Assembly: GCA_026985525.1 (NCBI GenBank)
Contig: JALSQI010000008.1
Location: 1 to 59,413, forward strand
DNA length: 59,413 bases
Direction: 5' to 3'
Source of the DNA: Archaeoglobaceae archaeon
Lineage (GTDB): Archaea > Halobacteriota > Archaeoglobi > Archaeoglobales > Archaeoglobaceae
The translations under genes were made by a program, and so were the position numbers. Positions 1 through 59,413 of this stretch are shown here, piece by piece; the first letter of the stretch is position 1, and each line of letters opens with the position of its first letter. Below the pieces are notes generated by a model. It worked only from the letters and a program-made list of their open reading frames with translations, was not told the origin of the DNA and searched no databases.

Positions 1-216
1 GTACCTCTTTCTACCAGTTTCAGTATTAAACGCTATGCAAGTTTGAGTAAAGTATGGTATTATCCAATAAGTTTCCAGAATTTTTTCATTCTCTCTAAGC
101 TCACCTTCGCATTTGACGTGCATTTCTCTAATTTTTTTCTGCTCCGCCTCTTTAACCAACCTTCTGTAATGTGCTGGGAGTGAAATGTTTACCTGTTTTA
201 TAGTTTCAGTCATCAT
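1..216 (-). CDS. Truncated hypothetical protein (N-terminal 72 residues)
   Basis: An open frame on the minus strand begins with two consecutive ATG codons (211-216) and stays open to the window edge, so only the first 72 residues are seen. The start (residues KQVNISLPAHYRRLVKEAE) resembles a ribbon-helix-helix strand followed by a helix, but the next part (KCEGELRENEKILETYWIIP) does not fit a plain RHH repressor. I do not recognise the family. The gene is divergent from the surface protein that starts at about 275 and shares a 58-bp AT-rich intergenic region with it. Confidence 0.55.
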   Translation of the reverse strand, partial: MMTETIKQVNISLPAHYRRLVKEAEQKKIREMHVKCEGELRENEKILETYWIIPYFTQTCIAFNTETGRKRY

Positions 217-274
217 GCTTCAATTTTTAAACCTCAGTCAAATCTAAATAAAACTTCCGTCGAAAATCTTATTG

Positions 275-2602
275 ATGAGGGAGAAGGGAGTATCAGTACT
301 CGTAGGATTTATACTCTTGATGATGATTTTGATGTTATTCCTGAGTGTAATTCAAAGCGTTGGAGTACCAAAAATATGTGAAAAATATGAAGCGGAGACT
401 ATGAATTCTTATTTAGAATCTTTTTCCAAGCTATCCTCAGAACTCGTAAGAGGTGAAAGTGCAACTCTAATGCTTGAAGGAGTTTACTATCCGAATTATC
501 TTTTTTTGCTTACGCCTTCTCCCTCTTCTTTCAGTCTGGTTACGAAGAATGAAAGTATCTACGTTTCTTTTCAAGCTTTGCTACCGAACGGGAGCGTTCA
601 AAATTTTGAAGTCGAAGTACCTTCAAAATTGATAGTACTCACTCCGGGTTTCTATTACTATCCGAGTAATAAACTCATATTTGAAAATACGGCTGTTTTT
701 AGAAAAGTTAGTAGTAAAATGATAGTAGTTTCACAACAAAAGATGGTTGGTGCTGGAGTAACAGTCGTTGGAATAACCGGTAAGGATATTTCTATTTCTT
801 CAAGTTCTCCTCAAAGCTTTTATTTTTCTCTTTTATCTTCTGGTAATATAGATGTAAAAAATGTAACTTTAACTTTTAATAGCGTGAATCCCGATTACTG
901 GAGAGAAGTAGGAGCTATAGTCAACGGTAGTAGAGTTACTTTTAAACTCAACAACACAGTGTTGTACTTCAGAATATATGGACTGGAATATCCAAAGAAT
1001 TTTGGAGTTAAGGAGAACTTTGGTGGCAGGATTTTTATGTTAAAGAACAGTAAAGTTTCAATTACTGCAGGACAAACAGTTGAGCTTGGCATAGAAGTTG
1101 TAAACGACTACTTCCAGCCTATTGCTGGAGTTAACGTCAGCGTCGATGCCACTGGAGGCAAAGTTTCGCTTAAAGAGCTGAAGACGAACGTTAACGGAAT
1201 CGCAGAAGTCAGCTTTACTGCTAAAACTGCCGGAGTGTACTATGTAACTTTTACAACTCCTTACGGAAAAGCCACTTATCAGGTAACAGTAACGGCAGTT
1301 TCACTGCCATTTGGTAGAGGGCCTTTTAATGTTAGGTGGGTTAACAAGTCTGAGCTGGATTCATATTATGGCAACGTTTGGAATGCGAGCAAAGACGTGG
1401 AGAAAACTCTCGAAGTTAGCGTTAGTTACAACGGTGAGCCTGTAAACGGTGTTAACGTCAACTTTGTTAGTACGAACACTTCAGTAGTGAGCGTACCTGC
1501 TCAGAACACTACAGTTAATGGATACGCCGAAGTTAACGCTATTGCAGAAAACAACGGAAGTTCAACACTAATCGCTTACGTTGCTGGAAGTTACGATACT
1601 TTGAACTTGAGCGTAATCGGAGTGCCATCTAATCCAATACTCCGGAGCTGGTGGAATTTTAATTGGAAGTACAGAGTGCCAATAAACATAACGTACAGCG
1701 GAACTACAACACTTTACGACTACCAAATTGAAGTTGTCTTAGACAGCAATTTTAACTGGAACCACGTTTCAAGCGATGCAAAGGATATAAGATTCGTAGA
1801 TTCAAACAATCAACTTTTACCTTACTGGATTGAATACTGGAATTATAGTCAAAAAGAAGCTATAATCTGGGTTAAGCTGAGTGAAATAAAACCGGGAACT
1901 ACTACGATTTACATGTACTATGGCAATAGCAATGCTAATGGTGAGGGGTGGCATATAAATCCAGACGGAGGTGGTTGGTACGCTGGAAATGGTTCAAGCG
2001 TTTTCTTGTTCTTTGATGACTTTCAGAGCAACGATTTAGGCAAGTATTACAGCAATGACATCAACAAGTGGAGTGTAAACACTACGGGAGGAGTGCTTGA
2101 GTCTAACCCTGATAGTAAAGATTACGTGTATGTTCTTGGATTTGGTAGTTATAATAATGTAATCGTAGAAGCAAAAGGTAGGTGGACGTCATCAAACGAT
2201 GATTTTGGTCTTTTAGTTTCTGAGTATAGTAATTTAGAGTCTGGAATGGCTGTTTGGAATGGATACCTTGGTTTTTGGGGACTGGTTAGTTATTCTAATT
2301 ATGGATCTGGACTACTTGGTTTCCCAGTGTTAGAAACTGTAGGTGGAGAATCAATCAGTGAGAACACTTGGGCTTTGATATACGAGAAAGTATCTGGTGG
2401 TAGTGTTGCGGGTTATATCACTGATTACTCGACTTATGTTTCAACTCAAAGTATAAACCCAATACCTACACAATATTCTGGTAACTATGTTGGATTATTC
2501 TTCTGGGACGACAGAGTTCACGCCCAGTTCGACTGGGTTTTTGTGAGAAAGTACGTTTCTAACCCGCCAACTGTAAGTGTAGGAGTCGAACAAAGTTATT
2601 AA
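275..2602 (+). CDS. Large pilin-like surface protein with Ig-like, DUF2341 and lectin-like domains
   Basis: The N-terminus (REKGVSVLVGF then a stretch of about 20 hydrophobic residues) looks like an archaeal type IV prepilin/class III signal: basic residues, a Gly before the cleavage site, then a membrane helix. Domains in order: an N-terminal beta-rich region (about 40-265); a Big_1/invasin-like Ig domain (about 265-345); a second Ig-like repeat (about 385-460); a DUF2341 domain (about 465-580, starting WWNFNWKYRVPINI and ending IYMYYGNSNA); and a C-terminal concanavalin-like jelly roll (about 590-775). DUF2341 plus a lectin-like fold is common in secreted archaeal surface proteins. It probably acts outside the cell, anchored by its N-terminal helix, in adhesion or cell-surface structure. 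ATG at 275 is preferred over the TTG just before it. The gene stands alone and converges on kae1. Confidence 0.8.
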   Translation: MREKGVSVLVGFILLMMILMLFLSVIQSVGVPKICEKYEAETMNSYLESFSKLSSELVRGESATLMLEGVYYPNYLFLLTPSPSSFSLVTKNESIYVSFQALLPNGSVQNFEVEVPSKLIVLTPGFYYYPSNKLIFENTAVFRKVSSKMIVVSQQKMVGAGVTVVGITGKDISISSSSPQSFYFSLLSSGNIDVKNVTLTFNSVNPDYWREVGAIVNGSRVTFKLNNTVLYFRIYGLEYPKNFGVKENFGGRIFMLKNSKVSITAGQTVELGIEVVNDYFQPIAGVNVSVDATGGKVSLKELKTNVNGIAEVSFTAKTAGVYYVTFTTPYGKATYQVTVTAVSLPFGRGPFNVRWVNKSELDSYYGNVWNASKDVEKTLEVSVSYNGEPVNGVNVNFVSTNTSVVSVPAQNTTVNGYAEVNAIAENNGSSTLIAYVAGSYDTLNLSVIGVPSNPILRSWWNFNWKYRVPINITYSGTTTLYDYQIEVVLDSNFNWNHVSSDAKDIRFVDSNNQLLPYWIEYWNYSQKEAIIWVKLSEIKPGTTTIYMYYGNSNANGEGWHINPDGGGWYAGNGSSVFLFFDDFQSNDLGKYYSNDINKWSVNTTGGVLESNPDSKDYVYVLGFGSYNNVIVEAKGRWTSSNDDFGLLVSEYSNLESGMAVWNGYLGFWGLVSYSNYGSGLLGFPVLETVGGESISENTWALIYEKVSGGSVAGYITDYSTYVSTQSINPIPTQYSGNYVGLFFWDDRVHAQFDWVFVRKYVSNPPTVSVGVEQSY

Positions 2603-2615
2603 AGTTATTAAGGCG

Positions 2616-3593
<978 letters not shown>

Positions 3594-3597
3594 TTAG

Positions 3598-3768
3598 TTA
3601 CTTCTGCTTCTTGAATTCAGTGTAACCACACTTTCCACAAGTTCTTCTATCCTCATGTTCTGCGAGGAAAACACCTTCCCCACATCTCGGACAGAATTTC
3701 CTCTTCCTTATTACTTTGTCTCCCTTAATCTCGTAAAATTTGGAAATGCACTCAGCCCCTTTTGCCAA
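3598..3768 (-). CDS. rps27ae: 30S ribosomal protein S27ae
   Basis: This is a 56-residue zinc-ribbon protein in the gap between S24e and Kae1. The translation has two CxxC knuckles (CPRCG at 27-31 and CGKCG at 44-48), as in archaeal S27ae, the C-terminal zinc finger half of the eukaryotic ubiquitin-S27a fusion. The start is a TTG at 3766-3768, preceded by GGGGGTGAT, a strong match to the anti-Shine-Dalgarno sequence. It is part of the 30S beak. It follows S24e by 11 bases and precedes kae1 by 7. Confidence 0.93.
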
Positions 3769-3779
3769 TGTATCACCCC

Positions 3780-4091
3780 CTACTCTTCACTTTCTTCACT
3801 CTCTTCCCTACTTCCGAAGTTCCTTCTTATTATGTGTTCTCTTTCTATTTTCATCAAATCATCGATGCTGTCGTATATCTTTGCATACCCTTTTGCTTCA
3901 GTCTTTCCAAATTCAGGTTTTATGTGGTCTATGACAACTCTTTCTGCCTCAGCTGAAAATAGGCTCGCTATTTTTTGTCTTACATCTGCTCTCGAAGGCG
4001 TTCTCCCTTCTTCTTCATATTTCAACCTAAAGTAAACTTCTCTCCTTTTTAGTAGAGGATTCTGTCTTTCGGATTCAACGAATACTTCCAT
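3780..4091 (-). CDS. rps24e: 30S ribosomal protein S24e
   Basis: This small ribosomal protein of 103 residues contains the family signature ([35 protein letters not shown]) and an acidic C-terminal tail. The ATG at 4089-4091 is chosen over the longer frame because a good ribosome-binding site, GGAGGTGGG, sits just upstream and because family members begin at this point. The gene overlaps the 3' end of the dephospho-CoA kinase gene by 17 bases, implying translational coupling inside the Rpo7-Spt4-S24e-S27ae cluster. Confidence 0.93.
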
Positions 4092-4638
4092 TAGCCCACC
4101 TCCTGCACTTTTCGATAATCTCTCTACCGTTTTTACCGTCATGAACTACCCTCTCCATTTGCTCCAGAAGCTGGAGTATTAGTAATTTTTTCTCTCTCGT
4201 AACTTTAACTTCTACCATTCCCTCTCCCGGCTGACCGTAAACTACGGTCGAGCCAATTTTTAAAGCACACAAAAGGGGAATTAGCGTTAAATCTTCCTCT
4301 CCTCTGACGAATATTTTTACTTTACTCCCATTCTCTGCTAAGCGAACAGCTTTACCTATCTTGCTAACGACATCAGAAGTTATGGTTGAGGGAGGATTTT
4401 CAGCTTCTATGCCCAAGTAATTAGAAGACAGTTTTATCAATTCTTCAAATTTTTCGAAATTTTTTCTCTCACTTTTGCCGTCAAAAATTATTATTTTTGG
4501 TTTTATGCCGTGCGAGAGAAACGTATAGCTCACCACATCTCCAACACAAGCAGTAGGATGCACCTCTTCTACATTAGTGAAAATTCTCCCATAAGGCTTT
4601 TTTAACTCAATTCTCAACTTTTCAGAGAGTTTGAGCAT
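4075..4638 (-). CDS. GTP-dependent dephospho-CoA kinase (DUF359)
   Basis: This protein of about 187 residues belongs to the DUF359 family, shown in archaea to be the GTP-dependent dephospho-CoA kinase that makes the last step of coenzyme A synthesis. Family features visible are the N-terminal LRIELKKPYGRIF segment, GDVVSYTFLSHGIKPKIIIFDGKSER (about 37-62), NPPSTIT, VRGEEDLTLIPLLCAL and the VVYGQPGEGMV segment near the C-terminus. The ATG at 4636-4638 is preferred to the TTG four codons upstream because GGGTG lies 6 bases before it. Its place between spt4 and rps24e is a recurrent archaeal arrangement. Confidence 0.9.
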   Translation of the reverse strand: MLKLSEKLRIELKKPYGRIFTNVEEVHPTACVGDVVSYTFLSHGIKPKIIIFDGKSERKNFEKFEELIKLSSNYLGIEAENPPSTITSDVVSKIGKAVRLAENGSKVKIFVRGEEDLTLIPLLCALKIGSTVVYGQPGEGMVEVKVTREKKLLILQLLEQMERVVHDGKNGREIIEKCRRWANGSIR

Positions 4639-4642
4639 TATT

Positions 4643-4831
4643 TCACCCAACTTTAAGAGCGTACTTTCCCGGAACTTTTATTCCTAATTTCTTGGCTATC
4701 ATACTCTTTTCTGGATCTATTACCACTAAGTATCCGTACCACTCTTTGGTTAGCTTAGTACTCCCACAGTTTCTACAGACATCTGTATTTACGTTTATAA
4801 ATTTACAATTTCTACAAGCCAACTCGGTCAT
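4643..4831 (-). CDS. spt4: Transcription elongation factor Spt4 (RNA polymerase subunit E'')
   Basis: A 62-residue zinc protein with two CxxC pairs (CRNC at 6-9 and CRNC at 19-22) followed by the Spt4 core WYGYLVVIDPEKSMIAKKLGI. Spt4 forms the DSIF-like clamp with Spt5 on RNA polymerase and raises processivity. Its ATG overlaps the stop of rpo7 in a four-base ATGA, a sign of coupled translation. Confidence 0.95.
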   Translation of the reverse strand: MTELACRNCKFINVNTDVCRNCGSTKLTKEWYGYLVVIDPEKSMIAKKLGIKVPGKYALKVG

Positions 4832-5394
4832 TTACTTTCCTCCTCTAATTTTTTAATTTCTTCTTCAATCCACTTTAAGTTTCCGAGCCAAGGCTGTCTC
4901 ATAGTCAATCCTATCTTGCTTTTCTCAGGTTCTTTTTCCTTTAAGCTTAAAGCAACTATTCTCGCTCTTACGAGGTCTCCTTCTGTTAAACTCTTCTTCG
5001 TCTCCTTACCTATCAACCTCTTGTTTTTCTCGTCGTAAACCATGTAATCGTCCATTATCTGACTCATGTGCAGTAGGGCATCAAGTGGGCCTATTGAAAC
5101 GAAAGCTCCAAAATCCACGACTTCAACTACTTGTCCTTCTACTACTTCTTGTAGTAACGGCTTAAATACTATTGCAGTAAACTCTACGTCAAAGTAAACC
5201 CCACCATCTCCTTCAATAATTCTTCCCTCGCCGATATCGTTTACTTTCTCTATGCCTATGAGCACGCCACACTCTCTATCTAACCTTCCTTCAAACTGTT
5301 CCCAGAGCAAATCCTTTATTACTTCCATTATGTCTTCTCCAAGCCTTGAAGGTGGAACTCTAACCGTATCCTTAATCTTAACTCTCGCGTACAT
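4828..5394 (-). CDS. rpo7: DNA-directed RNA polymerase subunit Rpo7 (RpoE')
   Basis: The 188-residue stalk subunit of archaeal RNA polymerase. The N-terminal RNP-like half (MYARVKIKDTVRVPPSRLGED) is followed by an S1/OB RNA-binding domain (about 80-165) including GQVVEVVDFGAFVSIGPLDALLHMSQI. With Rpo4 it binds nascent RNA and helps open promoters. It is the first gene of the leftward cluster. A TATA-like box lies at about 5436-5444 on the minus strand, roughly 45 bases before the ATG. Confidence 0.95.
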   Translation of the reverse strand: MYARVKIKDTVRVPPSRLGEDIMEVIKDLLWEQFEGRLDRECGVLIGIEKVNDIGEGRIIEGDGGVYFDVEFTAIVFKPLLQEVVEGQVVEVVDFGAFVSIGPLDALLHMSQIMDDYMVYDEKNKRLIGKETKKSLTEGDLVRARIVALSLKEKEPEKSKIGLTMRQPWLGNLKWIEEEIKKLEEESK

Positions 5395-5435
5395 GAGAGA
5401 TCACCGCAAATGCGTAAAACTGGCTGAGATGAAAC

Positions 5436-5444
5436 AATATAAAG
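5436..5444 (-). promoter_or_regulatory. TATA box of the rpo7-spt4-S24e-S27ae cluster
   Basis: Reading the minus strand, CTTTATATTG lies about 45 bp upstream of the rpo7 ATG. The expected start of transcription about 25 bp downstream leaves a leader of about 20 nt, which contains a GGTGAT ribosome-binding site. Assignment rests only on sequence and spacing. Confidence 0.5.
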
Positions 5445-5600
5445 TTAACTACTATTAATACTATTGTGGGGTTGGTGAATTAAGTGAACATTGCTGAGTA
5501 TTATTATCACTGATTAAATTCAAATAACTACAAAAGGTAGTTGACAGTAATTACTTATTTTTACCGAAAAATATATATTCTCGTTTTAGTTTTATCTAAC

Positions 5601-5888
5601 ATGAAACCTGAGCTGAGAGCAGTGGTATCTACTTTAATGATTTTGCTCGGTATATTTCAAGCCTTCAGCGGAATTTTGCTGTACTTTTCCCCTCATGGGA
5701 GGTTTGCTGGAGAGCATGTTGTACTTTTTCTGCCCAAGAGTTACTGGACTTTTTACCACACGTATGTAGGATTTGCCCTAATACTCCTCGCAATTCTGCA
5801 CTTCTCCCTTAACTGGAAGATGTACGTGAACGAGTTGAAAAATTTTTTAAATAATTTTAATTCGTTTAAAACCAACTTTCGAGTGTAG
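5601..5888 (+). CDS. Small membrane protein, DUF4405-like
   Basis: A protein of about 95 residues with two membrane segments (about 7-30 and 54-75) and a His in each helix region ([22 protein letters not shown]). This pattern resembles the DUF4405 family of small cytochrome b561-like membrane proteins, where paired histidines may hold heme. The ATG at 5601 is chosen over an upstream TTG-type start because the extra residues add nothing family-like. The 3' end overlaps the end of the convergent fen gene by 23 bases. Function is not established. Confidence 0.6.
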
Positions 5889-6879
5889 CTTGCCTCGCCT
5901 CTATGTTGCTCAGCTTTTCTACCGCTTTTTCAACTCTTTCTCTGCTAAAATCGTGCTCTTCGCAAAGAAACTCTATTATACCATCTCTGTCTGGCTTACC
6001 GAATTTAATTGTGTAGTCATCTGTTACTGGTGGATCTAAGAAGAACTCTCTAATTCTCTTTATTCTTTCTACATCTTCTTTTACCTTTAAGAGCTTTAAA
6101 GCCTTGAAAACGTCCCCGCACTTCTTTACGATGGAAAGTGCCTTTTTCGCACCTACACCTTTAACTCCTTCGTTGTAATCCGTTCCAACTAAGAGTGCTA
6201 CGTCAACTAATTGTTCTCTCGTTATCCCTAATTTTTTCAAGTTTTTTTCGAGTTCTATTACCTCAGGTTTAACGTCAACGTAAACGTTTTTTCCCGGAAG
6301 CTTTCTTTTTCCGGTTATCGCCAAGTTTCTCGCAAGTTTTGGACTGCCAAAAAGCAAAGAGTCGTAATCTTGTGAGCCTGTGTAATCAGCATCGCCTTTC
6401 TTGACTATATACGCTGCTTGTGCTTCTCCTTCACTCGGAGCTAAAACTACCGGTATTCCCATAAGTTTCAAGAGCTTTATTGAAGACTGGACTATGTACT
6501 CATCTACTCTTGCAGCTGCCTGAGCGTACTTCTTCCCCTCTTCTCCTCTTTCAAGAGCTTCTTTCCACTTTTTTTCAGCTTCCTCTCTCCTGATCTTTCT
6601 CTCTTCTAACTCTTCTTTCTTGAACTCCGGAGGTTCTCCGTCAAAAACGAAGATAGGTCTTATCCCCTCCTCTACCATGTTAGATACTCTGTAAAGTATT
6701 CCCGACAAGTGAGAAGTTATCCTCCCCTGAGAATCCATGAGAGGCGTTCCGTCAGGCTGTCTTATTATCGAGATGAACTGGTATAGAGTATTTAATGCAT
6801 CAACTGCAATTTTCTTTCCAGAAAAGTATTCTAACTCTACAGTTTCTTTTTCAAGAATGTCTCCAATATCAGTTCCCAT
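5866..6879 (-). CDS. fen: Flap endonuclease FEN1
   Basis: A 337-residue structure-specific nuclease that removes 5' flaps during Okazaki fragment maturation and base excision repair. The N domain carries AVDALN (D27) and [14 protein letters not shown]; the I domain has the acidic centre [31 protein letters not shown] and the helix-hairpin-helix [17 protein letters not shown]. The extreme C-terminus, QATLESWF (330-337), is a PCNA-interacting (PIP) box, so the enzyme should act on the sliding clamp. All catalytic aspartates seem present. Confidence 0.97.
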
Positions 6880-6936
6880 GTTTAAAAGTAGTTCCGAGGA
6901 AATAAGTTTTTTAAGGTGCAGTAGAATTTATTGGAC

Positions 6937-7602
6937 ATGCTAATAGACAACGAGAGAAAACTTAGGTTTGAAGATAGATTCAGGTTTAACTGCGGTAAGG
7001 AGCTGAGTTGTTTTAATCAGTGTTGTAAAAACCTTACTTTAATGTTAATGCCGTACGACATAGTGAGACTTAAAAACGCTTTAAACATTAGCTCATCTGA
7101 ATTCCTCGAAAAGTACACGACTTGGCATGTTGGAGCTGCTACGGGTTTGCCAGTAGTGGTTGTCAAGCAAAAGAACAACTCCTGCCCATTCGTAACTCCA
7201 GAGGGTTGTAGCGTTTATGAGGATAGACCTTCATCCTGCAGACTTTATCCCTTAGTTAGAATAAAAAAGGCTGAAGAGGAATACTACCACGTAGTTTACG
7301 AGGACTTTTGTGAGGGGCATAAGCAAAACGTTGAGTGGAGTGTAGGAGAGTGGATAAAAAGTCAGGGTGCTGAAATATACAACAAAATGAACGACATATT
7401 TTCCGAGTTGGTACTTGGAATTTACACGTCTGGAAAAAAGCTGAGTGGAGAAGAAATAGCCGAATTTTACACCGCTTGCTACGATGTGGATACGTTGAGA
7501 GAGCTTGCGGACGAGTTTGGATGTGAAAGAAAAGAGAACGACGTTGAACAAATGATAGAAGGAATAGAGCTAATGAAGAAGAAACACTTAAATCAGTACT
7601 AA
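6937..7602 (+). CDS. YkgJ/UPF0153-type cysteine-cluster protein
   Basis: A protein of about 221 residues whose N-terminal half holds the conserved cysteine cluster of the YkgJ family: CGKELSCFNQCC near residues 18-29, then CPF, CSVYEDRPSSC and the following RLYP. These cysteines are thought to bind iron-sulfur or zinc; the cellular role of the family is unknown. TTG 6931 is an alternative start two codons earlier. It is divergent from fen with 57 bp between, and converges with the crotonase gene, overlapping by 4 bases. Confidence 0.75.
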   Translation: MLIDNERKLRFEDRFRFNCGKELSCFNQCCKNLTLMLMPYDIVRLKNALNISSSEFLEKYTTWHVGAATGLPVVVVKQKNNSCPFVTPEGCSVYEDRPSSCRLYPLVRIKKAEEEYYHVVYEDFCEGHKQNVEWSVGEWIKSQGAEIYNKMNDIFSELVLGIYTSGKKLSGEEIAEFYTACYDVDTLRELADEFGCERKENDVEQMIEGIELMKKKHLNQY

Positions 7603-8366
7603 TCCCAAACTGGCTCTCTCTTTTCGAAAAACGCAGATATTCCCTCTTTTGCATCTCTCTTTTTACTCATTTCCACGATTACGTCTATTCCGTATAGCAA
7701 AGCTTCGAACTCGTTCATACAGTACTGCTTGTAAAAAAACTCTTTTCCGTCTCCAATTACATTTCTGCTAAACTTTGCAAATTTTTCTGCTAATTTTTTA
7801 ACTTCTACCTCTAATTCTTCATCTGGAACAGCTCTGTTAATCAATCCTATTCTTTCCGCCTCTTTCGCGTTTATCTCTTCTCCCGTAAAAGCCATTTCAA
7901 ACAACTTCTTCATACTAACTTTTCTACTCAGAGTTGCTACTGGAGTTGCACAGAAAAGACCAATTTTAACTCCCGGAAGGGAGAACTTCGTGCTTTCAGC
8001 TGCTATTGCCATATCGCATGCGGCGACGAGCTGACAACCCGCAGCTATAGCAAATCCGTGTACTTGTGCTATTACTGGTTTTCTTATCTGTCTAATTTTC
8101 CTAACCAATCTGTAGCAACTTTCAAACACGTTTCTCGTATCTCCTTCCAAGATTTCTTTTAAATCATGTCCAGCTGAGAAACCTTTACCTTCTCCTTTTA
8201 TAACTACTGCTCTGACTTCTGCATCGCTCGCTTCATCTAAAGCGTCGCATAGAGCGTTTAACATTTCAGTTGAAAGAGCGTTCCTCTTTTCAGGTCTATT
8301 TAATGTCAGGTAGGCAACTTTGTTTTCTAACTCGTAAACAACTTCCGAATTCTTTCCAAACTGCAT
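7599..8366 (-). CDS. ECHDC3-like enoyl-CoA hydratase/isomerase family protein lacking catalytic glutamates
   Basis: A 255-residue crotonase-fold protein. The CoA-binding and oxyanion-hole elements are present (GKGFSAGHDLKE at 61-71; VHGFAIAAGCQLVAACD at 102-118), as is the C-terminal helix ending KREPVWD. However, the two catalytic glutamates of enoyl-CoA hydratase are replaced: Gln112 where the first is expected and Gly132 (SLPGVKIG) where the second is expected. The same replacements, GLFC and the KR-PVW ending are shared with eukaryotic ECHDC3-type proteins, so this looks like an inherited subfamily trait. It probably binds an acyl-CoA but may not hydrate it. Transcription is likely near-leaderless. 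Confidence 0.85.
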   Translation of the reverse strand: MQFGKNSEVVYELENKVAYLTLNRPEKRNALSTEMLNALCDALDEASDAEVRAVVIKGEGKGFSAGHDLKEILEGDTRNVFESCYRLVRKIRQIRKPVIAQVHGFAIAAGCQLVAACDMAIAAESTKFSLPGVKIGLFCATPVATLSRKVSMKKLFEMAFTGEEINAKEAERIGLINRAVPDEELEVEVKKLAEKFAKFSRNVIGDGKEFFYKQYCMNEFEALLYGIDVIVEMSKKRDAKEGISAFFEKREPVWD

Positions 8367-8384
8367 GACAACAGTAATTTTTAA

Positions 8385-8397
8385 TTATTATATATTT
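8385..8397 (-). promoter_or_regulatory. TATA box of the crotonase gene
   Basis: On the minus strand AAATATATAATAA lies about 20-30 bp upstream of the ATG at 8364-8366. With the usual 22-27 bp spacing the transcript would start at or within a few bases of the start codon, making it leaderless. Confidence 0.45.
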
Positions 8398-8534
8398 TTT
8401 TCTTCACAAACCTTCTAAATTTTACCAGTATTTTTCTATCTGTTTCTTTTTTTATCACCATTTACATTAGTAAAGCTTAAATTAAATCCCTGTTGAGCGG
8501 TGAATATAGGGAGAGCCGACGGCGAGGTGGAAGT

Positions 8535-9113
8535 ATGCAGCAGTTAGTGGGGGTAACCCTGTTGAAGTTTTTGGACGTCGTGTCTAACGAAATAGAGAAT
8601 CTGAAAAAAACGATAGACATGAGAAGAGTAGAAGAACTAATGAAAGCAATAGATAACGCTAGAAAGATCTTCGTAATGGGTGCTGGAAGGAGCGGATTTG
8701 TGGCAAGAGCTTTTGCTATGAGGTTAATGCACTTAGGTTACGACGTTTACGTAGTGGGGGAGACTATAACTCCAAGGATTGGAGAGGAAGACTTGCTTAT
8801 AACGATCTCTGGTTCAGGAGAAACGACCTCCGTTATAAACATAAGCAGAAAGGCAAAAGAAGAAATAGGATCTAAGTTAGCTGCTATAACTCAGAACGAA
8901 AATTCTACCTTAGCTAAGATGAGCGACATAGTCGTACTCTTGAGTGGTAAGAACAAGTATCAAAGGAAAGAGGAGTTTAGCAACATAGCACCTCTTGGGA
9001 CCATGTTCGAACTCATGGCTATTATATTCTTGGATGGGTTAGTTGCAGAAATAATGAACGTTAAGAGGTTAACCGAAAACGACCTCGCCAGAAGGCATGC
9101 GGTCTTAGAGTAA
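8535..9113 (+). CDS. 6-phospho-3-hexuloisomerase-like SIS-domain protein
   Basis: A protein of about 192 residues with one sugar-isomerase (SIS) domain: KIFVMGAGRSGFVARAFAMRLMHLG (the GAGRSG phosphosugar-binding loop), then ITISGSGETTSVINISRKAKEEIGSKLAAIT. Similarity is strongest to 6-phospho-3-hexuloisomerase, the ribulose monophosphate pathway partner that interconverts hexulose 6-phosphate and fructose 6-phosphate; in archaea the pathway supplies ribose 5-phosphate. The ATG at 8535 has GAGGTGG 4-5 bases upstream, so the longer frame from TTG is rejected. No hexulose-6-phosphate synthase is adjacent in this window. It is one base from the nicotinamidase gene. Confidence 0.82.
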   Translation: MQQLVGVTLLKFLDVVSNEIENLKKTIDMRRVEELMKAIDNARKIFVMGAGRSGFVARAFAMRLMHLGYDVYVVGETITPRIGEEDLLITISGSGETTSVINISRKAKEEIGSKLAAITQNENSTLAKMSDIVVLLSGKNKYQRKEEFSNIAPLGTMFELMAIIFLDGLVAEIMNVKRLTENDLARRHAVLE

Positions 9114-9114
9114 C

Positions 9115-9627
9115 ATGAGGGCTTTAATAGTTGTAGATATGCAAAACGATTTTTGTAAAGTGAACGGCTCTCTTTTTCTGGAGAGAAGCCAGCATATTGT
9201 AGATAACGTTGTTAAAGCCGTCGAAGACTTAAAAACTGACTACGTTATTTACACCCAAGATTGGCATAGAAAAGACGACTCGGAGTTCAGGATATGGCCT
9301 GAACACTGCTTGGAAGGTAGCTGGGGAGCAGAAGTTATAGAAGAATTGCCTAAGCCAGATTACTTCGTTAAGAAGAGGAGATATTCTGCTTTTTTCATGA
9401 CGGACTTACAGTTACTTTTAGCTGAAAAGGAAATTAAAGAGCTAATTTTAGCGGGAGTCGCAACTGACGTTTGCGTTATGCACACAGCGGTAGATGCAAT
9501 TCAGTACGGTTACAAAGTAACAATTCTAAAAGACTGTACAGCTGGTACTAATAAGGAAAACGAAGCTTTTGCTTTAAAACACCTCGAATCTATCGGATGT
9601 AAGATTGATCACTTGAGGCAAGGATGA
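9115..9627 (+). CDS. pncA: Nicotinamidase/pyrazinamidase
   Basis: A 170-residue cysteine hydrolase of the isochorismatase fold that converts nicotinamide to nicotinate for NAD salvage. The triad is visible as D9 (VVDMQNDF), a lysine at about 86-87 (KKRRYSAF) and C120 (GVATDVCVMHTAVDA). Metal ligands D49, H51 and H64 (TQDWH; PEH) are present. The ATG comes one base after the stop of the SIS-domain gene, so the two are co-transcribed. The 3' end overlaps the convergent dtxR-family gene by 19 bases. Confidence 0.93.
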   Translation: MRALIVVDMQNDFCKVNGSLFLERSQHIVDNVVKAVEDLKTDYVIYTQDWHRKDDSEFRIWPEHCLEGSWGAEVIEELPKPDYFVKKRRYSAFFMTDLQLLLAEKEIKELILAGVATDVCVMHTAVDAIQYGYKVTILKDCTAGTNKENEAFALKHLESIGCKIDHLRQG

Positions 9628-10082
9628 ACGCCACTTTTACAGTACTCCTTGAAGTGGTTTAACCACATTGGATCAGCTGGCGAATCCTCAACGAATTTGA
9701 CGAACTTTTTGAGTTGGGTTATTGTCTCCTTATGTAGAACATGCTCCATTACACAAGCGTCCTCCTCTGCAATCTTATCTGGAACCCCAAGAGTAACTAA
9801 GAACTTTACCAAGATTTCTCTTCTCTCTCTAACGCATTCAGCAACTCTTTTACCTTCATCCGTTAGAGAAACGAAAAGTCTCTTTTCGTATCTAACAAGC
9901 CCTTTTCTTGATAGTTTTGAAAGCATCTCCGATACGCTTGCGGGTTTAACTCCAAGGTAACTTGCTATTTCTTTAACTCTCGTGAAACCTCTTCTTCTAC
10001 TTAAGTTGTATATGGCCTCTAAGTAATCTTCAGACCTTCTACTCATCTTGCTACTCGTTTTAAGCTCTTTAATTTCGTTCAT
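9609..10082 (-). CDS. DtxR-family metal-dependent transcriptional regulator
   Basis: A 157-residue regulator with a winged HTH (MSRRSEDYLEAIYNLSRRRGFTRVKEIASYLGVKPASVSEMLSKLSRKGLVRYEK) followed by the dimerisation and metal-binding half (RREILVKFLVTLGV, EEDACVMEHVLHKETITQLKKFVKFVE). Cys/Glu/His residues in EDACVMEHVLH match the metal site of DtxR/IdeR/MntR proteins. There is no SH3-like third domain within this chain; the separate FeoA gene immediately upstream encodes that fold. Its ATG overlaps the feoA stop (ATGA). The palindrome upstream of feoA is the likely operator, giving iron-controlled autoregulation. Confidence 0.9.
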   Translation of the reverse strand: MNEIKELKTSSKMSRRSEDYLEAIYNLSRRRGFTRVKEIASYLGVKPASVSEMLSKLSRKGLVRYEKRLFVSLTDEGKRVAECVRERREILVKFLVTLGVPDKIAEEDACVMEHVLHKETITQLKKFVKFVEDSPADPMWLNHFKEYCKSGVHPCLK

Positions 10083-10303
10083 TGCAATCTCTCCACCATG
10101 ACTTTTGACGCTAAACCCCTGCCTATTATCAGCTTAGTTCCGTTTATAGACACGAGTAAAGCTCCTCCAGAATTCTTTATTACTCTGACTATCTTTCCTT
10201 CGACAACGCCTAAGTCCATTAGATTTCTGTGGGCTCCAGCCCCTCCTATTATCTTTTTAACAACTCCGCACTCACCTTCTCTCAGCAAGGATAGTGGCTC
10301 CAC
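10079..10303 (-). CDS. feoA: FeoA-family protein
   Basis: A 74-residue SH3-like protein (MEPLSLLREGECGVVKKIIGGAGAHRNLMDLGVVEGKIVRVIKN) of the FeoA family, which assists the FeoB ferrous iron transporter or acts with DtxR-type regulators. The start is GTG at 10301-10303. No feoB is seen nearby, so this FeoA may serve the regulator encoded next to it, or a FeoB elsewhere. The gene starts almost exactly where transcription should start. Confidence 0.88.
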   Translation of the reverse strand: MEPLSLLREGECGVVKKIIGGAGAHRNLMDLGVVEGKIVRVIKNSGGALLVSINGTKLIIGRGLASKVMVERLQ

Positions 10304-10309
10304 GTTCAG

Positions 10310-10323
10310 TTAGGTATGCCTAA
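10310..10323. promoter_or_regulatory. DtxR-type operator palindrome
   Basis: TTAGGTATGCCTAA is a 14-bp sequence with TTAGG/CCTAA arms and a 4-bp centre, the core pattern of DtxR/IdeR iron boxes. It lies between the TATA element (10324-10333) and the feoA start codon at 10303, so a bound repressor would cover the transcription start. Confidence 0.75.
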
Positions 10324-10333
10324 ATTATATAAT
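10324..10333 (-). promoter_or_regulatory. TATA box of feoA-dtxR
   Basis: ATTATATAAT directly abuts the iron-box palindrome. Its distance to the GTG of feoA (about 25 bp from the box centre) implies a leaderless transcript. Confidence 0.6.
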
Positions 10334-10346
10334 TCTTTCGGATACC

Positions 10347-10937
10347 CTAAAATCTGGTATTAAAGCTTAAGCACACCTTAATGCCAAACAGAAGAACTAT
10401 GGCGTAAATACTAATACTCAAAGCGATTATTACGGGTATTGGTGAATTAGTTATACAGAAAATAGACGTTAGTATTATAGTTATAAATTGAATCGAAAAA
10501 ATTTCTGTTCTTTCAATTATTGGCATTATTTTTATTTTGCTAAAAGAATAAGTTAGATAAAGAGAAATAGTTACGACTGATAGTGCTACAAGACCAGTAA
10601 TTAAATCTATTAGCGGTTTGTAAGGTAGTTCAAAATTTTTGCAGATTACGTAAATTATAGCTGCGTAAAGTAAGCAATCTTTCGCATTTTTTATTTCAAA
10701 AGAGTTAGATATCGACATATACTTAATACCAAGCAGACCTACGAATAACAGTGCTAAGGAAAGGAAAATTCTAACTTTTGGATAAAAAACGTCTGAGGAT
10801 ATTAGCATACCAAAAACGGAATAGGTTATAAAGGAGCTTTTTATAGGTTCTAAGCCAGATACGAACTCCTTTGGCTTAAAGGCACAGCCTACGATTCCTA
10901 CTGCGATTAAAGCGATGTATAAAGCTAACTCTAACAT
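10347..10937 (-). CDS. Hypothetical multi-pass membrane protein
   Basis: A 196-residue hydrophobic protein with about six predicted membrane segments, including an N-terminal LALYIALIAVGIVGCAF and a final IPVIIALSISIYAIVLLFGI. Short charged loops (KNAKDC, SFSKIKI) separate the helices. I do not recognise the family and see no catalytic motif. It lies between tRNA-Arg and feoA, on the same strand as feoA, and its start is near a plain AT-rich upstream sequence. Function is unknown. Confidence 0.65.
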   Translation of the reverse strand: MLELALYIALIAVGIVGCAFKPKEFVSGLEPIKSSFITYSVFGMLISSDVFYPKVRIFLSLALLFVGLLGIKYMSISNSFEIKNAKDCLLYAAIIYVICKNFELPYKPLIDLITGLVALSVVTISLYLTYSFSKIKIMPIIERTEIFSIQFITIILTSIFCITNSPIPVIIALSISIYAIVLLFGIKVCLSFNTRF

Positions 10938-11023
10938 TGATTTGTCAGCTTACCTATGTAAGTAATAACGCTTTTGATTTTTTAACGAAATACTTTTTTG
11001 CTGTTACAAAAAGCCTACACTTA

Positions 11024-11095
11024 GCCCCGGTGGGGTAGCGGACATCCTTGGGGGCTGCGGACTCCCAGACCCGGGTTCAATTCCCGGCCGGGGCG
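11024..11095 (+). tRNA. tRNA-Arg (anticodon GCG)
   Basis: The cloverleaf closes well: acceptor GCCCCGG with CCGGGGC, D arm with G18G19 and A21, anticodon stem GGGGG/CTCCC, loop CTGCGGA with T33 before the GCG anticodon, and T arm CCGGG-TTCAATT-CCCGG. The discriminator base is G; CCA is not encoded. The variable loop is 4 nt in this fold. No intron is seen. Confidence 0.85.
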
Positions 11096-11231
11096 CATTT
11101 ACTTTTCAATTCTTTTCACTCGTTGAGCTTTTGGACTTTGATAATCTATGAGGAAATATTGTGGGGAATAGTGTAATTTACTGTGTTGGGAAAGATGAAA
11201 GATAGCCTTAAACAATTCCAATATTTATAAT

Positions 11232-11357
11232 TTAAATTTTTATGATGAATTTCTTATGATGTTTAGAGTAACGTTGCGGATAGCCATCGATTGTTACGAT
11301 TTCTCTTGGTAAGTCAAATTGAAAATCTAATTTTTCGTTTTTAACAGCTAAAACTTT
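11232..11357 (-). pseudogene. Possible gene remnant (41-codon open stretch without a start)
   Basis: On the minus strand a protein-like stretch including NEKLDFQFDLPREIVTIDGY and then PQRYSKHHKKFIIKI runs to a stop at 11232-11234, but an in-frame stop at 11358-11360 cuts it off upstream and no start codon is available. The composition looks like real coding sequence (charged and hydrophobic residues alternating, few rare residues). I cannot name the parent family. It may be the tail of a gene lost when this island was rearranged. Confidence 0.3.
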
Positions 11358-11459
11358 TTAATCTTAAACATCCAATCTGAGTTTGAAAATTCTAAACTTT
11401 TTATTAAATACTTTAAATACTAATACAAGATATGTTAAGATAGATTTGATAAGGAAGGT

Positions 11460-11469
11460 ATTTATAATT
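11460..11469 (+). promoter_or_regulatory. TATA box of the UPF0175-DUF3368 pair
   Basis: ATTTATAATT within the conserved stretch AAGGTATTTATAATT lies about 25 bp before the antitoxin ATG at 11489, implying a leaderless or very short-leader transcript. The same element recurs upstream of the second, truncated antitoxin at about 12241-12250. Confidence 0.55.
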
Positions 11470-11488
11470 TCTAAAACCATATAAGAGT

Positions 11489-11722
11489 ATGGGTAAAGTT
11501 ATTCAGATCGAAGTTCCGGACGAGATATCTGAAATGGATGTAAAAATTCTGTTAGCGGTTCAGCTTTACAAGGAAGGCAAACTAACGCTGAAGCAAGCTT
11601 CTGAATTGGCGGGATTATGTATAGAAGATTTCATGAAGGTCTTAAGCGAAAAGAAGGTAAGCGTAATAAACTGGGACGAAGAAGAACTGTTGAAGGAGAT
11701 AAAAAATGCGAATAATTTCTAA
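11489..11722 (+). CDS. UPF0175-family antitoxin
   Basis: A 77-residue protein with a short N-terminal strand (MGKVIQIEVPDE) and a helix-turn-helix-like centre (LYKEGKLTLKQASELAGLCIEDFMKVLSEKKV), characteristic of UPF0175 proteins. These are found as antitoxins or partners of PIN-domain DUF3368 toxins and probably bind both DNA and the toxin. The stop overlaps the start of the toxin gene by 17 bases, so the pair is translationally coupled. Autoregulation at the upstream TATA region is likely by analogy. Confidence 0.82.
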   Translation: MGKVIQIEVPDEISEMDVKILLAVQLYKEGKLTLKQASELAGLCIEDFMKVLSEKKVSVINWDEEELLKEIKNANNF

Positions 11723-12176
11723 CACATCACCTTTAATCGTTCTCAAGAAATCCGGAGCGATCTTTATACTCGAAGAGTTGTTTGATGAAGTTCTAATTCC
11801 GAAAAGTGTTCAAAAAGAGTTGTTCGCAAAGGAGAGAGAATTTTTCTCTTCGTTGAAAATTTTAAAGGTTGACAAACCCAAGAACGCTAACTTGGTTAAA
11901 GCTCTGCGCTTGATCGTTGACGAGGGGGAGGCCGAAGCGATTGCGTTGTCTATGGAGCTCGAACTACCCTTACTAATCGACGATCTTAAAGGAAGGAAGT
12001 TGGCTGAAAAATTAGGTTTAAGATTCATCGGATCGCTTGGACTGCTGAAAGTTGCAAAGGAGAAGGGTATAATTAAAGAAGTAAAACCGTTCGTTAAGAA
12101 GTTCATTGGGGAGGGATACTACTTGGACGAAAAACTGATCAGACAATTTTTAGAAAGTATAGGCGAAAAGTGGTAA
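11706..12176 (+). CDS. DUF3368 PIN-domain toxin (VapC-like)
   Basis: A 156-residue PIN-like nuclease of the DUF3368 family. Conserved positions: SNTSPLI at 5-11, the acidic motif DEGEAEAIALS (72-82) and LLIDDLKGRKLAEKLG (89-104). The first PIN aspartate is Asn6 here, a substitution also common in this family; E75/E77 and D92/D93 remain. It would cleave RNA when free of the antitoxin encoded just upstream. The pair stands beside a second, truncated antitoxin copy and an IS relic, typical of mobile toxin-antitoxin loci. Confidence 0.82.
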   Translation: MRIISNTSPLIVLKKSGAIFILEELFDEVLIPKSVQKELFAKEREFFSSLKILKVDKPKNANLVKALRLIVDEGEAEAIALSMELELPLLIDDLKGRKLAEKLGLRFIGSLGLLKVAKEKGIIKEVKPFVKKFIGEGYYLDEKLIRQFLESIGEKW

Positions 12177-12240
12177 CATTACTGGCTCAATCGAAGATTC
12201 ACGGGCTAAAGTTTGAGAAATATCTAGCTTGAAGAGAAGG

Positions 12241-12250
12241 TATTTATAAT
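12241..12250 (+). promoter_or_regulatory. Duplicate TATA element before the second antitoxin start
   Basis: The stretch AAGGTATTTATAATTCC followed by AAAACCATTA at about 12238-12262 closely matches the promoter before the intact antitoxin (about 11455-11481). This points to duplication of the locus, or to related toxin-antitoxin modules placed in tandem. Confidence 0.5.
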
Positions 12251-12269
12251 TCCAAAACCATTAGCTATT

Positions 12270-12362
12270 ATGGCTAAGGTAATTCAGATTGAAGTTCCAG
12301 ACTGGGTGGATGAGGAGAAACTAAAAGTAGAAATATTACAAATGTTGATAATGTCACAGTAA
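12270..12362 (+). pseudogene. Second antitoxin N-terminus, cut by the IS element
   Basis: A 30-codon frame opens with MAKVIQIEVPDWVDEEKLKV, very close to the start of the intact UPF0175 antitoxin (MGKVIQIEVPDE). Homology stops at about codon 27, where the left end of the IS1-like element begins (12350), and the frame terminates at 12360-12362 inside it. The rest of the antitoxin and any partner toxin are missing to the right of the element, so the module is broken. Confidence 0.6.
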
Positions 12363-13100
12363 CGTTTATATTCAATTGATTAGATAAACAAGTAATGATC
12401 TGTCCTCATTGCAAGTCGATGGAAACTGTGAAGATGGGTTATTATTATACTAAATCTGGGGAGAGAAGGCAGAGGTATAAATGCAAGGGTTGTGGGAGGA
12501 CATTTGTTTTGAATCCGATAAAGCCGAGGAACTATCCTGAGGAATTCAAGGAGATGGTAGTTAGGGCTGTTGTGAAGGAAGGGGTAGGAGTTAGGCAAGC
12601 GAGCAGGATTTTCAAACTTTCTCCAAATACAGTAACAGCTTGGGTTAGAGAATTTTCAAAAAAAATGATTTGAGGAATGATATCGAAGTAGATATGCCTA
12701 TCATTGAATTGGATGAAATGTAGACTTTTGTTGGAAGTAGAGAGAATGAAGTATGGATTTAGTTAGCATTAGAAGTCAATTCTCGCAAAGTTATATCGTA
12801 TGCAGTAGGAGATCGTTCTGTTGACACGTTTAAGAAATTATGGAATGGAATTAGTGATAAAATCAAAAGTAAAGCCATATTTACACTGATCGCTGGGATG
12901 CTTACAACTTAATCCCATACAAGCAAAGAATCGTAAGAAGGGTAGGAACTAACCATATTGAACGATTATTCCTAACCCTAAGAAACGATAACCCAAGATT
13001 CGCAAGAAAAACCATCAGATTCTCTAAATCCTTAAAAATGCTCGAAAATCAATCAAACTCTGGATCTATTACCATAATCTATCAACATTATAGTGACATT
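12350..13100 (+). mobile_element. Decayed IS1-family insertion sequence (about 751 bp)
   Basis: The ends carry imperfect inverted repeats: AATGTCACAGTAACG at 12350 on the left and, read from the right end (13100) inward, AATGTCACTATAATG. The length of about 750 bp, an InsA-like zinc-finger/HTH ORF, a slippery A-run, and an InsB-like DDE region in the next frame are all IS1-family traits. No clear target-site duplication is visible (left flank ATGTTGAT, right flank ACCCTAAA). The element interrupts a second UPF0175-type antitoxin gene. Confidence 0.75.
12395..13093 (+). pseudogene. Degraded IS1-family transposase
   Basis: ORF A (12395-12673, 92 codons) has a CPHCKS...CKGCGRTF zinc finger and an HTH (VGVRQASRIFKLSPNTVTAW). 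A run of eight A at 12658-12665 lets a -1 slip join it to ORF B, which continues RNDIEVDMPIIELDEM and holds the DDE residues: D in ELDEM, D in TDRWDAY, E in NHIERLFL, then ARKTIRFSKS. ORF B is broken by TAG at 12721-12723 and 12760-12762 (both where family members have Trp) and by single-base losses near 12885-12892 and 13047-13053. It cannot make active transposase. Confidence 0.75.
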
Positions 13101-13182
13101 ACCCTAAATCCTTTATTATGTTTTCCCTCTCCACCCTTTTCAGGTCTGCACTGCATTTTCCAACGTTTTGTATAGTTCCCTC

Positions 13183-14412
13183 TTAAGATAACTTAAAAGC
13201 TCCCTCACTAAACATAACTTTGCCACAAAAAGTGCTGTCTATTTGAACAGGCTTAGTTTGGCATTCGAGTTTTTTTAGCACGTCGTAAACGTTTCCGTAT
13301 AGCATGACTTTTACAGGTTTATCTTTGTAAATAGCGTTGCTACACTCTACGCTAAAATCTCCGCTGACGGGATTGGCTGTGTGAGCTCCAGTAAGACTAT
13401 GAACGTATAGCCCCTCTACGTCACCAATTTTAGCTTTTAAAACTACGTTTGAAGGTGCAATCATCGGATAAGAAGTAATTTCTCTTCTAACGGCATTTCC
13501 TGCTTTTTCATTAGTAATTCTGGAAAACCTCCAGTCTGAAAGGAAAGATTTAACTCCCTCTGAATACAGTACTTTTTTATTAGAACTAAATCCTTCATCA
13601 TCAAAAGGTCTTGAGCACAATCCCCAATCGATTAGAGGATCATCTATAAGCTCGAAATTCCAGTCCAGATCAATTTCCAACTTTAGTGGACTTCTACCTT
13701 TAACTACGTTTTCAACTGAAAAAGCAGGGTAAAGTGCGTAATTCAAAAGCTGGTTAAATGCTATTGGTGATAGAACGACAGCTACTTCTCCGGAAACTTC
13801 CTTTACTGGCGCTTTTGCAAGCTCCTCAGCTTCTTTAACCATTTCTTCAATCTCGTCTAAGACATCCAGCTTTCTGCTCTGGTAGTAATTGTAAGCACTA
13901 CCAGTTTTTTCTTCACTTCTCACAACTTCTACAAAAGCGAAAATTGTCGTTTCTTCGTACTCTTCTGAAACGTGTGGGTTTTCTATCTTAGTTAAAGTTC
14001 TCTCAACTTCAACTGTAGCAGTTGAAATTACACCTTTCCTCAAGCTCTCTATAATCGACTCTCCTATGCTTTTCAAGTTCATTTCGTTGAAGTCTTCTAT
14101 TTTTTTGTCGTAAATCTTAGGAAACTCAAATTTATTGCATTCGGGAAAACGATCTAATTTTTCACCTGAGATTTTAGTTAGTTCCAATGCCAGTTTTTCC
14201 AACTTTTCAAACTCGTAGCTTCCAGCCGCAAAACCTACTTTTCCGTTTTGAATTACTCTTACAGCTCTGCCTTTTTCCACTCCGTAGCTTATACTCTTTA
14301 TCTTGCTTTTTTCTATGGATAGATACCATTTTTCTTCTATTCTTTCAAATTTTTCAATTTCGTTTTCGTTTATCGTGTTTTTCAAATTTTTCAATTTTTT
14401 CATGTTTTTCAA
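13183..14412 (-). CDS. tldE: TldE/PmbA-family protein
   Basis: A 409-residue partner of TldD. In bacteria TldD/TldE form a heterodimeric protease in which TldE lacks the metal site but shapes the cavity; archaeal pairs probably degrade unfolded peptides or mature small peptides. Family landmarks: GRAVRVIQNGKVGFAAGS (about 48-65), LSPIAFNQLLNYALYPAFSVENVVKGRSPL, the PFDDEG segment, NAVRREITSYP and THT/AHTANPVSGDFSVECSNA near the C-terminus. The N-terminus (MKNMKKLKNLKNTINENEIEK) is low-complexity. It follows tldD with no gap; the TTG at 14410-14412 is used because GGTGGGGGG lies at the right distance. Confidence 0.88.
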   Translation of the reverse strand: MKNMKKLKNLKNTINENEIEKFERIEEKWYLSIEKSKIKSISYGVEKGRAVRVIQNGKVGFAAGSYEFEKLEKLALELTKISGEKLDRFPECNKFEFPKIYDKKIEDFNEMNLKSIGESIIESLRKGVISTATVEVERTLTKIENPHVSEEYEETTIFAFVEVVRSEEKTGSAYNYYQSRKLDVLDEIEEMVKEAEELAKAPVKEVSGEVAVVLSPIAFNQLLNYALYPAFSVENVVKGRSPLKLEIDLDWNFELIDDPLIDWGLCSRPFDDEGFSSNKKVLYSEGVKSFLSDWRFSRITNEKAGNAVRREITSYPMIAPSNVVLKAKIGDVEGLYVHSLTGAHTANPVSGDFSVECSNAIYKDKPVKVMLYGNVYDVLKKLECQTKPVQIDSTFCGKVMFSEGAFKLS

Positions 14413-15708
14413 TCAAGCTCCCCCCACCTTAGCTTTCACGAGAGAATGTGGCGCTCCATCACTTACGGGGACTAACTGCCCAGCTTTTCCACAAAATCCC
14501 GGATTAAATTTGAGATCTCTACCAAGTTTTATCTCTTTTAAAATTTCGAGAGTATTTCCAGAAAGTGAGACATCCCTTATCGGATATTTTATTTCTCCTT
14601 TTTCTATGACGTAACCATACTGAGCGTTAAACTGGAAATAACCAGTAGCTGGGTTAGTTTCTCCACCTCTCGTACCTAACAGGTAAACGCCATTTCTTGT
14701 TTCTTCTAAAAGTTCCTCGAATGTATAATCTCCGTTATCTATGTACGTATTGCTCATTCTTACTATTGGCTCCATAGTAGCCTGAGCTCTACCATTTCCA
14801 GCTTTTCCACCAAGCTTTGCAGCCGTTTCTCTTGAGTGCAAGTAATTTATTAAAACGCCATCTCTTATCAGAGCTTTTCTCTCAGCCTTAACACCTTCAT
14901 CATCAAAAGGATAGAATCCAAACTCCTTTATCGTTGGATCGTCGAAAACGTTTACGTTTTCTCCAGCTAATTTTTTGCCAATCAGTCCAGAAAGGACGCT
15001 TGCACCTTGTAAAACGTGGTCAGCTTCAACAGCATGACCAAAAGCTTCGTGTATGAAGACTCCGGCTAACTCGGAGTCCATCAAAACGTCCATCTTTCCA
15101 GATGGCGGTAACTTTGCTTTCAACAACTCTTTCAAAACACTAACGACTTCTTCTGCACACTCAAAAGCTCCATCTACACACTCGTAACCAGCTGGCTTCA
15201 TAATCCTCTTGGAGTAAAACTGAAGAACCTCGTCCTTAGCTACTGCTTGAATTATTACTCCTGTTCTCGGAACAGTATAGCTGACTTCACATCCGCATGA
15301 ATCTCTGTACTCGACTTTTTTCGTGTTCTCCATGTAAACTACCTTAGTACTAACGATTTTGTCAAAACTTTTTAAAACATTCTCCACTTCTCTGAGGAAA
15401 TTTACCTTTTCCTCTATGCTAACGTACTCAAAGTCGATTTTTGGCTTCAACTCGTACTTACCCCTATAATTCAAACTGACTATTTCTGAATCGTGACTAT
15501 CGCAAGCGTTTCTTTCGGCAATTTCAAAACCCTCTTTTTCATCAAACTCTCCATGACAGTAACCCCAAAATCCGTTTTTTAGAACTCTAAACGCTTTGCT
15601 TTTAAAGAATTCGTATTTTGGCTTTTCAACAACGCCATTTTCCAGATTTATCGTTAGGCTTTTACTTTCAACGATTCTAACGTCTCTGAAATTTCTGATT
15701 GAATCCAT
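14413..15708 (-). CDS. tldD: TldD metalloprotease
   Basis: A 431-residue zinc protease subunit. The catalytic motif HEAFGH (H220, E221, H225) with downstream EAD is intact, followed by the family segment GVYLLGTRGGETNPATGYFQFNAQYGYVIEKGEI and the final GxCGKAGQxVPVSDGAPH. It works with TldE, encoded immediately downstream, in intracellular peptide degradation. The gene starts divergently from hisH, with the two start regions overlapping in the longest reading of hisH; only the later GTG start for hisH avoids this. Confidence 0.92.
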   Translation of the reverse strand: MDSIRNFRDVRIVESKSLTINLENGVVEKPKYEFFKSKAFRVLKNGFWGYCHGEFDEKEGFEIAERNACDSHDSEIVSLNYRGKYELKPKIDFEYVSIEEKVNFLREVENVLKSFDKIVSTKVVYMENTKKVEYRDSCGCEVSYTVPRTGVIIQAVAKDEVLQFYSKRIMKPAGYECVDGAFECAEEVVSVLKELLKAKLPPSGKMDVLMDSELAGVFIHEAFGHAVEADHVLQGASVLSGLIGKKLAGENVNVFDDPTIKEFGFYPFDDEGVKAERKALIRDGVLINYLHSRETAAKLGGKAGNGRAQATMEPIVRMSNTYIDNGDYTFEELLEETRNGVYLLGTRGGETNPATGYFQFNAQYGYVIEKGEIKYPIRDVSLSGNTLEILKEIKLGRDLKFNPGFCGKAGQLVPVSDGAPHSLVKAKVGGA

Positions 15709-15767
15709 GCTTCTACCTCGGTTATCAGAATAAAAACTTTCTTAAGCTAAACGTCTTCTTAGGCTAT

Positions 15768-16352
15768 GTGATAGCCATAATATACTACGGAGTGGGAAAC
15801 ATAAGGAGTATTCAAAAAGCAGTAGAGTATGTAGGAGGTAAGGCTGAGGTAACTTCTGACCCCAAGAAAATTGAAAATGCCGATGCCATAATTTTACCCG
15901 GAGTTGGGGCTTTTTATCCAGCTATGAAAGAACTTGAGCCTTTTAAAGACTTAATTCTGAACGCAGAAGTTCCGGTAATGGGAATATGTTTGGGTATGCA
16001 ACTTTTTGCTACAGAAAGCGAGGAAGGTGGTTTGCACAGAGGACTAAACGTAATCCCCGGAAGAGTTGTAAAGTTTCCGGAAAGCGTTGGAAAAATTCCT
16101 CACATGGGTTGGAATCAGATTAGACTTAAAAAGAAACACTACCTCTTAGATGGGCTTGATGGAGAATACGTTTACTTCGTTCACTCTTACCACTTCGTAA
16201 CAGACGAAAAGTATGTTCTAACGACTACCGACTACGGAATAGAATTTGTGTCTTCCATAATTAAAGATAACTACGTTGGATTTCAATTTCACCCTGAAAA
16301 AAGTGGTAAAGTAGGTCTTGAAATACTTAGGAGGTTTGTCGAGGAACTTTGA
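15768..16352 (+). CDS. hisH: Imidazole glycerol phosphate synthase, glutaminase subunit HisH
   Basis: A class I glutamine amidotransferase of about 194 residues that supplies ammonia to HisF in histidine biosynthesis. The nucleophile is in GICLGMQLF (about C74), and the His/Glu pair is in FQFHPEKSG near the C-terminus. The N-terminal IIYYGVGNIRSIQKAVEYVGG is diagnostic. The GTG at 15768 is chosen because family members begin only two or three residues before IIYYG; an upstream ATG at 15699 would run into the tldD start. No other his gene is in the window. Confidence 0.93.
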   Translation: MIAIIYYGVGNIRSIQKAVEYVGGKAEVTSDPKKIENADAIILPGVGAFYPAMKELEPFKDLILNAEVPVMGICLGMQLFATESEEGGLHRGLNVIPGRVVKFPESVGKIPHMGWNQIRLKKKHYLLDGLDGEYVYFVHSYHFVTDEKYVLTTTDYGIEFVSSIIKDNYVGFQFHPEKSGKVGLEILRRFVEEL

Positions 16353-16370
16353 TAAAACGGATAAAACGGA

Positions 16371-17102
16371 TTAAATTCCATGATACAGGAAATCTATCAG
16401 CTTCTCGTACTCCGGTGGTTTTAGCTCTTTTATTTTATCTTCTACTTCTTTTTTCTCGTAATCGAATTCGTAGAAAGATACATCGAGTGTAGTTGTGTCT
16501 ATTACTGCAAAACTCGCATTGAATCCCTTTTTCTGCACCCCTACACCGCCGGGGCAAACGACTTTTCCGTAAATAGTTTCAGCTAAAAACGGCTCGTATC
16601 CAGCTACAACGAGCATTTCGTACTTCTTTATGGCAGCCATTATACTTTCGTAGTATGAGAGAGGCATCTTTGGAAGAACTTCTGAATTTACTTCAAACGG
16701 CTTTCCATATGAAAATCCAAATTCGTTATCTCCAAACTTCTCGAACAGCAAAGCTGGAACGTCGTTTCTAATCCACTTTCTTGCTTCTCTTCCCATGTTT
16801 TCCCAGTTCCACTCAACTATTTTTGCCAAAAATGGATCCTCCTCTTTTAGCTCTTCCCTCAACTCTTCGCTTTCGCTCCACTTGACTATCATTTGGTCTA
16901 TTTTTCCCCTAACGCACAGAACGTTTTCCGCATTGCTTAGCATTTTGTAAACTTCTTTAGGATAAGGCATGTACCCGAATATCCCAATTACAACTACTTT
17001 TTCTATTTCTTTTCCCTCTTCTTTCAGCTTTTCTACTTCGCTGAAGGCTTTTGCCAGTGCTTTTAAGTTACCGTGAACGTTCGACATAACCACGAGCTTC
17101 AT
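16371..17102 (-). CDS. Metallophosphoesterase-fold protein with degenerate metal site
   Basis: A 243-residue protein that follows the calcineurin-like phosphoesterase layout but has lost most ligands. Motif I is SNVHGN (residues 7-12) where SDxHGN is expected; motif II reads VIGIFGYMPYP, with Ile41 in place of the Asp of GDxxGYGP; motif III is RGKID (65-69) in place of GNxD; the late GHTH motif is GYEPF. The CPGGVGVQ segment matches the NPGSVG element. It probably binds something without hydrolysing it, or is a regulatory or structural relative. It is convergent with hisH and divergent from the TctA-like gene. Confidence 0.7.
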   Translation of the reverse strand: MKLVVMSNVHGNLKALAKAFSEVEKLKEEGKEIEKVVVIGIFGYMPYPKEVYKMLSNAENVLCVRGKIDQMIVKWSESEELREELKEEDPFLAKIVEWNWENMGREARKWIRNDVPALLFEKFGDNEFGFSYGKPFEVNSEVLPKMPLSYYESIMAAIKKYEMLVVAGYEPFLAETIYGKVVCPGGVGVQKKGFNASFAVIDTTTLDVSFYEFDYEKKEVEDKIKELKPPEYEKLIDFLYHGI

Positions 17103-17210
17103 AGAGTGGCTTGAGTTAGTAAGAATATTAATAAGTTCCCATCTCTAAATTTTTTAACTCAAATCTCAAAACCGTTAAATATAAAAATACTTAAAATTCT
17201 TAATTCTAAA

Positions 17211-18365
17211 GTGGATGTGTTAATTTCTATTGTAGGCGTAATCTTAGGAGTTTTTACTGGAATAACTCCGGGGGTGCATGTAAACACGATTATACCTCTT
17301 TTAAATTTAGATGGGAGAACTCTCGTTTTGGTTTTGATTTCAGCGTCAATTGCTCACACTTTCTTAGATGCGATACCTTCAACTTTCATAGGCATACCAG
17401 ACGAAAGTACAGCCGTTTCTTTATATCCAGCTCATTCAATGGCTCTTGAAGGTAGAGGTATTGAAGCTGTCGCAATCGCTACTTTTTCTGGTTTAATCTC
17501 AGTTATAGCATTAACTCCAGCGTTTTTCATCTTGTCGAAGGTAAAGCTGAACGTAAGTAGGTTAACTCTACCAGTATTACTACTCGTAACAATTTTTCTA
17601 ATTACTCAGGAAAGAGGAGACACGTTTGCTGGAAAGTATTCCCGCGTTGTAGCTGTTGGAAAAGCTTTTGTAGTTTTAGCCATTTCTGGAATAGTAGGTT
17701 TCCTTGCCCTCAACTTTGATACATTATCACCTTTATTTTCAGGTCTTTTTGCTTTTCCAGTTTTGCTTGGAGGTATAAAGAGGAAGACGGAAATTCCAGA
17801 GCAAAAAGTGTGTTTCAAGCCAAGAACTCTACCCGCACTCTTAGGATCTCTTTCCGGTACGTTGACTTCAATTTTTCCGGGTATAAGTTCGGGAATAGCA
17901 TCCACTATCGCAGTATCTCCTTTTAAAGAAAGGAATAGCGAAAACTACGTTTCGGCAACTGGTGCTGCTAATACAGCCAACGCTCTTATGTGCTTCGCAG
18001 TTCTTATCTCTTCTGGAAAAAGTAGAAGTGGTGTAGCATATGCAATAAGCTATTTTTATGAGTTTTTAAATCCCGTTGACGTCTTTTTAATCTGCATTTT
18101 TTCAGCTACTCTATCAGCTATAATAGCTCTAATTTTTGCACTTTTTGCTGGAAGAATTTTGCACAGAGTAAACGTAAGATTACTTTGCTCTTCAGCACTC
18201 ATTTTTGTTGCACTCACAGTCGTAATTGAATCGATTGAAAAACCCGTAGCGTTAATAGTGTTTGCTTTGAGCTCCTTAGTAGGTCTTTTACCTGAAAAAC
18301 TTGGAGTTAGAAGAATAAATTGTATGGGTAGTTTGCTAATCCCCTTAATTGCTTTTCACGTTTAG
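17211..18365 (+). CDS. TctA-like (DUF112) permease
   Basis: A 384-residue membrane protein with about 9-10 hydrophobic segments. The N-terminal GVFTGITPGVHVNTIIPLL and the repeated SIFPGISSGIASTIAVSP loop mark the DUF112/TctA family, whose bacterial members are the large permease of tripartite tricarboxylate transporters. Archaeal versions like this occur alone, without TctB or a binding protein, so the substrate is unknown. The start is GTG at 17211 behind an AT-rich promoter (AAATATAAAAATACTT). It converges on guaAB. Confidence 0.78.
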   Translation: MDVLISIVGVILGVFTGITPGVHVNTIIPLLNLDGRTLVLVLISASIAHTFLDAIPSTFIGIPDESTAVSLYPAHSMALEGRGIEAVAIATFSGLISVIALTPAFFILSKVKLNVSRLTLPVLLLVTIFLITQERGDTFAGKYSRVVAVGKAFVVLAISGIVGFLALNFDTLSPLFSGLFAFPVLLGGIKRKTEIPEQKVCFKPRTLPALLGSLSGTLTSIFPGISSGIASTIAVSPFKERNSENYVSATGAANTANALMCFAVLISSGKSRSGVAYAISYFYEFLNPVDVFLICIFSATLSAIIALIFALFAGRILHRVNVRLLCSSALIFVALTVVIESIEKPVALIVFALSSLVGLLPEKLGVRRINCMGSLLIPLIAFHV

Positions 18366-19277
18366 CTATTCGAATTCTATCGTGGCTGGAGGTTTTGGAG
18401 TGACATCGTAAACTACCCTAACTACTTCCGGTATTTCCCCAGTAATTCTCAGAGCTATTTTTCTAAGCTTTTCGTGCTCTATCTTTACTGGGTCAGCTGT
18501 CATGCCATCTCTTGAACTAACTGCTCTAATTGCTATTATGTAACCGTAAACTCTTAAATCGCCTTTAACTCCCGTAGCTTTACCTATTAAAGCGGCAAAA
18601 GCTTGCCATTTGTCGTAATCTCTTAACTCTTCTTCCACTATAGCATTAGCTTTTCTTACAACTTCTACTTTTTCGGGAGTAACCTCTCCACAAATCCTTA
18701 CAGCCAACCCCGGACCTGGAAATGGCATTCTCTCTGAAATCTCTGGTGGTAAACCTAAGTATCTTGCAACTTCCCTTACTTCGTCTTTGTAAAGTTCTCT
18801 TATCGGCTCTATTACGTCTTTGAACTTGTAGTTTATTGGAAAACCTCCAACGTTGTGGTGACTTTTTATACCACCCATACTCTCTATAACGTCTGGGTAT
18901 ATAGTTCCCTGAATCAAATATTCTGCCTTTTTTTCCTCAGCCACTCTCTCGAATATCCTGACGAAGAGTTCTCCAACGACCTTTCTTTTTTCTTCTGGAT
19001 CGGTTATCCCTTTAAGGGCTGAAAGAAATTCATCTTTTGCATCTACGAATACTAAATTCATGTGACTGAAAGTTTCTTTAATTCTTTCAGGTTCGCCCAA
19101 CCTCATTAATCCAGTATCCACGAAAACTGGTATGAGTCTGTCTCCAATAGCTTTGTACGCAAGAGTTGCACAAACGGAACTGTCAACTCCCCCGCTAAGG
19201 GCTATAATTGCCTTTCCTTCCCCAACTTTCTCTTTTATCTCCTCAATTGCTTTTTTTACGAACTCTTCAACATCCAT
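18366..19277 (-). CDS. guaAB: GMP synthase, ATP pyrophosphatase subunit (GuaAb)
   Basis: A 303-residue PP-loop ATPase that adenylates XMP and, with ammonia from a separate glutaminase, forms GMP. The PP-loop SGGVDSS is at 28-34; the C-terminal dimerisation part contains [30 protein letters not shown] and ends with [15 protein letters not shown]. In archaea the glutaminase (GuaAa) is a separate chain; none is next to this gene. Confidence 0.95.
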
Positions 19278-19302
19278 GTTCTTTTGTTTTAAAATTAGAG
19301 TT

Positions 19303-19956
19303 TTAATTTTTTACCTCCGTTACTTCGAACTCGCACAACTCGTCTCCAATACCCCAGCACTTCACTTCTCTGACCACAAACCTTTTACCTTTTGACTTGG
19401 ATAAGAATCCTGCTATTAATCCCTCGTCGAACCTGCAGTAAGGCTCTCCTATCTCAGGCAATCCACTGCAGAAGTAACACTCCTCGACGTCAAGAACTTT
19501 CTCAGAGCAACTCGTTTTACCAAGACCGAGTTTTTCCCATACTTCTGCTAAGTCTTCCATGTTAGCGCCTTTCCAGCCGAGAGAATATCCTACCTCGTAT
19601 CCAGCTTTTTTAAAAATGTGTGGGGAAATCTTAAGCATTGAGTAACCGAGAAGCCTTACTGTGTTTCTAAACAGCTCTGCTCTATCTCTACTCAATGCAG
19701 AATCTTTTATTTCCTCTACGAGCTTTTTGCTTACAAAACCATTTGGAATGGATAGAGAGTAGTACTTTCTTATAAAGTTCTTAATCCTCTCTTCTCTCAC
19801 TACTTTTACCAAACCTTCTCTTTGAAGCCTTTCGATGTGGTGAGAAACTGTTGCTTTTGATATTCCAAGCGATGAAGCTAACTCAGTAACAGTCATATCC
19901 TTTTCCGAGAGTAGGTGAAGTATTTTTTCTCTCATTTCATTAAACTTGTACTTCAT
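19303..19956 (-). CDS. ArsR-type HTH regulator with V4R domain
   Basis: A 217-residue regulator. The N-terminal winged HTH ([47 protein letters not shown], about 9-55) is followed by a V4R (4-vinyl reductase) small-molecule domain with its cysteines: [26 protein letters not shown] and [14 protein letters not shown]4R domains bind hydrophobic ligands or metals and are common in archaeal regulators of aromatic or cofactor metabolism. Target genes are not evident; it may control itself or the neighbouring genes. No operator is identified. Confidence 0.85.
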
Positions 19957-19996
19957 CGATTTAAGTATTATGGTATCGGGAAGAAGTGTTTGAAAC

Positions 19997-20674
19997 CTAC
20001 TTTAAAACTTTTCCAGTTATGCTACTCCATATAAGCAAGTCGAACTCAGCTAAGCTGATATCCTTAGCAAACTCTTTAAGAACTCTCTCCAACCTCTCGT
20101 AGTTTTTTGGAGTTAATGATTTGGTTTGCGACTTAGTTTTCAATTTTGTCTTCAATTTAGTTTCCACGCCTCTTTCCTCTAACCACTTGATGACATGTCT
20201 ATCGATTATTGCAAGGTTTTTTCTTCCAATGTTTCTCAAAAAGTGGCTTGCTTCTTTATAACCAATACCTTTAAACTTCTTTACGATTAAATTCCTCGCC
20301 TCCTTATCTTCCATCTCCATTGCAAGCTTTACGTATTCAAAATTGTCAAGTGCTTTTCTTGCGTAAACTGCTTTTTTACTTGAAAATCTAACTCCTGCTT
20401 TTCTCATTAACTCCTCTATGTTATCTTCGCTCAGCTTTTCTAAGTCCAAGTTTTCTAACGCCTTTTGAAACTTTATTCCAGAAACAGCTGAAGAATTGGC
20501 AGTTGAAATACAGAAAAGTAATTCAGTTTTGATGTTTGCTTTCAATTCGATGTCTAAAAATGGTTTAAAGTTAAATATAGTCTCACCACTCTTTCCAAGC
20601 TTTTCAAACTCCTTAATTCTATTTTTTACGTATTCGTTAAGCGTATTGAAATTATTACTGAAGTTTGTACTCAT
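19997..20674 (-). CDS. ogg: 8-oxoguanine DNA glycosylase/AP lyase, Ogg2 type
   Basis: A 225-residue helix-hairpin-helix glycosylase that removes 8-oxoguanine and cuts the abasic site. The HhH core VKKFKGIGYKEASHFLRNIGRKNLAIIDRHV (131-161) includes catalytic K140 and D158. Residues 172-186 are a lysine-rich near-tandem repeat (LKTK units) just after the catalytic helix, coded by 20117-20161; this looks like a recent microsatellite-type insertion not needed for the fold. The ATG overlaps the stop of pheT by one base. Confidence 0.88.
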   Translation of the reverse strand: MSTNFSNNFNTLNEYVKNRIKEFEKLGKSGETIFNFKPFLDIELKANIKTELLFCISTANSSAVSGIKFQKALENLDLEKLSEDNIEELMRKAGVRFSSKKAVYARKALDNFEYVKLAMEMEDKEARNLIVKKFKGIGYKEASHFLRNIGRKNLAIIDRHVIKWLEERGVETKLKTKLKTKSQTKSLTPKNYERLERVLKEFAKDISLAEFDLLIWSSITGKVLK

Positions 20675-22317
20675 TAAAGTAGTTCCCCTACATCGAAAAC
20701 TTCAGTTAAGTCCACTTCCATTCCAACTACTGGATTTGGAATTTCGAAGTTTTCAAGTACTTCTGGATGAATTTCTCCAAAAACTCCTATTTTCTTCCCG
20801 TTAACGATTATGTCTGCTCTTCTACCTTCTATGAATGCTTCGTCTTCGCTTTCTTTTACTTCCCAGTTCAGATCGAGTTCTTTCATAAATGCTTGAACGA
20901 AGCTTCTAATTTCTGCAAAATTGGCTTTTGAGTGAGTACTGCAGGAGGCAACTTTTAACCTGTTTTTCATGTTAACTACGCAATCTCCAACTTCGAATAT
21001 TTTTTGAGGCAGGGGATGGTGGGTGTTAACTGAAATAACTTCGAGTAGCTTTGGTAACAAGTCGGTTCTGATTATCGTGTGTTCTTCAGTTAAAGGATGC
21101 ATTACAGGCGTGTAATACCAAGGTTTTGGCTTATTTCTCCTCATTTTCTCATACTGTACTCTCTCGCTTGTTAGAGTAAACGTTATTACTTCTGTGTAGC
21201 CCAATCCAATCATAATCTCTTTCACAATCTCCCTTAACTCATTCCATTCGTGAGCTTTTCCGACGGTAGCTGTTTTTGGATAATCCGGCTTTATCCTATC
21301 GTATCCATATCCTATTGCTATGTCTTCAACTATGTCCCACGGATGCATTATGTCCGCTCTATAAGGTGGAACGAGGACTTCGAAGTAAGTATCTCTTACG
21401 TTAACGCCATACCTCATCTTTTCTAGAGCTGAGATTATCTCTCCGTCGCTTATTTCAAATCCAAGTAGAGATACGATTTCTTCTTTATCAACGCTCATTT
21501 TCGATGGAGATAAATCGGGAGTTACTTCCACACTGTTTGAATAGATAACTTCAACGCTTTCGACAACTCCACCTCTATCGGCAAGCATCGTTGCTATTAT
21601 GTTTAAAGCCCTGTCAACGTTTTTGTCAAATCCCGTAACGTCTATGAAAACGTCAGTTGTTTTTTCAGTTAATCTCGTTCTGTTTGCGTTTATTATTGGA
21701 GGAAAAGAAACTACTTCTCCGTTCGAGTCGAGTATTATCGGGAATTTTTCGAAATCTTTTACTATAAATGAGTATTCTTTGCCTTTTGGATGTTTCTTGA
21801 GGATTTCTTCTATACTCATCTCTTCTTCAAAGTCGAGAGGGACGAATGAAAAGTTTCCGTCAACAGTAGTATATCTGAGTGGAAATTCCAGAACTCTTAA
21901 ATCGTGTACGCCTATTGCCATTTTTCTTCTATTTCTACCAATCGTCCAATGCAAGTCCTCTTGAACTTCCATTAGTGACCTTATTAGCTCATCACTCATC
22001 TTGAGACCTTTAACAACGCAACCGCAAATCCTTGGCCTTACATCTTTAACTGACTCCTCAACTATTATTTTCCAGTCCCCAGACTTAACTTTGTAGTTTT
22101 TGTATCCCGTTTCTATTCCCAAAAACCCTCTTAAAGCTCTTGCTACTCCTTCAACGCTGTATAAGTCTGGTCTATTGGGGAAGAACTCCACGTCTAAGTG
22201 ATCTTCCTCCACTCTCTCCACATCACACCCGATCATTGGTAAGTTTGAAAGAATTGTCTCTCTATCAACTCCAACCAATCTTTCCAGTTCATCCCAGTAA
22301 AGAGTTACTACTGGCAT
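20674..22317 (-). CDS. pheT: Phenylalanyl-tRNA synthetase beta chain
   Basis: A 547-residue beta subunit of the archaeal/eukaryal type. It contains the B3/B4 tRNA-binding region with editing site (about 75-270), the B5 helical domain (VDKEEIVSLLGFEISDGEIISALEKMRYGV) and the catalytic-like B6-B7 core (VEDIAIGYGYDRIKPDYPKT onward, ending GEIHPEVLENFEIPNPVVGMEVDL). The 11-bp gap behind pheS and shared strand show a pheST operon. Confidence 0.95.
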   Translation of the reverse strand: MPVVTLYWDELERLVGVDRETILSNLPMIGCDVERVEEDHLDVEFFPNRPDLYSVEGVARALRGFLGIETGYKNYKVKSGDWKIIVEESVKDVRPRICGCVVKGLKMSDELIRSLMEVQEDLHWTIGRNRRKMAIGVHDLRVLEFPLRYTTVDGNFSFVPLDFEEEMSIEEILKKHPKGKEYSFIVKDFEKFPIILDSNGEVVSFPPIINANRTRLTEKTTDVFIDVTGFDKNVDRALNIIATMLADRGGVVESVEVIYSNSVEVTPDLSPSKMSVDKEEIVSLLGFEISDGEIISALEKMRYGVNVRDTYFEVLVPPYRADIMHPWDIVEDIAIGYGYDRIKPDYPKTATVGKAHEWNELREIVKEIMIGLGYTEVITFTLTSERVQYEKMRRNKPKPWYYTPVMHPLTEEHTIIRTDLLPKLLEVISVNTHHPLPQKIFEVGDCVVNMKNRLKVASCSTHSKANFAEIRSFVQAFMKELDLNWEVKESEDEAFIEGRRADIIVNGKKIGVFGEIHPEVLENFEIPNPVVGMEVDLTEVFDVGELL

Positions 22318-22328
22318 CTAACACCACC

Positions 22329-23765
22329 TCAACGTTTTATGACTGGAACTGCTCTGAGCCATCCTATGTCTGGTAAGTACAACCTCCTCAGGTCTTTCAT
22401 TCCGAGCCTTAACATAGCAAGTCTGCCAATTCCAAGACCCCACGCCAGAACTCTTCCCTTTATACCGAGAGGCTCAGTCACTTCTTTTCTGAAAACTCCA
22501 GCCCCTCCCAACTCTACCCATCCTAAGCCATCTACGTAAACTTCAGGTTCTACACTCGGTTCTGTATATGGAAAGTACCCCGGTCTAAACCTAACGTCTT
22601 CAAAACCCATTTTGGCGAAAAATTCTTTTAAAAGTCCTAATAGGTGTCTAAAACCAACGTTTCTGTCTAATACTACTCCTTCGAGCTGGTCGAATTCTGG
22701 TAAATGAGTAGCATCTATGGTTTCTCTTCTGTAAACTCTGTCTATGCAGAAAGCTTTTACCGGAGGCTCTGGGTTGTTTGCCAAGTAGTGTATAGTTATC
22801 GCAGTTGTGTGCGTTCTTAAAACGAGTTGTCTTGCTTTGTTGACATCCCACTTACCACCCCATCCAGTAGAGCCGGTTATCCATCCGTTTTCGTGTGTCT
22901 CTTTAACTTTATCTAAGAAACCTTTTTCTACTTCATCTCTTAAATCGACGTACTTGTCTAAGTAAAAAGTGTCCTGCATTTCTCTCGCTGGATGATCTTG
23001 CGGTTGAAACAATGCATCAAAGTTCCAAAAAGCTGGTTGGATGTAGTTTCCCTTTATTTCTGTGAAGCCCATGTCCAAGAATATTTTTCTACACTCTCTT
23101 ATAATCCTCTCGTATGGATGAATTTTTGCAGTAAAAATTTCTTTTGAAGGTATCCTTACGTCGTATTTGAGAAATTCTTTATCCTTCCAGCTTCCCGATT
23201 TTATTACTTCGGGTGTTAGATCTGCTATGTACTCCGTTAGCTCTACTTCTGGGATTTTATTTATTTTTATATAAATTTCTTTTTTCTCATCATAATCCAC
23301 AAGCTTTCTTTTGATTAAATTTTTTAATTTGTTTTCCTCAACCTCTCTACCTTCGTTTATCGCCTTTAGAATTTCTTTTTCTTCGAATTTTGGGTCTTTC
23401 AAAAGAATTAGTTTTCCATTTTCTATTCTAACTACTCCTCTCTTTTTTAACCATCCGAGTGCTATTCCGAATTCCTTTTTGCCCATTTTTTTCTGAAGTT
23501 CTCCTATGTCTTTAACGCCTTCTTTCAACAATTTAACGAGTCTTTCTTCGGGCAGACCTTTTTCAAGGTACTCTTTACCTTCAGACGTTAAGTAGTACTT
23601 CCTTATTACTTTTGTTGAAACTTCTGCGTAACCTTTCTCCTGAAGGAGGTAAGAAGCTTTGAGTATTGCATCTCTGTTCATTCCTGATTTCCTTACCGCT
23701 TCTTCAATAGAGTAGTTTCCTACTCCCAAAGCTTTAATTAGAGTTACCTCAATTGGAGATAGCAT
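22329..23765 (-). CDS. pheS: Phenylalanyl-tRNA synthetase alpha chain
   Basis: A 478-residue class II synthetase subunit with the N-terminal winged-helix DNA-binding-like repeats of archaeal/eukaryal PheS (about 1-150) and a C-terminal catalytic domain. Motif 2 is visible in VLRTHTTAITIHYLANNPEPPVKAFCIDRVYRRE and motif 3 in GRVLAWGLGIGRLAMLRLGMKDLR. It charges tRNA-Phe as an alpha2-beta2 enzyme with PheT, encoded next. Confidence 0.96.
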   Translation of the reverse strand: MLSPIEVTLIKALGVGNYSIEEAVRKSGMNRDAILKASYLLQEKGYAEVSTKVIRKYYLTSEGKEYLEKGLPEERLVKLLKEGVKDIGELQKKMGKKEFGIALGWLKKRGVVRIENGKLILLKDPKFEEKEILKAINEGREVEENKLKNLIKRKLVDYDEKKEIYIKINKIPEVELTEYIADLTPEVIKSGSWKDKEFLKYDVRIPSKEIFTAKIHPYERIIRECRKIFLDMGFTEIKGNYIQPAFWNFDALFQPQDHPAREMQDTFYLDKYVDLRDEVEKGFLDKVKETHENGWITGSTGWGGKWDVNKARQLVLRTHTTAITIHYLANNPEPPVKAFCIDRVYRRETIDATHLPEFDQLEGVVLDRNVGFRHLLGLLKEFFAKMGFEDVRFRPGYFPYTEPSVEPEVYVDGLGWVELGGAGVFRKEVTEPLGIKGRVLAWGLGIGRLAMLRLGMKDLRRLYLPDIGWLRAVPVIKR

Positions 23766-23804
23766 CGTGCCTTAGGCTTAAGGAATTGTTAAAATTATTT
23801 GCCA

Positions 23805-24587
23805 TTAGTGACTCATGTTTCTAAAAGTTATTTCCACAAGCGGGTGCGGTATGTCTTCTATAACTTCTATGTCTTCAACGCTTTTTATACCTTTTTTCTT
23901 TACGAGTTTTTCTATCCCAAGCTCTATGCAGTCTGGAACGTCTAAGATGTATGCATCCAGCTTTTTTACTCCTGCCCTTCTTGCCGCTACAGCTCTGTGG
24001 TGTCCATCAACTAAGAAAAGCCTACCGCCTTTTCTTATCACTACTACTGGTTCGGCTAAGCCCTTTCTCAATTCGTAAATTCTTCCTTTTAGCTCGTCAG
24101 CAAACACCTTAGTTTGAGTTGGAATCAACCTATCTACTTCGACTTTACCTCTCGTAACTTCTACTTTTACGTCGTGGACTGTCTCTATCGTCTTTTTTAG
24201 CTTTTCAACTTTTTTAGGATCAGCTCTTTCGATTTGACTTCTTATTACGTCGGCGTTAGTTATTATCCCTAAGAGCTTACCTTTTTCGTCAACAACAGGT
24301 AGCTTAGAATGACCGGTTCTAAACATAACTCTTGCAGCATCTCTTAAATCCATATACTCTCTCGCTACGTAGAGTTGTTTACTCATTATTTCCTCCACTC
24401 TCATAGTTGCAGGTTTTCTTAACAAATCCCTCGAAGAAATGTATCCCACAACTCTACCTTCCTTATCCAATACGGGAAACCCGTCATGTCCAGTAGTTTC
24501 GATTAAGTCTATCACTTCTCTAACAGTTGTTTCGGGTTTAACCGTTATTACATCTCTCGTCATATAGTCTTTCACTTTCAGAGACAT
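23805..24587 (-). CDS. CBS-domain protein with ParB/Srx-like (SerK-type) domain
   Basis: A 260-residue protein: two CBS motifs (about 7-55 and 65-115) that usually bind adenosine nucleotides, then a ParB/sulfiredoxin-like domain (about 140-235) with RLIPTQTKVFADELKGRIYELRKGLAEPVVVIRKGGRLFLVDGHHRAVAARRAG. The DGHHR motif resembles that of the archaeal free-serine kinase SerK and of ParB CTP-binding enzymes. A nucleotide-controlled small-molecule kinase is plausible, but the substrate is unknown; a partition role is unlikely without parA. It stands alone behind its own TATA box. Confidence 0.8.
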   Translation of the reverse strand: MSLKVKDYMTRDVITVKPETTVREVIDLIETTGHDGFPVLDKEGRVVGYISSRDLLRKPATMRVEEIMSKQLYVAREYMDLRDAARVMFRTGHSKLPVVDEKGKLLGIITNADVIRSQIERADPKKVEKLKKTIETVHDVKVEVTRGKVEVDRLIPTQTKVFADELKGRIYELRKGLAEPVVVIRKGGRLFLVDGHHRAVAARRAGVKKLDAYILDVPDCIELGIEKLVKKKGIKSVEDIEVIEDIPHPLVEITFRNMSH

Positions 24588-24683
24588 TGGTCTATTGTTG
24601 TTCGAGCGTGTATTTTTCGTTTTGCTTGCTTTAGTGTTAGCTTTCCAGTCATTTTAATTTTTTAATTTAATTTCTTAATTTTT

Positions 24684-24697
24684 ATTTATATATCGAA
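24684..24697 (-). promoter_or_regulatory. TATA box of the CBS-ParB gene
   Basis: On the minus strand CGATATATAAATAA lies about 100 bp before the ATG at 24587. The leader of about 70 nt is AT-rich and shows no obvious riboswitch fold. Confidence 0.45.
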
Positions 24698-24728
24698 CCA
24701 AATATAGTGAATCTAAATATTAAGATAT

Positions 24729-25076
24729 TCAGCAAGTAAGGTGAATGGCTAAGGCAACTTTATCTTTTTTACTTACCAATTCGTTGAACAGCTTAACAGC
24801 CTCATCAGAAATTCTTTCAACGCACTCTATACCCATTTCCTCAAACTTCTCTTTTACGTCATCTCCAACTTTCATTACTCCATACTTCCCAGTGCCGAAT
24901 ATTGCTGTTTTTACTTTCCTGTCTATTAAACTTTTTACGTCTTCTAAACAGACTCTGTGCCCCTCTTTTCTCCACCACTTTTCAACTTTTCCGTCCCAGT
25001 AAACTATTACGTCGTGGTTGTACTCTTTTCCGTCTATTACTATTTTTCCAAAACTGTAACCGTCAACTCGAACCAT
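24729..25076 (-). CDS. Mth938-like (DUF498) domain protein
   Basis: A 115-residue protein with the Mth938/NDUFAF3-like fold signature: SFGKIVIDGKEYNHDVIVYWDGKVEKWWRKEGH, then the FGTGKYGVMKV loop and the closing LAIHLTC. In bacteria and mitochondria relatives are linked to membrane complex assembly; the archaeal function is unknown. Its start is 15 bp after the cobY stop, so it may be co-transcribed with cobS-cobY. Confidence 0.82.
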   Translation of the reverse strand: MVRVDGYSFGKIVIDGKEYNHDVIVYWDGKVEKWWRKEGHRVCLEDVKSLIDRKVKTAIFGTGKYGVMKVGDDVKEKFEEMGIECVERISDEAVKLFNELVSKKDKVALAIHLTC

Positions 25077-25091
25077 ATTAACGCTACTGTT

Positions 25092-25637
25092 TTAAGACTT
25101 AAATTTTTTTAATATGTTTTCTGCGCACTCTACGTCTTTTCTACTGTTGACGTTTACAACCCATTTAACTTTGCACTTCTCCTCCGGTTGAAATTCGGTA
25201 AAAAGCGTGTAGTATCCATCTACCACGTTTATTCCAACGTTTTCAGAATTTTTTACTGCTGTTATAGCTGGCTTGTCGCATCTGTAGTAAAAATCCAGAA
25301 TTCTGAAAATTTCATTTTTTATAAATATTAAATCTGCCGAAACGACTAAAAGCGGGAAAGAAAACCTGAATTTCTCGATAAACCACATCATGTCTTCAAC
25401 GTATCCTTTTCCCGGAGCCCTTATAACGGAAATCCCTTTTTCTTTCAAGTAATTTTCTGTTTCTGGAGAATTTGGGGAAGTTAAAGCTAACACGTCGAGT
25501 TTTACTTCTTTTAACGCTGTTAAGGAGTAATCTATCAGTTTTTTTCCTGAAACCGGCACGAGAGGTTTTTCTCTCGCTCCTCTGTATGGTAAATTCATCC
25601 TTTTACCTTTTCCTCCACACATCAAAAGTGCAAGCAA
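25092..25637 (-). CDS. cobY: Adenosylcobinamide-phosphate guanylyltransferase CobY
   Basis: A nucleotidyltransferase of about 181 residues that attaches GMP to adenosylcobinamide phosphate in archaeal cobalamin synthesis. The N-terminal LLMCGGKGKRM is the GTP-binding loop; EKPLVPVSGKKLIDYSL follows, then the acidic VVSADLIFI. The start is best placed at TTG 25635-25637, 6 bases after GAGGTG; GTG at 25646 is the alternative but would sit on its own ribosome-binding site. It overlaps the end of cobS, the next enzyme in the same pathway. Confidence 0.88.
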   Translation of the reverse strand: MLALLMCGGKGKRMNLPYRGAREKPLVPVSGKKLIDYSLTALKEVKLDVLALTSPNSPETENYLKEKGISVIRAPGKGYVEDMMWFIEKFRFSFPLLVVSADLIFIKNEIFRILDFYYRCDKPAITAVKNSENVGINVVDGYYTLFTEFQPEEKCKVKWVVNVNSRKDVECAENILKKFKS

Positions 25638-26356
25638 TTCATACACCTCGCCAGTACAAACGTGAAAGCTATGGCGATACTGTTCGTAGCTCCAAACATA
25701 TCGCCGTTAACGCCTCCAAAAGTCCTTAAGAAGTACCACCTAAGTAAGAGGAAAAGCAAAAGTGAGACGACGAAAATCGTAAGAGCTGGATAGCTAAATG
25801 TTATTCTCAGGAAAAGAGCGAATCCTCCAGCCATCGCCGCTGATTTTGCACTTTCGTCAAAAGAAGCGAATTCCATCATGTAACTGCCCAAGCCTGTCCA
25901 AAGTGGTTTTGTTGTAGAGAGCATTAGCATCATGCAAGTTTTTGCTACAACTTCTGAAAGTACGGCTGTTAAAAATATGAATTCTGGATTCATTTTTAAA
26001 GAAGAAAATGAAATTGCAAACATCCACATAAGCAACGAAACAACTCCTCCAACGCCAGTGTTCAAGTCTTTCAAAGCCGAAAATTTTTTACTTTCAGGTG
26101 CAAAAATTGCGTCACCAACATCGGCTAAACCGTCGAGGTGATTTATCCCTTCAACGGCTAAGAACGCGAGCGGTGTTAAGAACTGAACAGAGAGTAGCGA
26201 AAATAAATAGCAAATCATTCCACAAATAATTCCTATTATAAGACCAGCAAAAGGCATAACTTCTACGCTCTTCCTGAAAGATTCGAATTCTTCTGGACTT
26301 CTACCTGCTGGTAGAGTTGACAGAAAACCAATTGCACCCTTTAAAGCCTTTATCAC
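25622..26356 (-). CDS. cobS: Adenosylcobinamide-GDP ribazoletransferase CobS
   Basis: A 244-residue membrane enzyme that joins adenosylcobinamide-GDP with alpha-ribazole to give cobalamin. The family motif GINHLDGLADVGDAIFAPESKKFSALKD (acidic, metal-binding) lies at about 70-97, followed by NTGVGGVVSLL; five or six hydrophobic segments are visible. It overlaps cobY by 16 bases, giving a compact two-gene end-of-pathway unit. Confidence 0.93.
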   Translation of the reverse strand: MIKALKGAIGFLSTLPAGRSPEEFESFRKSVEVMPFAGLIIGIICGMICYLFSLLSVQFLTPLAFLAVEGINHLDGLADVGDAIFAPESKKFSALKDLNTGVGGVVSLLMWMFAISFSSLKMNPEFIFLTAVLSEVVAKTCMMLMLSTTKPLWTGLGSYMMEFASFDESAKSAAMAGGFALFLRITFSYPALTIFVVSLLLFLLLRWYFLRTFGGVNGDMFGATNSIAIAFTFVLARCMNCLHF

Positions 26357-26436
26357 GTTTTGGAAAAATCTTTCCTTGCTTTTAGCAGTTTTGCTACTTA
26401 GCCAACATTTAAGTTCTAAACGTTGCAGTTTTTGCA

Positions 26437-27399
26437 GTGAGGCTGTGTGAGTTGTTCAAAGAAATGCTGATTAAAAAAGGTGTAGAGAGAATATGGCCAT
26501 GCACTAAGCTTTGGAAATTATCTGCAATGGTTGCAGAGGGAAGAGCAGTTGTTTGTAAAGCCGAAAACTGCAAAACGTCTATGGATCTTGAAGAGGTTTG
26601 CGGAAATTTTAAGGCTGATGCTGTAGTTTTGCCTACGTGTAGTAATCCAATACTGACTAAGAATGAATTACTTAAAGAGGCGAAAAAACTGAACTACCCG
26701 TACGTTTTAGTGGATTGCAGGTATGCGAACATCCACTCTGAAAAAGAACTCAGAAGGTTAAAGCTTCAATTGAAGTGTACAGTTGGGGTTATAAGGAAGT
26801 TTATGTGGAGAGATAAGTTAATTGTTAGTGGAAAAAAATTTCCCGAAGTTGAAGCTCCTTTCTATCCGGAAGCAAAGGAATTTTTCTACGAAAAGGAAAT
26901 AGATAGAGTAATACTGCTCGATCCAAACGCAGAAGAGGTTTTTTCTTCGGAAAAAGAGAGTTGTTACGTTGTTGGAGGTATAGTTGACCTTGCAGGAAAC
27001 AAGAGGGGTTTAACTTCTAAGCTTGGAAAAGAGCTTGAGTCGGAAGGTATAGACGTAATTTCGAGAAAATTCGTTCTCAGAGGAGATGTCGTAGGAGTTC
27101 CGGACAGAATAAACCACATAGTTAAAATACTGTTGATGTGCGTAGTAGATGGGATTGAATTAGAGAAAGCAATTCTTTCAGTTCAAACTCCACTGGTAGC
27201 GAGGTGGAGATTAAGAAAAGAACTTGCAAAGCTGTCTTTCAGGTTAGACAGGATAATTGGCTTGAACTTTCCCGTTAGAGCTTTGTGGAAAAAAGATTTA
27301 GAAAAGGTCAGGTGGTTGAAAGTAAGTGAAGAGGACATATATAAGGAGTGTTCTAAACTGGGATTTTACGTTGTTGATAATTTGGAGGCGATAAAATGA
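26437..27399 (+). CDS. Archaeal Trm10, tRNA position-9 N1-methyltransferase
   Basis: A 320-residue SPOUT-class methyltransferase of the archaeal Trm10 (COG2419) type, which makes m1A9 and/or m1G9 in tRNA. Diagnostic stretches: VILLDPNAEEV, the knot region YVVGGIVDLAGNKRGLTSKLGKELESEGIDV and RGDVVGVPDRINHIVKILL, then LSVQTPLVARWRLRKEL. The substrate base cannot be read from sequence. The start is GTG at 26437. Its stop overlaps the tatD start (ATGA), so the two form an operon divergent from cobS. Confidence 0.88.
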   Translation: MRLCELFKEMLIKKGVERIWPCTKLWKLSAMVAEGRAVVCKAENCKTSMDLEEVCGNFKADAVVLPTCSNPILTKNELLKEAKKLNYPYVLVDCRYANIHSEKELRRLKLQLKCTVGVIRKFMWRDKLIVSGKKFPEVEAPFYPEAKEFFYEKEIDRVILLDPNAEEVFSSEKESCYVVGGIVDLAGNKRGLTSKLGKELESEGIDVISRKFVLRGDVVGVPDRINHIVKILLMCVVDGIELEKAILSVQTPLVARWRLRKELAKLSFRLDRIIGLNFPVRALWKKDLEKVRWLKVSEEDIYKECSKLGFYVVDNLEAIK

Positions 27400-28154
27400 C
27401 CGATAAAACGATTGGCATAGATTGTCACGCACACTTCGAACTTTACGGCAAGTCCAAGTTTGAAAGTGAATTAGAGCTGGCTAAAAAGTGCGTAAGTGTA
27501 GTTTTCGACTCTATTACTGAATACAGAAAAGCACACGTGTGGAAGAGTTGGGAAATGCTTAGACCTTACTTTGGATTTGTTTTGCCAACAGTTGGCTTTC
27601 ACCCTAACGAAGCGAAGAGGGGTAATTGGGATAGAGTTAAAAAAGTTGAAGAATTTTTACTTGAACATTCTAACGAGATTCTTGCAGTTGGGGAAATAGG
27701 TCTCGACTTTTATCACGCAAAAAGCGATGTTGAGAGAGAAAGTCAGTTGGAGATTTTTAGACACTTCTTGCAAATCGCAGTAGAGCTTGAAAAGCCAGTA
27801 GTAATTCATGCAAGGAAAGCTGAAGAACTTGCTGTTAGAGAAGTTGAAAGAGTGGGAGTTCAGGCTTACTACCACTCTTTAACGAGGGCAGTGGAAGTAG
27901 AGGGCTTCGTTGGAATAAGTACGGGCATAAAATTCATACCCGGAGTTTTGGAAGTTGCGAAAAAATACGAGTTGGATTACATTTTAGTGGAGACGGACTC
28001 TCCTTACATGAGTCCGTTTAAAGGAAGGGTTAACAATCCTTGTAACGTTTCAGTAGTTATAGAAGAATTAGAAAAGCTTAAAGGTGTTGAAGTACGAGAA
28101 ATTATTAGAAGTGTAAGAAAAAACGCTTCGAAGTTCTTTGGAATCAAACTTTGA
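27396..28154 (+). CDS. TatD-family metal-dependent hydrolase
   Basis: A 252-residue TIM-barrel hydrolase. Metal ligands can be seen in DCHAHFE (H11, H13), VGEIGLDFYHAK, PVVIHARKA and ETDSPYMSPFKG, as in TatD DNases and related phosphoesterases. In other organisms TatD enzymes process 3' ends in repair or tRNA quality control, which would suit its coupling to a tRNA methyltransferase gene, but that link is an inference. Confidence 0.9.
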   Translation: MTDKTIGIDCHAHFELYGKSKFESELELAKKCVSVVFDSITEYRKAHVWKSWEMLRPYFGFVLPTVGFHPNEAKRGNWDRVKKVEEFLLEHSNEILAVGEIGLDFYHAKSDVERESQLEIFRHFLQIAVELEKPVVIHARKAEELAVREVERVGVQAYYHSLTRAVEVEGFVGISTGIKFIPGVLEVAKKYELDYILVETDSPYMSPFKGRVNNPCNVSVVIEELEKLKGVEVREIIRSVRKNASKFFGIKL

Positions 28155-28360
28155 TAATTATTTATCATTTTGGATTTTTGAGGCATTATTTCGATTTTTT
28201 CGTACTGATGCTTAAAAGTTAGGAATCCTTAGTAACTTTTTTAGCTTTTTTACGAATTCGACGTTGAAGATTCGAAGACTATCAATTTTCCATGATGATT
28301 ATAATTACGTTCCGGAAATTATATATACGATAATGAAAATAGTTATATTCGTGATCTGCC

Positions 28361-28522
28361 ATGAGGCGTTTTGACAGAAGGTCTTTTGAAAGAAAGGGGC
28401 TTAACAAGCTCCTAAGCAAGGACGAGAGACTTTTGCTCGAAAACCTCGAAGAGTTGAAGATTGACAACCTTAGAATGAGCATAAAGGAAATAGCTGACAT
28501 GGTACTTCCGGAAGAGTACTAA
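28361..28522 (+). CDS. Small conserved-looking protein, 53 residues
   Basis: A short frame from ATG 28361 encodes a charged helical peptide (MRRFDRRSFERKGLNKLLSK then a leucine/glutamate-rich helix and IKEIADMVLPEEY). No ribosome-binding site is obvious, but a TATA-like TATATACGATAATG lies about 30-45 bp upstream, so a leaderless or short-leader transcript is possible. Coding character is supported by regular heptad-like hydrophobics. I do not know the family. It is 28 bp upstream of the ubiquitin-like gene. Confidence 0.6.
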   Translation: MRRFDRRSFERKGLNKLLSKDERLLLENLEELKIDNLRMSIKEIADMVLPEEY

Positions 28523-28550
28523 TTTATAGCGCTTCTGAACTTTTTTAGTT

Positions 28551-28754
28551 ATGGTTAAGGTGAGGCTAAAGTTCGTGGGTTTCGAGGAGGGTGATATGGT
28601 AGTAGAGGCTGAGGGGACGTATGCTGAGCTTTTATCAAAGCTCGGTATAAACCCTGAAACAGTCATAGTAATAAAGGATTCCACACCCATACCAATAGAC
28701 GAAAAAGTTGAAGAAGGCGAAGTAACTGTAATGAGAGTGATATCAGGGGGCTGA
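28551..28754 (+). CDS. Ubiquitin-like small modifier (SAMP/ThiS/MoaD-type) ending in Gly-Gly
   Basis: A 67-residue beta-grasp protein (VKVRLKFVGFEEGDMVVEAE, then GTYAELLSKLGINPETVIVIKDSTPIPIDEKVEEGEVTVMRVISGG). The exposed C-terminal GG (66-67) is what archaeal E1-like enzymes adenylate, either for sulfur transfer (thiamine, molybdopterin, tRNA thiolation) or for attachment to lysines as a SAMP. The next gene is a JAMM protease, the class that removes SAMPs, so a conjugation role is likely. No E1 gene is nearby. Confidence 0.88.
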   Translation: MVKVRLKFVGFEEGDMVVEAEGTYAELLSKLGINPETVIVIKDSTPIPIDEKVEEGEVTVMRVISGG

Positions 28755-28821
28755 GTAAAAACTAAAAAACTTAAAAACTAAGTTAGTAAAAGCTTAATAT
28801 TGTTTTTTAACTATTTAACTC

Positions 28822-29247
28822 ATGCTTAAATTTTTGTCCAATCGCTTCAAAGCTAAAAAGAGAGATATAAGATATACAATATCGAGAGAAGTTCTCGAAA
28901 TGGCAATAGCCGCTTCAAGAGATAGCTATCCTAACGAGTTCATAGCCATGTTAGGTGGAAAAGTTAGTAGAAGCAGAGTTCACGTTAGCGAATTGATTTT
29001 TCTCCCCGCAGTTAGCGGTAGCGTAAGTGCTGTATTACACACGGACATGCTTCCACTTGGCGTTAGAGCTCTCGGCACGATACATAGCCACCCTTCTACG
29101 AATTTTAACCCATCTTTACAGGACTTAGAAACTTTCTCCAAGCAAGGCGTAGTTCACGTTATAATTGCTTACCCATACACTATGGATAGCTGGAGGGCTT
29201 ACAATAGTAGAGGTGAAGTCTTAAAATTAGAAGTCGTTGATGAATAG
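28822..29247 (+). CDS. JAMM/MPN+ metalloprotease (desampylase-like)
   Basis: A 141-residue JAB1/MPN domain protein with the full zinc motif: catalytic E39 (SYPNEFIAMLGG) and H88-x-H90-x7-S98-x2-D101 (TIHSHPSTNFNPSLQD). Such archaeal proteins include the structurally known AfJAMM and haloarchaeal HvJAMM1, which cleaves ubiquitin-like SAMPs from targets. It is encoded 67 bp after a Gly-Gly ubiquitin-like protein on the same strand, which supports a modifier/deconjugase pair. Confidence 0.9.
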   Translation: MLKFLSNRFKAKKRDIRYTISREVLEMAIAASRDSYPNEFIAMLGGKVSRSRVHVSELIFLPAVSGSVSAVLHTDMLPLGVRALGTIHSHPSTNFNPSLQDLETFSKQGVVHVIIAYPYTMDSWRAYNSRGEVLKLEVVDE

Positions 29248-29290
29248 CTTCTTAAAAAACGTTTTATCCTCTAAAACGCTAATTGGGATT

Positions 29291-29944
29291 ATGAAAGTTT
29301 TGGCGTTTCAGCACTACCCGACGGAACCAATGGGGTACATAGAGGAAGTTCTGAAGGACTTGGGAGTAGATTACGAGTACGTTAAGCTGTACGAAGGTGA
29401 ATTTCCTGAAGAACTGACTGAATACACGCACCTCGTTTTTATGGGCGGTCCTATGGGCGTTTACGAAGAGGATATATATCCGTTCCTTGCAAGAGAAAAA
29501 GAGATTATAAGAAACACCAATTTACCGGTAATAGGGTTTTGTCTCGGAGCTCAGTTAATAGCGAGTGCTTATGGGAAAGAGGTTTATCCCTTTAAGAAAG
29601 AGCTTGGGTGGATGGAAGTCGTTAAAGTTGAAGATGACATCTCTACTGAGGGATTACCAGAAAAAATGACAGTATTTCAGTGGCACGGAGATACGTTTGA
29701 TTTACCTGATAACTCCGTTTTACTTTACAGGGGTTATGAGGTTGAAAATCAGGCTTTTAGGGTGGGAAAAGCTCTTGGTTTCCAGTTTCACTTAGAGGTT
29801 ACGGAAGACATAGTGAAAAAGTGGATAGAAGATGAGGAAATGAGCGATGACGAAAAAAATAAGATTTTAGATGATACTGAAAAATTCGTGGAGAAAGCAA
29901 ACGAACTTTGCGAAATTCTGATAAAGAACTTTCTTAAGCTTTAA
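29291..29944 (+). CDS. Type 1 glutamine amidotransferase
   Basis: A class I amidotransferase domain protein of about 217 residues. The nucleophile elbow is GFCLGAQLIASAYG; the His/Glu part appears as FQFHLEVTED; upstream, FMGGPMGVYEED and FQWHGDTFDLP match the YLR126C/GuaA-like branch. It may be a stand-alone glutaminase or gamma-glutamyl hydrolase; the substrate is unknown. The ATG at 29291 is preferred since MKVLAFQHYPTEPMG is the family start; the longer frame would overlap the JAMM gene. It is 3 bases from the DUF2148 gene. Confidence 0.85.
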   Translation: MKVLAFQHYPTEPMGYIEEVLKDLGVDYEYVKLYEGEFPEELTEYTHLVFMGGPMGVYEEDIYPFLAREKEIIRNTNLPVIGFCLGAQLIASAYGKEVYPFKKELGWMEVVKVEDDISTEGLPEKMTVFQWHGDTFDLPDNSVLLYRGYEVENQAFRVGKALGFQFHLEVTEDIVKKWIEDEEMSDDEKNKILDDTEKFVEKANELCEILIKNFLKL

Positions 29945-29947
29945 GCT

Positions 29948-30520
29948 ATGATATTGCGAGAGGAGGAATTTAGAAAAGAGGCTATAAAGTTTTCAGCCTA
30001 CCTGATGTCGATTTCTGCGAGAACAGCTCCAAAATCAAAGGGTGAAGACGATGTAGAGATAGTTTACGTCGATGGAGAGGAAAAAGAAAAGTTAGCTGAG
30101 GAAATGATAAAGATCGGGAAAGAGAAAGACATATACGGTTTTGTGAGAGATGGAGAGAGCTTGAGAAAGAGCGAAGCAGTTTTGCTCATAGGTGTTTCTG
30201 GCAAACCCATAAATTTGAACTGCGGAGCTTGTGGAATGAGCTGTGAAGAACTCAAAAAAGAGAGGAAAGAGGGAAAAGATTACTTCGGTCCTAACTGTGC
30301 TTTCAAGCTGATAGATTTAGGAATTGCAATAGGTTCTGCTGTAAAGTTAGCTTCAATAATAAATGTTGACAACAGGATAATGTACAGAATAGGAACGATT
30401 GCCAGAAAGCTTGGATACGCTAAATCAGACGTTGTAATGGGAATACCTCTTGCCAGTCTCGGCAAAAATCCGTTCTTCGATAGGGAGCAGAAGAAAGAGC
30501 AAAAAAATAACAAAAAATGA
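29948..30520 (+). CDS. DUF2148 ferredoxin-domain protein
   Basis: A 190-residue protein of the DUF2148 family. Four cysteines in NLNCGACGMSCEELKKERKEGKDYFGPNCAFKLIDLGIAIGSAVK (about 93-137) probably hold an Fe-S cluster. The N-terminal KFSAYLMSISARTAPKSKGEDDV and the C-terminal GYAKSDVVMGIPLASLGKNPFFDR are typical. Function is unknown in this family. The stop overlaps the start of the m5C methyltransferase gene by 4 bases. Confidence 0.85.
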   Translation: MILREEEFRKEAIKFSAYLMSISARTAPKSKGEDDVEIVYVDGEEKEKLAEEMIKIGKEKDIYGFVRDGESLRKSEAVLLIGVSGKPINLNCGACGMSCEELKKERKEGKDYFGPNCAFKLIDLGIAIGSAVKLASIINVDNRIMYRIGTIARKLGYAKSDVVMGIPLASLGKNPFFDREQKKEQKNNKK

Positions 30521-31503
30521 TACTCGACTTTCCGAGCACCAAACTATCTAAGGAGTTGGCTGAGAAATACGGATACGACGAATTTTTGATTAGGAGGTGG
30601 GTCGGCTTATTTGGACGTGAGGCAAAAGATTTGGCTGAGGGTATGGAAAGGGTGCCTAAGTACTTGAGAGTTAACACTATAAAAATTGGAGAGAGAGAAC
30701 TGATAAATAGGATGGAAAGAAGAGGATTCCGCTTAAAAAACACGGAAATTCCTTACTGCTATGAGTTAATTTCAGAGCCTTTTTCTGCTGGTTCAACGCC
30801 CGAATACTTAATGGGCTACTACTACTTGATGGATAAATCCTCCTGCGTACCTCCCTTAGCCTTAGCAGAAGAATTTGAGTTTTTTAACAACCCTTTAATC
30901 GTCGATTTCGCCTCCTCCCCCGGCGGTAAAGTTACAATGATTTCTCAGCTTATGAAGGAAAGAAACGTTAGAGGTAAAATACTTGCTTTAGAGGCTCAAA
31001 AGGATAGGTTGCCAGCTTTGATTGACAACATACACAGGATGGGGGTAAAAAACGTCGCAGTCCTTCACATGGATGCCAGAAATTTTCCAAAATACGGAGT
31101 AAAAGCGGATTTGCTATTATTAGATGCTCCTTGCACGGGCGAGGGAATAATACACAAGGACGAGAGCAGAAAGAAGAGCAGGGGTAGGAAAGATATAGAA
31201 TTCTGCTCAAGACTTCAAAAGGAACTTTTGAGTTCTGCTGTAAAAAGCGTTAAAGCTGGTGGAATAATTGTTTACTCGACTTGCTCAATAGCTCCAGAAG
31301 AAAACGAGTTAGTCGTTCAGTGGGCTTTAGATAACTTCTCATTAGAGATTGAAAAGATTAAAATTCCGGGAGAGAAAGGTCTTACGGAATTTGGAGGTAT
31401 TAAAGTTGATGAGAGGTTAAAGCTTGCTAAGAGGTACTATCCTCACAGGAACAGATGTTCTGGCTTTTTTGTAGCAAAGCTTAGAGTAGTTAAAAGTTAT
31501 TAA
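30517..31503 (+). CDS. RNA m5C methyltransferase, NOP2/Sun family
   Basis: A 328-residue Rossmann-fold methyltransferase. SAM-binding motif: IVDFASSPGGKVTMISQLM; catalytic motifs DAPCTGEG (motif IV Cys) and YSTCSIAPEENE (motif VI Cys), both cysteines present. The substrate may be tRNA or rRNA. The N-terminal RVPKYLRVNTIKI segment is the usual NSUN RNA-binding lead-in. It ends convergently with the aRF1 gene, overlapping by 4 bases. Confidence 0.9.
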   Translation: MILDFPSTKLSKELAEKYGYDEFLIRRWVGLFGREAKDLAEGMERVPKYLRVNTIKIGERELINRMERRGFRLKNTEIPYCYELISEPFSAGSTPEYLMGYYYLMDKSSCVPPLALAEEFEFFNNPLIVDFASSPGGKVTMISQLMKERNVRGKILALEAQKDRLPALIDNIHRMGVKNVAVLHMDARNFPKYGVKADLLLLDAPCTGEGIIHKDESRKKSRGRKDIEFCSRLQKELLSSAVKSVKAGGIIVYSTCSIAPEENELVVQWALDNFSLEIEKIKIPGEKGLTEFGGIKVDERLKLAKRYYPHRNRCSGFFVAKLRVVKSY

Positions 31504-32711
31504 TCGGGTTTAAACCTTAAAATTGCTGCAATACCTCCGAAAGCGTTGTAAAGCATAGCCCCTTCTTCACTCTCCGTTGAAAGGAACTCTACTTTTGCAC
31601 CCGTACTTTCTGCCAACTCTGAAAGCTCAAGAATTATATCTCTCCTTTCCACTTCTTCCATTTCAACTCCGCACTCACACATTTGCTTGCTTTCTCCTTT
31701 AAACCTTAAAGTTACTTCTAACTCTTTCCCGCACTTAGGACATCGGTACTTCACTCTCTCAAGCCTTAAGTCTTCACTTAATAGCAGAGTGTCAACAGCT
31801 CCCAGAGCTATGTACTTTCTTACTTCTTCTTCACCGTAAGCTGCTAATCCGTCTTTTGCTATTTCTTTTAAGAATCTGTTCATCAGCCTCTTTTCTTTCA
31901 TTAAATCGAGCTCTTGTAAAACGTCTTCGGCTTTTTCTACCAACTCGTATAATCCACTCTCATCCGTGTAGCTTACGTCAAACAGTCCTACCACTTTTTT
32001 CTGTAACTCGTGGTGTAAGTAGTTTCCTTCGTAGAATTCTTCCTTAGTAGGAGATGGCCCGCCAATTAGAATTCCTAAGAGCTGGTCTTTGTAAGGCAAT
32101 AATGCCTCTGTTGCTTTTTCTCCAACTTTCTTGTAGAACTCGTGTATGGCAATTTCTCTTAACCTCTCAAACCTCACGCTACTTTGCCCACCCTGCCTGT
32201 GCTTGCCCGGAACCATAGAAGTAGCTCTACTCAGAGCTTCTATTCTCCTCCCTTTAAGTATTCCTACTGTCGCCTCTCTTCTATCTATTACTATTAATCC
32301 GTATATGTCCTTCTCTTTCAGCATTTCTTTTAAAGGTTCTAAGTAAAAAGAACTGTCGCAGTGGTACTTGTAAAGTGGCACCGGTTCAGGCGGTTCTATT
32401 ATCTCAGTTATGTGCTTCTGCTTTCCATTAACTTCAACTACGCCACTTATTATGACCATTCCGTGTTCTGGCGGTTTTTTGTACATCTTCAACCTTTGTA
32501 GTATCGCCTCTAACCCCGCCATTACGTTAGTTCTCGTTTGCTTCGACTTTATGTTTGAAGCTTGACTGAGCTCACTTCTTAGCTGTGATGCTACGTCTGC
32601 TATGTTTTTATCTGGGGGTATGTATAGTGTTATTAGCTCCGTTCCTCTACCCTTGTACTTTTCTAACTCCTCTAATTTTCTTTTAAACTCGTACTGTAGT
32701 TTGGAGGACAT
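31500..32711 (-). CDS. prf1: Peptide chain release factor aRF1
   Basis: A protein of about 403 residues that recognises all three stop codons. The stop-codon domain has NIKS (in ASNIKSKQTR, about 55-58), the peptidyl-tRNA hydrolysis domain has RQGGQSSVRF, and the third domain carries a CPKCG...CECG zinc element. The ATG at 32709-32711 is preferred: GAGGTG lies 6 bases before it, inside the stop region of a 33-codon Cys-rich ORF. aRF1 uses the same fold as pelota, also present in this window. Confidence 0.95.
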   Translation of the reverse strand: MSSKLQYEFKRKLEELEKYKGRGTELITLYIPPDKNIADVASQLRSELSQASNIKSKQTRTNVMAGLEAILQRLKMYKKPPEHGMVIISGVVEVNGKQKHITEIIEPPEPVPLYKYHCDSSFYLEPLKEMLKEKDIYGLIVIDRREATVGILKGRRIEALSRATSMVPGKHRQGGQSSVRFERLREIAIHEFYKKVGEKATEALLPYKDQLLGILIGGPSPTKEEFYEGNYLHHELQKKVVGLFDVSYTDESGLYELVEKAEDVLQELDLMKEKRLMNRFLKEIAKDGLAAYGEEEVRKYIALGAVDTLLLSEDLRLERVKYRCPKCGKELEVTLRFKGESKQMCECGVEMEEVERRDIILELSELAESTGAKVEFLSTESEEGAMLYNAFGGIAAILRFKPD

Positions 32712-32716
32712 TATCA

Positions 32717-32818
32717 TCACCTCTTTTCTTCATAGTATTCGCAGGTGTTTGGGTCTTTTAGACAGTTCCACTCCTTACACTTTTCGTAGTATTTACAGTT
32801 TTCACACTTTCTCTCCAT
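32717..32818 (-). CDS. Tiny cysteine-rich protein (33 residues) upstream of aRF1
   Basis: An ATG at 32816-32818 opens a 33-codon frame: MERKCENCKYYEKC, then KEWNCLKDPNTCEYYEEKR. The five cysteines (C5, C8, C14, C19, C26) suggest a small zinc- or cluster-binding knuckle. The stop TGA at 32717-32719 overlaps the aRF1 ribosome-binding site and lies 5 bases before its ATG, so termination here could feed aRF1 initiation. No ribosome-binding site precedes its own ATG. Family unknown. Confidence 0.5.
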   Translation of the reverse strand: MERKCENCKYYEKCKEWNCLKDPNTCEYYEEKR

Positions 32819-32869
32819 GAGTTCACACAAGTTCGAAAGGCTAATATTATCTTCCCCTCTCCAATAGGT

Positions 32870-33064
32870 ATGAGAAGAAGTTTGTTAGACATTCTCGCGT
32901 GTCCTGTTTGTAAGGGAGATTTGTCCTTAGAAGTTGAAGAAGAAGATGATGAAGAGGTTTTGAAAGGTAAACTTATCTGCAAGAGTTGTGGTGCAGAGTA
33001 TCCAATAGAGGACGGAATACCAAACATGCTCCCCCCTGAGCTGAGAGAGAAGGTAAAAGGCTGA
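32870..33064 (+). CDS. Trm112-like zinc protein
   Basis: A 64-residue Trm112/UPF0434 protein: [16 protein letters not shown], a short acidic insert, [22 protein letters not shown]. The CPxC and CKSC pairs form the zinc site. In eukaryotes and archaea Trm112 activates several SAM methyltransferases acting on rRNA, tRNA and release factor; here it sits divergently beside aRF1, whose GGQ glutamine is a target of a Trm112-dependent methyltransferase in eukaryotes and haloarchaea. It is followed closely by pyrG. Confidence 0.87.
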
Positions 33065-33074
33065 GGTGATAGCC

Positions 33075-34652
33075 TTGAAGTACATAATGGTAACGGGGGG
33101 AGTGATGAGTGGTCTCGGTAAAGGTATAACTTCTGCATCTATTGGGAGACTCTTAGTTGACATGGGATATAAAGTAGTACCAATAAAAATAGATCCCTAT
33201 ATAAATATAGATGCGGGAACTATGAACCCATTTCAGCACGGGGAAGTTTACGTTCTAAAAGACGGAACTGAAGTTGACCTTGATTTGGGACATTACGAGA
33301 GGTTTATTGGCGTGGAGCTAACGGGGGATCACAACATAACTACGGGTAAGGTTTACAGAAACGTCATAGAAAAAGAGAGAAGAGGTGAATACTTGGGGCA
33401 GACAGTTCAAATAATACCTCACGTTACGGACGAAATTAAAAGCTGGATAAGGAGGGTGGCTAAGGAAAGTGGAGCTGAAATATGTCTCGTGGAGATAGGA
33501 GGAACAGTTGGAGATATAGAAGGTATGCCTTTTCTTGAAGCAATAAGGCAGATGAAAAACGAAGAAAAGCCGGAAGATTTCCTTTTAGTTCACGTAACTC
33601 TCGTTCCACTCGATTCGAGTGGGGAACAGAAAACCAAACCTACACAGCACAGTGTGAAAGAGCTCAGAAGCATAGGTTTGCAACCAGACGTCATAGTAGG
33701 AAGGTGTGCAAGAAAACTCGAGGAGGGGACGAAGAAGAAGATATCTCTTTTCTGCGATGTGCCAGTTGAAGCGGTTATAAGTGCTGAGGATGCATCAGAC
33801 ATATACGAAGTACCTCTAATGTTTAGAGAAGAGAAACTCGACGAGTACATAATATCAAAGCTGGGGCTTGAGAGGAGAGAATCGAGAGATGATTGGGAAA
33901 ATATGGTTAAAAAGCTCAGGAATCTTGAAAAAGAAGTTAAAATCGCTGTAGTTGGTAAGTACGTGGACGTTCAGGATTCGTACCTAAGCATTAGAGAGGC
34001 TTTAAAACATGCAGGAATAGAAGCTGGTTGTAGAGTTAACGTTTTGTGGATAGACAGTGAGGAGCTGGAAGAAAAGAATGTCGAAATGGATGTAGATGGA
34101 ATTTTGGTTCCCGGTGGCTTTGGTAAGAGAGGTGCAGAGGGAAAGATAAAGGCTATAGAATTTGCGAGAGAGAACGACATACCTTTCCTCGGAATATGCT
34201 TTGGATTTCAGCTTGCTGTAATAGAATTTGCGAGACACGTTATAGGTTGGAGCGACGCTAACAGTAGCGAGTTAGCCGAAACAACTCACGCTGTTATTGA
34301 CCTCCTACCTGAGCAGAAGCAGGTTGACAAGCTTGGAGGCACTATGAGGCTTGGAGATATAGAAGTAACTATAAAACCCGGCACGATAGCGCATAAACTG
34401 TACGGAAAGGAAAAAGTTTACGAAAGGCACAGGCATAGGTACGAGGTAAATCCAAAATACATACCAGAATTTGAAAAAAGAGGGCTAATTTTCTCAGGTT
34501 ACTCTGACGGTGGAAGGAGGATGGAAATACTGGAATATCCGAAAAACAGGTTCTTCTTTGGAACTCAGTTTCACCCAGAGTTTAAATCGAGACCATACTC
34601 CCCCTCTCCACCTTTCGTCGGTCTGGTAAAAGCCGCCCTCGGAGAATTTTAA
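33075..34652 (+). CDS. pyrG: CTP synthase
   Basis: A protein of about 525 residues that aminates UTP to CTP. The synthetase half begins [27 protein letters not shown] with the P-loop, and includes [26 protein letters not shown] and [14 protein letters not shown]. The C-terminal glutaminase has [17 protein letters not shown] and the His/Glu pair [16 protein letters not shown]. The TTG at 33075 is chosen over GTG 33066 because GAGGTG lies 6 bases upstream of it and family members begin MKYI. Confidence 0.96.
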
Positions 34653-34772
34653 ATTTAATTAAAATTTAAATTTATTTTAGGTTTTATTTTAATTTTGATA
34701 ATTTTGTTTTTTTATTACATTAAATTTTTGCCGGCTAAACGACTAAATAGCGAAAAAGTAGCAATAATTAAC

Positions 34773-35537
34773 ATGCCAGTAGTATTTGGTGTTATTAACA
34801 TGAGTCCGGAGTCTTTTTACTCCCCTTCAGTTTGTAAGAGCGTAGGTGAAGCTGTAAAGAGAGCTGAAAAAATGGTTGAAGAAGGTGCAGAAGTAGTTGA
34901 TATCGGTGGGATGTCAACAGCACCTTACAAGAACACTTGGGTGAGTGAGGAAGTTGAGATTAAGAGAGTCATTCCAGTAATAAAGGAGTTGAGTAAAAGG
35001 GGTATTAAAACTTCAATAGATACTACTAGGGAAAGAGTTGCAGAAGAAGCTATAGTTTCCGGATGCGAAATTGTAAACGCAGTTTTACCTTCTGAAGGTA
35101 TTGCGGAAGTAGTTAAGAGGTACGGCGTTCCGGCTATAGTTGTTGCGAGAGAAATAGAATGGAAAGAAAACGTAAAGTCAATTGTTAGCTCTTGTATTGA
35201 ATCTTTGAAAAGAGATTTAAAGTTATTTAGGGGCTGTAAAACCATAGCAGATCCTGCAATAGGTTTCTGGAGAAAAGGTAATTGGTGGGTTAGAGATTTT
35301 ACAATTCTCGCAAACTTGGCAGAGATAAAAAGAGAAGTCAATAGAGAAATTATGATAGGCGTTTCTAGGAAGTCATTCATTGGTGCTGTTACGAATTCAA
35401 AACCGGAAGAGAGATTAGCTGGTAGCGTTATTGCTGAAGTTCTCTCTTCTCCTGATTACGTTAGAACGCACTGCGTTAAAGATACAGTTCAAGCTTTTAA
35501 AGTTGCGGAATACATAAATAAATTTAAGTCTAAGTAA
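34773..35537 (+). CDS. Dihydropteroate synthase-like protein
   Basis: A TIM-barrel pterin-binding protein of about 254 residues. DHPS landmarks are FGVINMSPESFYSPS (normally GVxNxTPDSFSDG), EGAEVVDIGGMSTAP, SIDTTRERVAEEAI and IGVSRKSFIGAV. Archaea of this group use methanopterin, where such a protein may join pterin and a para-aminobenzoate-derived ribosyl group, so the exact reaction is uncertain. The ATG at 34773 fits the family start; the longer frame reads through AT-rich low-complexity sequence. It is followed by a methyltransferase gene 5 bp away. Confidence 0.8.
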   Translation: MPVVFGVINMSPESFYSPSVCKSVGEAVKRAEKMVEEGAEVVDIGGMSTAPYKNTWVSEEVEIKRVIPVIKELSKRGIKTSIDTTRERVAEEAIVSGCEIVNAVLPSEGIAEVVKRYGVPAIVVAREIEWKENVKSIVSSCIESLKRDLKLFRGCKTIADPAIGFWRKGNWWVRDFTILANLAEIKREVNREIMIGVSRKSFIGAVTNSKPEERLAGSVIAEVLSSPDYVRTHCVKDTVQAFKVAEYINKFKSK

Positions 35538-35542
35538 ATGGG

Positions 35543-36109
35543 ATGTCGGCATTCGATAATGCAGAGAAGTACGATAGCTGGTACGATAGAAATAAGGAAA
35601 TTTATGAAAAGGAATTAAATTTAATTTTAAGTAATATCCAAGATAAGGAAAAAATTAGAGGATTAGAGGTAGGCGTTGGTACGGGTAGATTTGCTTGCAA
35701 GCTAAATGCAGTTGGACTTGACATTTCCATGAACATGTTGAAAGTTGCTAAGAAAAGGGGCGTTGAAGTAGTTTTGGCTGACGCTGACTATTTACCTTTT
35801 AAAGACGAAAAATTCGACTTTGTTTTGTTTGCTTTTACTCTGTGCTTTTTGAAAAAACCTTTTGAAGCTATAAGTGAGGCTAAAAGAGTTTTAAAAGAAA
35901 AAGGAACTATTTTAGTCTGTTTCATTCCAGAAGGTAAGCTTGCTGAAGAGTACAAAAGTAAAAGTAGTCAGTTTTACAGAGAAGCAAAGTTTTACAAAGT
36001 AGAAGAAGTGGTAGAAATGCTTGAAAATGCAGGATTTTCCGTGAAAAAAGTAGAATTCTTGTATTTGAAGTACGGAAGAGATATAGCTTTAGTAAAGGCT
36101 TTAAGGTAA
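35543..36109 (+). CDS. Class I SAM-dependent methyltransferase
   Basis: A 188-residue Rossmann methyltransferase. Motif I is GLEVGVGTGRFACKLNAVGLDIS; motif II-III ADADYLPFKDEKFDFVLFAFTLCFL; ISEAKRVLKEKGTILVCFIPEG follows. The pattern is of the UbiE/small-molecule type. The start context ATGGGATGTCGGC is ambiguous; the called start gives MSAFDNAEKYDSWYDRN, a typical lead-in. Substrate unknown. It may be co-transcribed with the DHPS-like gene. Confidence 0.82.
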   Translation: MSAFDNAEKYDSWYDRNKEIYEKELNLILSNIQDKEKIRGLEVGVGTGRFACKLNAVGLDISMNMLKVAKKRGVEVVLADADYLPFKDEKFDFVLFAFTLCFLKKPFEAISEAKRVLKEKGTILVCFIPEGKLAEEYKSKSSQFYREAKFYKVEEVVEMLENAGFSVKKVEFLYLKYGRDIALVKALR

Positions 36110-36128
36110 TGGGAGTTACCATTGGAAA

Positions 36129-37313
36129 TTACCATATTGGTAAAACTTCGTCCAACTTTTTCTGAACGACTTCTTTTATCCCGAAGAACTTCATAGCTGC
36201 TTTAGCTACCCTATCTACGTACTTCTTTGGAGTATAAACGCCCAACATCAAAGAAGTTTTTTCAGCCTCTTTAAGTGCTGAGATGAGGGGGGAAATCTCT
36301 TCTAATCTCTTTTTTTCTCCATCAACTTCTACGATTGCTTTAAATTCTCTCGCCTCTTTTTCTTCCGGAACGTCCACTATTACTTCTCTCTCTTCAACGC
36401 CCGCCATGCTTGCTATTTCTTCTTCTGCTATTTTTGCATCTATTCTTTCTAATGGGATTCTGTTTCTGCTTATGTATATCGCTCTTTTGAACAGTTTTCT
36501 GTTATCCAATCTCTTCATTATTTCTCCCGCAAATCCTTCGGCACTCCTTAAGAAAACTACCATGTCGTAATCGTCCATTCTAAGCACTTCTTCAGGCTCT
36601 AACATCTCTCTTTCAAAGCAAAACTCTAAGGCTTTCTCGTACATCTTTTTTGCTATTCTACACACGTGATGGTGATAGACTGTGGGGTACATCATGAACC
36701 TCGACAGCAAGAGGGATTCAGCCGCTTTGATAGCTCTTTGGCTTATTATGGGCGTAAGTCCGTTGAATTCTATTCCGTCAACCAACCTCATTATGTCGAA
36801 AACTCCGTAAGCTACTCCCGTGTAGTGAGAATCTCTGACTAAGTAGTCCATTCTATCCGCATCTATATCTCCACTGACGACACTCTCTCCTTTAACTATT
36901 TCCACTACGCTCTTGAGCCTAAGTCCCTCGTCTTTCAACAAGTCTTCGAGCTCGCTCCCCTTTATTACGGGGTATATGTTTTCGTGTTCAAACCTTAGGT
37001 ACCTTTTTAGCAAAACCTCGCTTGAGTGAGAAAAGGGTGCATGAGCTATATCGTGCAATAATCCTGCTGCTACGCATTCTCTCTTAACTCTATCGCTACA
37101 CTCCATTTTTTTAATTAGCTTGGCAGTTATGTGCATTACTCCTAAGCTATGCTCAAATCTCGTATGGTTTGCTCCGGGATAAACGAGAGAGGCAAATCCA
37201 AGCTGTTTTATTCTCCTCAACCTTTGAAGCTGAGGCGTATCTAAAATTTTTACGCACCACTCTGGAACTGTTATATTTCCGTGTATGGGATCCCTTATCG
37301 TTTTTCTGGACAT
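36129..37313 (-). CDS. HD-domain phosphohydrolase, dNTPase-like (SAMHD1/YwfO type)
   Basis: A 394-residue HD protein. Opening RDPIHGNITVPEWCVKILDTPQLQRLRRIKQLG, then TRFEHSLGVMH, GLLHDIAHAPFSHSSE (HD pair) and VSGDIDADRMDYLVRDSHYTG (the distal Asp). This order matches SAMHD1-like dGTPases and archaeal relatives. It probably hydrolyses dNTPs and so affects nucleotide pools. It converges on the methyltransferase gene. Confidence 0.88.
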   Translation of the reverse strand: MSRKTIRDPIHGNITVPEWCVKILDTPQLQRLRRIKQLGFASLVYPGANHTRFEHSLGVMHITAKLIKKMECSDRVKRECVAAGLLHDIAHAPFSHSSEVLLKRYLRFEHENIYPVIKGSELEDLLKDEGLRLKSVVEIVKGESVVSGDIDADRMDYLVRDSHYTGVAYGVFDIMRLVDGIEFNGLTPIISQRAIKAAESLLLSRFMMYPTVYHHHVCRIAKKMYEKALEFCFEREMLEPEEVLRMDDYDMVVFLRSAEGFAGEIMKRLDNRKLFKRAIYISRNRIPLERIDAKIAEEEIASMAGVEEREVIVDVPEEKEAREFKAIVEVDGEKKRLEEISPLISALKEAEKTSLMLGVYTPKKYVDRVAKAAMKFFGIKEVVQKKLDEVLPIW

Positions 37314-37367
37314 CTAATAAAAAATAGCGTTAATGTATTAATGTATTTATTGCTAATCCAGTTTGCG

Positions 37368-37565
37368 TTAACTCAATTTGTGTAGAGCCTCTCTCAGAAA
37401 TTCTTCACCCTCTCTAAACTTTTCTACTGCCTTTTTTAAGCATTCGGCAACTTCTGGTTTTTCGTTTTCTATTTTTTTAGCCCATTCCTCGTACTTGTTC
37501 GTATGCTCTATGCTGTGCTCTATCCAGTGCTGAAGCAGGTGTTTTAGCTTTTCCTCCAAACTCAC
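37368..37565 (-). CDS. Small helical His/Glu-rich protein
   Basis: A 65-residue, wholly helical protein: EEKLKHLLQHWIEHSIEHTNKYEEWAKK then KPEVAECLKKAVEKFREGEEFLREALHKL. The His-x3-His pattern suggests metal binding. Similar small proteins occur in archaea and anaerobic bacteria (DUF8180-like), without a known function. A GGAGGTGTGAG ribosome-binding site precedes the start, supporting a real gene. Confidence 0.7.
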   Translation of the reverse strand: MSLEEKLKHLLQHWIEHSIEHTNKYEEWAKKIENEKPEVAECLKKAVEKFREGEEFLREALHKLS

Positions 37566-37666
37566 ACCTCCTTTGTGTTATTTTAACGCAAATTAATCAA
37601 ACTTATTAATACTTTTTCGTAGAATTTTGTTACTTGTATTTAGCTATCGCTCAAATCCTTTAGCTT

Positions 37667-38140
37667 TCACTCCTCTACCAAACCATGTTTTTTTAAAAAT
37701 TCTAACATGTTTTTCCAGTGGTAACCTACCCAGTACAGTTTTTTGCACTTATCGCAATACCAGAGCTCTTTGTTTAACAAATCGTTCAATCCCAATTCTT
37801 TTACAATCTTTTCAGCTTCAGCTTTTTCGAGTTTTCTTAATTGGGAATTGCACAGAGTACACCTTTCGGCTTTCGGCTTAAAATTCACCAAATCTTTTAT
37901 TTCTTTCATCTGTTCCCATACCTTGCTCGATTTTATCAGTCTCGCAGGATAACCCTTAGCAATCCTCATTCTATACAGCTCTTTATCTCTTGTCAGCAGA
38001 ATCCTGTCTGGAAAGTTTTTGGCAAGAAAAGTATCTTCTTTTTCACGAGTCTGAAAGGATTCATCGCACAGAGTATCGTATCCTGAAAGTCTTAACCATA
38101 TTGCCAGTCTTTTAAGCATTCTATCGCAGACGAACTTCAT
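37667..38140 (-). CDS. Mut7-C RNAse-domain protein
   Basis: A protein of about 157 residues with a PIN-like Mut7-C domain (MKFVCDRMLKRLAIWLRLSGYDT, then ILLTRDKELYRM) and a C-terminal zinc ribbon (CTLCNSQL...YCDKCKKLYWVGYHWKNM). Members are thought to be RNA nucleases. The ATG at 38138-38140 overlaps the stop of the HD gene (ATGA), so it is preferred over GTG 38149. Confidence 0.87.
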   Translation of the reverse strand: MKFVCDRMLKRLAIWLRLSGYDTLCDESFQTREKEDTFLAKNFPDRILLTRDKELYRMRIAKGYPARLIKSSKVWEQMKEIKDLVNFKPKAERCTLCNSQLRKLEKAEAEKIVKELGLNDLLNKELWYCDKCKKLYWVGYHWKNMLEFLKKHGLVEE

Positions 38141-38673
38141 TCCCACCACTTCAACTCTACTCTCTTCAAGCTCTCAAAAACGAGCTTTCCACTTTTTGTT
38201 TTTATTTCACTTTTTTCCGGTTCGAAGTACTTTGCCAATTTTGATTGAGCTGAGTATTCTCTTGCTTGGAGGAGTAACTCTAATCTATCGGAGTCTTTTA
38301 TAATATCTTTTACGTAGTTTTTGTCAATTCCCGATTTTTCCAACTCTTCGTAAATTTTTTCCAACTCTAAAACTTTGAGTTGTTCCTTTTGTACTTCTTC
38401 TTCGTCGCATTTTACGTATTTTTTTGCCAGTTTGTGTAAATCTAAGGTTCTCGCTTCGTGAGAGTCGTGAAGCAAAGTTAAGAAAGCTACAGCTCCAGCT
38501 TCAATTCCACTCATTCCTTCCATTTTTGACAGAACGTAAGCTATTACCGCAGTTCTAAAAGAGTGCTCTGCTACGCTTTCTGGAATCTTTATACCTGCCT
38601 TTAACCATCCTGAGCGGGGAGTTAACTTTAGAGCGCCGAGCTCTACCAACAACTTTGAAATTTCGCTCAACAT
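38137..38673 (-). CDS. HD-domain phosphohydrolase, YfbR/HDDC2-like
   Basis: A 178-residue HD protein: KLTPRSGWLKAGIKIPESVAEHSFRTAVIAYVL, then LLHDSHEARTLDLHKLAKKYV and IIKDSDRLELLLQAREY. These are the metal-binding His, HD and Asp positions of 5'-deoxynucleotidases (YfbR/HDDC2). It probably dephosphorylates dNMPs. It is translationally coupled to the Mut7-C gene, a possible link between nucleotide and RNA turnover. Confidence 0.87.
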   Translation of the reverse strand: MLSEISKLLVELGALKLTPRSGWLKAGIKIPESVAEHSFRTAVIAYVLSKMEGMSGIEAGAVAFLTLLHDSHEARTLDLHKLAKKYVKCDEEEVQKEQLKVLELEKIYEELEKSGIDKNYVKDIIKDSDRLELLLQAREYSAQSKLAKYFEPEKSEIKTKSGKLVFESLKRVELKWWE

Positions 38674-38705
38674 ACTTAACGAGCTATTTTCTTTGCAATT
38701 ACTAT

Positions 38706-38990
38706 TTACGCTATGATGGAAAGAATCGCGTAAATTACTCCGAGCATTAGTATTACGAAGTGAGAAACTCTGAAGCGAAAGTCTCTGCTTTTATCCATAC
38801 TCGGCTTTGCAAAAGATATAGCAGTTACGATTCCAGCAAAGGGGGCTAAAATCTGAAAGACACACGACAACGCATAAATTGCCGAGAAAAACAAGTTTGC
38901 AAATAAGAGCCACCTCTTTTTCCTAAGCTTTATTGCTTGTAATGCAAAACCCGCAGACATTATTAGGCCGAATACTTTCAACCAGTTCAT
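38706..38990 (-). CDS. Small membrane protein of three helices
   Basis: A 94-residue protein with three hydrophobic segments (about 4-18, 28-60 and 76-93) joined by basic loops (RKKRW; DKSRDFRFRVSH). It lies just downstream of ccmB on the same strand and could belong to that operon. It is too short for CcmC and lacks a WGxx-type heme motif. No family recognised. Confidence 0.6.
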   Translation of the reverse strand: MNWLKVFGLIMSAGFALQAIKLRKKRWLLFANLFFSAIYALSCVFQILAPFAGIVTAISFAKPSMDKSRDFRFRVSHFVILMLGVIYAILSIIA

Positions 38991-39026
38991 ATAGAACGCA
39001 AATCGGTTAGAATTTAAACTTTTGTG

Positions 39027-39701
39027 CTAATCTGTAAAAGCGTACTCCGAAGTTAGAAACGCTACTGCCAGAATTATCATAGTGAACGACACTATCATCT
39101 TTACTGGCTGTAATATATTTTGAATTTTACCGCTAACTGCCATGTTCAACGCAAAAACTGTGGAAGTTATAACTGGAAAAACGACAGGAAAAGCTATTAC
39201 TGGAAGTAACAACTCCTTAGAGCGGGACTTTACTATTAGCACTGCTAGAGATGACATGGCGACTACGAAAGCGGAGTTTCCGAGAGTTAGTATTGATAAA
39301 AAAATTAGGGGCTTTGAGATATTCATGTTAAAAACGCCAGCAAAAATGGGAAAGATGACTGCTTCAGTTAAAAGCATTAAAACTAAGTTGTAAACCATTT
39401 TTCCGGCTAAAATGCTAGCTGGATGCACTGGGGAAAGCTTTAATCCGTCGAGAGTCTCTAATTCTACCTCTCTAACGAACGCTCTCGCGTAACCAAGCAT
39501 TCCAACGAATATGAATATAAGCCAAAGTAGAGCGGCACCTATTTCCTGAGCGTAAGAAGATACTGTCACGCTGAATAACATTGAAGTAATTAGGGAGAAT
39601 AGAATCATTAGACTCAGCGTTGACTTACTTCTAAACTCTATTACTATGTCTTTCCACGCTATTTCCAAGAATTTGGGTTTCAAGTAATCACCTTTTAACA
39701 A
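39027..39701 (-). CDS. ccmB: Heme exporter-type permease CcmB
   Basis: A 224-residue membrane protein with six helices: FLEIAWKDIVIEFRSKSTLSLMILFSLITSMLFSV, then VREVELETLDGLKLSPVHPASILAGKMVYNL (the characteristic cytoplasmic loop). CcmB and the ATPase CcmA drive steps of cytochrome c maturation system I, probably release of heme-loaded CcmE. It overlaps the ccmA gene by 7 bases. CcmC, CcmE and CcmF are not in the window. Presence of this system points to c-type cytochromes. Confidence 0.88.
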   Translation of the reverse strand: MLKGDYLKPKFLEIAWKDIVIEFRSKSTLSLMILFSLITSMLFSVTVSSYAQEIGAALLWLIFIFVGMLGYARAFVREVELETLDGLKLSPVHPASILAGKMVYNLVLMLLTEAVIFPIFAGVFNMNISKPLIFLSILTLGNSAFVVAMSSLAVLIVKSRSKELLLPVIAFPVVFPVITSTVFALNMAVSGKIQNILQPVKMIVSFTMIILAVAFLTSEYAFTD

Positions 39702-40366
39702 ATTTTCATGTAAACTTCTTCTACCTCGCTTATTTCACACTCAGCTACAACTTTTCCGTTCATTAAGATTACCGCCCTACTGCAAAGCTTTTCCACCTCG
39801 TTTATGTTGTGTGTCGTTAGTAAAATCGTTTTTTTGAGTTTTCTCAAGTACTCAAGCAGTTCTCTTCTTCCACTTATGTCGAGTCCTGACGTAGGTTCGT
39901 CCAGTATTAGTATGTCGGGATCGTGCAGTAAAGCTCTCGCTATAGCCATTCTTTGCTTCATCCCTCTCGAAAACGTTTTTACGAGGCTGTGTCTTCTATC
40001 GTATAGCTTGACTTTTTTTAAAACTTCTTTAATTCTTTCTTCTCTTTCCTTTACTTCATACAAGTTTGCGTAAAACTTCAAATTTTCGTAAGCCGTAAGC
40101 TCGTCGTATATCATGGGATTGTGCGAAACAAACCCTATTTTCTTTCTCAATTCTCTACTTGTTTTTGCGGGATCTAATCCCATTACCTCTACTTTTCCTG
40201 AATTAGCTCTCATTTGACCACTTACTATCTTGACGAGAGTAGTTTTTCCCGCTCCATTGGGACCGAGAATTGCAACTTTCTCTCCTTCCTCAACGTGTAG
40301 AGTTACTCCGTCGAGAGCTTTGAAACGTGAATAGTACTTTACGACATTTTCAAGAACTATGTGCAT
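39695..40366 (-). CDS. ccmA: ABC transporter ATPase, CcmA-like
   Basis: A 223-residue ATPase: Walker A GPNGAGKTT (about 35-43), signature FSRGMKQRMAIARAL, Walker B DPDILILDEPTSGLD and H-loop THN. It pairs with the CcmB permease encoded next. Judged from its partner, it serves cytochrome c biogenesis rather than general export. Confidence 0.88.
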   Translation of the reverse strand: MHIVLENVVKYYSRFKALDGVTLHVEEGEKVAILGPNGAGKTTLVKIVSGQMRANSGKVEVMGLDPAKTSRELRKKIGFVSHNPMIYDELTAYENLKFYANLYEVKEREERIKEVLKKVKLYDRRHSLVKTFSRGMKQRMAIARALLHDPDILILDEPTSGLDISGRRELLEYLRKLKKTILLTTHNINEVEKLCSRAVILMNGKVVAECEISEVEEVYMKIC

Positions 40367-40379
40367 AGCTACCTCCTCT

Positions 40380-41561
40380 TTACCTCTTTTCTACTTCTTT
40401 TTCTATTTCCTTGACTACTCTTTCAATGCCAATTGCTATTCCATCGACTTCTATATCTTCTCCCTTCGCTCCATCCCCAACCATGTATAAACCTTTAACT
40501 GGAGTTTCGTTGCTACAATCTCTACCGGCTCTCGCTCTATTTACAGGCCATCCGTCGCTGAAACTCTGTATTACTAAAACTTCGTACTCGTAACCTTTCA
40601 GAATTTCTTTTAAATCTTTCAATCCTTCAGCGATTTCAAACTTAACGTTTGAAGTAATCATAGGCTGATGAGCCATTAGAAAGTGCCTTTCACCGAGGTT
40701 CGGATCCGCATTCGTAACTTGGTTTACTCCACATATCCTCCTCGTATCAAGAGTGAACATTACACCGGTGTGATCTATTAGCGGCTCTTTTAGGGCTATT
40801 GAGTACTTTATTCCTCTGCTCTCTTCCAGTTTTGGTACATTAAGTCCAGCGAGTCTGTAAGTTTCTACTGGGCCAGCATCTGATACTACTGCGTCAAATC
40901 TTTCTGATGTATTGCGGAAGTGCAAACTTAGACCGTAACTTTCCATTCTTATAGCTCTAACTTTTTCTCTTTTAACTCTGCAGTCATAACTTTCCATTAC
41001 TTCGAGTAGGGCATCTACTACAGCTTTACAACCTCCAATTGGGATTCCCGGACCGCCAAGAGTGTAAGTTGCTTCGTATATTGGGTAAACGTCAGATAAA
41101 CTAAGCTGAGAAGGTGTTAAGCTGAGAGACCATCCGAGAAAAGCTCTCAAAAACTTTGCACTAAACTCGTCAAGATTTTTTTCTAATTCAGATAGTTTTA
41201 CTTCTCTAAAAACGTTTTTTAAGCAGTATAGAGCGAATTTAAGTCTTGACTTAAGCGGAAAAGTTTTCTTGCTTACCTTTATCTCCTCTCCTCTGTACAG
41301 CGCAGTTCCATTTGGTTTTGAGTCAACTATCTCTACTTTAGCTCCAACTTTTCTGAGCATCTTTGCGAGAGGTCCTTTACTTCCATGGGGTATCATGTGT
41401 AAAGCTCCAGTACTAATCTCGTAACCTTTGTAATGAAAATTCGTAAACCTTCCTCCGTTAAAAGGCAGTTTTTCGAAAACATCTACTTTGTAACCTCTCT
41501 CCAAAAGATTTGCTGCTGCTAACAAACCTCCCAACCCCGCTCCCACGACTGCTACTCTCAT
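40380..41561 (-). CDS. NAD(P)/FAD-dependent oxidoreductase, phytoene-desaturase-like
   Basis: A 393-residue flavoprotein: VAVVGAGLGGLLAAANLLERGYKVDVFEKLPFNGGR is the dinucleotide-binding motif with the GG-R continuation of the amine oxidase/carotenoid desaturase superfamily; the C-terminal GLYMVGDGAKGEDIEVDGIAIGIERV closes the FAD site. The reaction cannot be fixed; polyprenyl or lipid desaturation/saturation is possible. It starts next to a ferredoxin gene with its ATG directly after the ferredoxin stop, so electrons may come from that protein. Confidence 0.8.
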   Translation of the reverse strand: MRVAVVGAGLGGLLAAANLLERGYKVDVFEKLPFNGGRFTNFHYKGYEISTGALHMIPHGSKGPLAKMLRKVGAKVEIVDSKPNGTALYRGEEIKVSKKTFPLKSRLKFALYCLKNVFREVKLSELEKNLDEFSAKFLRAFLGWSLSLTPSQLSLSDVYPIYEATYTLGGPGIPIGGCKAVVDALLEVMESYDCRVKREKVRAIRMESYGLSLHFRNTSERFDAVVSDAGPVETYRLAGLNVPKLEESRGIKYSIALKEPLIDHTGVMFTLDTRRICGVNQVTNADPNLGERHFLMAHQPMITSNVKFEIAEGLKDLKEILKGYEYEVLVIQSFSDGWPVNRARAGRDCSNETPVKGLYMVGDGAKGEDIEVDGIAIGIERVVKEIEKEVEKR

Positions 41562-41729
41562 TTATTCCACCCATTTTATAGCTTCAACGGGGCAGTAGTT
41601 CAAACATTTCTTACACTTCTCGCACTTTTCCTGAATTACTTCTGCTTTTCCCTCAACTTTTATAGCTCTTGATGGACAGACAAGCATGCACGTAGCACAT
41701 CCTACGCACTTTTCAGTTACGACTATCAT
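41562..41729 (-). CDS. 2[4Fe-4S] ferredoxin
   Basis: A 55-residue ferredoxin found in the gap before pelota: two clusters, CVGCATCMLVCP (8-19) and CEKCKKCLNYCP (36-47), each CxxCxxCxxxCP. It should carry low-potential electrons. Its stop codon abuts the ATG of the FAD oxidoreductase without a gap, which makes the two a likely functional pair. Confidence 0.9.
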   Translation of the reverse strand: MIVVTEKCVGCATCMLVCPSRAIKVEGKAEVIQEKCEKCKKCLNYCPVEAIKWVE

Positions 41730-41781
41730 TTCTTCAAGCTCTTACGTCCTATTTATAAAGCCATCTGAGAACTTGCAATAG

Positions 41782-42822
41782 ATGAGAGTCGTGGAAGAGA
41801 ACTTGAAGAAAAGTAGTAGAGGTGTAGAGGGAGAAATGAAGTTAATCCCTGAAAGCTTAGACGATCTCTGGCACTTAAGATACATAATAGAGCCCGGGGA
41901 TGTAGTATTCTCTCTAACGAAAAGGGTTAGCGAGAGTGGAGATAAAATTAGAAGTGATAAGGAAATGGTTACCGTTAGGCTTGGAGTGGAAGTTGAAAAA
42001 ATTGAATTTCACAAGTTTGCTAACAGATTAAGGATTTCAGGTAAAATAGTTGGAGGGGTTGAGGATTCTGGATACCACACACTAAACATAGGAGTTGGTA
42101 AAGAGCTAAGCATAATAAAGAAGTGGAAAAAAGAGCAATTGGATAGACTCGAAAGTGCCGTTAAAGCGAGCAATCAGCCGGAAATAGCCATAGTTACGTT
42201 AGAAGAAGGAGATGCGATAATAGGTGTTTTGAGGCAGTGGGGGGTTGAAGAAGTGGCAAGCATAAGAAAGAGTTACGGTAAAGAATCGAGTCAGAGAGTT
42301 GAGTTCTTTTCTGAAATTTTATCGGCTTTAAAGAACATAGATTTTAAGTACTTAGTAGTTGCGGGCCCGGGATTTACTAAGGAAGATTTTATCAGGTTTT
42401 TAAAGGAGAAAGACCCGGAAATTGCTAAAAAGTGCGTAACTGCAGACGTTTCAAGTATAGGTGTTAGGGGCTTCGTCGAAGTTTTGAGGAGGGGAGTTGT
42501 AAACAGGATAGCGAGAGACCTTAGGTTAGCGGAAGAGGCTGAATACTTGGAAGAGCTAATGGAAAGAATAGCAAAAGGAGAAAAAGTAGCATATGGTTTA
42601 GAAGAGGTAAAAAAAGCCTGTGAATATGGAGCTATAGAAGTTTTACTCGTTGCAGACGAATTTTTGAGAGAAGAAAGAGAGAAGTGGGACATAGATTCCC
42701 TTTTAGAAATGGTGGAAAGCTCTGGTGGTAAAGTCATTATAATCAGCACAGAATTTGAACCGGGAAAGAGGTTGATGGCAATTGGTGGTATTGCTGCATT
42801 GCTCAGGTTTTCGTGTTTTTAG
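41782..42822 (+). CDS. pelA: Pelota (aPelota/Dom34), ribosome rescue factor
   Basis: A 346-residue paralogue of aRF1 lacking the NIKS and GGQ motifs. The N-terminal Sm-like domain contains LIPESLDDLWHLRYIIEPGDVVFSLTKR; the central domain has AGPGFTKEDFIRFLKEKDP; the C-terminal domain ends RLMAIGGIAALLRF. With ABCE1 it splits stalled ribosomes. The first approximately 17 residues are an extension relative to the usual MKI-start, so the true start may be the later ATG before KLIPESLDD. Confidence 0.92.
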   Translation: MRVVEENLKKSSRGVEGEMKLIPESLDDLWHLRYIIEPGDVVFSLTKRVSESGDKIRSDKEMVTVRLGVEVEKIEFHKFANRLRISGKIVGGVEDSGYHTLNIGVGKELSIIKKWKKEQLDRLESAVKASNQPEIAIVTLEEGDAIIGVLRQWGVEEVASIRKSYGKESSQRVEFFSEILSALKNIDFKYLVVAGPGFTKEDFIRFLKEKDPEIAKKCVTADVSSIGVRGFVEVLRRGVVNRIARDLRLAEEAEYLEELMERIAKGEKVAYGLEEVKKACEYGAIEVLLVADEFLREEREKWDIDSLLEMVESSGGKVIIISTEFEPGKRLMAIGGIAALLRFSCF

Positions 42823-42913
42823 TTTTGCTTTTTACAGCATTAAAACTACTTTTGACGAATTTAATTAATCTTAAATCTCCTAATTAATCTTAATCTCACA
42901 CTTGACCAAAAGA

Positions 42914-42921
42914 TTTATATA
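42914..42921 (+). promoter_or_regulatory. TATA box of gar1-tfb
   Basis: TTTATATA preceded by purines (AAAAGA) at 42908-42913, a good BRE-TATA pair, lies about 79 bp before the gar1 ATG; a second TATA-like sequence at about 42940-42947 could give a shorter leader. Confidence 0.5.
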
Positions 42922-42992
42922 CTATTAATTTTAACGGTAATATATACCTTTCGCATGACTTCTTCGAAATTAAATCCTTTCGAGAGGGTTGC

Positions 42993-43337
42993 ATGAAACT
43001 GAAAAAACTTGGTAAAGGGTATCCATCGAAAACGGGCAACATAATCGTCCCCGTTAAGGGAGATTTGCCCAAAATTAAAGCAGAAGTTGTTAACGGAAAA
43101 ATGCAGAAAGTAGGGTTTGTTTACGATATCATTGGCCCAGTAAAATCTCCTTTTGTCGTTGTTAGACCTGAAAACAGGAGTATAATTGAGAAAGTTGTTT
43201 TTGATGAATTGTTTGTGGTGGTGGAGTATGGCGGAAATAGAAAAGGTAAGGGAAGTAGAAAGAAAGGAAAAGGAGAAGGAAAAAGAAGTAGAAAGAAAGG
43301 AAATAGAAAGAGAAGATACTCTCGAAGTGTGTCCTGA
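42993..43337 (+). CDS. gar1: H/ACA RNP protein Gar1, with basic tail overlapping tfb
   Basis: A 114-residue protein. Residues 1-78 are the Gar1 beta-barrel ([24 protein letters not shown], then [21 protein letters not shown]), which loads substrate RNA in pseudouridylation complexes. Residues after about 79 are a Gly/Lys/Arg/Ser tail (repeats of RKKGK type), encoded entirely within the start of tfb in another frame. Archaeal Gar1 often ends near the barrel with only a short basic tail, so this extension is notable. Gar1 next to TFB is a common archaeal order. Confidence 0.85.
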
Positions 43338-44223
43338 GTGTGGAAGTCCGAGGTTAATTAGAGATTACCGCAGAGGAGAATTCATCTGTCAGGATTGCGG
43401 TTTAGTAATTGAGGATACGTATATAGATGCTGGTCCTGAGTGGAGGGCTTTTGATAGTGAGCAGAAGGAGAAGAGGAGTAGAGTTGGAGCTCCTATAACT
43501 TATACAATCCACGATAAAGGTCTTACCACTATAATCGATTGGAGCAACAAAGATTATTACGGTAAATCTATTTCTGTTAGAAACAGGGCACAGCTTTTTA
43601 GACTTAGAAAATGGCAGAGAAGAATTAGAATTAGCAACGCTACTGAAAGAAACTTGGCTTTCGCTCTGAGCGAGCTGGATAGAATGGCTTCCGCACTTGG
43701 CTTACCAAAACCTGTAAGGGAAACAGCATCTGTAATATACAGAAGGGCTGTTGACAAAAACCTTATCAGGGGGAGGAGTATAGAAGGTGTCGTTGCAGCA
43801 GCTTTGTACGCTGCTTGCAGGCAAGCTGGAGTGCCGAGAACTCTCGACGAAATAGCTAATTTTTCGAGAGTTGACAGGAAGGAAATAGGTAGGACTTATA
43901 GGTTTATAGCAAGAGAACTCGGATTGAAATTAATGCCTACTTCCCCAGCTGATTACGTGCCTCGCTTTTGTAACGCCCTCAACCTCAGTGGAGATGTGCA
44001 GAAGAAGGCTATAGAAATTATAAAGAAAGCTGAAGAGAAAGAGTTAACGAGCGGTAGAGGTCCAACTGGCGTTGCAGCAGCGGCGATATACATAGCATCT
44101 ATACTCTGCGGGGAGAGAAGAACGCAAAGAGAAGTTGCAGAAGTTGCGGGAGTTACGGAGGTAACTATAAGAAACAGGTACAAAGAACTGGCAGAGAAAC
44201 TTGGAATAGAAATAATACTTTAA
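43228..44223 (+). CDS. tfb: Transcription initiation factor TFB
   Basis: A protein of about 331 residues that recruits RNA polymerase to TBP-bound promoters. After an unusual Glu/Lys-rich leader (about 1-32) comes the zinc ribbon with C35, C38, C54 and C57 ([24 protein letters not shown]), the B-finger/linker ([21 protein letters not shown]) and two cyclin repeats (about 130-225 and 230-325). The ATG at 43228 has GGTGGTGGAG upstream. The start lies inside gar1, overlapping by 110 bp. Confidence 0.95.
43252..43303 (+). repeat. 19-bp repeat in the gar1/tfb overlap
   Basis: GAAGTAGAAAGAAAGGAAA occurs at 43252-43270 and again at 43285-43303, exactly 33 bp apart, in an all-purine-rich stretch. 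The spacing is a multiple of three, so the copies keep the same phase in both overlapping reading frames and each frame gains a repeated peptide. Confidence 0.85.
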
Positions 44224-44438
44224 GGATGTTTATCTAAGTCTAAAAATCTTTTCATCAGCAATAAATCTTTAATCATAGCTTTGTACTTTTTTGCTATTCT
44301 GTGCCTCAAAACTCTCATGTACACTTTCCAGTCTCTCCCTTCGCTTTTCCACTTTTCTACGAACTCATTTAACGTTATTTTTCCATCGATGCATGCAAGC
44401 CAGTCCTGTATGAACTCTCTTTCTTTTTTCGATAGCAT
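44220..44438 (-). CDS. Small hypothetical protein (72 residues)
   Basis: A basic helical protein: [20 protein letters not shown], then [44 protein letters not shown]. The pattern of charged amphipathic helices suggests a nucleic-acid-binding or small adaptor protein. Its stop overlaps that of tfb on the opposite strand. The upstream region contains a CGTTAT/ATAACG inverted repeat shared with the divergent DUF131 gene. Confidence 0.6.
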
Positions 44439-44455
44439 TACCTAAACCTTAATTA

Positions 44456-44475
44456 CGTTATAGAAATACATAACG
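44456..44475. promoter_or_regulatory. Inverted repeat in divergent promoter (possible operator)
   Basis: CGTTAT (44456-44461) and ATAACG (44470-44475) form arms separated by 8 bp between the leftward 72-residue gene and the rightward DUF131 gene. A further CGTTAT occurs at 44494-44499. A related TTAACGTTATA element is in another divergent promoter at 47473. Confidence 0.4.
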
Positions 44476-44514
44476 GTCATAACTGTTTTATTTCGTTATT
44501 TGGAAGTGGAAAAC

Positions 44515-44727
44515 ATGAATCCATTTAAGGTGTTCGCAGGCATAACTTTGATATTCGTAGGATTGACTTTACTTTCAATATCATCTATGTCTAACGTTCA
44601 ATTTGGCGGAGTAGTAATGATTGGACCAATTCCAATTGTTTTTGGTACTTCGCCGAGCATAGCTGCTTTCGCTCTTGTAATAGCCGTAGTATTCTTATTG
44701 TTTGCCTTTTTTGCTTTTAGATTTTAA
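44515..44727 (+). CDS. DUF131-type small membrane protein (first copy)
   Basis: A 70-residue protein with two membrane helices (VFAGITLIFVGLTLLSIS and AAFALVIAVVFLLFAFFAF) flanking the DUF131 core FGGVVMIGPIPIVFGTS. The ATG at 44515 follows GTGGA; the frame from TTG 44500 is rejected. Function is unknown. A second, longer DUF131 protein is encoded 14 bp downstream, and the two share a 46-nt identical DNA block covering the core. Confidence 0.8.
   Translation: MNPFKVFAGITLIFVGLTLLSISSMSNVQFGGVVMIGPIPIVFGTSPSIAAFALVIAVVFLLFAFFAFRF
44602..44647 (+). repeat. 46-nt block identical to 44919-44964
   Basis: The two DUF131 genes share this block without a mismatch, covering the codons for FGGVVMIGPIPIVFG. 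The flanking sequences differ strongly in both directions. Confidence 0.9.
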
Positions 44728-44741
44728 GTGGAGGTGTTTAA

Positions 44742-45053
44742 ATGATACTAACGGCTATTGGAATTGCGATTACGTTGTTAGGTATTTTTCTTTTGATTTA
44801 TGGATTAGTAGAAACTCCTGATTTTGAACAAACTCCTGACTACAGCTTGGATGAGGTTATGGATGAGTGGAATAAAGTTGAAGAAACAAGAAAAAAGGAA
44901 AAAGAAAGAAAAGTTGACTTTGGCGGAGTAGTAATGATTGGACCAATTCCAATTGTTTTTGGTAGCGATAGAAAAGCTGCAATGCTTGCAATGGTATTAG
45001 CAATACTCTTGATGCTTTTAGCTATGTTGACTTTTGCTGTTTACCTTAAGTAA
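44742..45053 (+). CDS. DUF131-type small membrane protein (second copy)
   Basis: A 103-residue protein: an N-terminal helix (IGIAITLLGIFLLIYGLV), a charged linker (about 25-62, rich in Glu/Lys/Asp), the core FGGVVMIGPIPIVFGSD and a C-terminal helix (AMLAMVLAILLMLLAMLTFAVY). GGAGGTG lies 6 bases before the ATG. It resembles standard archaeal DUF131 proteins more closely than the first copy. Both probably sit in the membrane together; function unknown. Confidence 0.82.
   Translation: MILTAIGIAITLLGIFLLIYGLVETPDFEQTPDYSLDEVMDEWNKVEETRKKEKERKVDFGGVVMIGPIPIVFGSDRKAAMLAMVLAILLMLLAMLTFAVYLK
44919..44964 (+). repeat. 46-nt block identical to 44602-44647
   Basis: This is the second copy of the exact repeat within the DUF131 pair. 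Identity spans all third codon positions, although the remainder of the genes cannot be aligned. Confidence 0.9.
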
Positions 45054-45111
45054 GGCATGAAAAAGTAAAACATAGAAAGGAATAGTGAAGTTAAGAAGTG
45101 AGGGAAGTAAT

Positions 45112-45846
45112 ATGTATGCTGAGGAAGAGCTGAAAAAACTGTTGATCCTATCCGCTTTAGATCCTTCTGGAGGAGCAGGGATGTCCGCAGACGTAAAAAC
45201 TTCTCACTCCATAGGAGTTTATTCCTGTACAGTAATAACCGCTTTGACTTATCAAAACACGTGCGAGGTCAGGGGAGCTTTTGTTTTTAACAGAGGAGTA
45301 GTTGAAAAACAGTTGAATGCTGTAATTGATGACGTTAAAATCGATTTTGCAAAAGCTGGAGCGTTTATGAGAGGATGTTACGCCAAACTCTTATGGGAAA
45401 AAGACATACCCTTCGTTTACGATCCAGTAATAACTGCTACTGTTGGTTTTAGATTTTCTGAGGCTGAAGAGTGTGCTAAAGTAGCTAAATTCTGCGACGT
45501 CTTAACACCTAACGTAAGCGAAGCTAAGGCTATTTGCAGAGCACTAAACCTCAAGTACGAAAGCGTTGAGGAAATGTGCGAAAAAATACATGAAGAGCTC
45601 GGGTGTCGAGTAGTCGTAACGGGAAAGACGGATGTAGTTTACGACGGAAAGAAATTTAAAAAAATTTCATCTGTTCATACTGGCTTTGAAGTTCACGGAA
45701 CTGGATGTGTTTACTCAACTGCCCTTGCCTGCTACTTAATCAGCTTCGAACTTTTTGAAGCGGCAGAGCTTGCAAGAGCTTTCGTTTCCAAGTCTGCTAC
45801 TAAACCTCTAAGAGTTGGCAAGTGCTTACCAGTAGTAAACTGTTAG
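45112..45846 (+). CDS. thiD: Hydroxymethylpyrimidine (phosphate) kinase ThiD
   Basis: A ribokinase-fold kinase of about 244 residues that phosphorylates HMP and HMP-P for thiamine synthesis. Signatures are LSALDPSGGAGMSADVKTSHSIGVYSCTVITALT (substrate site), DPVITATVG, LTPNVSEAKAI and the catalytic HGTGCVYSTALACYL. The ATG at 45112 follows GAGGGAAG; the frame from 45085 is longer without family support. There is no ThiE/ThiN domain fused to it and no TPP riboswitch in the 58 bp upstream. Confidence 0.9.
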   Translation: MYAEEELKKLLILSALDPSGGAGMSADVKTSHSIGVYSCTVITALTYQNTCEVRGAFVFNRGVVEKQLNAVIDDVKIDFAKAGAFMRGCYAKLLWEKDIPFVYDPVITATVGFRFSEAEECAKVAKFCDVLTPNVSEAKAICRALNLKYESVEEMCEKIHEELGCRVVVTGKTDVVYDGKKFKKISSVHTGFEVHGTGCVYSTALACYLISFELFEAAELARAFVSKSATKPLRVGKCLPVVNC

Positions 45847-45849
45847 CTG

Positions 45850-47457
45850 TTAGTTTTCCATGTATTTCCTCATCTTAGCCCTTGCCTTTGGAAGTATGTC
45901 TCTCGCTATGATATGGGCAGTAGCATCTTCTTCACTCTGAACTGTAAACTTCATAGCTTCTCCCTTAGCAGCCTTCAAAATTAGCTCTCCTCTTTTGCTG
46001 TACTTAACTCCGCTTGGTGGAACTGTGTCAACGTTGTAGTAAAATTTCATTATTGCGTTCTTCATTATCGCTGCATCTCCACTAATTTCACCTTCTGCAA
46101 GCTTTTCTGCTTTCTCGAATAGGTGTATAAAATTCGGTGCATTGTAGCCATAGTTTTTGAACAGGTTAAAAGCAAGACACGCTGCCTTGAAGTAGTATTC
46201 TCCGGCAGTTTTTCTGTCTCTATTTTCTAAGATCTTTGCCAGATTTATGTAATACCTCATTCTTACGTCTGGAGGCAAAAAGCTTTCGTATATCATAACT
46301 TCTGCTACCAACTTTTCTGCATCCTCGCATCTGCCTTCTTCTATGTAATATGAAGCTAAGTTGTTTAAAACAGTTGCAAGTTCTGGTATTAGTTCAGGAC
46401 TCGTTCCCGCTAAATCCCTTAACAAGTCGAGAGCGTCTTTATAACACTCTTCAACTTTTTCGATCTCATTCATTCTTCTGTAAAGCACTCCAAGGTTGTT
46501 AACGGTCTTAGCATATTCAGGGACAATTTTGCTGTCTTTTCTTGCCAACTCTCTTCTAATTTTTGCTGATTTTTCTAAGCACTTTTTAGCTTTTTCCAGC
46601 TTTCCAAGATTCATGCAGAGTAAACCGAGGCTATCGAGAACGACAGAAAGTTCTTCTTCCATTCCTAAATCTTCCATGATTTCTGCAGACCAATCGTAGT
46701 TTTTCTCAGCTTCATCGTATCTTCTCATGAAATGGTAAAGATTTGCCATGTTGTAGAGAATTTTTGCAAGCTCGCCCATGTACTTTTCATCTTTTTCAGC
46801 TAACTTTACGTACTCATTGATTACTATTGAGTAATACTTTTCAGCTTCAGATTTTCTACCCGTATCAAAGCACATGTTTGCTATTTGTCTTACAACTTCA
46901 ACCCACTTATTGCCTAATTTTTCTTTGAAATCATCTCTGTCAATTGCATCGAAAAGCTTCTCTCCTACTTCTACCATTTTATCTGAAGGTTGGTTTTGTT
47001 TTAAAAACAGGTCAACCGCTTCATCTATCCTACCAGCATCTATTGCTGCACTGAGGAATTCGCATATTTCTTTTGGGCCCCCTTCTTTTTCCATCATTTT
47101 TTTCCAGTAATCTGCGACTAAGTTCATATCCCCCTTTAATTCCATTTTCAGCTTTCTTATTGGTAGTCTAACCCTATCACCTTTTTTTTCAAGAGCACCT
47201 ATTTCAATTAGTTTGTCTATAATTTCATCGCTATACTTTTTCGAAAAAACTTCTTTTACAGTTTCGTAATCTCCTTCCGCTATTGGGGCAAAGTCGCAGA
47301 GAAAATCGTAAGCTTCTTTTCCAACAAGTTTTTCGAGAGCGATCCTTAGGGCTTCATCTGGATCTTTTATTTCTGCTACTTCTTCTATTCCATGTCTAAT
47401 TACGAGTTCGTTTACGAGGTTTCTGATACCCGCTTTTAACAAGCATTCATTCGCCAT
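45850..47457 (-). CDS. TPR-repeat protein
   Basis: A 535-residue protein. The N-terminal 120 residues look like a helical/winged domain (IIDKLIEIGALEKKGDRVRLPIRKL); then come about six to eight tetratricopeptide-like repeats (about 190-430), e.g. MANLYHFMRRYDEAEKNY, LGLLCMNLGKLEKAKKCL, LGVLYRRMNEIEKVEECY and LASYYIEEGRCEDAEKLV. Archaeoglobales carry families of such proteins; they probably act as scaffolds. It is divergent from a V4R-like gene, with paired repeats in the shared promoter. Confidence 0.8.
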   Translation of the reverse strand: MANECLLKAGIRNLVNELVIRHGIEEVAEIKDPDEALRIALEKLVGKEAYDFLCDFAPIAEGDYETVKEVFSKKYSDEIIDKLIEIGALEKKGDRVRLPIRKLKMELKGDMNLVADYWKKMMEKEGGPKEICEFLSAAIDAGRIDEAVDLFLKQNQPSDKMVEVGEKLFDAIDRDDFKEKLGNKWVEVVRQIANMCFDTGRKSEAEKYYSIVINEYVKLAEKDEKYMGELAKILYNMANLYHFMRRYDEAEKNYDWSAEIMEDLGMEEELSVVLDSLGLLCMNLGKLEKAKKCLEKSAKIRRELARKDSKIVPEYAKTVNNLGVLYRRMNEIEKVEECYKDALDLLRDLAGTSPELIPELATVLNNLASYYIEEGRCEDAEKLVAEVMIYESFLPPDVRMRYYINLAKILENRDRKTAGEYYFKAACLAFNLFKNYGYNAPNFIHLFEKAEKLAEGEISGDAAIMKNAIMKFYYNVDTVPPSGVKYSKRGELILKAAKGEAMKFTVQSEEDATAHIIARDILPKARAKMRKYMEN

Positions 47458-47472
47458 ACGCGGTAATTGTTC

Positions 47473-47507
47473 TTAACGTTATATTTGTTTTTGTTAGCGT
47501 TACATTT
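47473..47507. promoter_or_regulatory. Two-copy direct repeat TTARCGTTAYATTT between divergent genes
   Basis: TTAACGTTATATTT (47473-47486) and TTAGCGTTACATTT (47494-47507) differ at two positions and start 21 bp apart, two helical turns. They lie in the promoter region between the TPR gene and the V4R-like gene, so a dimeric regulator bound on one DNA face is plausible. Confidence 0.45.
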
Positions 47508-47526
47508 TTAAATGGTTATACTTCTA

Positions 47527-47546
47527 ATTACAATCATGATTATAAT
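47527..47546. promoter_or_regulatory. 20-bp imperfect palindrome upstream of the V4R-like gene
   Basis: The perfect core AATCATGATT (47532-47541) is extended to ATTA...TAAT on both sides with one mismatched pair. It sits 13 bp before the ATG at 47559, where a repressor could block transcription or initiation. Confidence 0.4.
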
Positions 47547-47558
47547 GGAGTGTGCAGC

Positions 47559-48056
47559 ATGGAGGGGAAGTTTTACTCAGAAGAGAAGTTGAAAGAAATA
47601 GTTGAAGTTCGGAAAATGAATCCTTTTCAAGTACTCTGTGCGTTAGTCATGGGGGCATTAATCAAGCACAAAATACTGTCTCAAGGAGTCGTTAACGTTA
47701 TTTGTAAGGATGTTGGACCAAGATTCGCTGAGGTTTTACTAGCGATGGGCTATATTGGCAATTACGAGCAGAGTAGAGAAGGTCTCAAGAGCTTAATCAA
47801 AGACGTGTGTAGGGTTATGAAAATGGACGACATTACGAGGGTAGAGGATGTTGATGAAGGTGTGGCAGTCATTGTAGATAGTAAACTTTGTAGGCTTTGC
47901 ATTAGAACAGTTGGCGATGTGCCAAGGTCTGCTTGCATATTCCCTGTAATATTCGAGGCTATGGCTAACTATATGGGTATTCCATGCAAGTTTAATCGTA
48001 AAGAGGATTTTAAGTCTGAAGGATTATGCAAAGTTATTTTTGAAATTAATGTTTGA
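47559..48056 (+). CDS. V4R-like hydrocarbon-binding protein
   Basis: A protein of about 165 residues without a DNA-binding domain. The C-terminal half has the cysteine pattern of V4R-type domains (DSKLCRLCIRTVGDVPRSACIFPVIFEAMANYMGIPC and the last GLCKVIFEI), while the N-terminal MNPFQVLCALVMGALIKHKIL is helical. Such domains sense hydrophobic ligands. ATG 47559 is favoured because GGAG lies 8 bases before it. It may bind a small molecule or metal and work with the divergent TPR protein, but this is inferred only from the shared promoter. Confidence 0.65.
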   Translation: MEGKFYSEEKLKEIVEVRKMNPFQVLCALVMGALIKHKILSQGVVNVICKDVGPRFAEVLLAMGYIGNYEQSREGLKSLIKDVCRVMKMDDITRVEDVDEGVAVIVDSKLCRLCIRTVGDVPRSACIFPVIFEAMANYMGIPCKFNRKEDFKSEGLCKVIFEINV

Positions 48057-48118
48057 TATTTATAATATTTAAAGCTATCTCCATTTTTCTCTCTTTACGC
48101 AGGGCATTCAAGCACAAT

Positions 48119-48126
48119 ATTTAAAT
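48119..48126 (+). promoter_or_regulatory. rRNA promoter P1 TATA box
   Basis: TTTAAATA within AATATTTAAATAG lies about 290 bp upstream of 16S. Transcription would begin near 48145-48150, just before the stem-loop at 48154. Confidence 0.5.
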
Positions 48127-48153
48127 AGCCGAGAGCGGCGATGCAGATACACC

Positions 48154-48191
48154 GTCAGGTGAGGTGCGGGTGAAAAAGCACCCGTACTGAC
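48154..48191 (+). ncRNA. Stem-loop between the two rRNA promoters
   Basis: GTGCGGGTG (48164-48172) pairs with CACCCGTAC (48179-48187) around an AAAAAG loop, and GTCA (48154-48157) pairs with TGAC (48188-48191), leaving a one-sided GGTGAG bulge. It could be a pause or attenuation hairpin in the P1 transcript or part of a short stable RNA. No known RNA family is recognised. Confidence 0.35.
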
Positions 48192-48210
48192 ATAGTAGAA
48201 GTGGCGTAAG

Positions 48211-48219
48211 ATTTATAAG
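48211..48219 (+). promoter_or_regulatory. rRNA promoter P2 TATA box
   Basis: ATTTATAAG lies about 200 bp upstream of 16S; the expected start near 48235-48240 opens a leader that begins just before the first long stem (48247). Confidence 0.5.
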
Positions 48220-48373
48220 TCACTTAGAGTCAATAACAATTTACCAGTCGCGGGTCCGGCACGAACCCCGATGTGGGCGCAAGCCCGAAATGAGGGGGAG
48301 TGTTCCCACCCGCGACACATCGGTGAGGACGCGTCGCAAGATGCGTCTGAAGTGGGTCCGCCAGCAGGACAAT

Positions 48374-48383
48374 TCCGGCAGGC
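48374..48383 (+). repeat. Upstream arm of the 16S processing stem
   Basis: TCCGGCAGGC here is fully complementary to GCCTGCCGGA at 49922-49931 behind 16S; the adjacent CTGG/CCAG pair separated by bulges suggests an archaeal bulge-helix-bulge cleavage site. Confidence 0.65.
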
Positions 48384-48412
48384 TGGGGACGTATTCACCA
48401 TCCCCCCGCCGA

Positions 48413-49903
<1,491 letters not shown>

Positions 49904-49921
49904 AACGGAGCATCCAGCCCT

Positions 49922-49931
49922 GCCTGCCGGA
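49922..49931 (+). repeat. Downstream arm of the 16S processing stem
   Basis: GCCTGCCGGA pairs with TCCGGCAGGC at 48374-48383, closing a loop that contains the whole 16S gene. Confidence 0.65.
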
Positions 49932-49963
49932 GTCTAAATGCTGGCGGATCCACTGGACTCGTT

Positions 49964-50036
49964 GGGCTCGTAGCTCAGCTGGCAGAGCGCCGCCTTTGCG
50001 AGGCGGAGGCCTCGGGTTCAAATCCCGACGAGTCCA
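49964..50036 (+). tRNA. tRNA-Ala (anticodon TGC) in the 16S-23S spacer
   Basis: The cloverleaf is complete: acceptor GGGCTCG with CGAGTCC, D stem GCTC/GAGC, anticodon stem CCGCC/GGCGG with loop TTTGCGA, T arm TCGGG-TTCAAAT-CCCGA, discriminator A. A tRNA-Ala(TGC) in this position is typical of euryarchaeal rRNA operons. CCA is not encoded; no intron. Confidence 0.97.
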
Positions 50037-50110
50037 CTATTACTTGTGCACCCGGCGATGTAGAGTCGTCGGGGAAGGGTTGATGGCTTAAGCTTATGCT
50101 TAAGCTATGT

Positions 50111-50152
50111 GAGGCCGTGCAGAGGCTCACTCCGGGATACATACCGGGACCG

Positions 50153-50153
<1 letters not shown>
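50111..50153 (+). repeat. Upstream arm of the 23S processing stem
   Basis: GAGGCCGTGCAGAGGCTCAC and the following bases to GGGACCGG pair almost throughout with the sequence at 53091-53133 downstream of 23S. One mismatch interrupts the long perfect part, and offset bases near GGATACATACC would form the bulge-helix-bulge site. Confidence 0.8.
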
Positions 50154-53090
<2,937 letters not shown>

Positions 53091-53133
53091 CCGGTCCCGG
53101 GTATATACTCGGAGTGAGCCTCTGCATGGCCTC
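53091..53133 (+). repeat. Downstream arm of the 23S processing stem
   Basis: It runs from CCGGTCCCGG to CATGGCCTC and is complementary to 50111-50153, closing the loop around 23S. Confidence 0.8.
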
Positions 53134-53144
53134 AATAGCGGAAC

Positions 53145-53150
53145 TTTTTT
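53145..53150 (+). terminator. T-run after the rRNA operon
   Basis: TTTTTT follows the 23S processing stem by 12 bases, the usual archaeal termination signal. No 5S gene lies between 23S and the next coding gene. Confidence 0.5.
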
Positions 53151-53174
53151 AATCGCTTTACTTTTCCGAATTAC

Positions 53175-54203
53175 ATGTTCAAAGTTGCAGTTCTTGGAGC
53201 AACTGGAATGGTTGGTCAGAAGTTCATTCAACTGCTTGCAGAGCATCCGTGGTTCAAAATTTCATCTTTGGCTGCATCTGAAAGAAGAGTTGGCAAAATT
53301 TACGGAGATGAGGTTGACTGGATGGTTTCCTCAGACATTCCTGACTGCGTAAAAGACATGGAAATGGTACCTATGGATCCAAAGCATGTTGATGCCGACA
53401 TAGTTTTTTCAGCTTTGCCGTCAGGTGTTGCGAAGGAAGTCGAAAAAAACTTTGCTGAAAATGGGTTTATCGTCGCAAGCAATGCTTCAGCGTATAGGAT
53501 GGCCGAAGACGTCCCTCTCGTAATTCCAGAGGTAAATCCCGAACACTTAAGGCTTGTTGAAGTTCAGAAAAGGAAAAGAGGCTGGGACGGTTTTATAGTT
53601 ACTAATCCAAACTGTACGACCATAATGTTGGTTTTAACTCTAAAGCCTTTAATGGATCTTAGCCTTAAATCTGTCAGAGTTGCTTCAATGCAAGCTTTAA
53701 GCGGAGCAGGTTATCCGGGAGTGCCATCTATGGCAATAATGGACAACGTAATACCCTACATTGGTGGAGAAGAAGAAAAAGTTGAAACCGAACCTCTAAA
53801 GTTGCTCGGACAATTCGATGGGGAAAAAGTAGTTCCAGCTAAAATAAACGTTTCAGCATCTTGCCATAGAGTTCCCGTCATAGACGGGCATACTGAGGCT
53901 GTTTGGGTTGAATTCGATAGAGATGTCAAAGTTGAGGATGTGGTTCAAGCTTTTGAAAGTTTAAAACCTCTAAACTTGCCTACTTCTCCTGAGAAAGTCA
54001 TAGTCGTTAGGAAAGAAAAAGACAGACCTCAGCCAAGGCTTGATAGAGATACTGGAAAAGGTATGAGTGTAGTAGTTGGTAGAATCAGAAAAGACAAATG
54101 GGGTATTAAGTACATAGTAATGGGTCACAACACTGTTAGAGGTGCGGCTGGAGCGAGCATTTTAAACGCTGAACTTATGGTAAAAGAGGGATATATAAAA
54201 TAA
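53175..54203 (+). CDS. asd: Aspartate-semialdehyde dehydrogenase
   Basis: A 342-residue enzyme that reduces aspartyl phosphate to the semialdehyde on the way to lysine, threonine and methionine. The NADP-binding start [18 protein letters not shown], the nucleophile C147 (TNPNCTTIM) and the active-site His in [20 protein letters not shown] are present. It matches the archaeal/fungal branch of the family. The gene begins only about 25 bp after the rRNA terminator. Confidence 0.95.
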
Positions 54204-54245
54204 TTTTTTAATTTAATAATTTGTTTATTAGTTAATTTAGATAGT

Positions 54246-56183
54246 ATGGTTAGAGATAATAAAGTGAACGATTTTTTGAAAAAACTAATTTCTCTCGTTA
54301 AAAAGGAGAGAGAATTACAGATAGAAGCAATGAAATCTGAAATCAGAAGGATGAGTGGCAAGAGAAGAGAAAAAGCAGGAAGAGCTGTGCTTAACTTGAA
54401 AGGTAAAGTCGTTTCAACTCAATTTGGTTATACTTACGTCAAGTACGGTAGAGCTAAGGACATCGAAACGGAAATAAGTCAGGGAGATTTGGTTCTGGTA
54501 AGTAAAATGGGATCTAATCCTTTAAAGAGCGATTTAACAGCTACAGTTGCGGACAAAGGTAGAAGGTTTTTGGTTTTAGCTTTTGAAAAAAGCGTTCCGG
54601 AGTGGGCGCTTAAGAACGTCAGAATTGACCTATACTCAAGCGAAACTACGTTTAACAGAATGTTGGATACTCTCAAGTCTTTGCTTAAAGAGGAGAGAGG
54701 TTGTGCCATATCGGCAATTGAACTTTACTTGGGTTTGAAAGAAGTTGAAAAAGGAGAAAAAGTCGAGTTTGAACCTTTCGATAAATTAAACGACTCTCAG
54801 TTAGAAGCCATATCTCTTGCAATCGGTTCTGAATTTTTTGCTATTCATGGGCCCTTTGGTACTGGAAAAACTAAGACAGCAGCGGAATTGGTTAGACAAC
54901 TTATCTGTAGAGGTGAAAGAGTTCTGGCTACTGCCAGTAGTAATATTGCTGTTGACAACTTCATGAACTATTTTTTGAAATTGAAGTCGTTCAAAGCTAT
55001 TAGAATTGGACATCCTGCGAGGATGAGTAAAGAGCTTGTAGAACATTCTTTGCCGTATTTGGCAGAAAGGCATCCCGACTATAGAGAAGTGAGAGAAATC
55101 GAATCTCAAATAAAAGATGTCGTTGGAAAGAGAGATTTGCTTGAAAAACCAAAACCGAAGTGGAGAAGGGGTTTATCTGATGAAGAAATAGTCGAGGCAG
55201 CTGAAAAAGGTGTAGCTTTGAGAGGAATACCTCTGAAAGTTTTGGTTTCAATGGCAGAGTGGATAAGACTTAACAGAGAAGTGGAAAAACTGATAAAAGA
55301 AAAAATCGAGCTTGAGAAAAAGATACACAGAGAAATTCTTGAAGAAGCGAATGTCGTTTTTTCTACTAACTCTACTTCTTTCGTTTTAAAAGAATACGGG
55401 TTGGAATTTGACAGATGTGTTGTAGATGAAGCTTCTCAATCTTCCATACCCGAATCACTCATTCCGCTCTCATTAAGCCGTAAATTCGTATTAATAGGAG
55501 ATCACAAACAGCTTCCGCCAACTGTGGAAGTTAAGGAATTAGAAAAAACTCTGTTCGAAAAGATTGTAGAGCTGAACTCGTCTATGCTCAAAATACAGTA
55601 CAGAATGAACGAAGATTTAATGGAGTTCCCCTGTAAAGCATTCTACGGTTGCATGTTAAAAGCAGATAAGAGCGTTAAAAACTTAAAACTCGAAGTTTCA
55701 AGTAAAATAATTTCAGAAAAACCTCTACAGTTCATAGATACAAGTAAATCTCAAAACAAATGGGAAAGGAGGAGAAAAGGATCCCCCTCGAGAGAGAATC
55801 CGCTCGAAGCGAAAATAGTAGAGAAGTTAGTTGGAGAGCTTTTAAGGCTTGGTGTTAGCAGCGATAGAATTGGCGTTATCACTCCTTACGATGATCAGGC
55901 AGAACTCATAAGAAAACTCGTCAATTGCGAAGTTAATACGGTTGATGCTTTTCAAGGAAGGGAGAAAGACGTTATAATCTTATCTTTTGTAAGGAGCAAT
56001 AGAGAAGGAAAAATAGGCTTTTTAATGGATGAGAGAAGGTTAAATGTCTCTTTAACGAGAGCGAGGATGAAGCTCATAGCGGTTGGAGATAGTGAAACTT
56101 TATCGAATCTAAATCTTTACTCTCAAATGATAGAACATTTCAAAAATAAGGGATGTTTTATGTCTTCCGATGTTTTTTGTTAA
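54246..56183 (+). CDS. SF1 helicase, IGHMBP2/Upf1/Dna2-like
   Basis: A 645-residue superfamily 1B helicase. An N-terminal OB-like domain (about 45-135) precedes the motor: Q motif NDSQLEAIS, Walker A GPFGTGKTK (202-210), motif Ia ATASSNIAVDNF, motif II VVDEASQSS (DEAS at 394-397), motif III LIGDHKQLPPTV, motif V VNTVDAFQGREKDVIILS and motif VI NVSLTRARMKLI. It probably unwinds DNA or RNA-DNA 5' to 3'. All motifs are intact. It converges with a PD-(D/E)XK nuclease gene. Confidence 0.92.
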   Translation: MVRDNKVNDFLKKLISLVKKERELQIEAMKSEIRRMSGKRREKAGRAVLNLKGKVVSTQFGYTYVKYGRAKDIETEISQGDLVLVSKMGSNPLKSDLTATVADKGRRFLVLAFEKSVPEWALKNVRIDLYSSETTFNRMLDTLKSLLKEERGCAISAIELYLGLKEVEKGEKVEFEPFDKLNDSQLEAISLAIGSEFFAIHGPFGTGKTKTAAELVRQLICRGERVLATASSNIAVDNFMNYFLKLKSFKAIRIGHPARMSKELVEHSLPYLAERHPDYREVREIESQIKDVVGKRDLLEKPKPKWRRGLSDEEIVEAAEKGVALRGIPLKVLVSMAEWIRLNREVEKLIKEKIELEKKIHREILEEANVVFSTNSTSFVLKEYGLEFDRCVVDEASQSSIPESLIPLSLSRKFVLIGDHKQLPPTVEVKELEKTLFEKIVELNSSMLKIQYRMNEDLMEFPCKAFYGCMLKADKSVKNLKLEVSSKIISEKPLQFIDTSKSQNKWERRRKGSPSRENPLEAKIVEKLVGELLRLGVSSDRIGVITPYDDQAELIRKLVNCEVNTVDAFQGREKDVIILSFVRSNREGKIGFLMDERRLNVSLTRARMKLIAVGDSETLSNLNLYSQMIEHFKNKGCFMSSDVFC

Positions 56184-56272
56184 ATGTTTTTAATGTTTTT
56201 TAATGTTTTTTGTTTTTGTTGAATCTAAATAAATTTAAGTAATTTAAATAAATAAAACTAAATTATAAAAAA
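56184..56272. terminator. AT-rich terminator region with T-runs
   Basis: Near-tandem units (AATGTTTTTT, three copies within 56180-56213) supply T-runs for the rightward helicase transcript, and the following A-rich part does the same for the leftward cluster. No gene is seen here. Confidence 0.5.
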
Positions 56273-56662
56273 TTATATAAATCCAAATTCAACTAAGTAA
56301 AGTTCTATGTTGCAAAGAAAATCGTTTATAGCCCTGAATGGGACTATTAAGCTCCCGCAATACTCTATAATGCCGTCGTCTATTAGGGGAACGACTATGG
56401 GTATAACTTCTTTTTCCACTACTTTTGAATACCTACTACACCTTTCAGCATGCTTTTTTGCCTCTCTTTTAATGGCAGATAACCTATACCATCCTTCAGT
56501 GTACCTCTTTGCGTCTATGGCTAAAATTAATCCACTTCTTTCAGCTACGACGTCGATTTCATTTTTTCCTTTTTCGTCTTTAAAAACAACTCTTCTCTTC
56601 ACTTCAAATCCGTGAAGCTCGAATACATTACTTACCAACTCTTCGAATTCCTGCCAGAGCAT
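56273..56662 (-). CDS. PD-(D/E)XK nuclease-like protein (Mrr/RE type)
   Basis: A protein of about 129 residues with a restriction-endonuclease-like core: WQEFEELVSNVFELHGFEVKRRVV, then NEIDVVAERSGLILAIDAKRY. The D (of NEID) and DAK sequence match the PD-(D/E)XK catalytic pattern, with Ala in place of the usual Glu between D and K. It is likely a DNA nuclease acting in repair or Holliday-junction-type processing; a defence role cannot be excluded. ATG 56660-56662 overlaps closely with the DUF1786 stop, so the genes are co-transcribed. Confidence 0.72.
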   Translation of the reverse strand: MLWQEFEELVSNVFELHGFEVKRRVVFKDEKGKNEIDVVAERSGLILAIDAKRYTEGWYRLSAIKREAKKHAERCSRYSKVVEKEVIPIVVPLIDDGIIEYCGSLIVPFRAINDFLCNIELYLVEFGFI

Positions 56663-56666
56663 TTCA

Positions 56667-57692
56667 CTATCCCTTTTCTTCAATCAACTTGATCATACCT
56701 ACGTTTCCAGTCATCATCAAATCTCCACTAACGATGTCAAAAGGACTCAAGTTTACCCTTGGTCCAGTTGAAATTATCTCTTTTACATCTACTACCTCTC
56801 CAACGTAAGCTCCGTGTCCTCCATCCTCGTAAACGTCATCAAACTGTACTTCACCTTTCAAAAATCTATCTACAAAGCTTTTTATCCAATCCTCCCCCCT
56901 ACTCTCAATTACTTTCGTGTGGTGTTCGAACATTGAAAGTATTTCACCATCTCTATTTACAACAACGCCAACAAAGTGAGAGTTCCCAAAGTTGAGTAGC
57001 AAAGCTGGAAATTTTCTTACTTTACTTTTACACCCGGCTACTGCTGCAAAAACAGTGTCAACTACGTAAAGTTCTCCATCTAATCCTGCGTCCAGATAAC
57101 TTTCTACGACGCTTTTCATTCTGTTGTAATATTCAGGAACTTTTTTCATCTCGTATATAAAATCTGAAAGAGTTGCACCTTTTTTCAAAACTCTTTCGAA
57201 TAACTCAAACCTGTACTTCCTGTTACTCTTTTCGATAGAAAATCCGTGGTCTTGAACTGCTACTACGGATATTACTTCAGATATATTTACGTCTAAGAGG
57301 TTTAAAATGTTTTGGAAAAACTCCCAGTCAACATCTTTCATTTCTATTTTTTCAACATCCTCTTCTACATCTTCCTTGGAATTAACTATTTTGATACCCC
57401 AACTCTCGACTTTTTTCAAGGAATCTGAAAAACTTAAAGCTGCTTTTTCCGTGCAGAACACTTTAAACTTTTTTGCATGTTCAACTGCAGCTTTTTTATT
57501 AGCTCCTCCACCCATGGTGTATCCGTACAGTAATACGTCTTGACTCTTCCTTATCCTGTTAGCAATTATTTTAGTTGGAGAGGGGAGTACCGCTTTTACA
57601 CCTCTACCAATTTTTACGCTCAATTCTCCGTCAGTGCTTGAGAATAGAAAATCCTGAGTACCGCTTCCAACGTCTAAGGTGAAAACTTCCAT
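56667..57692 (-). CDS. DUF1786 protein (ASKHA-like putative ATPase)
   Basis: A 341-residue protein of the DUF1786 family. The start FTLDVGSGTQDFLF and the later LLNFGNSHFVGVVVNRDGEI resemble phosphate-binding loops of actin-like/ASKHA ATPases; GGHGAYVG and GDLMMTGNVG follow. Some annotations call the family pyruvate formate-lyase activating enzyme-related, but no radical-SAM CxxxCxxC is present, so that name is not supported here. It overlaps DUF1922 upstream by 19 bases and is next to a nuclease gene. Function unknown. Confidence 0.8.
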   Translation of the reverse strand: MEVFTLDVGSGTQDFLFSSTDGELSVKIGRGVKAVLPSPTKIIANRIRKSQDVLLYGYTMGGGANKKAAVEHAKKFKVFCTEKAALSFSDSLKKVESWGIKIVNSKEDVEEDVEKIEMKDVDWEFFQNILNLLDVNISEVISVVAVQDHGFSIEKSNRKYRFELFERVLKKGATLSDFIYEMKKVPEYYNRMKSVVESYLDAGLDGELYVVDTVFAAVAGCKSKVRKFPALLLNFGNSHFVGVVVNRDGEILSMFEHHTKVIESRGEDWIKSFVDRFLKGEVQFDDVYEDGGHGAYVGEVVDVKEIISTGPRVNLSPFDIVSGDLMMTGNVGMIKLIEEKG

Positions 57693-57898
57693 ATTTTTTT
57701 ATCGAGCGACTCAAAAGAAGTACTTTTTCCCTGCAATAATCTCACTATTTCTCCTGCTTCTTTTTCACTTTTAACTCTTTTCACTACGACAACTCTTTTT
57801 AGATCGTTTCTGTGTCCACAAACGCACTTTCTCGTTTTAATTCCCTGAGGTGCGTAGAGGTATCTACCACACTTCCTGCACCTAAATATTAAGTACAT
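57674..57898 (-). CDS. DUF1922 zinc-ribbon protein
   Basis: A 74-residue zinc ribbon: FRCRKCGRYLYAPQGIKTRKCVCGHRNDL with four cysteines in two CxxC/CxC knuckles, then a helical tail (KSEKEAGEIVRLLQGKSTSF). It belongs to the DUF1922 family of archaeal proteins. It overlaps both neighbours (10 bases with the FAD oxidoreductase, 19 with DUF1786), evidence of a single tightly coupled operon. Confidence 0.85.
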   Translation of the reverse strand: MYLIFRCRKCGRYLYAPQGIKTRKCVCGHRNDLKRVVVVKRVKSEKEAGEIVRLLQGKSTSFESLDKKIWKFSP

Positions 57899-59145
57899 TC
57901 AAAATCACCTCTCACTACTTCCGAAACCTCTTTTCCAGCTTTTACGCTTCCGTTCATGCTTCTCTCTGGATAGTTGGGTTTAGACGTCATTCCCGCAATG
58001 TATAATCCTTCTACGCTCGTTCTATACGGGGTTATTTTGTTGATGTAACCTGTTTCGTAAATTGGCCCGCTGTATTTAGCTCTGAACAACTTAGTCCACT
58101 TTACGTCTTTTTCTTCAATCCCGAACTTTTTAAGGCATTTCAGGTAAATTTTTACTACTTCTTCATCCTTGGCACTCATTAATTCTCCATCAACTCTGTC
58201 GTATCCGGCTAAGTATATAAGGTTCTCACCGTAGTCTTCGAAGGGCATGAAGTGCGTATGCTCTATTATAGCTCCAAACCTGCAGTTAACGTTGCTCCAG
58301 TATATATCCTCCGTAACACTTTCTTTTGATGATATCAACAAGCAAATAGAACTCTGGTACTTAATGTCTTTTACCTTAGCTGAAGAGTAAACTCTCTCGT
58401 TAACGCTCTTTAAGACTGGAAGTGGTGCTGTCCAGATTACGGCGTCGAACTCCTCCCCGTTAACTTTCCAATTACCACATTTTTCTATTTTTTTAACTTT
58501 CTCTTTCCTAAGTATAACGTTATTGGAATTCAACTCTTCAACCATTCTTTCTATCATCTGATTGAATCCGTGCCTTAAGTATCCGAGCTCCTCTCCTCTA
58601 AGCTTCCTGTTACCCCTTATCGCTACTCTCGCTATGAGCCAGGAATAGCTGACTTCTTCGTAGTAATCTCCAAACTTAGACTTTAGCAGGGGAAGGAAAA
58701 AAGAAGTTAAAAGCCTCCCCCCGACCTCTCTTTTCAACCCTTCAACGACTTTAACTTCATCAAACTTTTTTATTTCGTCAAAATTTTTTTTCCTACAACT
58801 AAAAGTAAATTTTGCTAATTTTATTTTATCTGAGAGACTCATGCAAGGAAACTTGATAATTTCTATCGGTGTGTTTAGTGGATATATCTTACCATTGCAC
58901 TCCTGCCCAATTCTCACGACTTTCCAAACCAACTTAGAGTTAAGTTTTAGTTTTTTTATCAAGTCTAATAAATCACTGTCTCTTCTAAAACAGTGGTGAT
59001 AAAACTTTTCTATGCAGTATGAAGGGCAGTAACTCGAAGCTAACCCTCCTATGCAATCGTCAAAGACTTTTACTTTTGCAAAATCTCTTAGTTCAAATGC
59101 AGCAGACAACCCAGTTAATCCCGCTCCAACTATTGCGATCTTCAT
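57889..59145 (-). CDS. FAD-dependent oxidoreductase (protoporphyrinogen oxidase-like)
   Basis: A 418-residue flavoprotein of the amine oxidase superfamily: IAIVGAGLTGLSAAFELRDFAKVKVFDDCIGGLASS, a substrate-binding middle and the closing VEGLYIAGMTSKPNYPERSMNGSVKAGKEVSE. It resembles HemG/UDP-galactopyranose mutase-like enzymes acting on hydrophobic or sugar substrates; the reaction is unclear. It heads the leftward operon with DUF1922, DUF1786 and the nuclease. Confidence 0.82.
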   Translation of the reverse strand: MKIAIVGAGLTGLSAAFELRDFAKVKVFDDCIGGLASSYCPSYCIEKFYHHCFRRDSDLLDLIKKLKLNSKLVWKVVRIGQECNGKIYPLNTPIEIIKFPCMSLSDKIKLAKFTFSCRKKNFDEIKKFDEVKVVEGLKREVGGRLLTSFFLPLLKSKFGDYYEEVSYSWLIARVAIRGNRKLRGEELGYLRHGFNQMIERMVEELNSNNVILRKEKVKKIEKCGNWKVNGEEFDAVIWTAPLPVLKSVNERVYSSAKVKDIKYQSSICLLISSKESVTEDIYWSNVNCRFGAIIEHTHFMPFEDYGENLIYLAGYDRVDGELMSAKDEEVVKIYLKCLKKFGIEEKDVKWTKLFRAKYSGPIYETGYINKITPYRTSVEGLYIAGMTSKPNYPERSMNGSVKAGKEVSEVVRGDFECT

Positions 59146-59181
59146 ATCTTTTCAGCTTAGCGGAGTTATATAAGGTTAGAG

Positions 59182-59413
59182 TTACATAAGGAATCCGAAG
59201 ACTATTGCAATCACACCTAACAAAGCAAAAGTTGCAGGTATAACTAAGCTTTTCCACTTGTGGTAAATTAGAATTCCGACTAAAACTGCAACAACTTTAA
59301 AAAACACAACTCCTTCTAAACCAGCAGGATTGACCTCAACTTTTCCAGCTAAAATGTTTAAAGTAGTTAGCGTTAAATCTCCTACGGTGTAAAGTAGGAT
59401 GGAAAAAATCCAG
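59182..59413 (-). CDS. C-terminal part of a small membrane protein, DUF5658-like
   Basis: The minus-strand frame is open from the window edge to a stop at 59182-59184, giving about 76 residues with three hydrophobic segments: LYTVGDLTLTTLNILAGKVEVNPAGLEG, then FFKVVAVLVGILIYHKWKS and ATFALLGVIAIVFGFLM. The order helix, D-x3-T, VEVNP, K and helix is that of DUF5658 membrane proteins. The start lies outside the window. It would lead into the FAD oxidoreductase gene 36 bp downstream. Confidence 0.65.
   Translation of the reverse strand, partial: WIFSILLYTVGDLTLTTLNILAGKVEVNPAGLEGVVFFKVVAVLVGILIYHKWKSLVIPATFALLGVIAIVFGFLM

Follow-up and report, generated by a model that had tools for sequence, protein, structure and literature searches.

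Which neighbour of a SAMP2-family gene is its dedicated partner, the metalloprotease gene that follows it or the small gene that precedes it? The question is raised by a three-gene locus in the window, the 59,413-nt stretch of Archaeoglobaceae DNA that we analysed, whose named relatives at this locus are Archaeoglobaceae, not haloarchaea. An earlier note on this DNA had proposed that the ubiquitin-like modifier and the JAMM protease form a dedicated pair, with the small protein as a possible substrate or adaptor. The three ORFs, their shared strand, the 67 bp between the SAMP2 and JAMM genes and the C-terminal GG were all confirmed (Table 1), and the spacing from the microprotein gene to SAMP2 is 28 nt. 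The interpretation as a whole is partly supported, and its emphasis should be reversed: the conserved partner of SAMP2 is the small protein, not the JAMM protease.

Table 1. Features of the locus, in positions of the window
Feature	Position	Strand	Evidence
Shine-Dalgarno-like match GTGATC, 4 nt before the microprotein ATG	28351..28356	+	
Helical microprotein, 53 aa, SAMP2-associated family, invariant K12-G13-x-x-K16	28361..28522	+	ORF, profile, dN/dS, predicted structure
SAMP2-family ubiquitin-like protein (by sequence), 67 aa, C-terminal GG (...RVISGG)	28551..28754	+	ORF, Pfam, PDB match
JAMM/Prok-JAB metalloprotease, 141 aa, AfJAMM (AF2198) orthologue, genus-specific neighbour	28822..29247	+	ORF, Pfam, PDB match, motif

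By its sequence, the 67-residue protein belongs to the SAMP2 family of ubiquitin-like proteins. It resembles Haloferax volcanii SAMP2 in its family sequence and C-terminal GG, in matching the Haloferax SAMP2 structures in the PDB (2l32, 4hrs; E 2e-10) and in passing the Pfam SAMP2 cut-off (PF21965, 72.2 bits against 27), but differs from it in falling under the cut-off of the NCBIfam SAMP2 equivalog (NF041919, 65 bits against 70), and we have therefore filed it as SAMP2 family rather than as the NCBIfam equivalog. The RVISGG C-terminus is invariant in 16 aligned SAMP2 sequences. The earlier note saw no E1 nearby, and indeed the sole ThiF match of the window genome lies on another contig (G000:C49:33581-34249, 199.5 bits, cut-off 28.1). 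A ThiF E1 was found in 35 of 39 genomes, that of the window included, and the window genome encodes two further ThiS/MoaD-like proteins. The PP-loop ATPase family PF01171 proved uninformative, since it matched 15/15 genomes and all 14 controls.

The 141-residue protein passes the Prok-JAB cut-off (PF14464, 55.3 bits against 25) and matches the AfJAMM structures 1r5x/1oi0 over the full-length domain (E 4e-36). Residues E39, H88, H90, S98 and D101 were found at the positions given earlier, and residues 88-101 together with E39 make up the JAMM motif E-Xn-H-S/T-H-X7-S-X2-D. To call the two proteins a modifier and its likely deconjugase was thus a fair reading, given a SAMP2-family protein and an AfJAMM orthologue with an intact motif, and on the strength of its homology the JAMM protein is most likely the desampylase that removes SAMP2. 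The zinc and catalytic residues are the same as in AfJAMM, from which the window protein differs in having about 17 extra, basic N-terminal residues (a stretch that varies among members of the window's genus), in aligning Phe and Ala with the disulfide-forming C74 and C95 described in the consulted text of PMC300881, and in the position of its gene, as JAMM and SAMP2 lie far apart in G131, taken as A. fulgidus. It shares the JAMM family with Haloferax HvJAMM1 and Pyrococcus JAMM-1, for both of which cleavage of SAMP conjugates is reported (PMC4048286 and PMC6043591, in the portions consulted), but scores far under the NCBIfam cut-off for the haloarchaeal desampylase (NF041370, 26 of 130 bits). 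For AfJAMM itself, the part of PMC300881 consulted records that the 2003 assays saw no activity with any substrate tried and that its biology was then unknown; the orthologue encoded beside SAMP2 offers this type of protease a definite, testable substrate.

Adjacency does not, however, make JAMM the dedicated partner. Our sample comprised 294 genomes of the window's phylum, with 51 from its family (f1), which contains its genus (g1). JAMM matches occur in 280 of the 294. In 98 genomes the places of both JAMM and SAMP2 are listed (both on one contig in 27), and the two lie within 5 kb of each other in only four, all of them from g1, so the dedicated modifier-protease pair was rejected. As for the three-gene order, it is kept in these four genomes of the genus, while in the other genomes with places listed JAMM is elsewhere. 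Gene order around JAMM is largely shared within the genus. G002 has the same order as the window over the whole run that starts two genes ahead of the microprotein and ends with the third gene beyond JAMM, and a short contig of G001 holds only the microprotein, SAMP2 and JAMM. G005 has the same two genes ahead of the microprotein, and the 3.1 kb beyond its JAMM showed none of the three genes found there in the window. At this locus (L065, G005:C14) about 1 kb lies between SAMP2, which ends at 29634, and the JAMM match, which starts at 30699, and by eye it looks like broken transposase sequence. Adjacency to JAMM is a feature of the genus, shared by all four of its genomes in which the locus is present; the protease would sit beside the operon as a local arrangement, not as the basis of the link to SAMP2.

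The 53-residue ORF is a real gene. A chance ORF is ruled out by dN/dS values of 0.05-0.15 within the window's genus (computable for five of six pairs, the remaining one being saturated at synonymous sites) and by matches in 111 of the 294 genomes. Four of the six genomes of the genus carry it, and the two without it (G003 and G004, 68% and 76% complete) also have no SAMP2 or JAMM match. The protein matched no Pfam or NCBIfam family above cut-off; six of its relatives gave no NCBIfam match and four weak Pfam matches, all under cut-off, and a PDB search with the family profile matched no chain (best E 2.8).

The extent of the family was followed with two profiles. Of 40 genomes, namely the window's own and its relatives, 38 have JAMM, 33 SAMP2 and 21 the 53-residue protein. 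In 20/20 pairs within the window's family the small gene adjoins SAMP2, and the 21st locus (G007) is cut by a contig end, with part of SAMP2 found there. A first profile, built from the 21 microprotein sequences of the window's family, matched 107 of the 294 genomes: 45 strongly (the window's family) and 62 more weakly. Of these weaker matches, 46 immediately precede SAMP2 and share its strand; for the remaining 16, SAMP2 is listed elsewhere in two and has no listed place in 14. A broader profile of 32 sequences (E limit 0.01) matched 111/294 genomes in 35 of 107 genera, with E values between 4e-22 and 7e-5; the range from there up to the limit held no other match. Nine genomes were gained relative to the first profile, and five weak first-profile matches (G011, G127, G148, G172, G208) were not upheld.

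We read 118 loci, chosen for matching plus six without the microprotein; 112 hold it (the 111 and G027). SAMP2 is directly downstream on the same strand in 104 of the 112, once as a fusion. For the 102 unfused pairs measured, the SAMP2 start lies between 38 nt ahead of and 83 nt past the stop of the small gene, some of the start picks being rough; the pair of G021, where SAMP2 is also directly downstream, is missing from this scripted set. The surroundings otherwise vary between genera, with no neighbour cluster shared by more than 13 of the 55 loci scanned (neighbours >90 aa, BLAST E 1e-6). Within family f1 the two coincide exactly, 45 of the 51 genomes having both SAMP2 and the microprotein and six having neither. 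Over the whole sample, SAMP2 profile matches occur in 247 genomes: 104 genomes match both proteins, seven the microprotein without SAMP2 and 143 SAMP2 without the microprotein, although one of the seven (G036) has SAMP2 beside the microprotein by other readings. From these counts the pairing is lineage-bound, and since 143 of 247 SAMP2 genomes have no microprotein match, SAMP2 does not need the microprotein in general.

Named genomes agree on where the pair is found. The microprotein is present at 47 of 61 named SAMP2 loci, from Archaeoglobaceae/Archaeoglobi/Archaeoglobales, Methanotrichaceae/Methanothrix, ANME-2, GoM-Arc1/Argoarchaeum/Ethanoperedens, Methanoperedenaceae, one unclassified archaeon and one mislabelled bacterial bin. 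The other 14 loci lack it and come from Woesearchaeota, Aenigmatarchaeota, another DPANN lineage, two unclassified archaea and four bacteria, and the distribution beyond the phylum is read from these 14 alone. At L193, one locus taken as haloarchaeal from its SAMP2 sequence, no microprotein match lies upstream of SAMP2, a difference from the window. Plasmids searched for SAMP2 gave no match. In all, the microprotein-SAMP2 pair is conserved across Archaeoglobi and Methanosarcina-like lineages while its surroundings change, and the dedicated pair is the 53-residue protein with SAMP2 rather than JAMM with SAMP2.

The two genes are also closely joined at the nucleotide level. In 50 of 104 pairs a 4-nt overlap joins the TGA of the small gene to an ATG, GTG or TTG that is in frame with SAMP2, a count that is independent of the scripted SAMP2 start picks, some of which are wrong. 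By family, this -4 overlap occurs in 17/45 pairs of f1, 30/36 of f5 (which we infer to be a Methanosarcina-like lineage), 3/10 of f21 and 0/13 of the remainder. Shine-Dalgarno-like matches of at least 5 nt precede the microprotein start at 81 of 111 loci (13% of shuffles) and SAMP2 at 55 of 103 (21% of shuffles; some starts mis-picked). In the window, the match before the SAMP2 ATG is only 3 nt long. Microprotein and SAMP2 are thus probably translated in a coupled way.

A smaller group of loci departs from the usual start codons. In 15 genomes an ATT that is in frame with SAMP2 overlaps the stop of the small gene. In 13 genomes of the window's family (L072, L086, L076, L078, L079, L068 and seven more) it aligns with SAMP2 Met1 and makes a 5-nt overlap with that stop (+1 frame), without a canonical start at that place. 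Two of the 15 (G016, G025) have a canonical SAMP2 start at -17; of the remaining 13, an in-frame ATG lies at -35 or -38 in seven and a TTG at -32 in three, and in G012, G022 and G136 no canonical SAMP2 start was seen within the range scanned. G007 has GTT at the SAMP2 start position. The ATT position could reflect an AUU start, a longer SAMP2 that begins inside the small gene, or frameshifting; the AUU start was downgraded, as most of these genomes have upstream canonical starts and this residue may lie within a longer SAMP2.

Members of the family are mostly about 40-66 residues long and share the core F-x-[KW]-R-x-x-[EKR]-R-K-G-x-K-K ... K-L-[IL]-x-E-N-[LV]-x-[DE]-[LI], followed by a variable, mostly acidic tail. 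The N-terminal half is strongly basic and rich in K/R. K12, G13 and K16 are invariant in 103/103 distinct sequences, so that K12 and K16 are never Arg, while other basic columns exchange the two residues (R7, 86 R and 12 K; R11, 82 R and 13 K; K23, 97 K and 5 R). AlphaFold, run on the microprotein alone with 41 sequences, predicts helices at residues 6-36 and 41-48 (mean pLDDT 79, pTM 0.38). Residue 6 is Arg in four sequences of the window's genus and Trp in 17 from outside it.

One genome joins the two proteins outright. In G032, microprotein and SAMP2 form a single in-frame ORF of 104 residues that ends in GG, on a contig of about 1.07 Mb. It is the only fusion among the loci scanned for one, and being confined to one genome it could be a sequencing frameshift error. 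Viral contigs searched for relatives of the fusion gave none.

Conversely, eight genomes keep the microprotein without an adjoining SAMP2, four in f18 (G050, G080, G086, G101) and four of the five in g26 (G038, G103, G107, G179). In G050, G080 and G086 no SAMP2 match was found anywhere in the genome, the contig of G086 ending about 170 bp downstream of the microprotein; G101 (63% complete), G103 and G107 are outside the 247 SAMP2-matched genomes, and G038 and G179 have only weak SAMP2 matches (E 2.5e-5 and 4.3e-6), which are not among the places listed. G050 and G101 have no ThiS-family match either. K12 and K16 are retained in the genomes without a SAMP2 match. Persistence of this kind implies that the microprotein has, or had, a role independent of SAMP2 at the locus. 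At the four f18 loci read (L168, L169, L170, L175), the orphan microprotein gene is preceded, about 50 bp upstream, by the start of a divergent tRNA-Ser(CGA) gene. A divergent tRNA-Ser(CGA) gene was also seen about 50-60 bp upstream of a SAMP2 gene without the microprotein (L188).

What, then, might the microprotein do? Haloferax offers the closest background, drawn here from the portions of PMC4048286 consulted: both tRNA-Lys thiolation and protein modification require SAMP2 and the E1 UbaA, NcsA is bound to SAMP2 both covalently and non-covalently, HvJAMM1 cleaves SAMP2 from NcsA, and the system has an E1 and a desampylase with no predicted E2 or E3, the need for extra specificity factors being unclear. 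Our best reading is that the microprotein is an adaptor-like peptide dedicated to SAMP2, serving conjugation or the thiolation of tRNA. The helical microprotein and SAMP2 would be made together from an operon of two translationally coupled genes, and the peptide would bind SAMP2, or a SAMP2-E1 or SAMP2-NcsA complex, directly. Its basic, Lys-strict N-terminal helix would face tRNA, NcsA or E1 and its amphipathic L..KLI..NL..L stretch SAMP2 or a partner, lending specificity or efficiency to a pathway of protein conjugation and 2-thiouridine formation that lacks E2 and E3; JAMM would remove SAMP2 again. We give this a probability of about 0.4. It is favoured by SAMP2 lying downstream at 104 of 112 loci, by the exact co-occurrence in f1, by the frequent -4 overlap, by constancy of the pair amid changing surroundings, by the natural fusion and by the presence of a ThiF E1 in most genomes; direct binding in particular is suggested by the fusion and the gene overlap. 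Counted against it are the eight genomes that keep the microprotein alone, the 143 SAMP2 genomes that do without it, the low pTM of the AlphaFold model and the restriction of the fusion to one genome, where it may be a frameshift error.

It is conceivable, though on the whole unlikely, that the microprotein acts instead on RNA or the ribosome, for example as a tRNA- or rRNA-binding peptide in translation fidelity, without touching SAMP2, the two genes sharing an operon since both serve translation. The many Lys and Arg residues of the N-terminal half would suit such a peptide, as would its persistence in f18 and four g26 genomes and the divergent tRNA-Ser(CGA) genes of the f18 loci, and archaeal ThiS-group Ubl genes are linked to tRNA-modification genes in the part of PMC2948915 consulted. 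An RNA-directed peptide would not, however, be expected to fuse in frame to SAMP2 or to pair with SAMP2 and not with any other gene, and mere charge is insufficient where Arg never replaces K12 or K16 in 103 sequences. A bolder form of the adaptor proposal casts the microprotein as a lineage-specific factor that confers specificity in place of the missing E2/E3, to which it is not homologous, and that is co-produced with SAMP2 and, in one lineage, fused to it. We regard this as rather improbable; if true, the microprotein would steer SAMP2 either to proteins or to tRNA sulfur, and an AfJAMM-type protease would reverse the outcome.

We hold it improbable that the microprotein is a dedicated substrate, with K12 and/or K16 accepting the SAMP2 C-terminus and JAMM reversing the reaction. 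Two lysines that stay Lys while R7, R11 and K23 drift between Lys and Arg, with JAMM following on the same strand in the window's genus, are what such a substrate would be expected to show, but both lysines are kept where SAMP2 is missing, for which reason we downgraded them as acceptors; they would also lie in cis in the G032 fusion, and JAMM is unlinked elsewhere among the places listed. Finally, a small ORF serving mainly as a translational leader that sets SAMP2 expression would fit the -4 overlaps and the Shine-Dalgarno-like matches, stronger before the small start than before SAMP2, but is very improbable for a peptide with such low dN/dS and residue-level invariance that both survives without SAMP2 and fuses to it.

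SAMP2 and JAMM are known kinds of protein; the new part is the SAMP2-linked microprotein family. The idea that neighbours of archaeal Ubl genes point to their partners is that of Makarova and Koonin 2010 (PMC2948915), which, in the part consulted, lists small uncharacterised proteins beside other Ubl groups and in its Table 1 has none beside the ThiS/SAMP2 group in Archaeoglobi or Methanosarcinales. No description of the microprotein was found in the open-licence PMC literature consulted, though the supplements of the M. mazei small-proteome paper (PMC11456600) may list the ORF, and searches by A. fulgidus locus tags guessed from coordinates returned unrelated papers only. A strictly conserved microprotein encoded with SAMP2 would be a concrete, genetically testable candidate specificity factor in its host lineages, among them the genetically tractable Methanosarcina-like methanogens.

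As a minor observation on the named loci, a record titled Desulfobacteraceae Eth-SRB1 (L135) also bears the SAMP2-microprotein pair. Its microprotein has exactly the sequence seen in GoM-Arc1 archaea (L134, L136, L137), and the pair is probably archaeal sequence in a bacterial bin.
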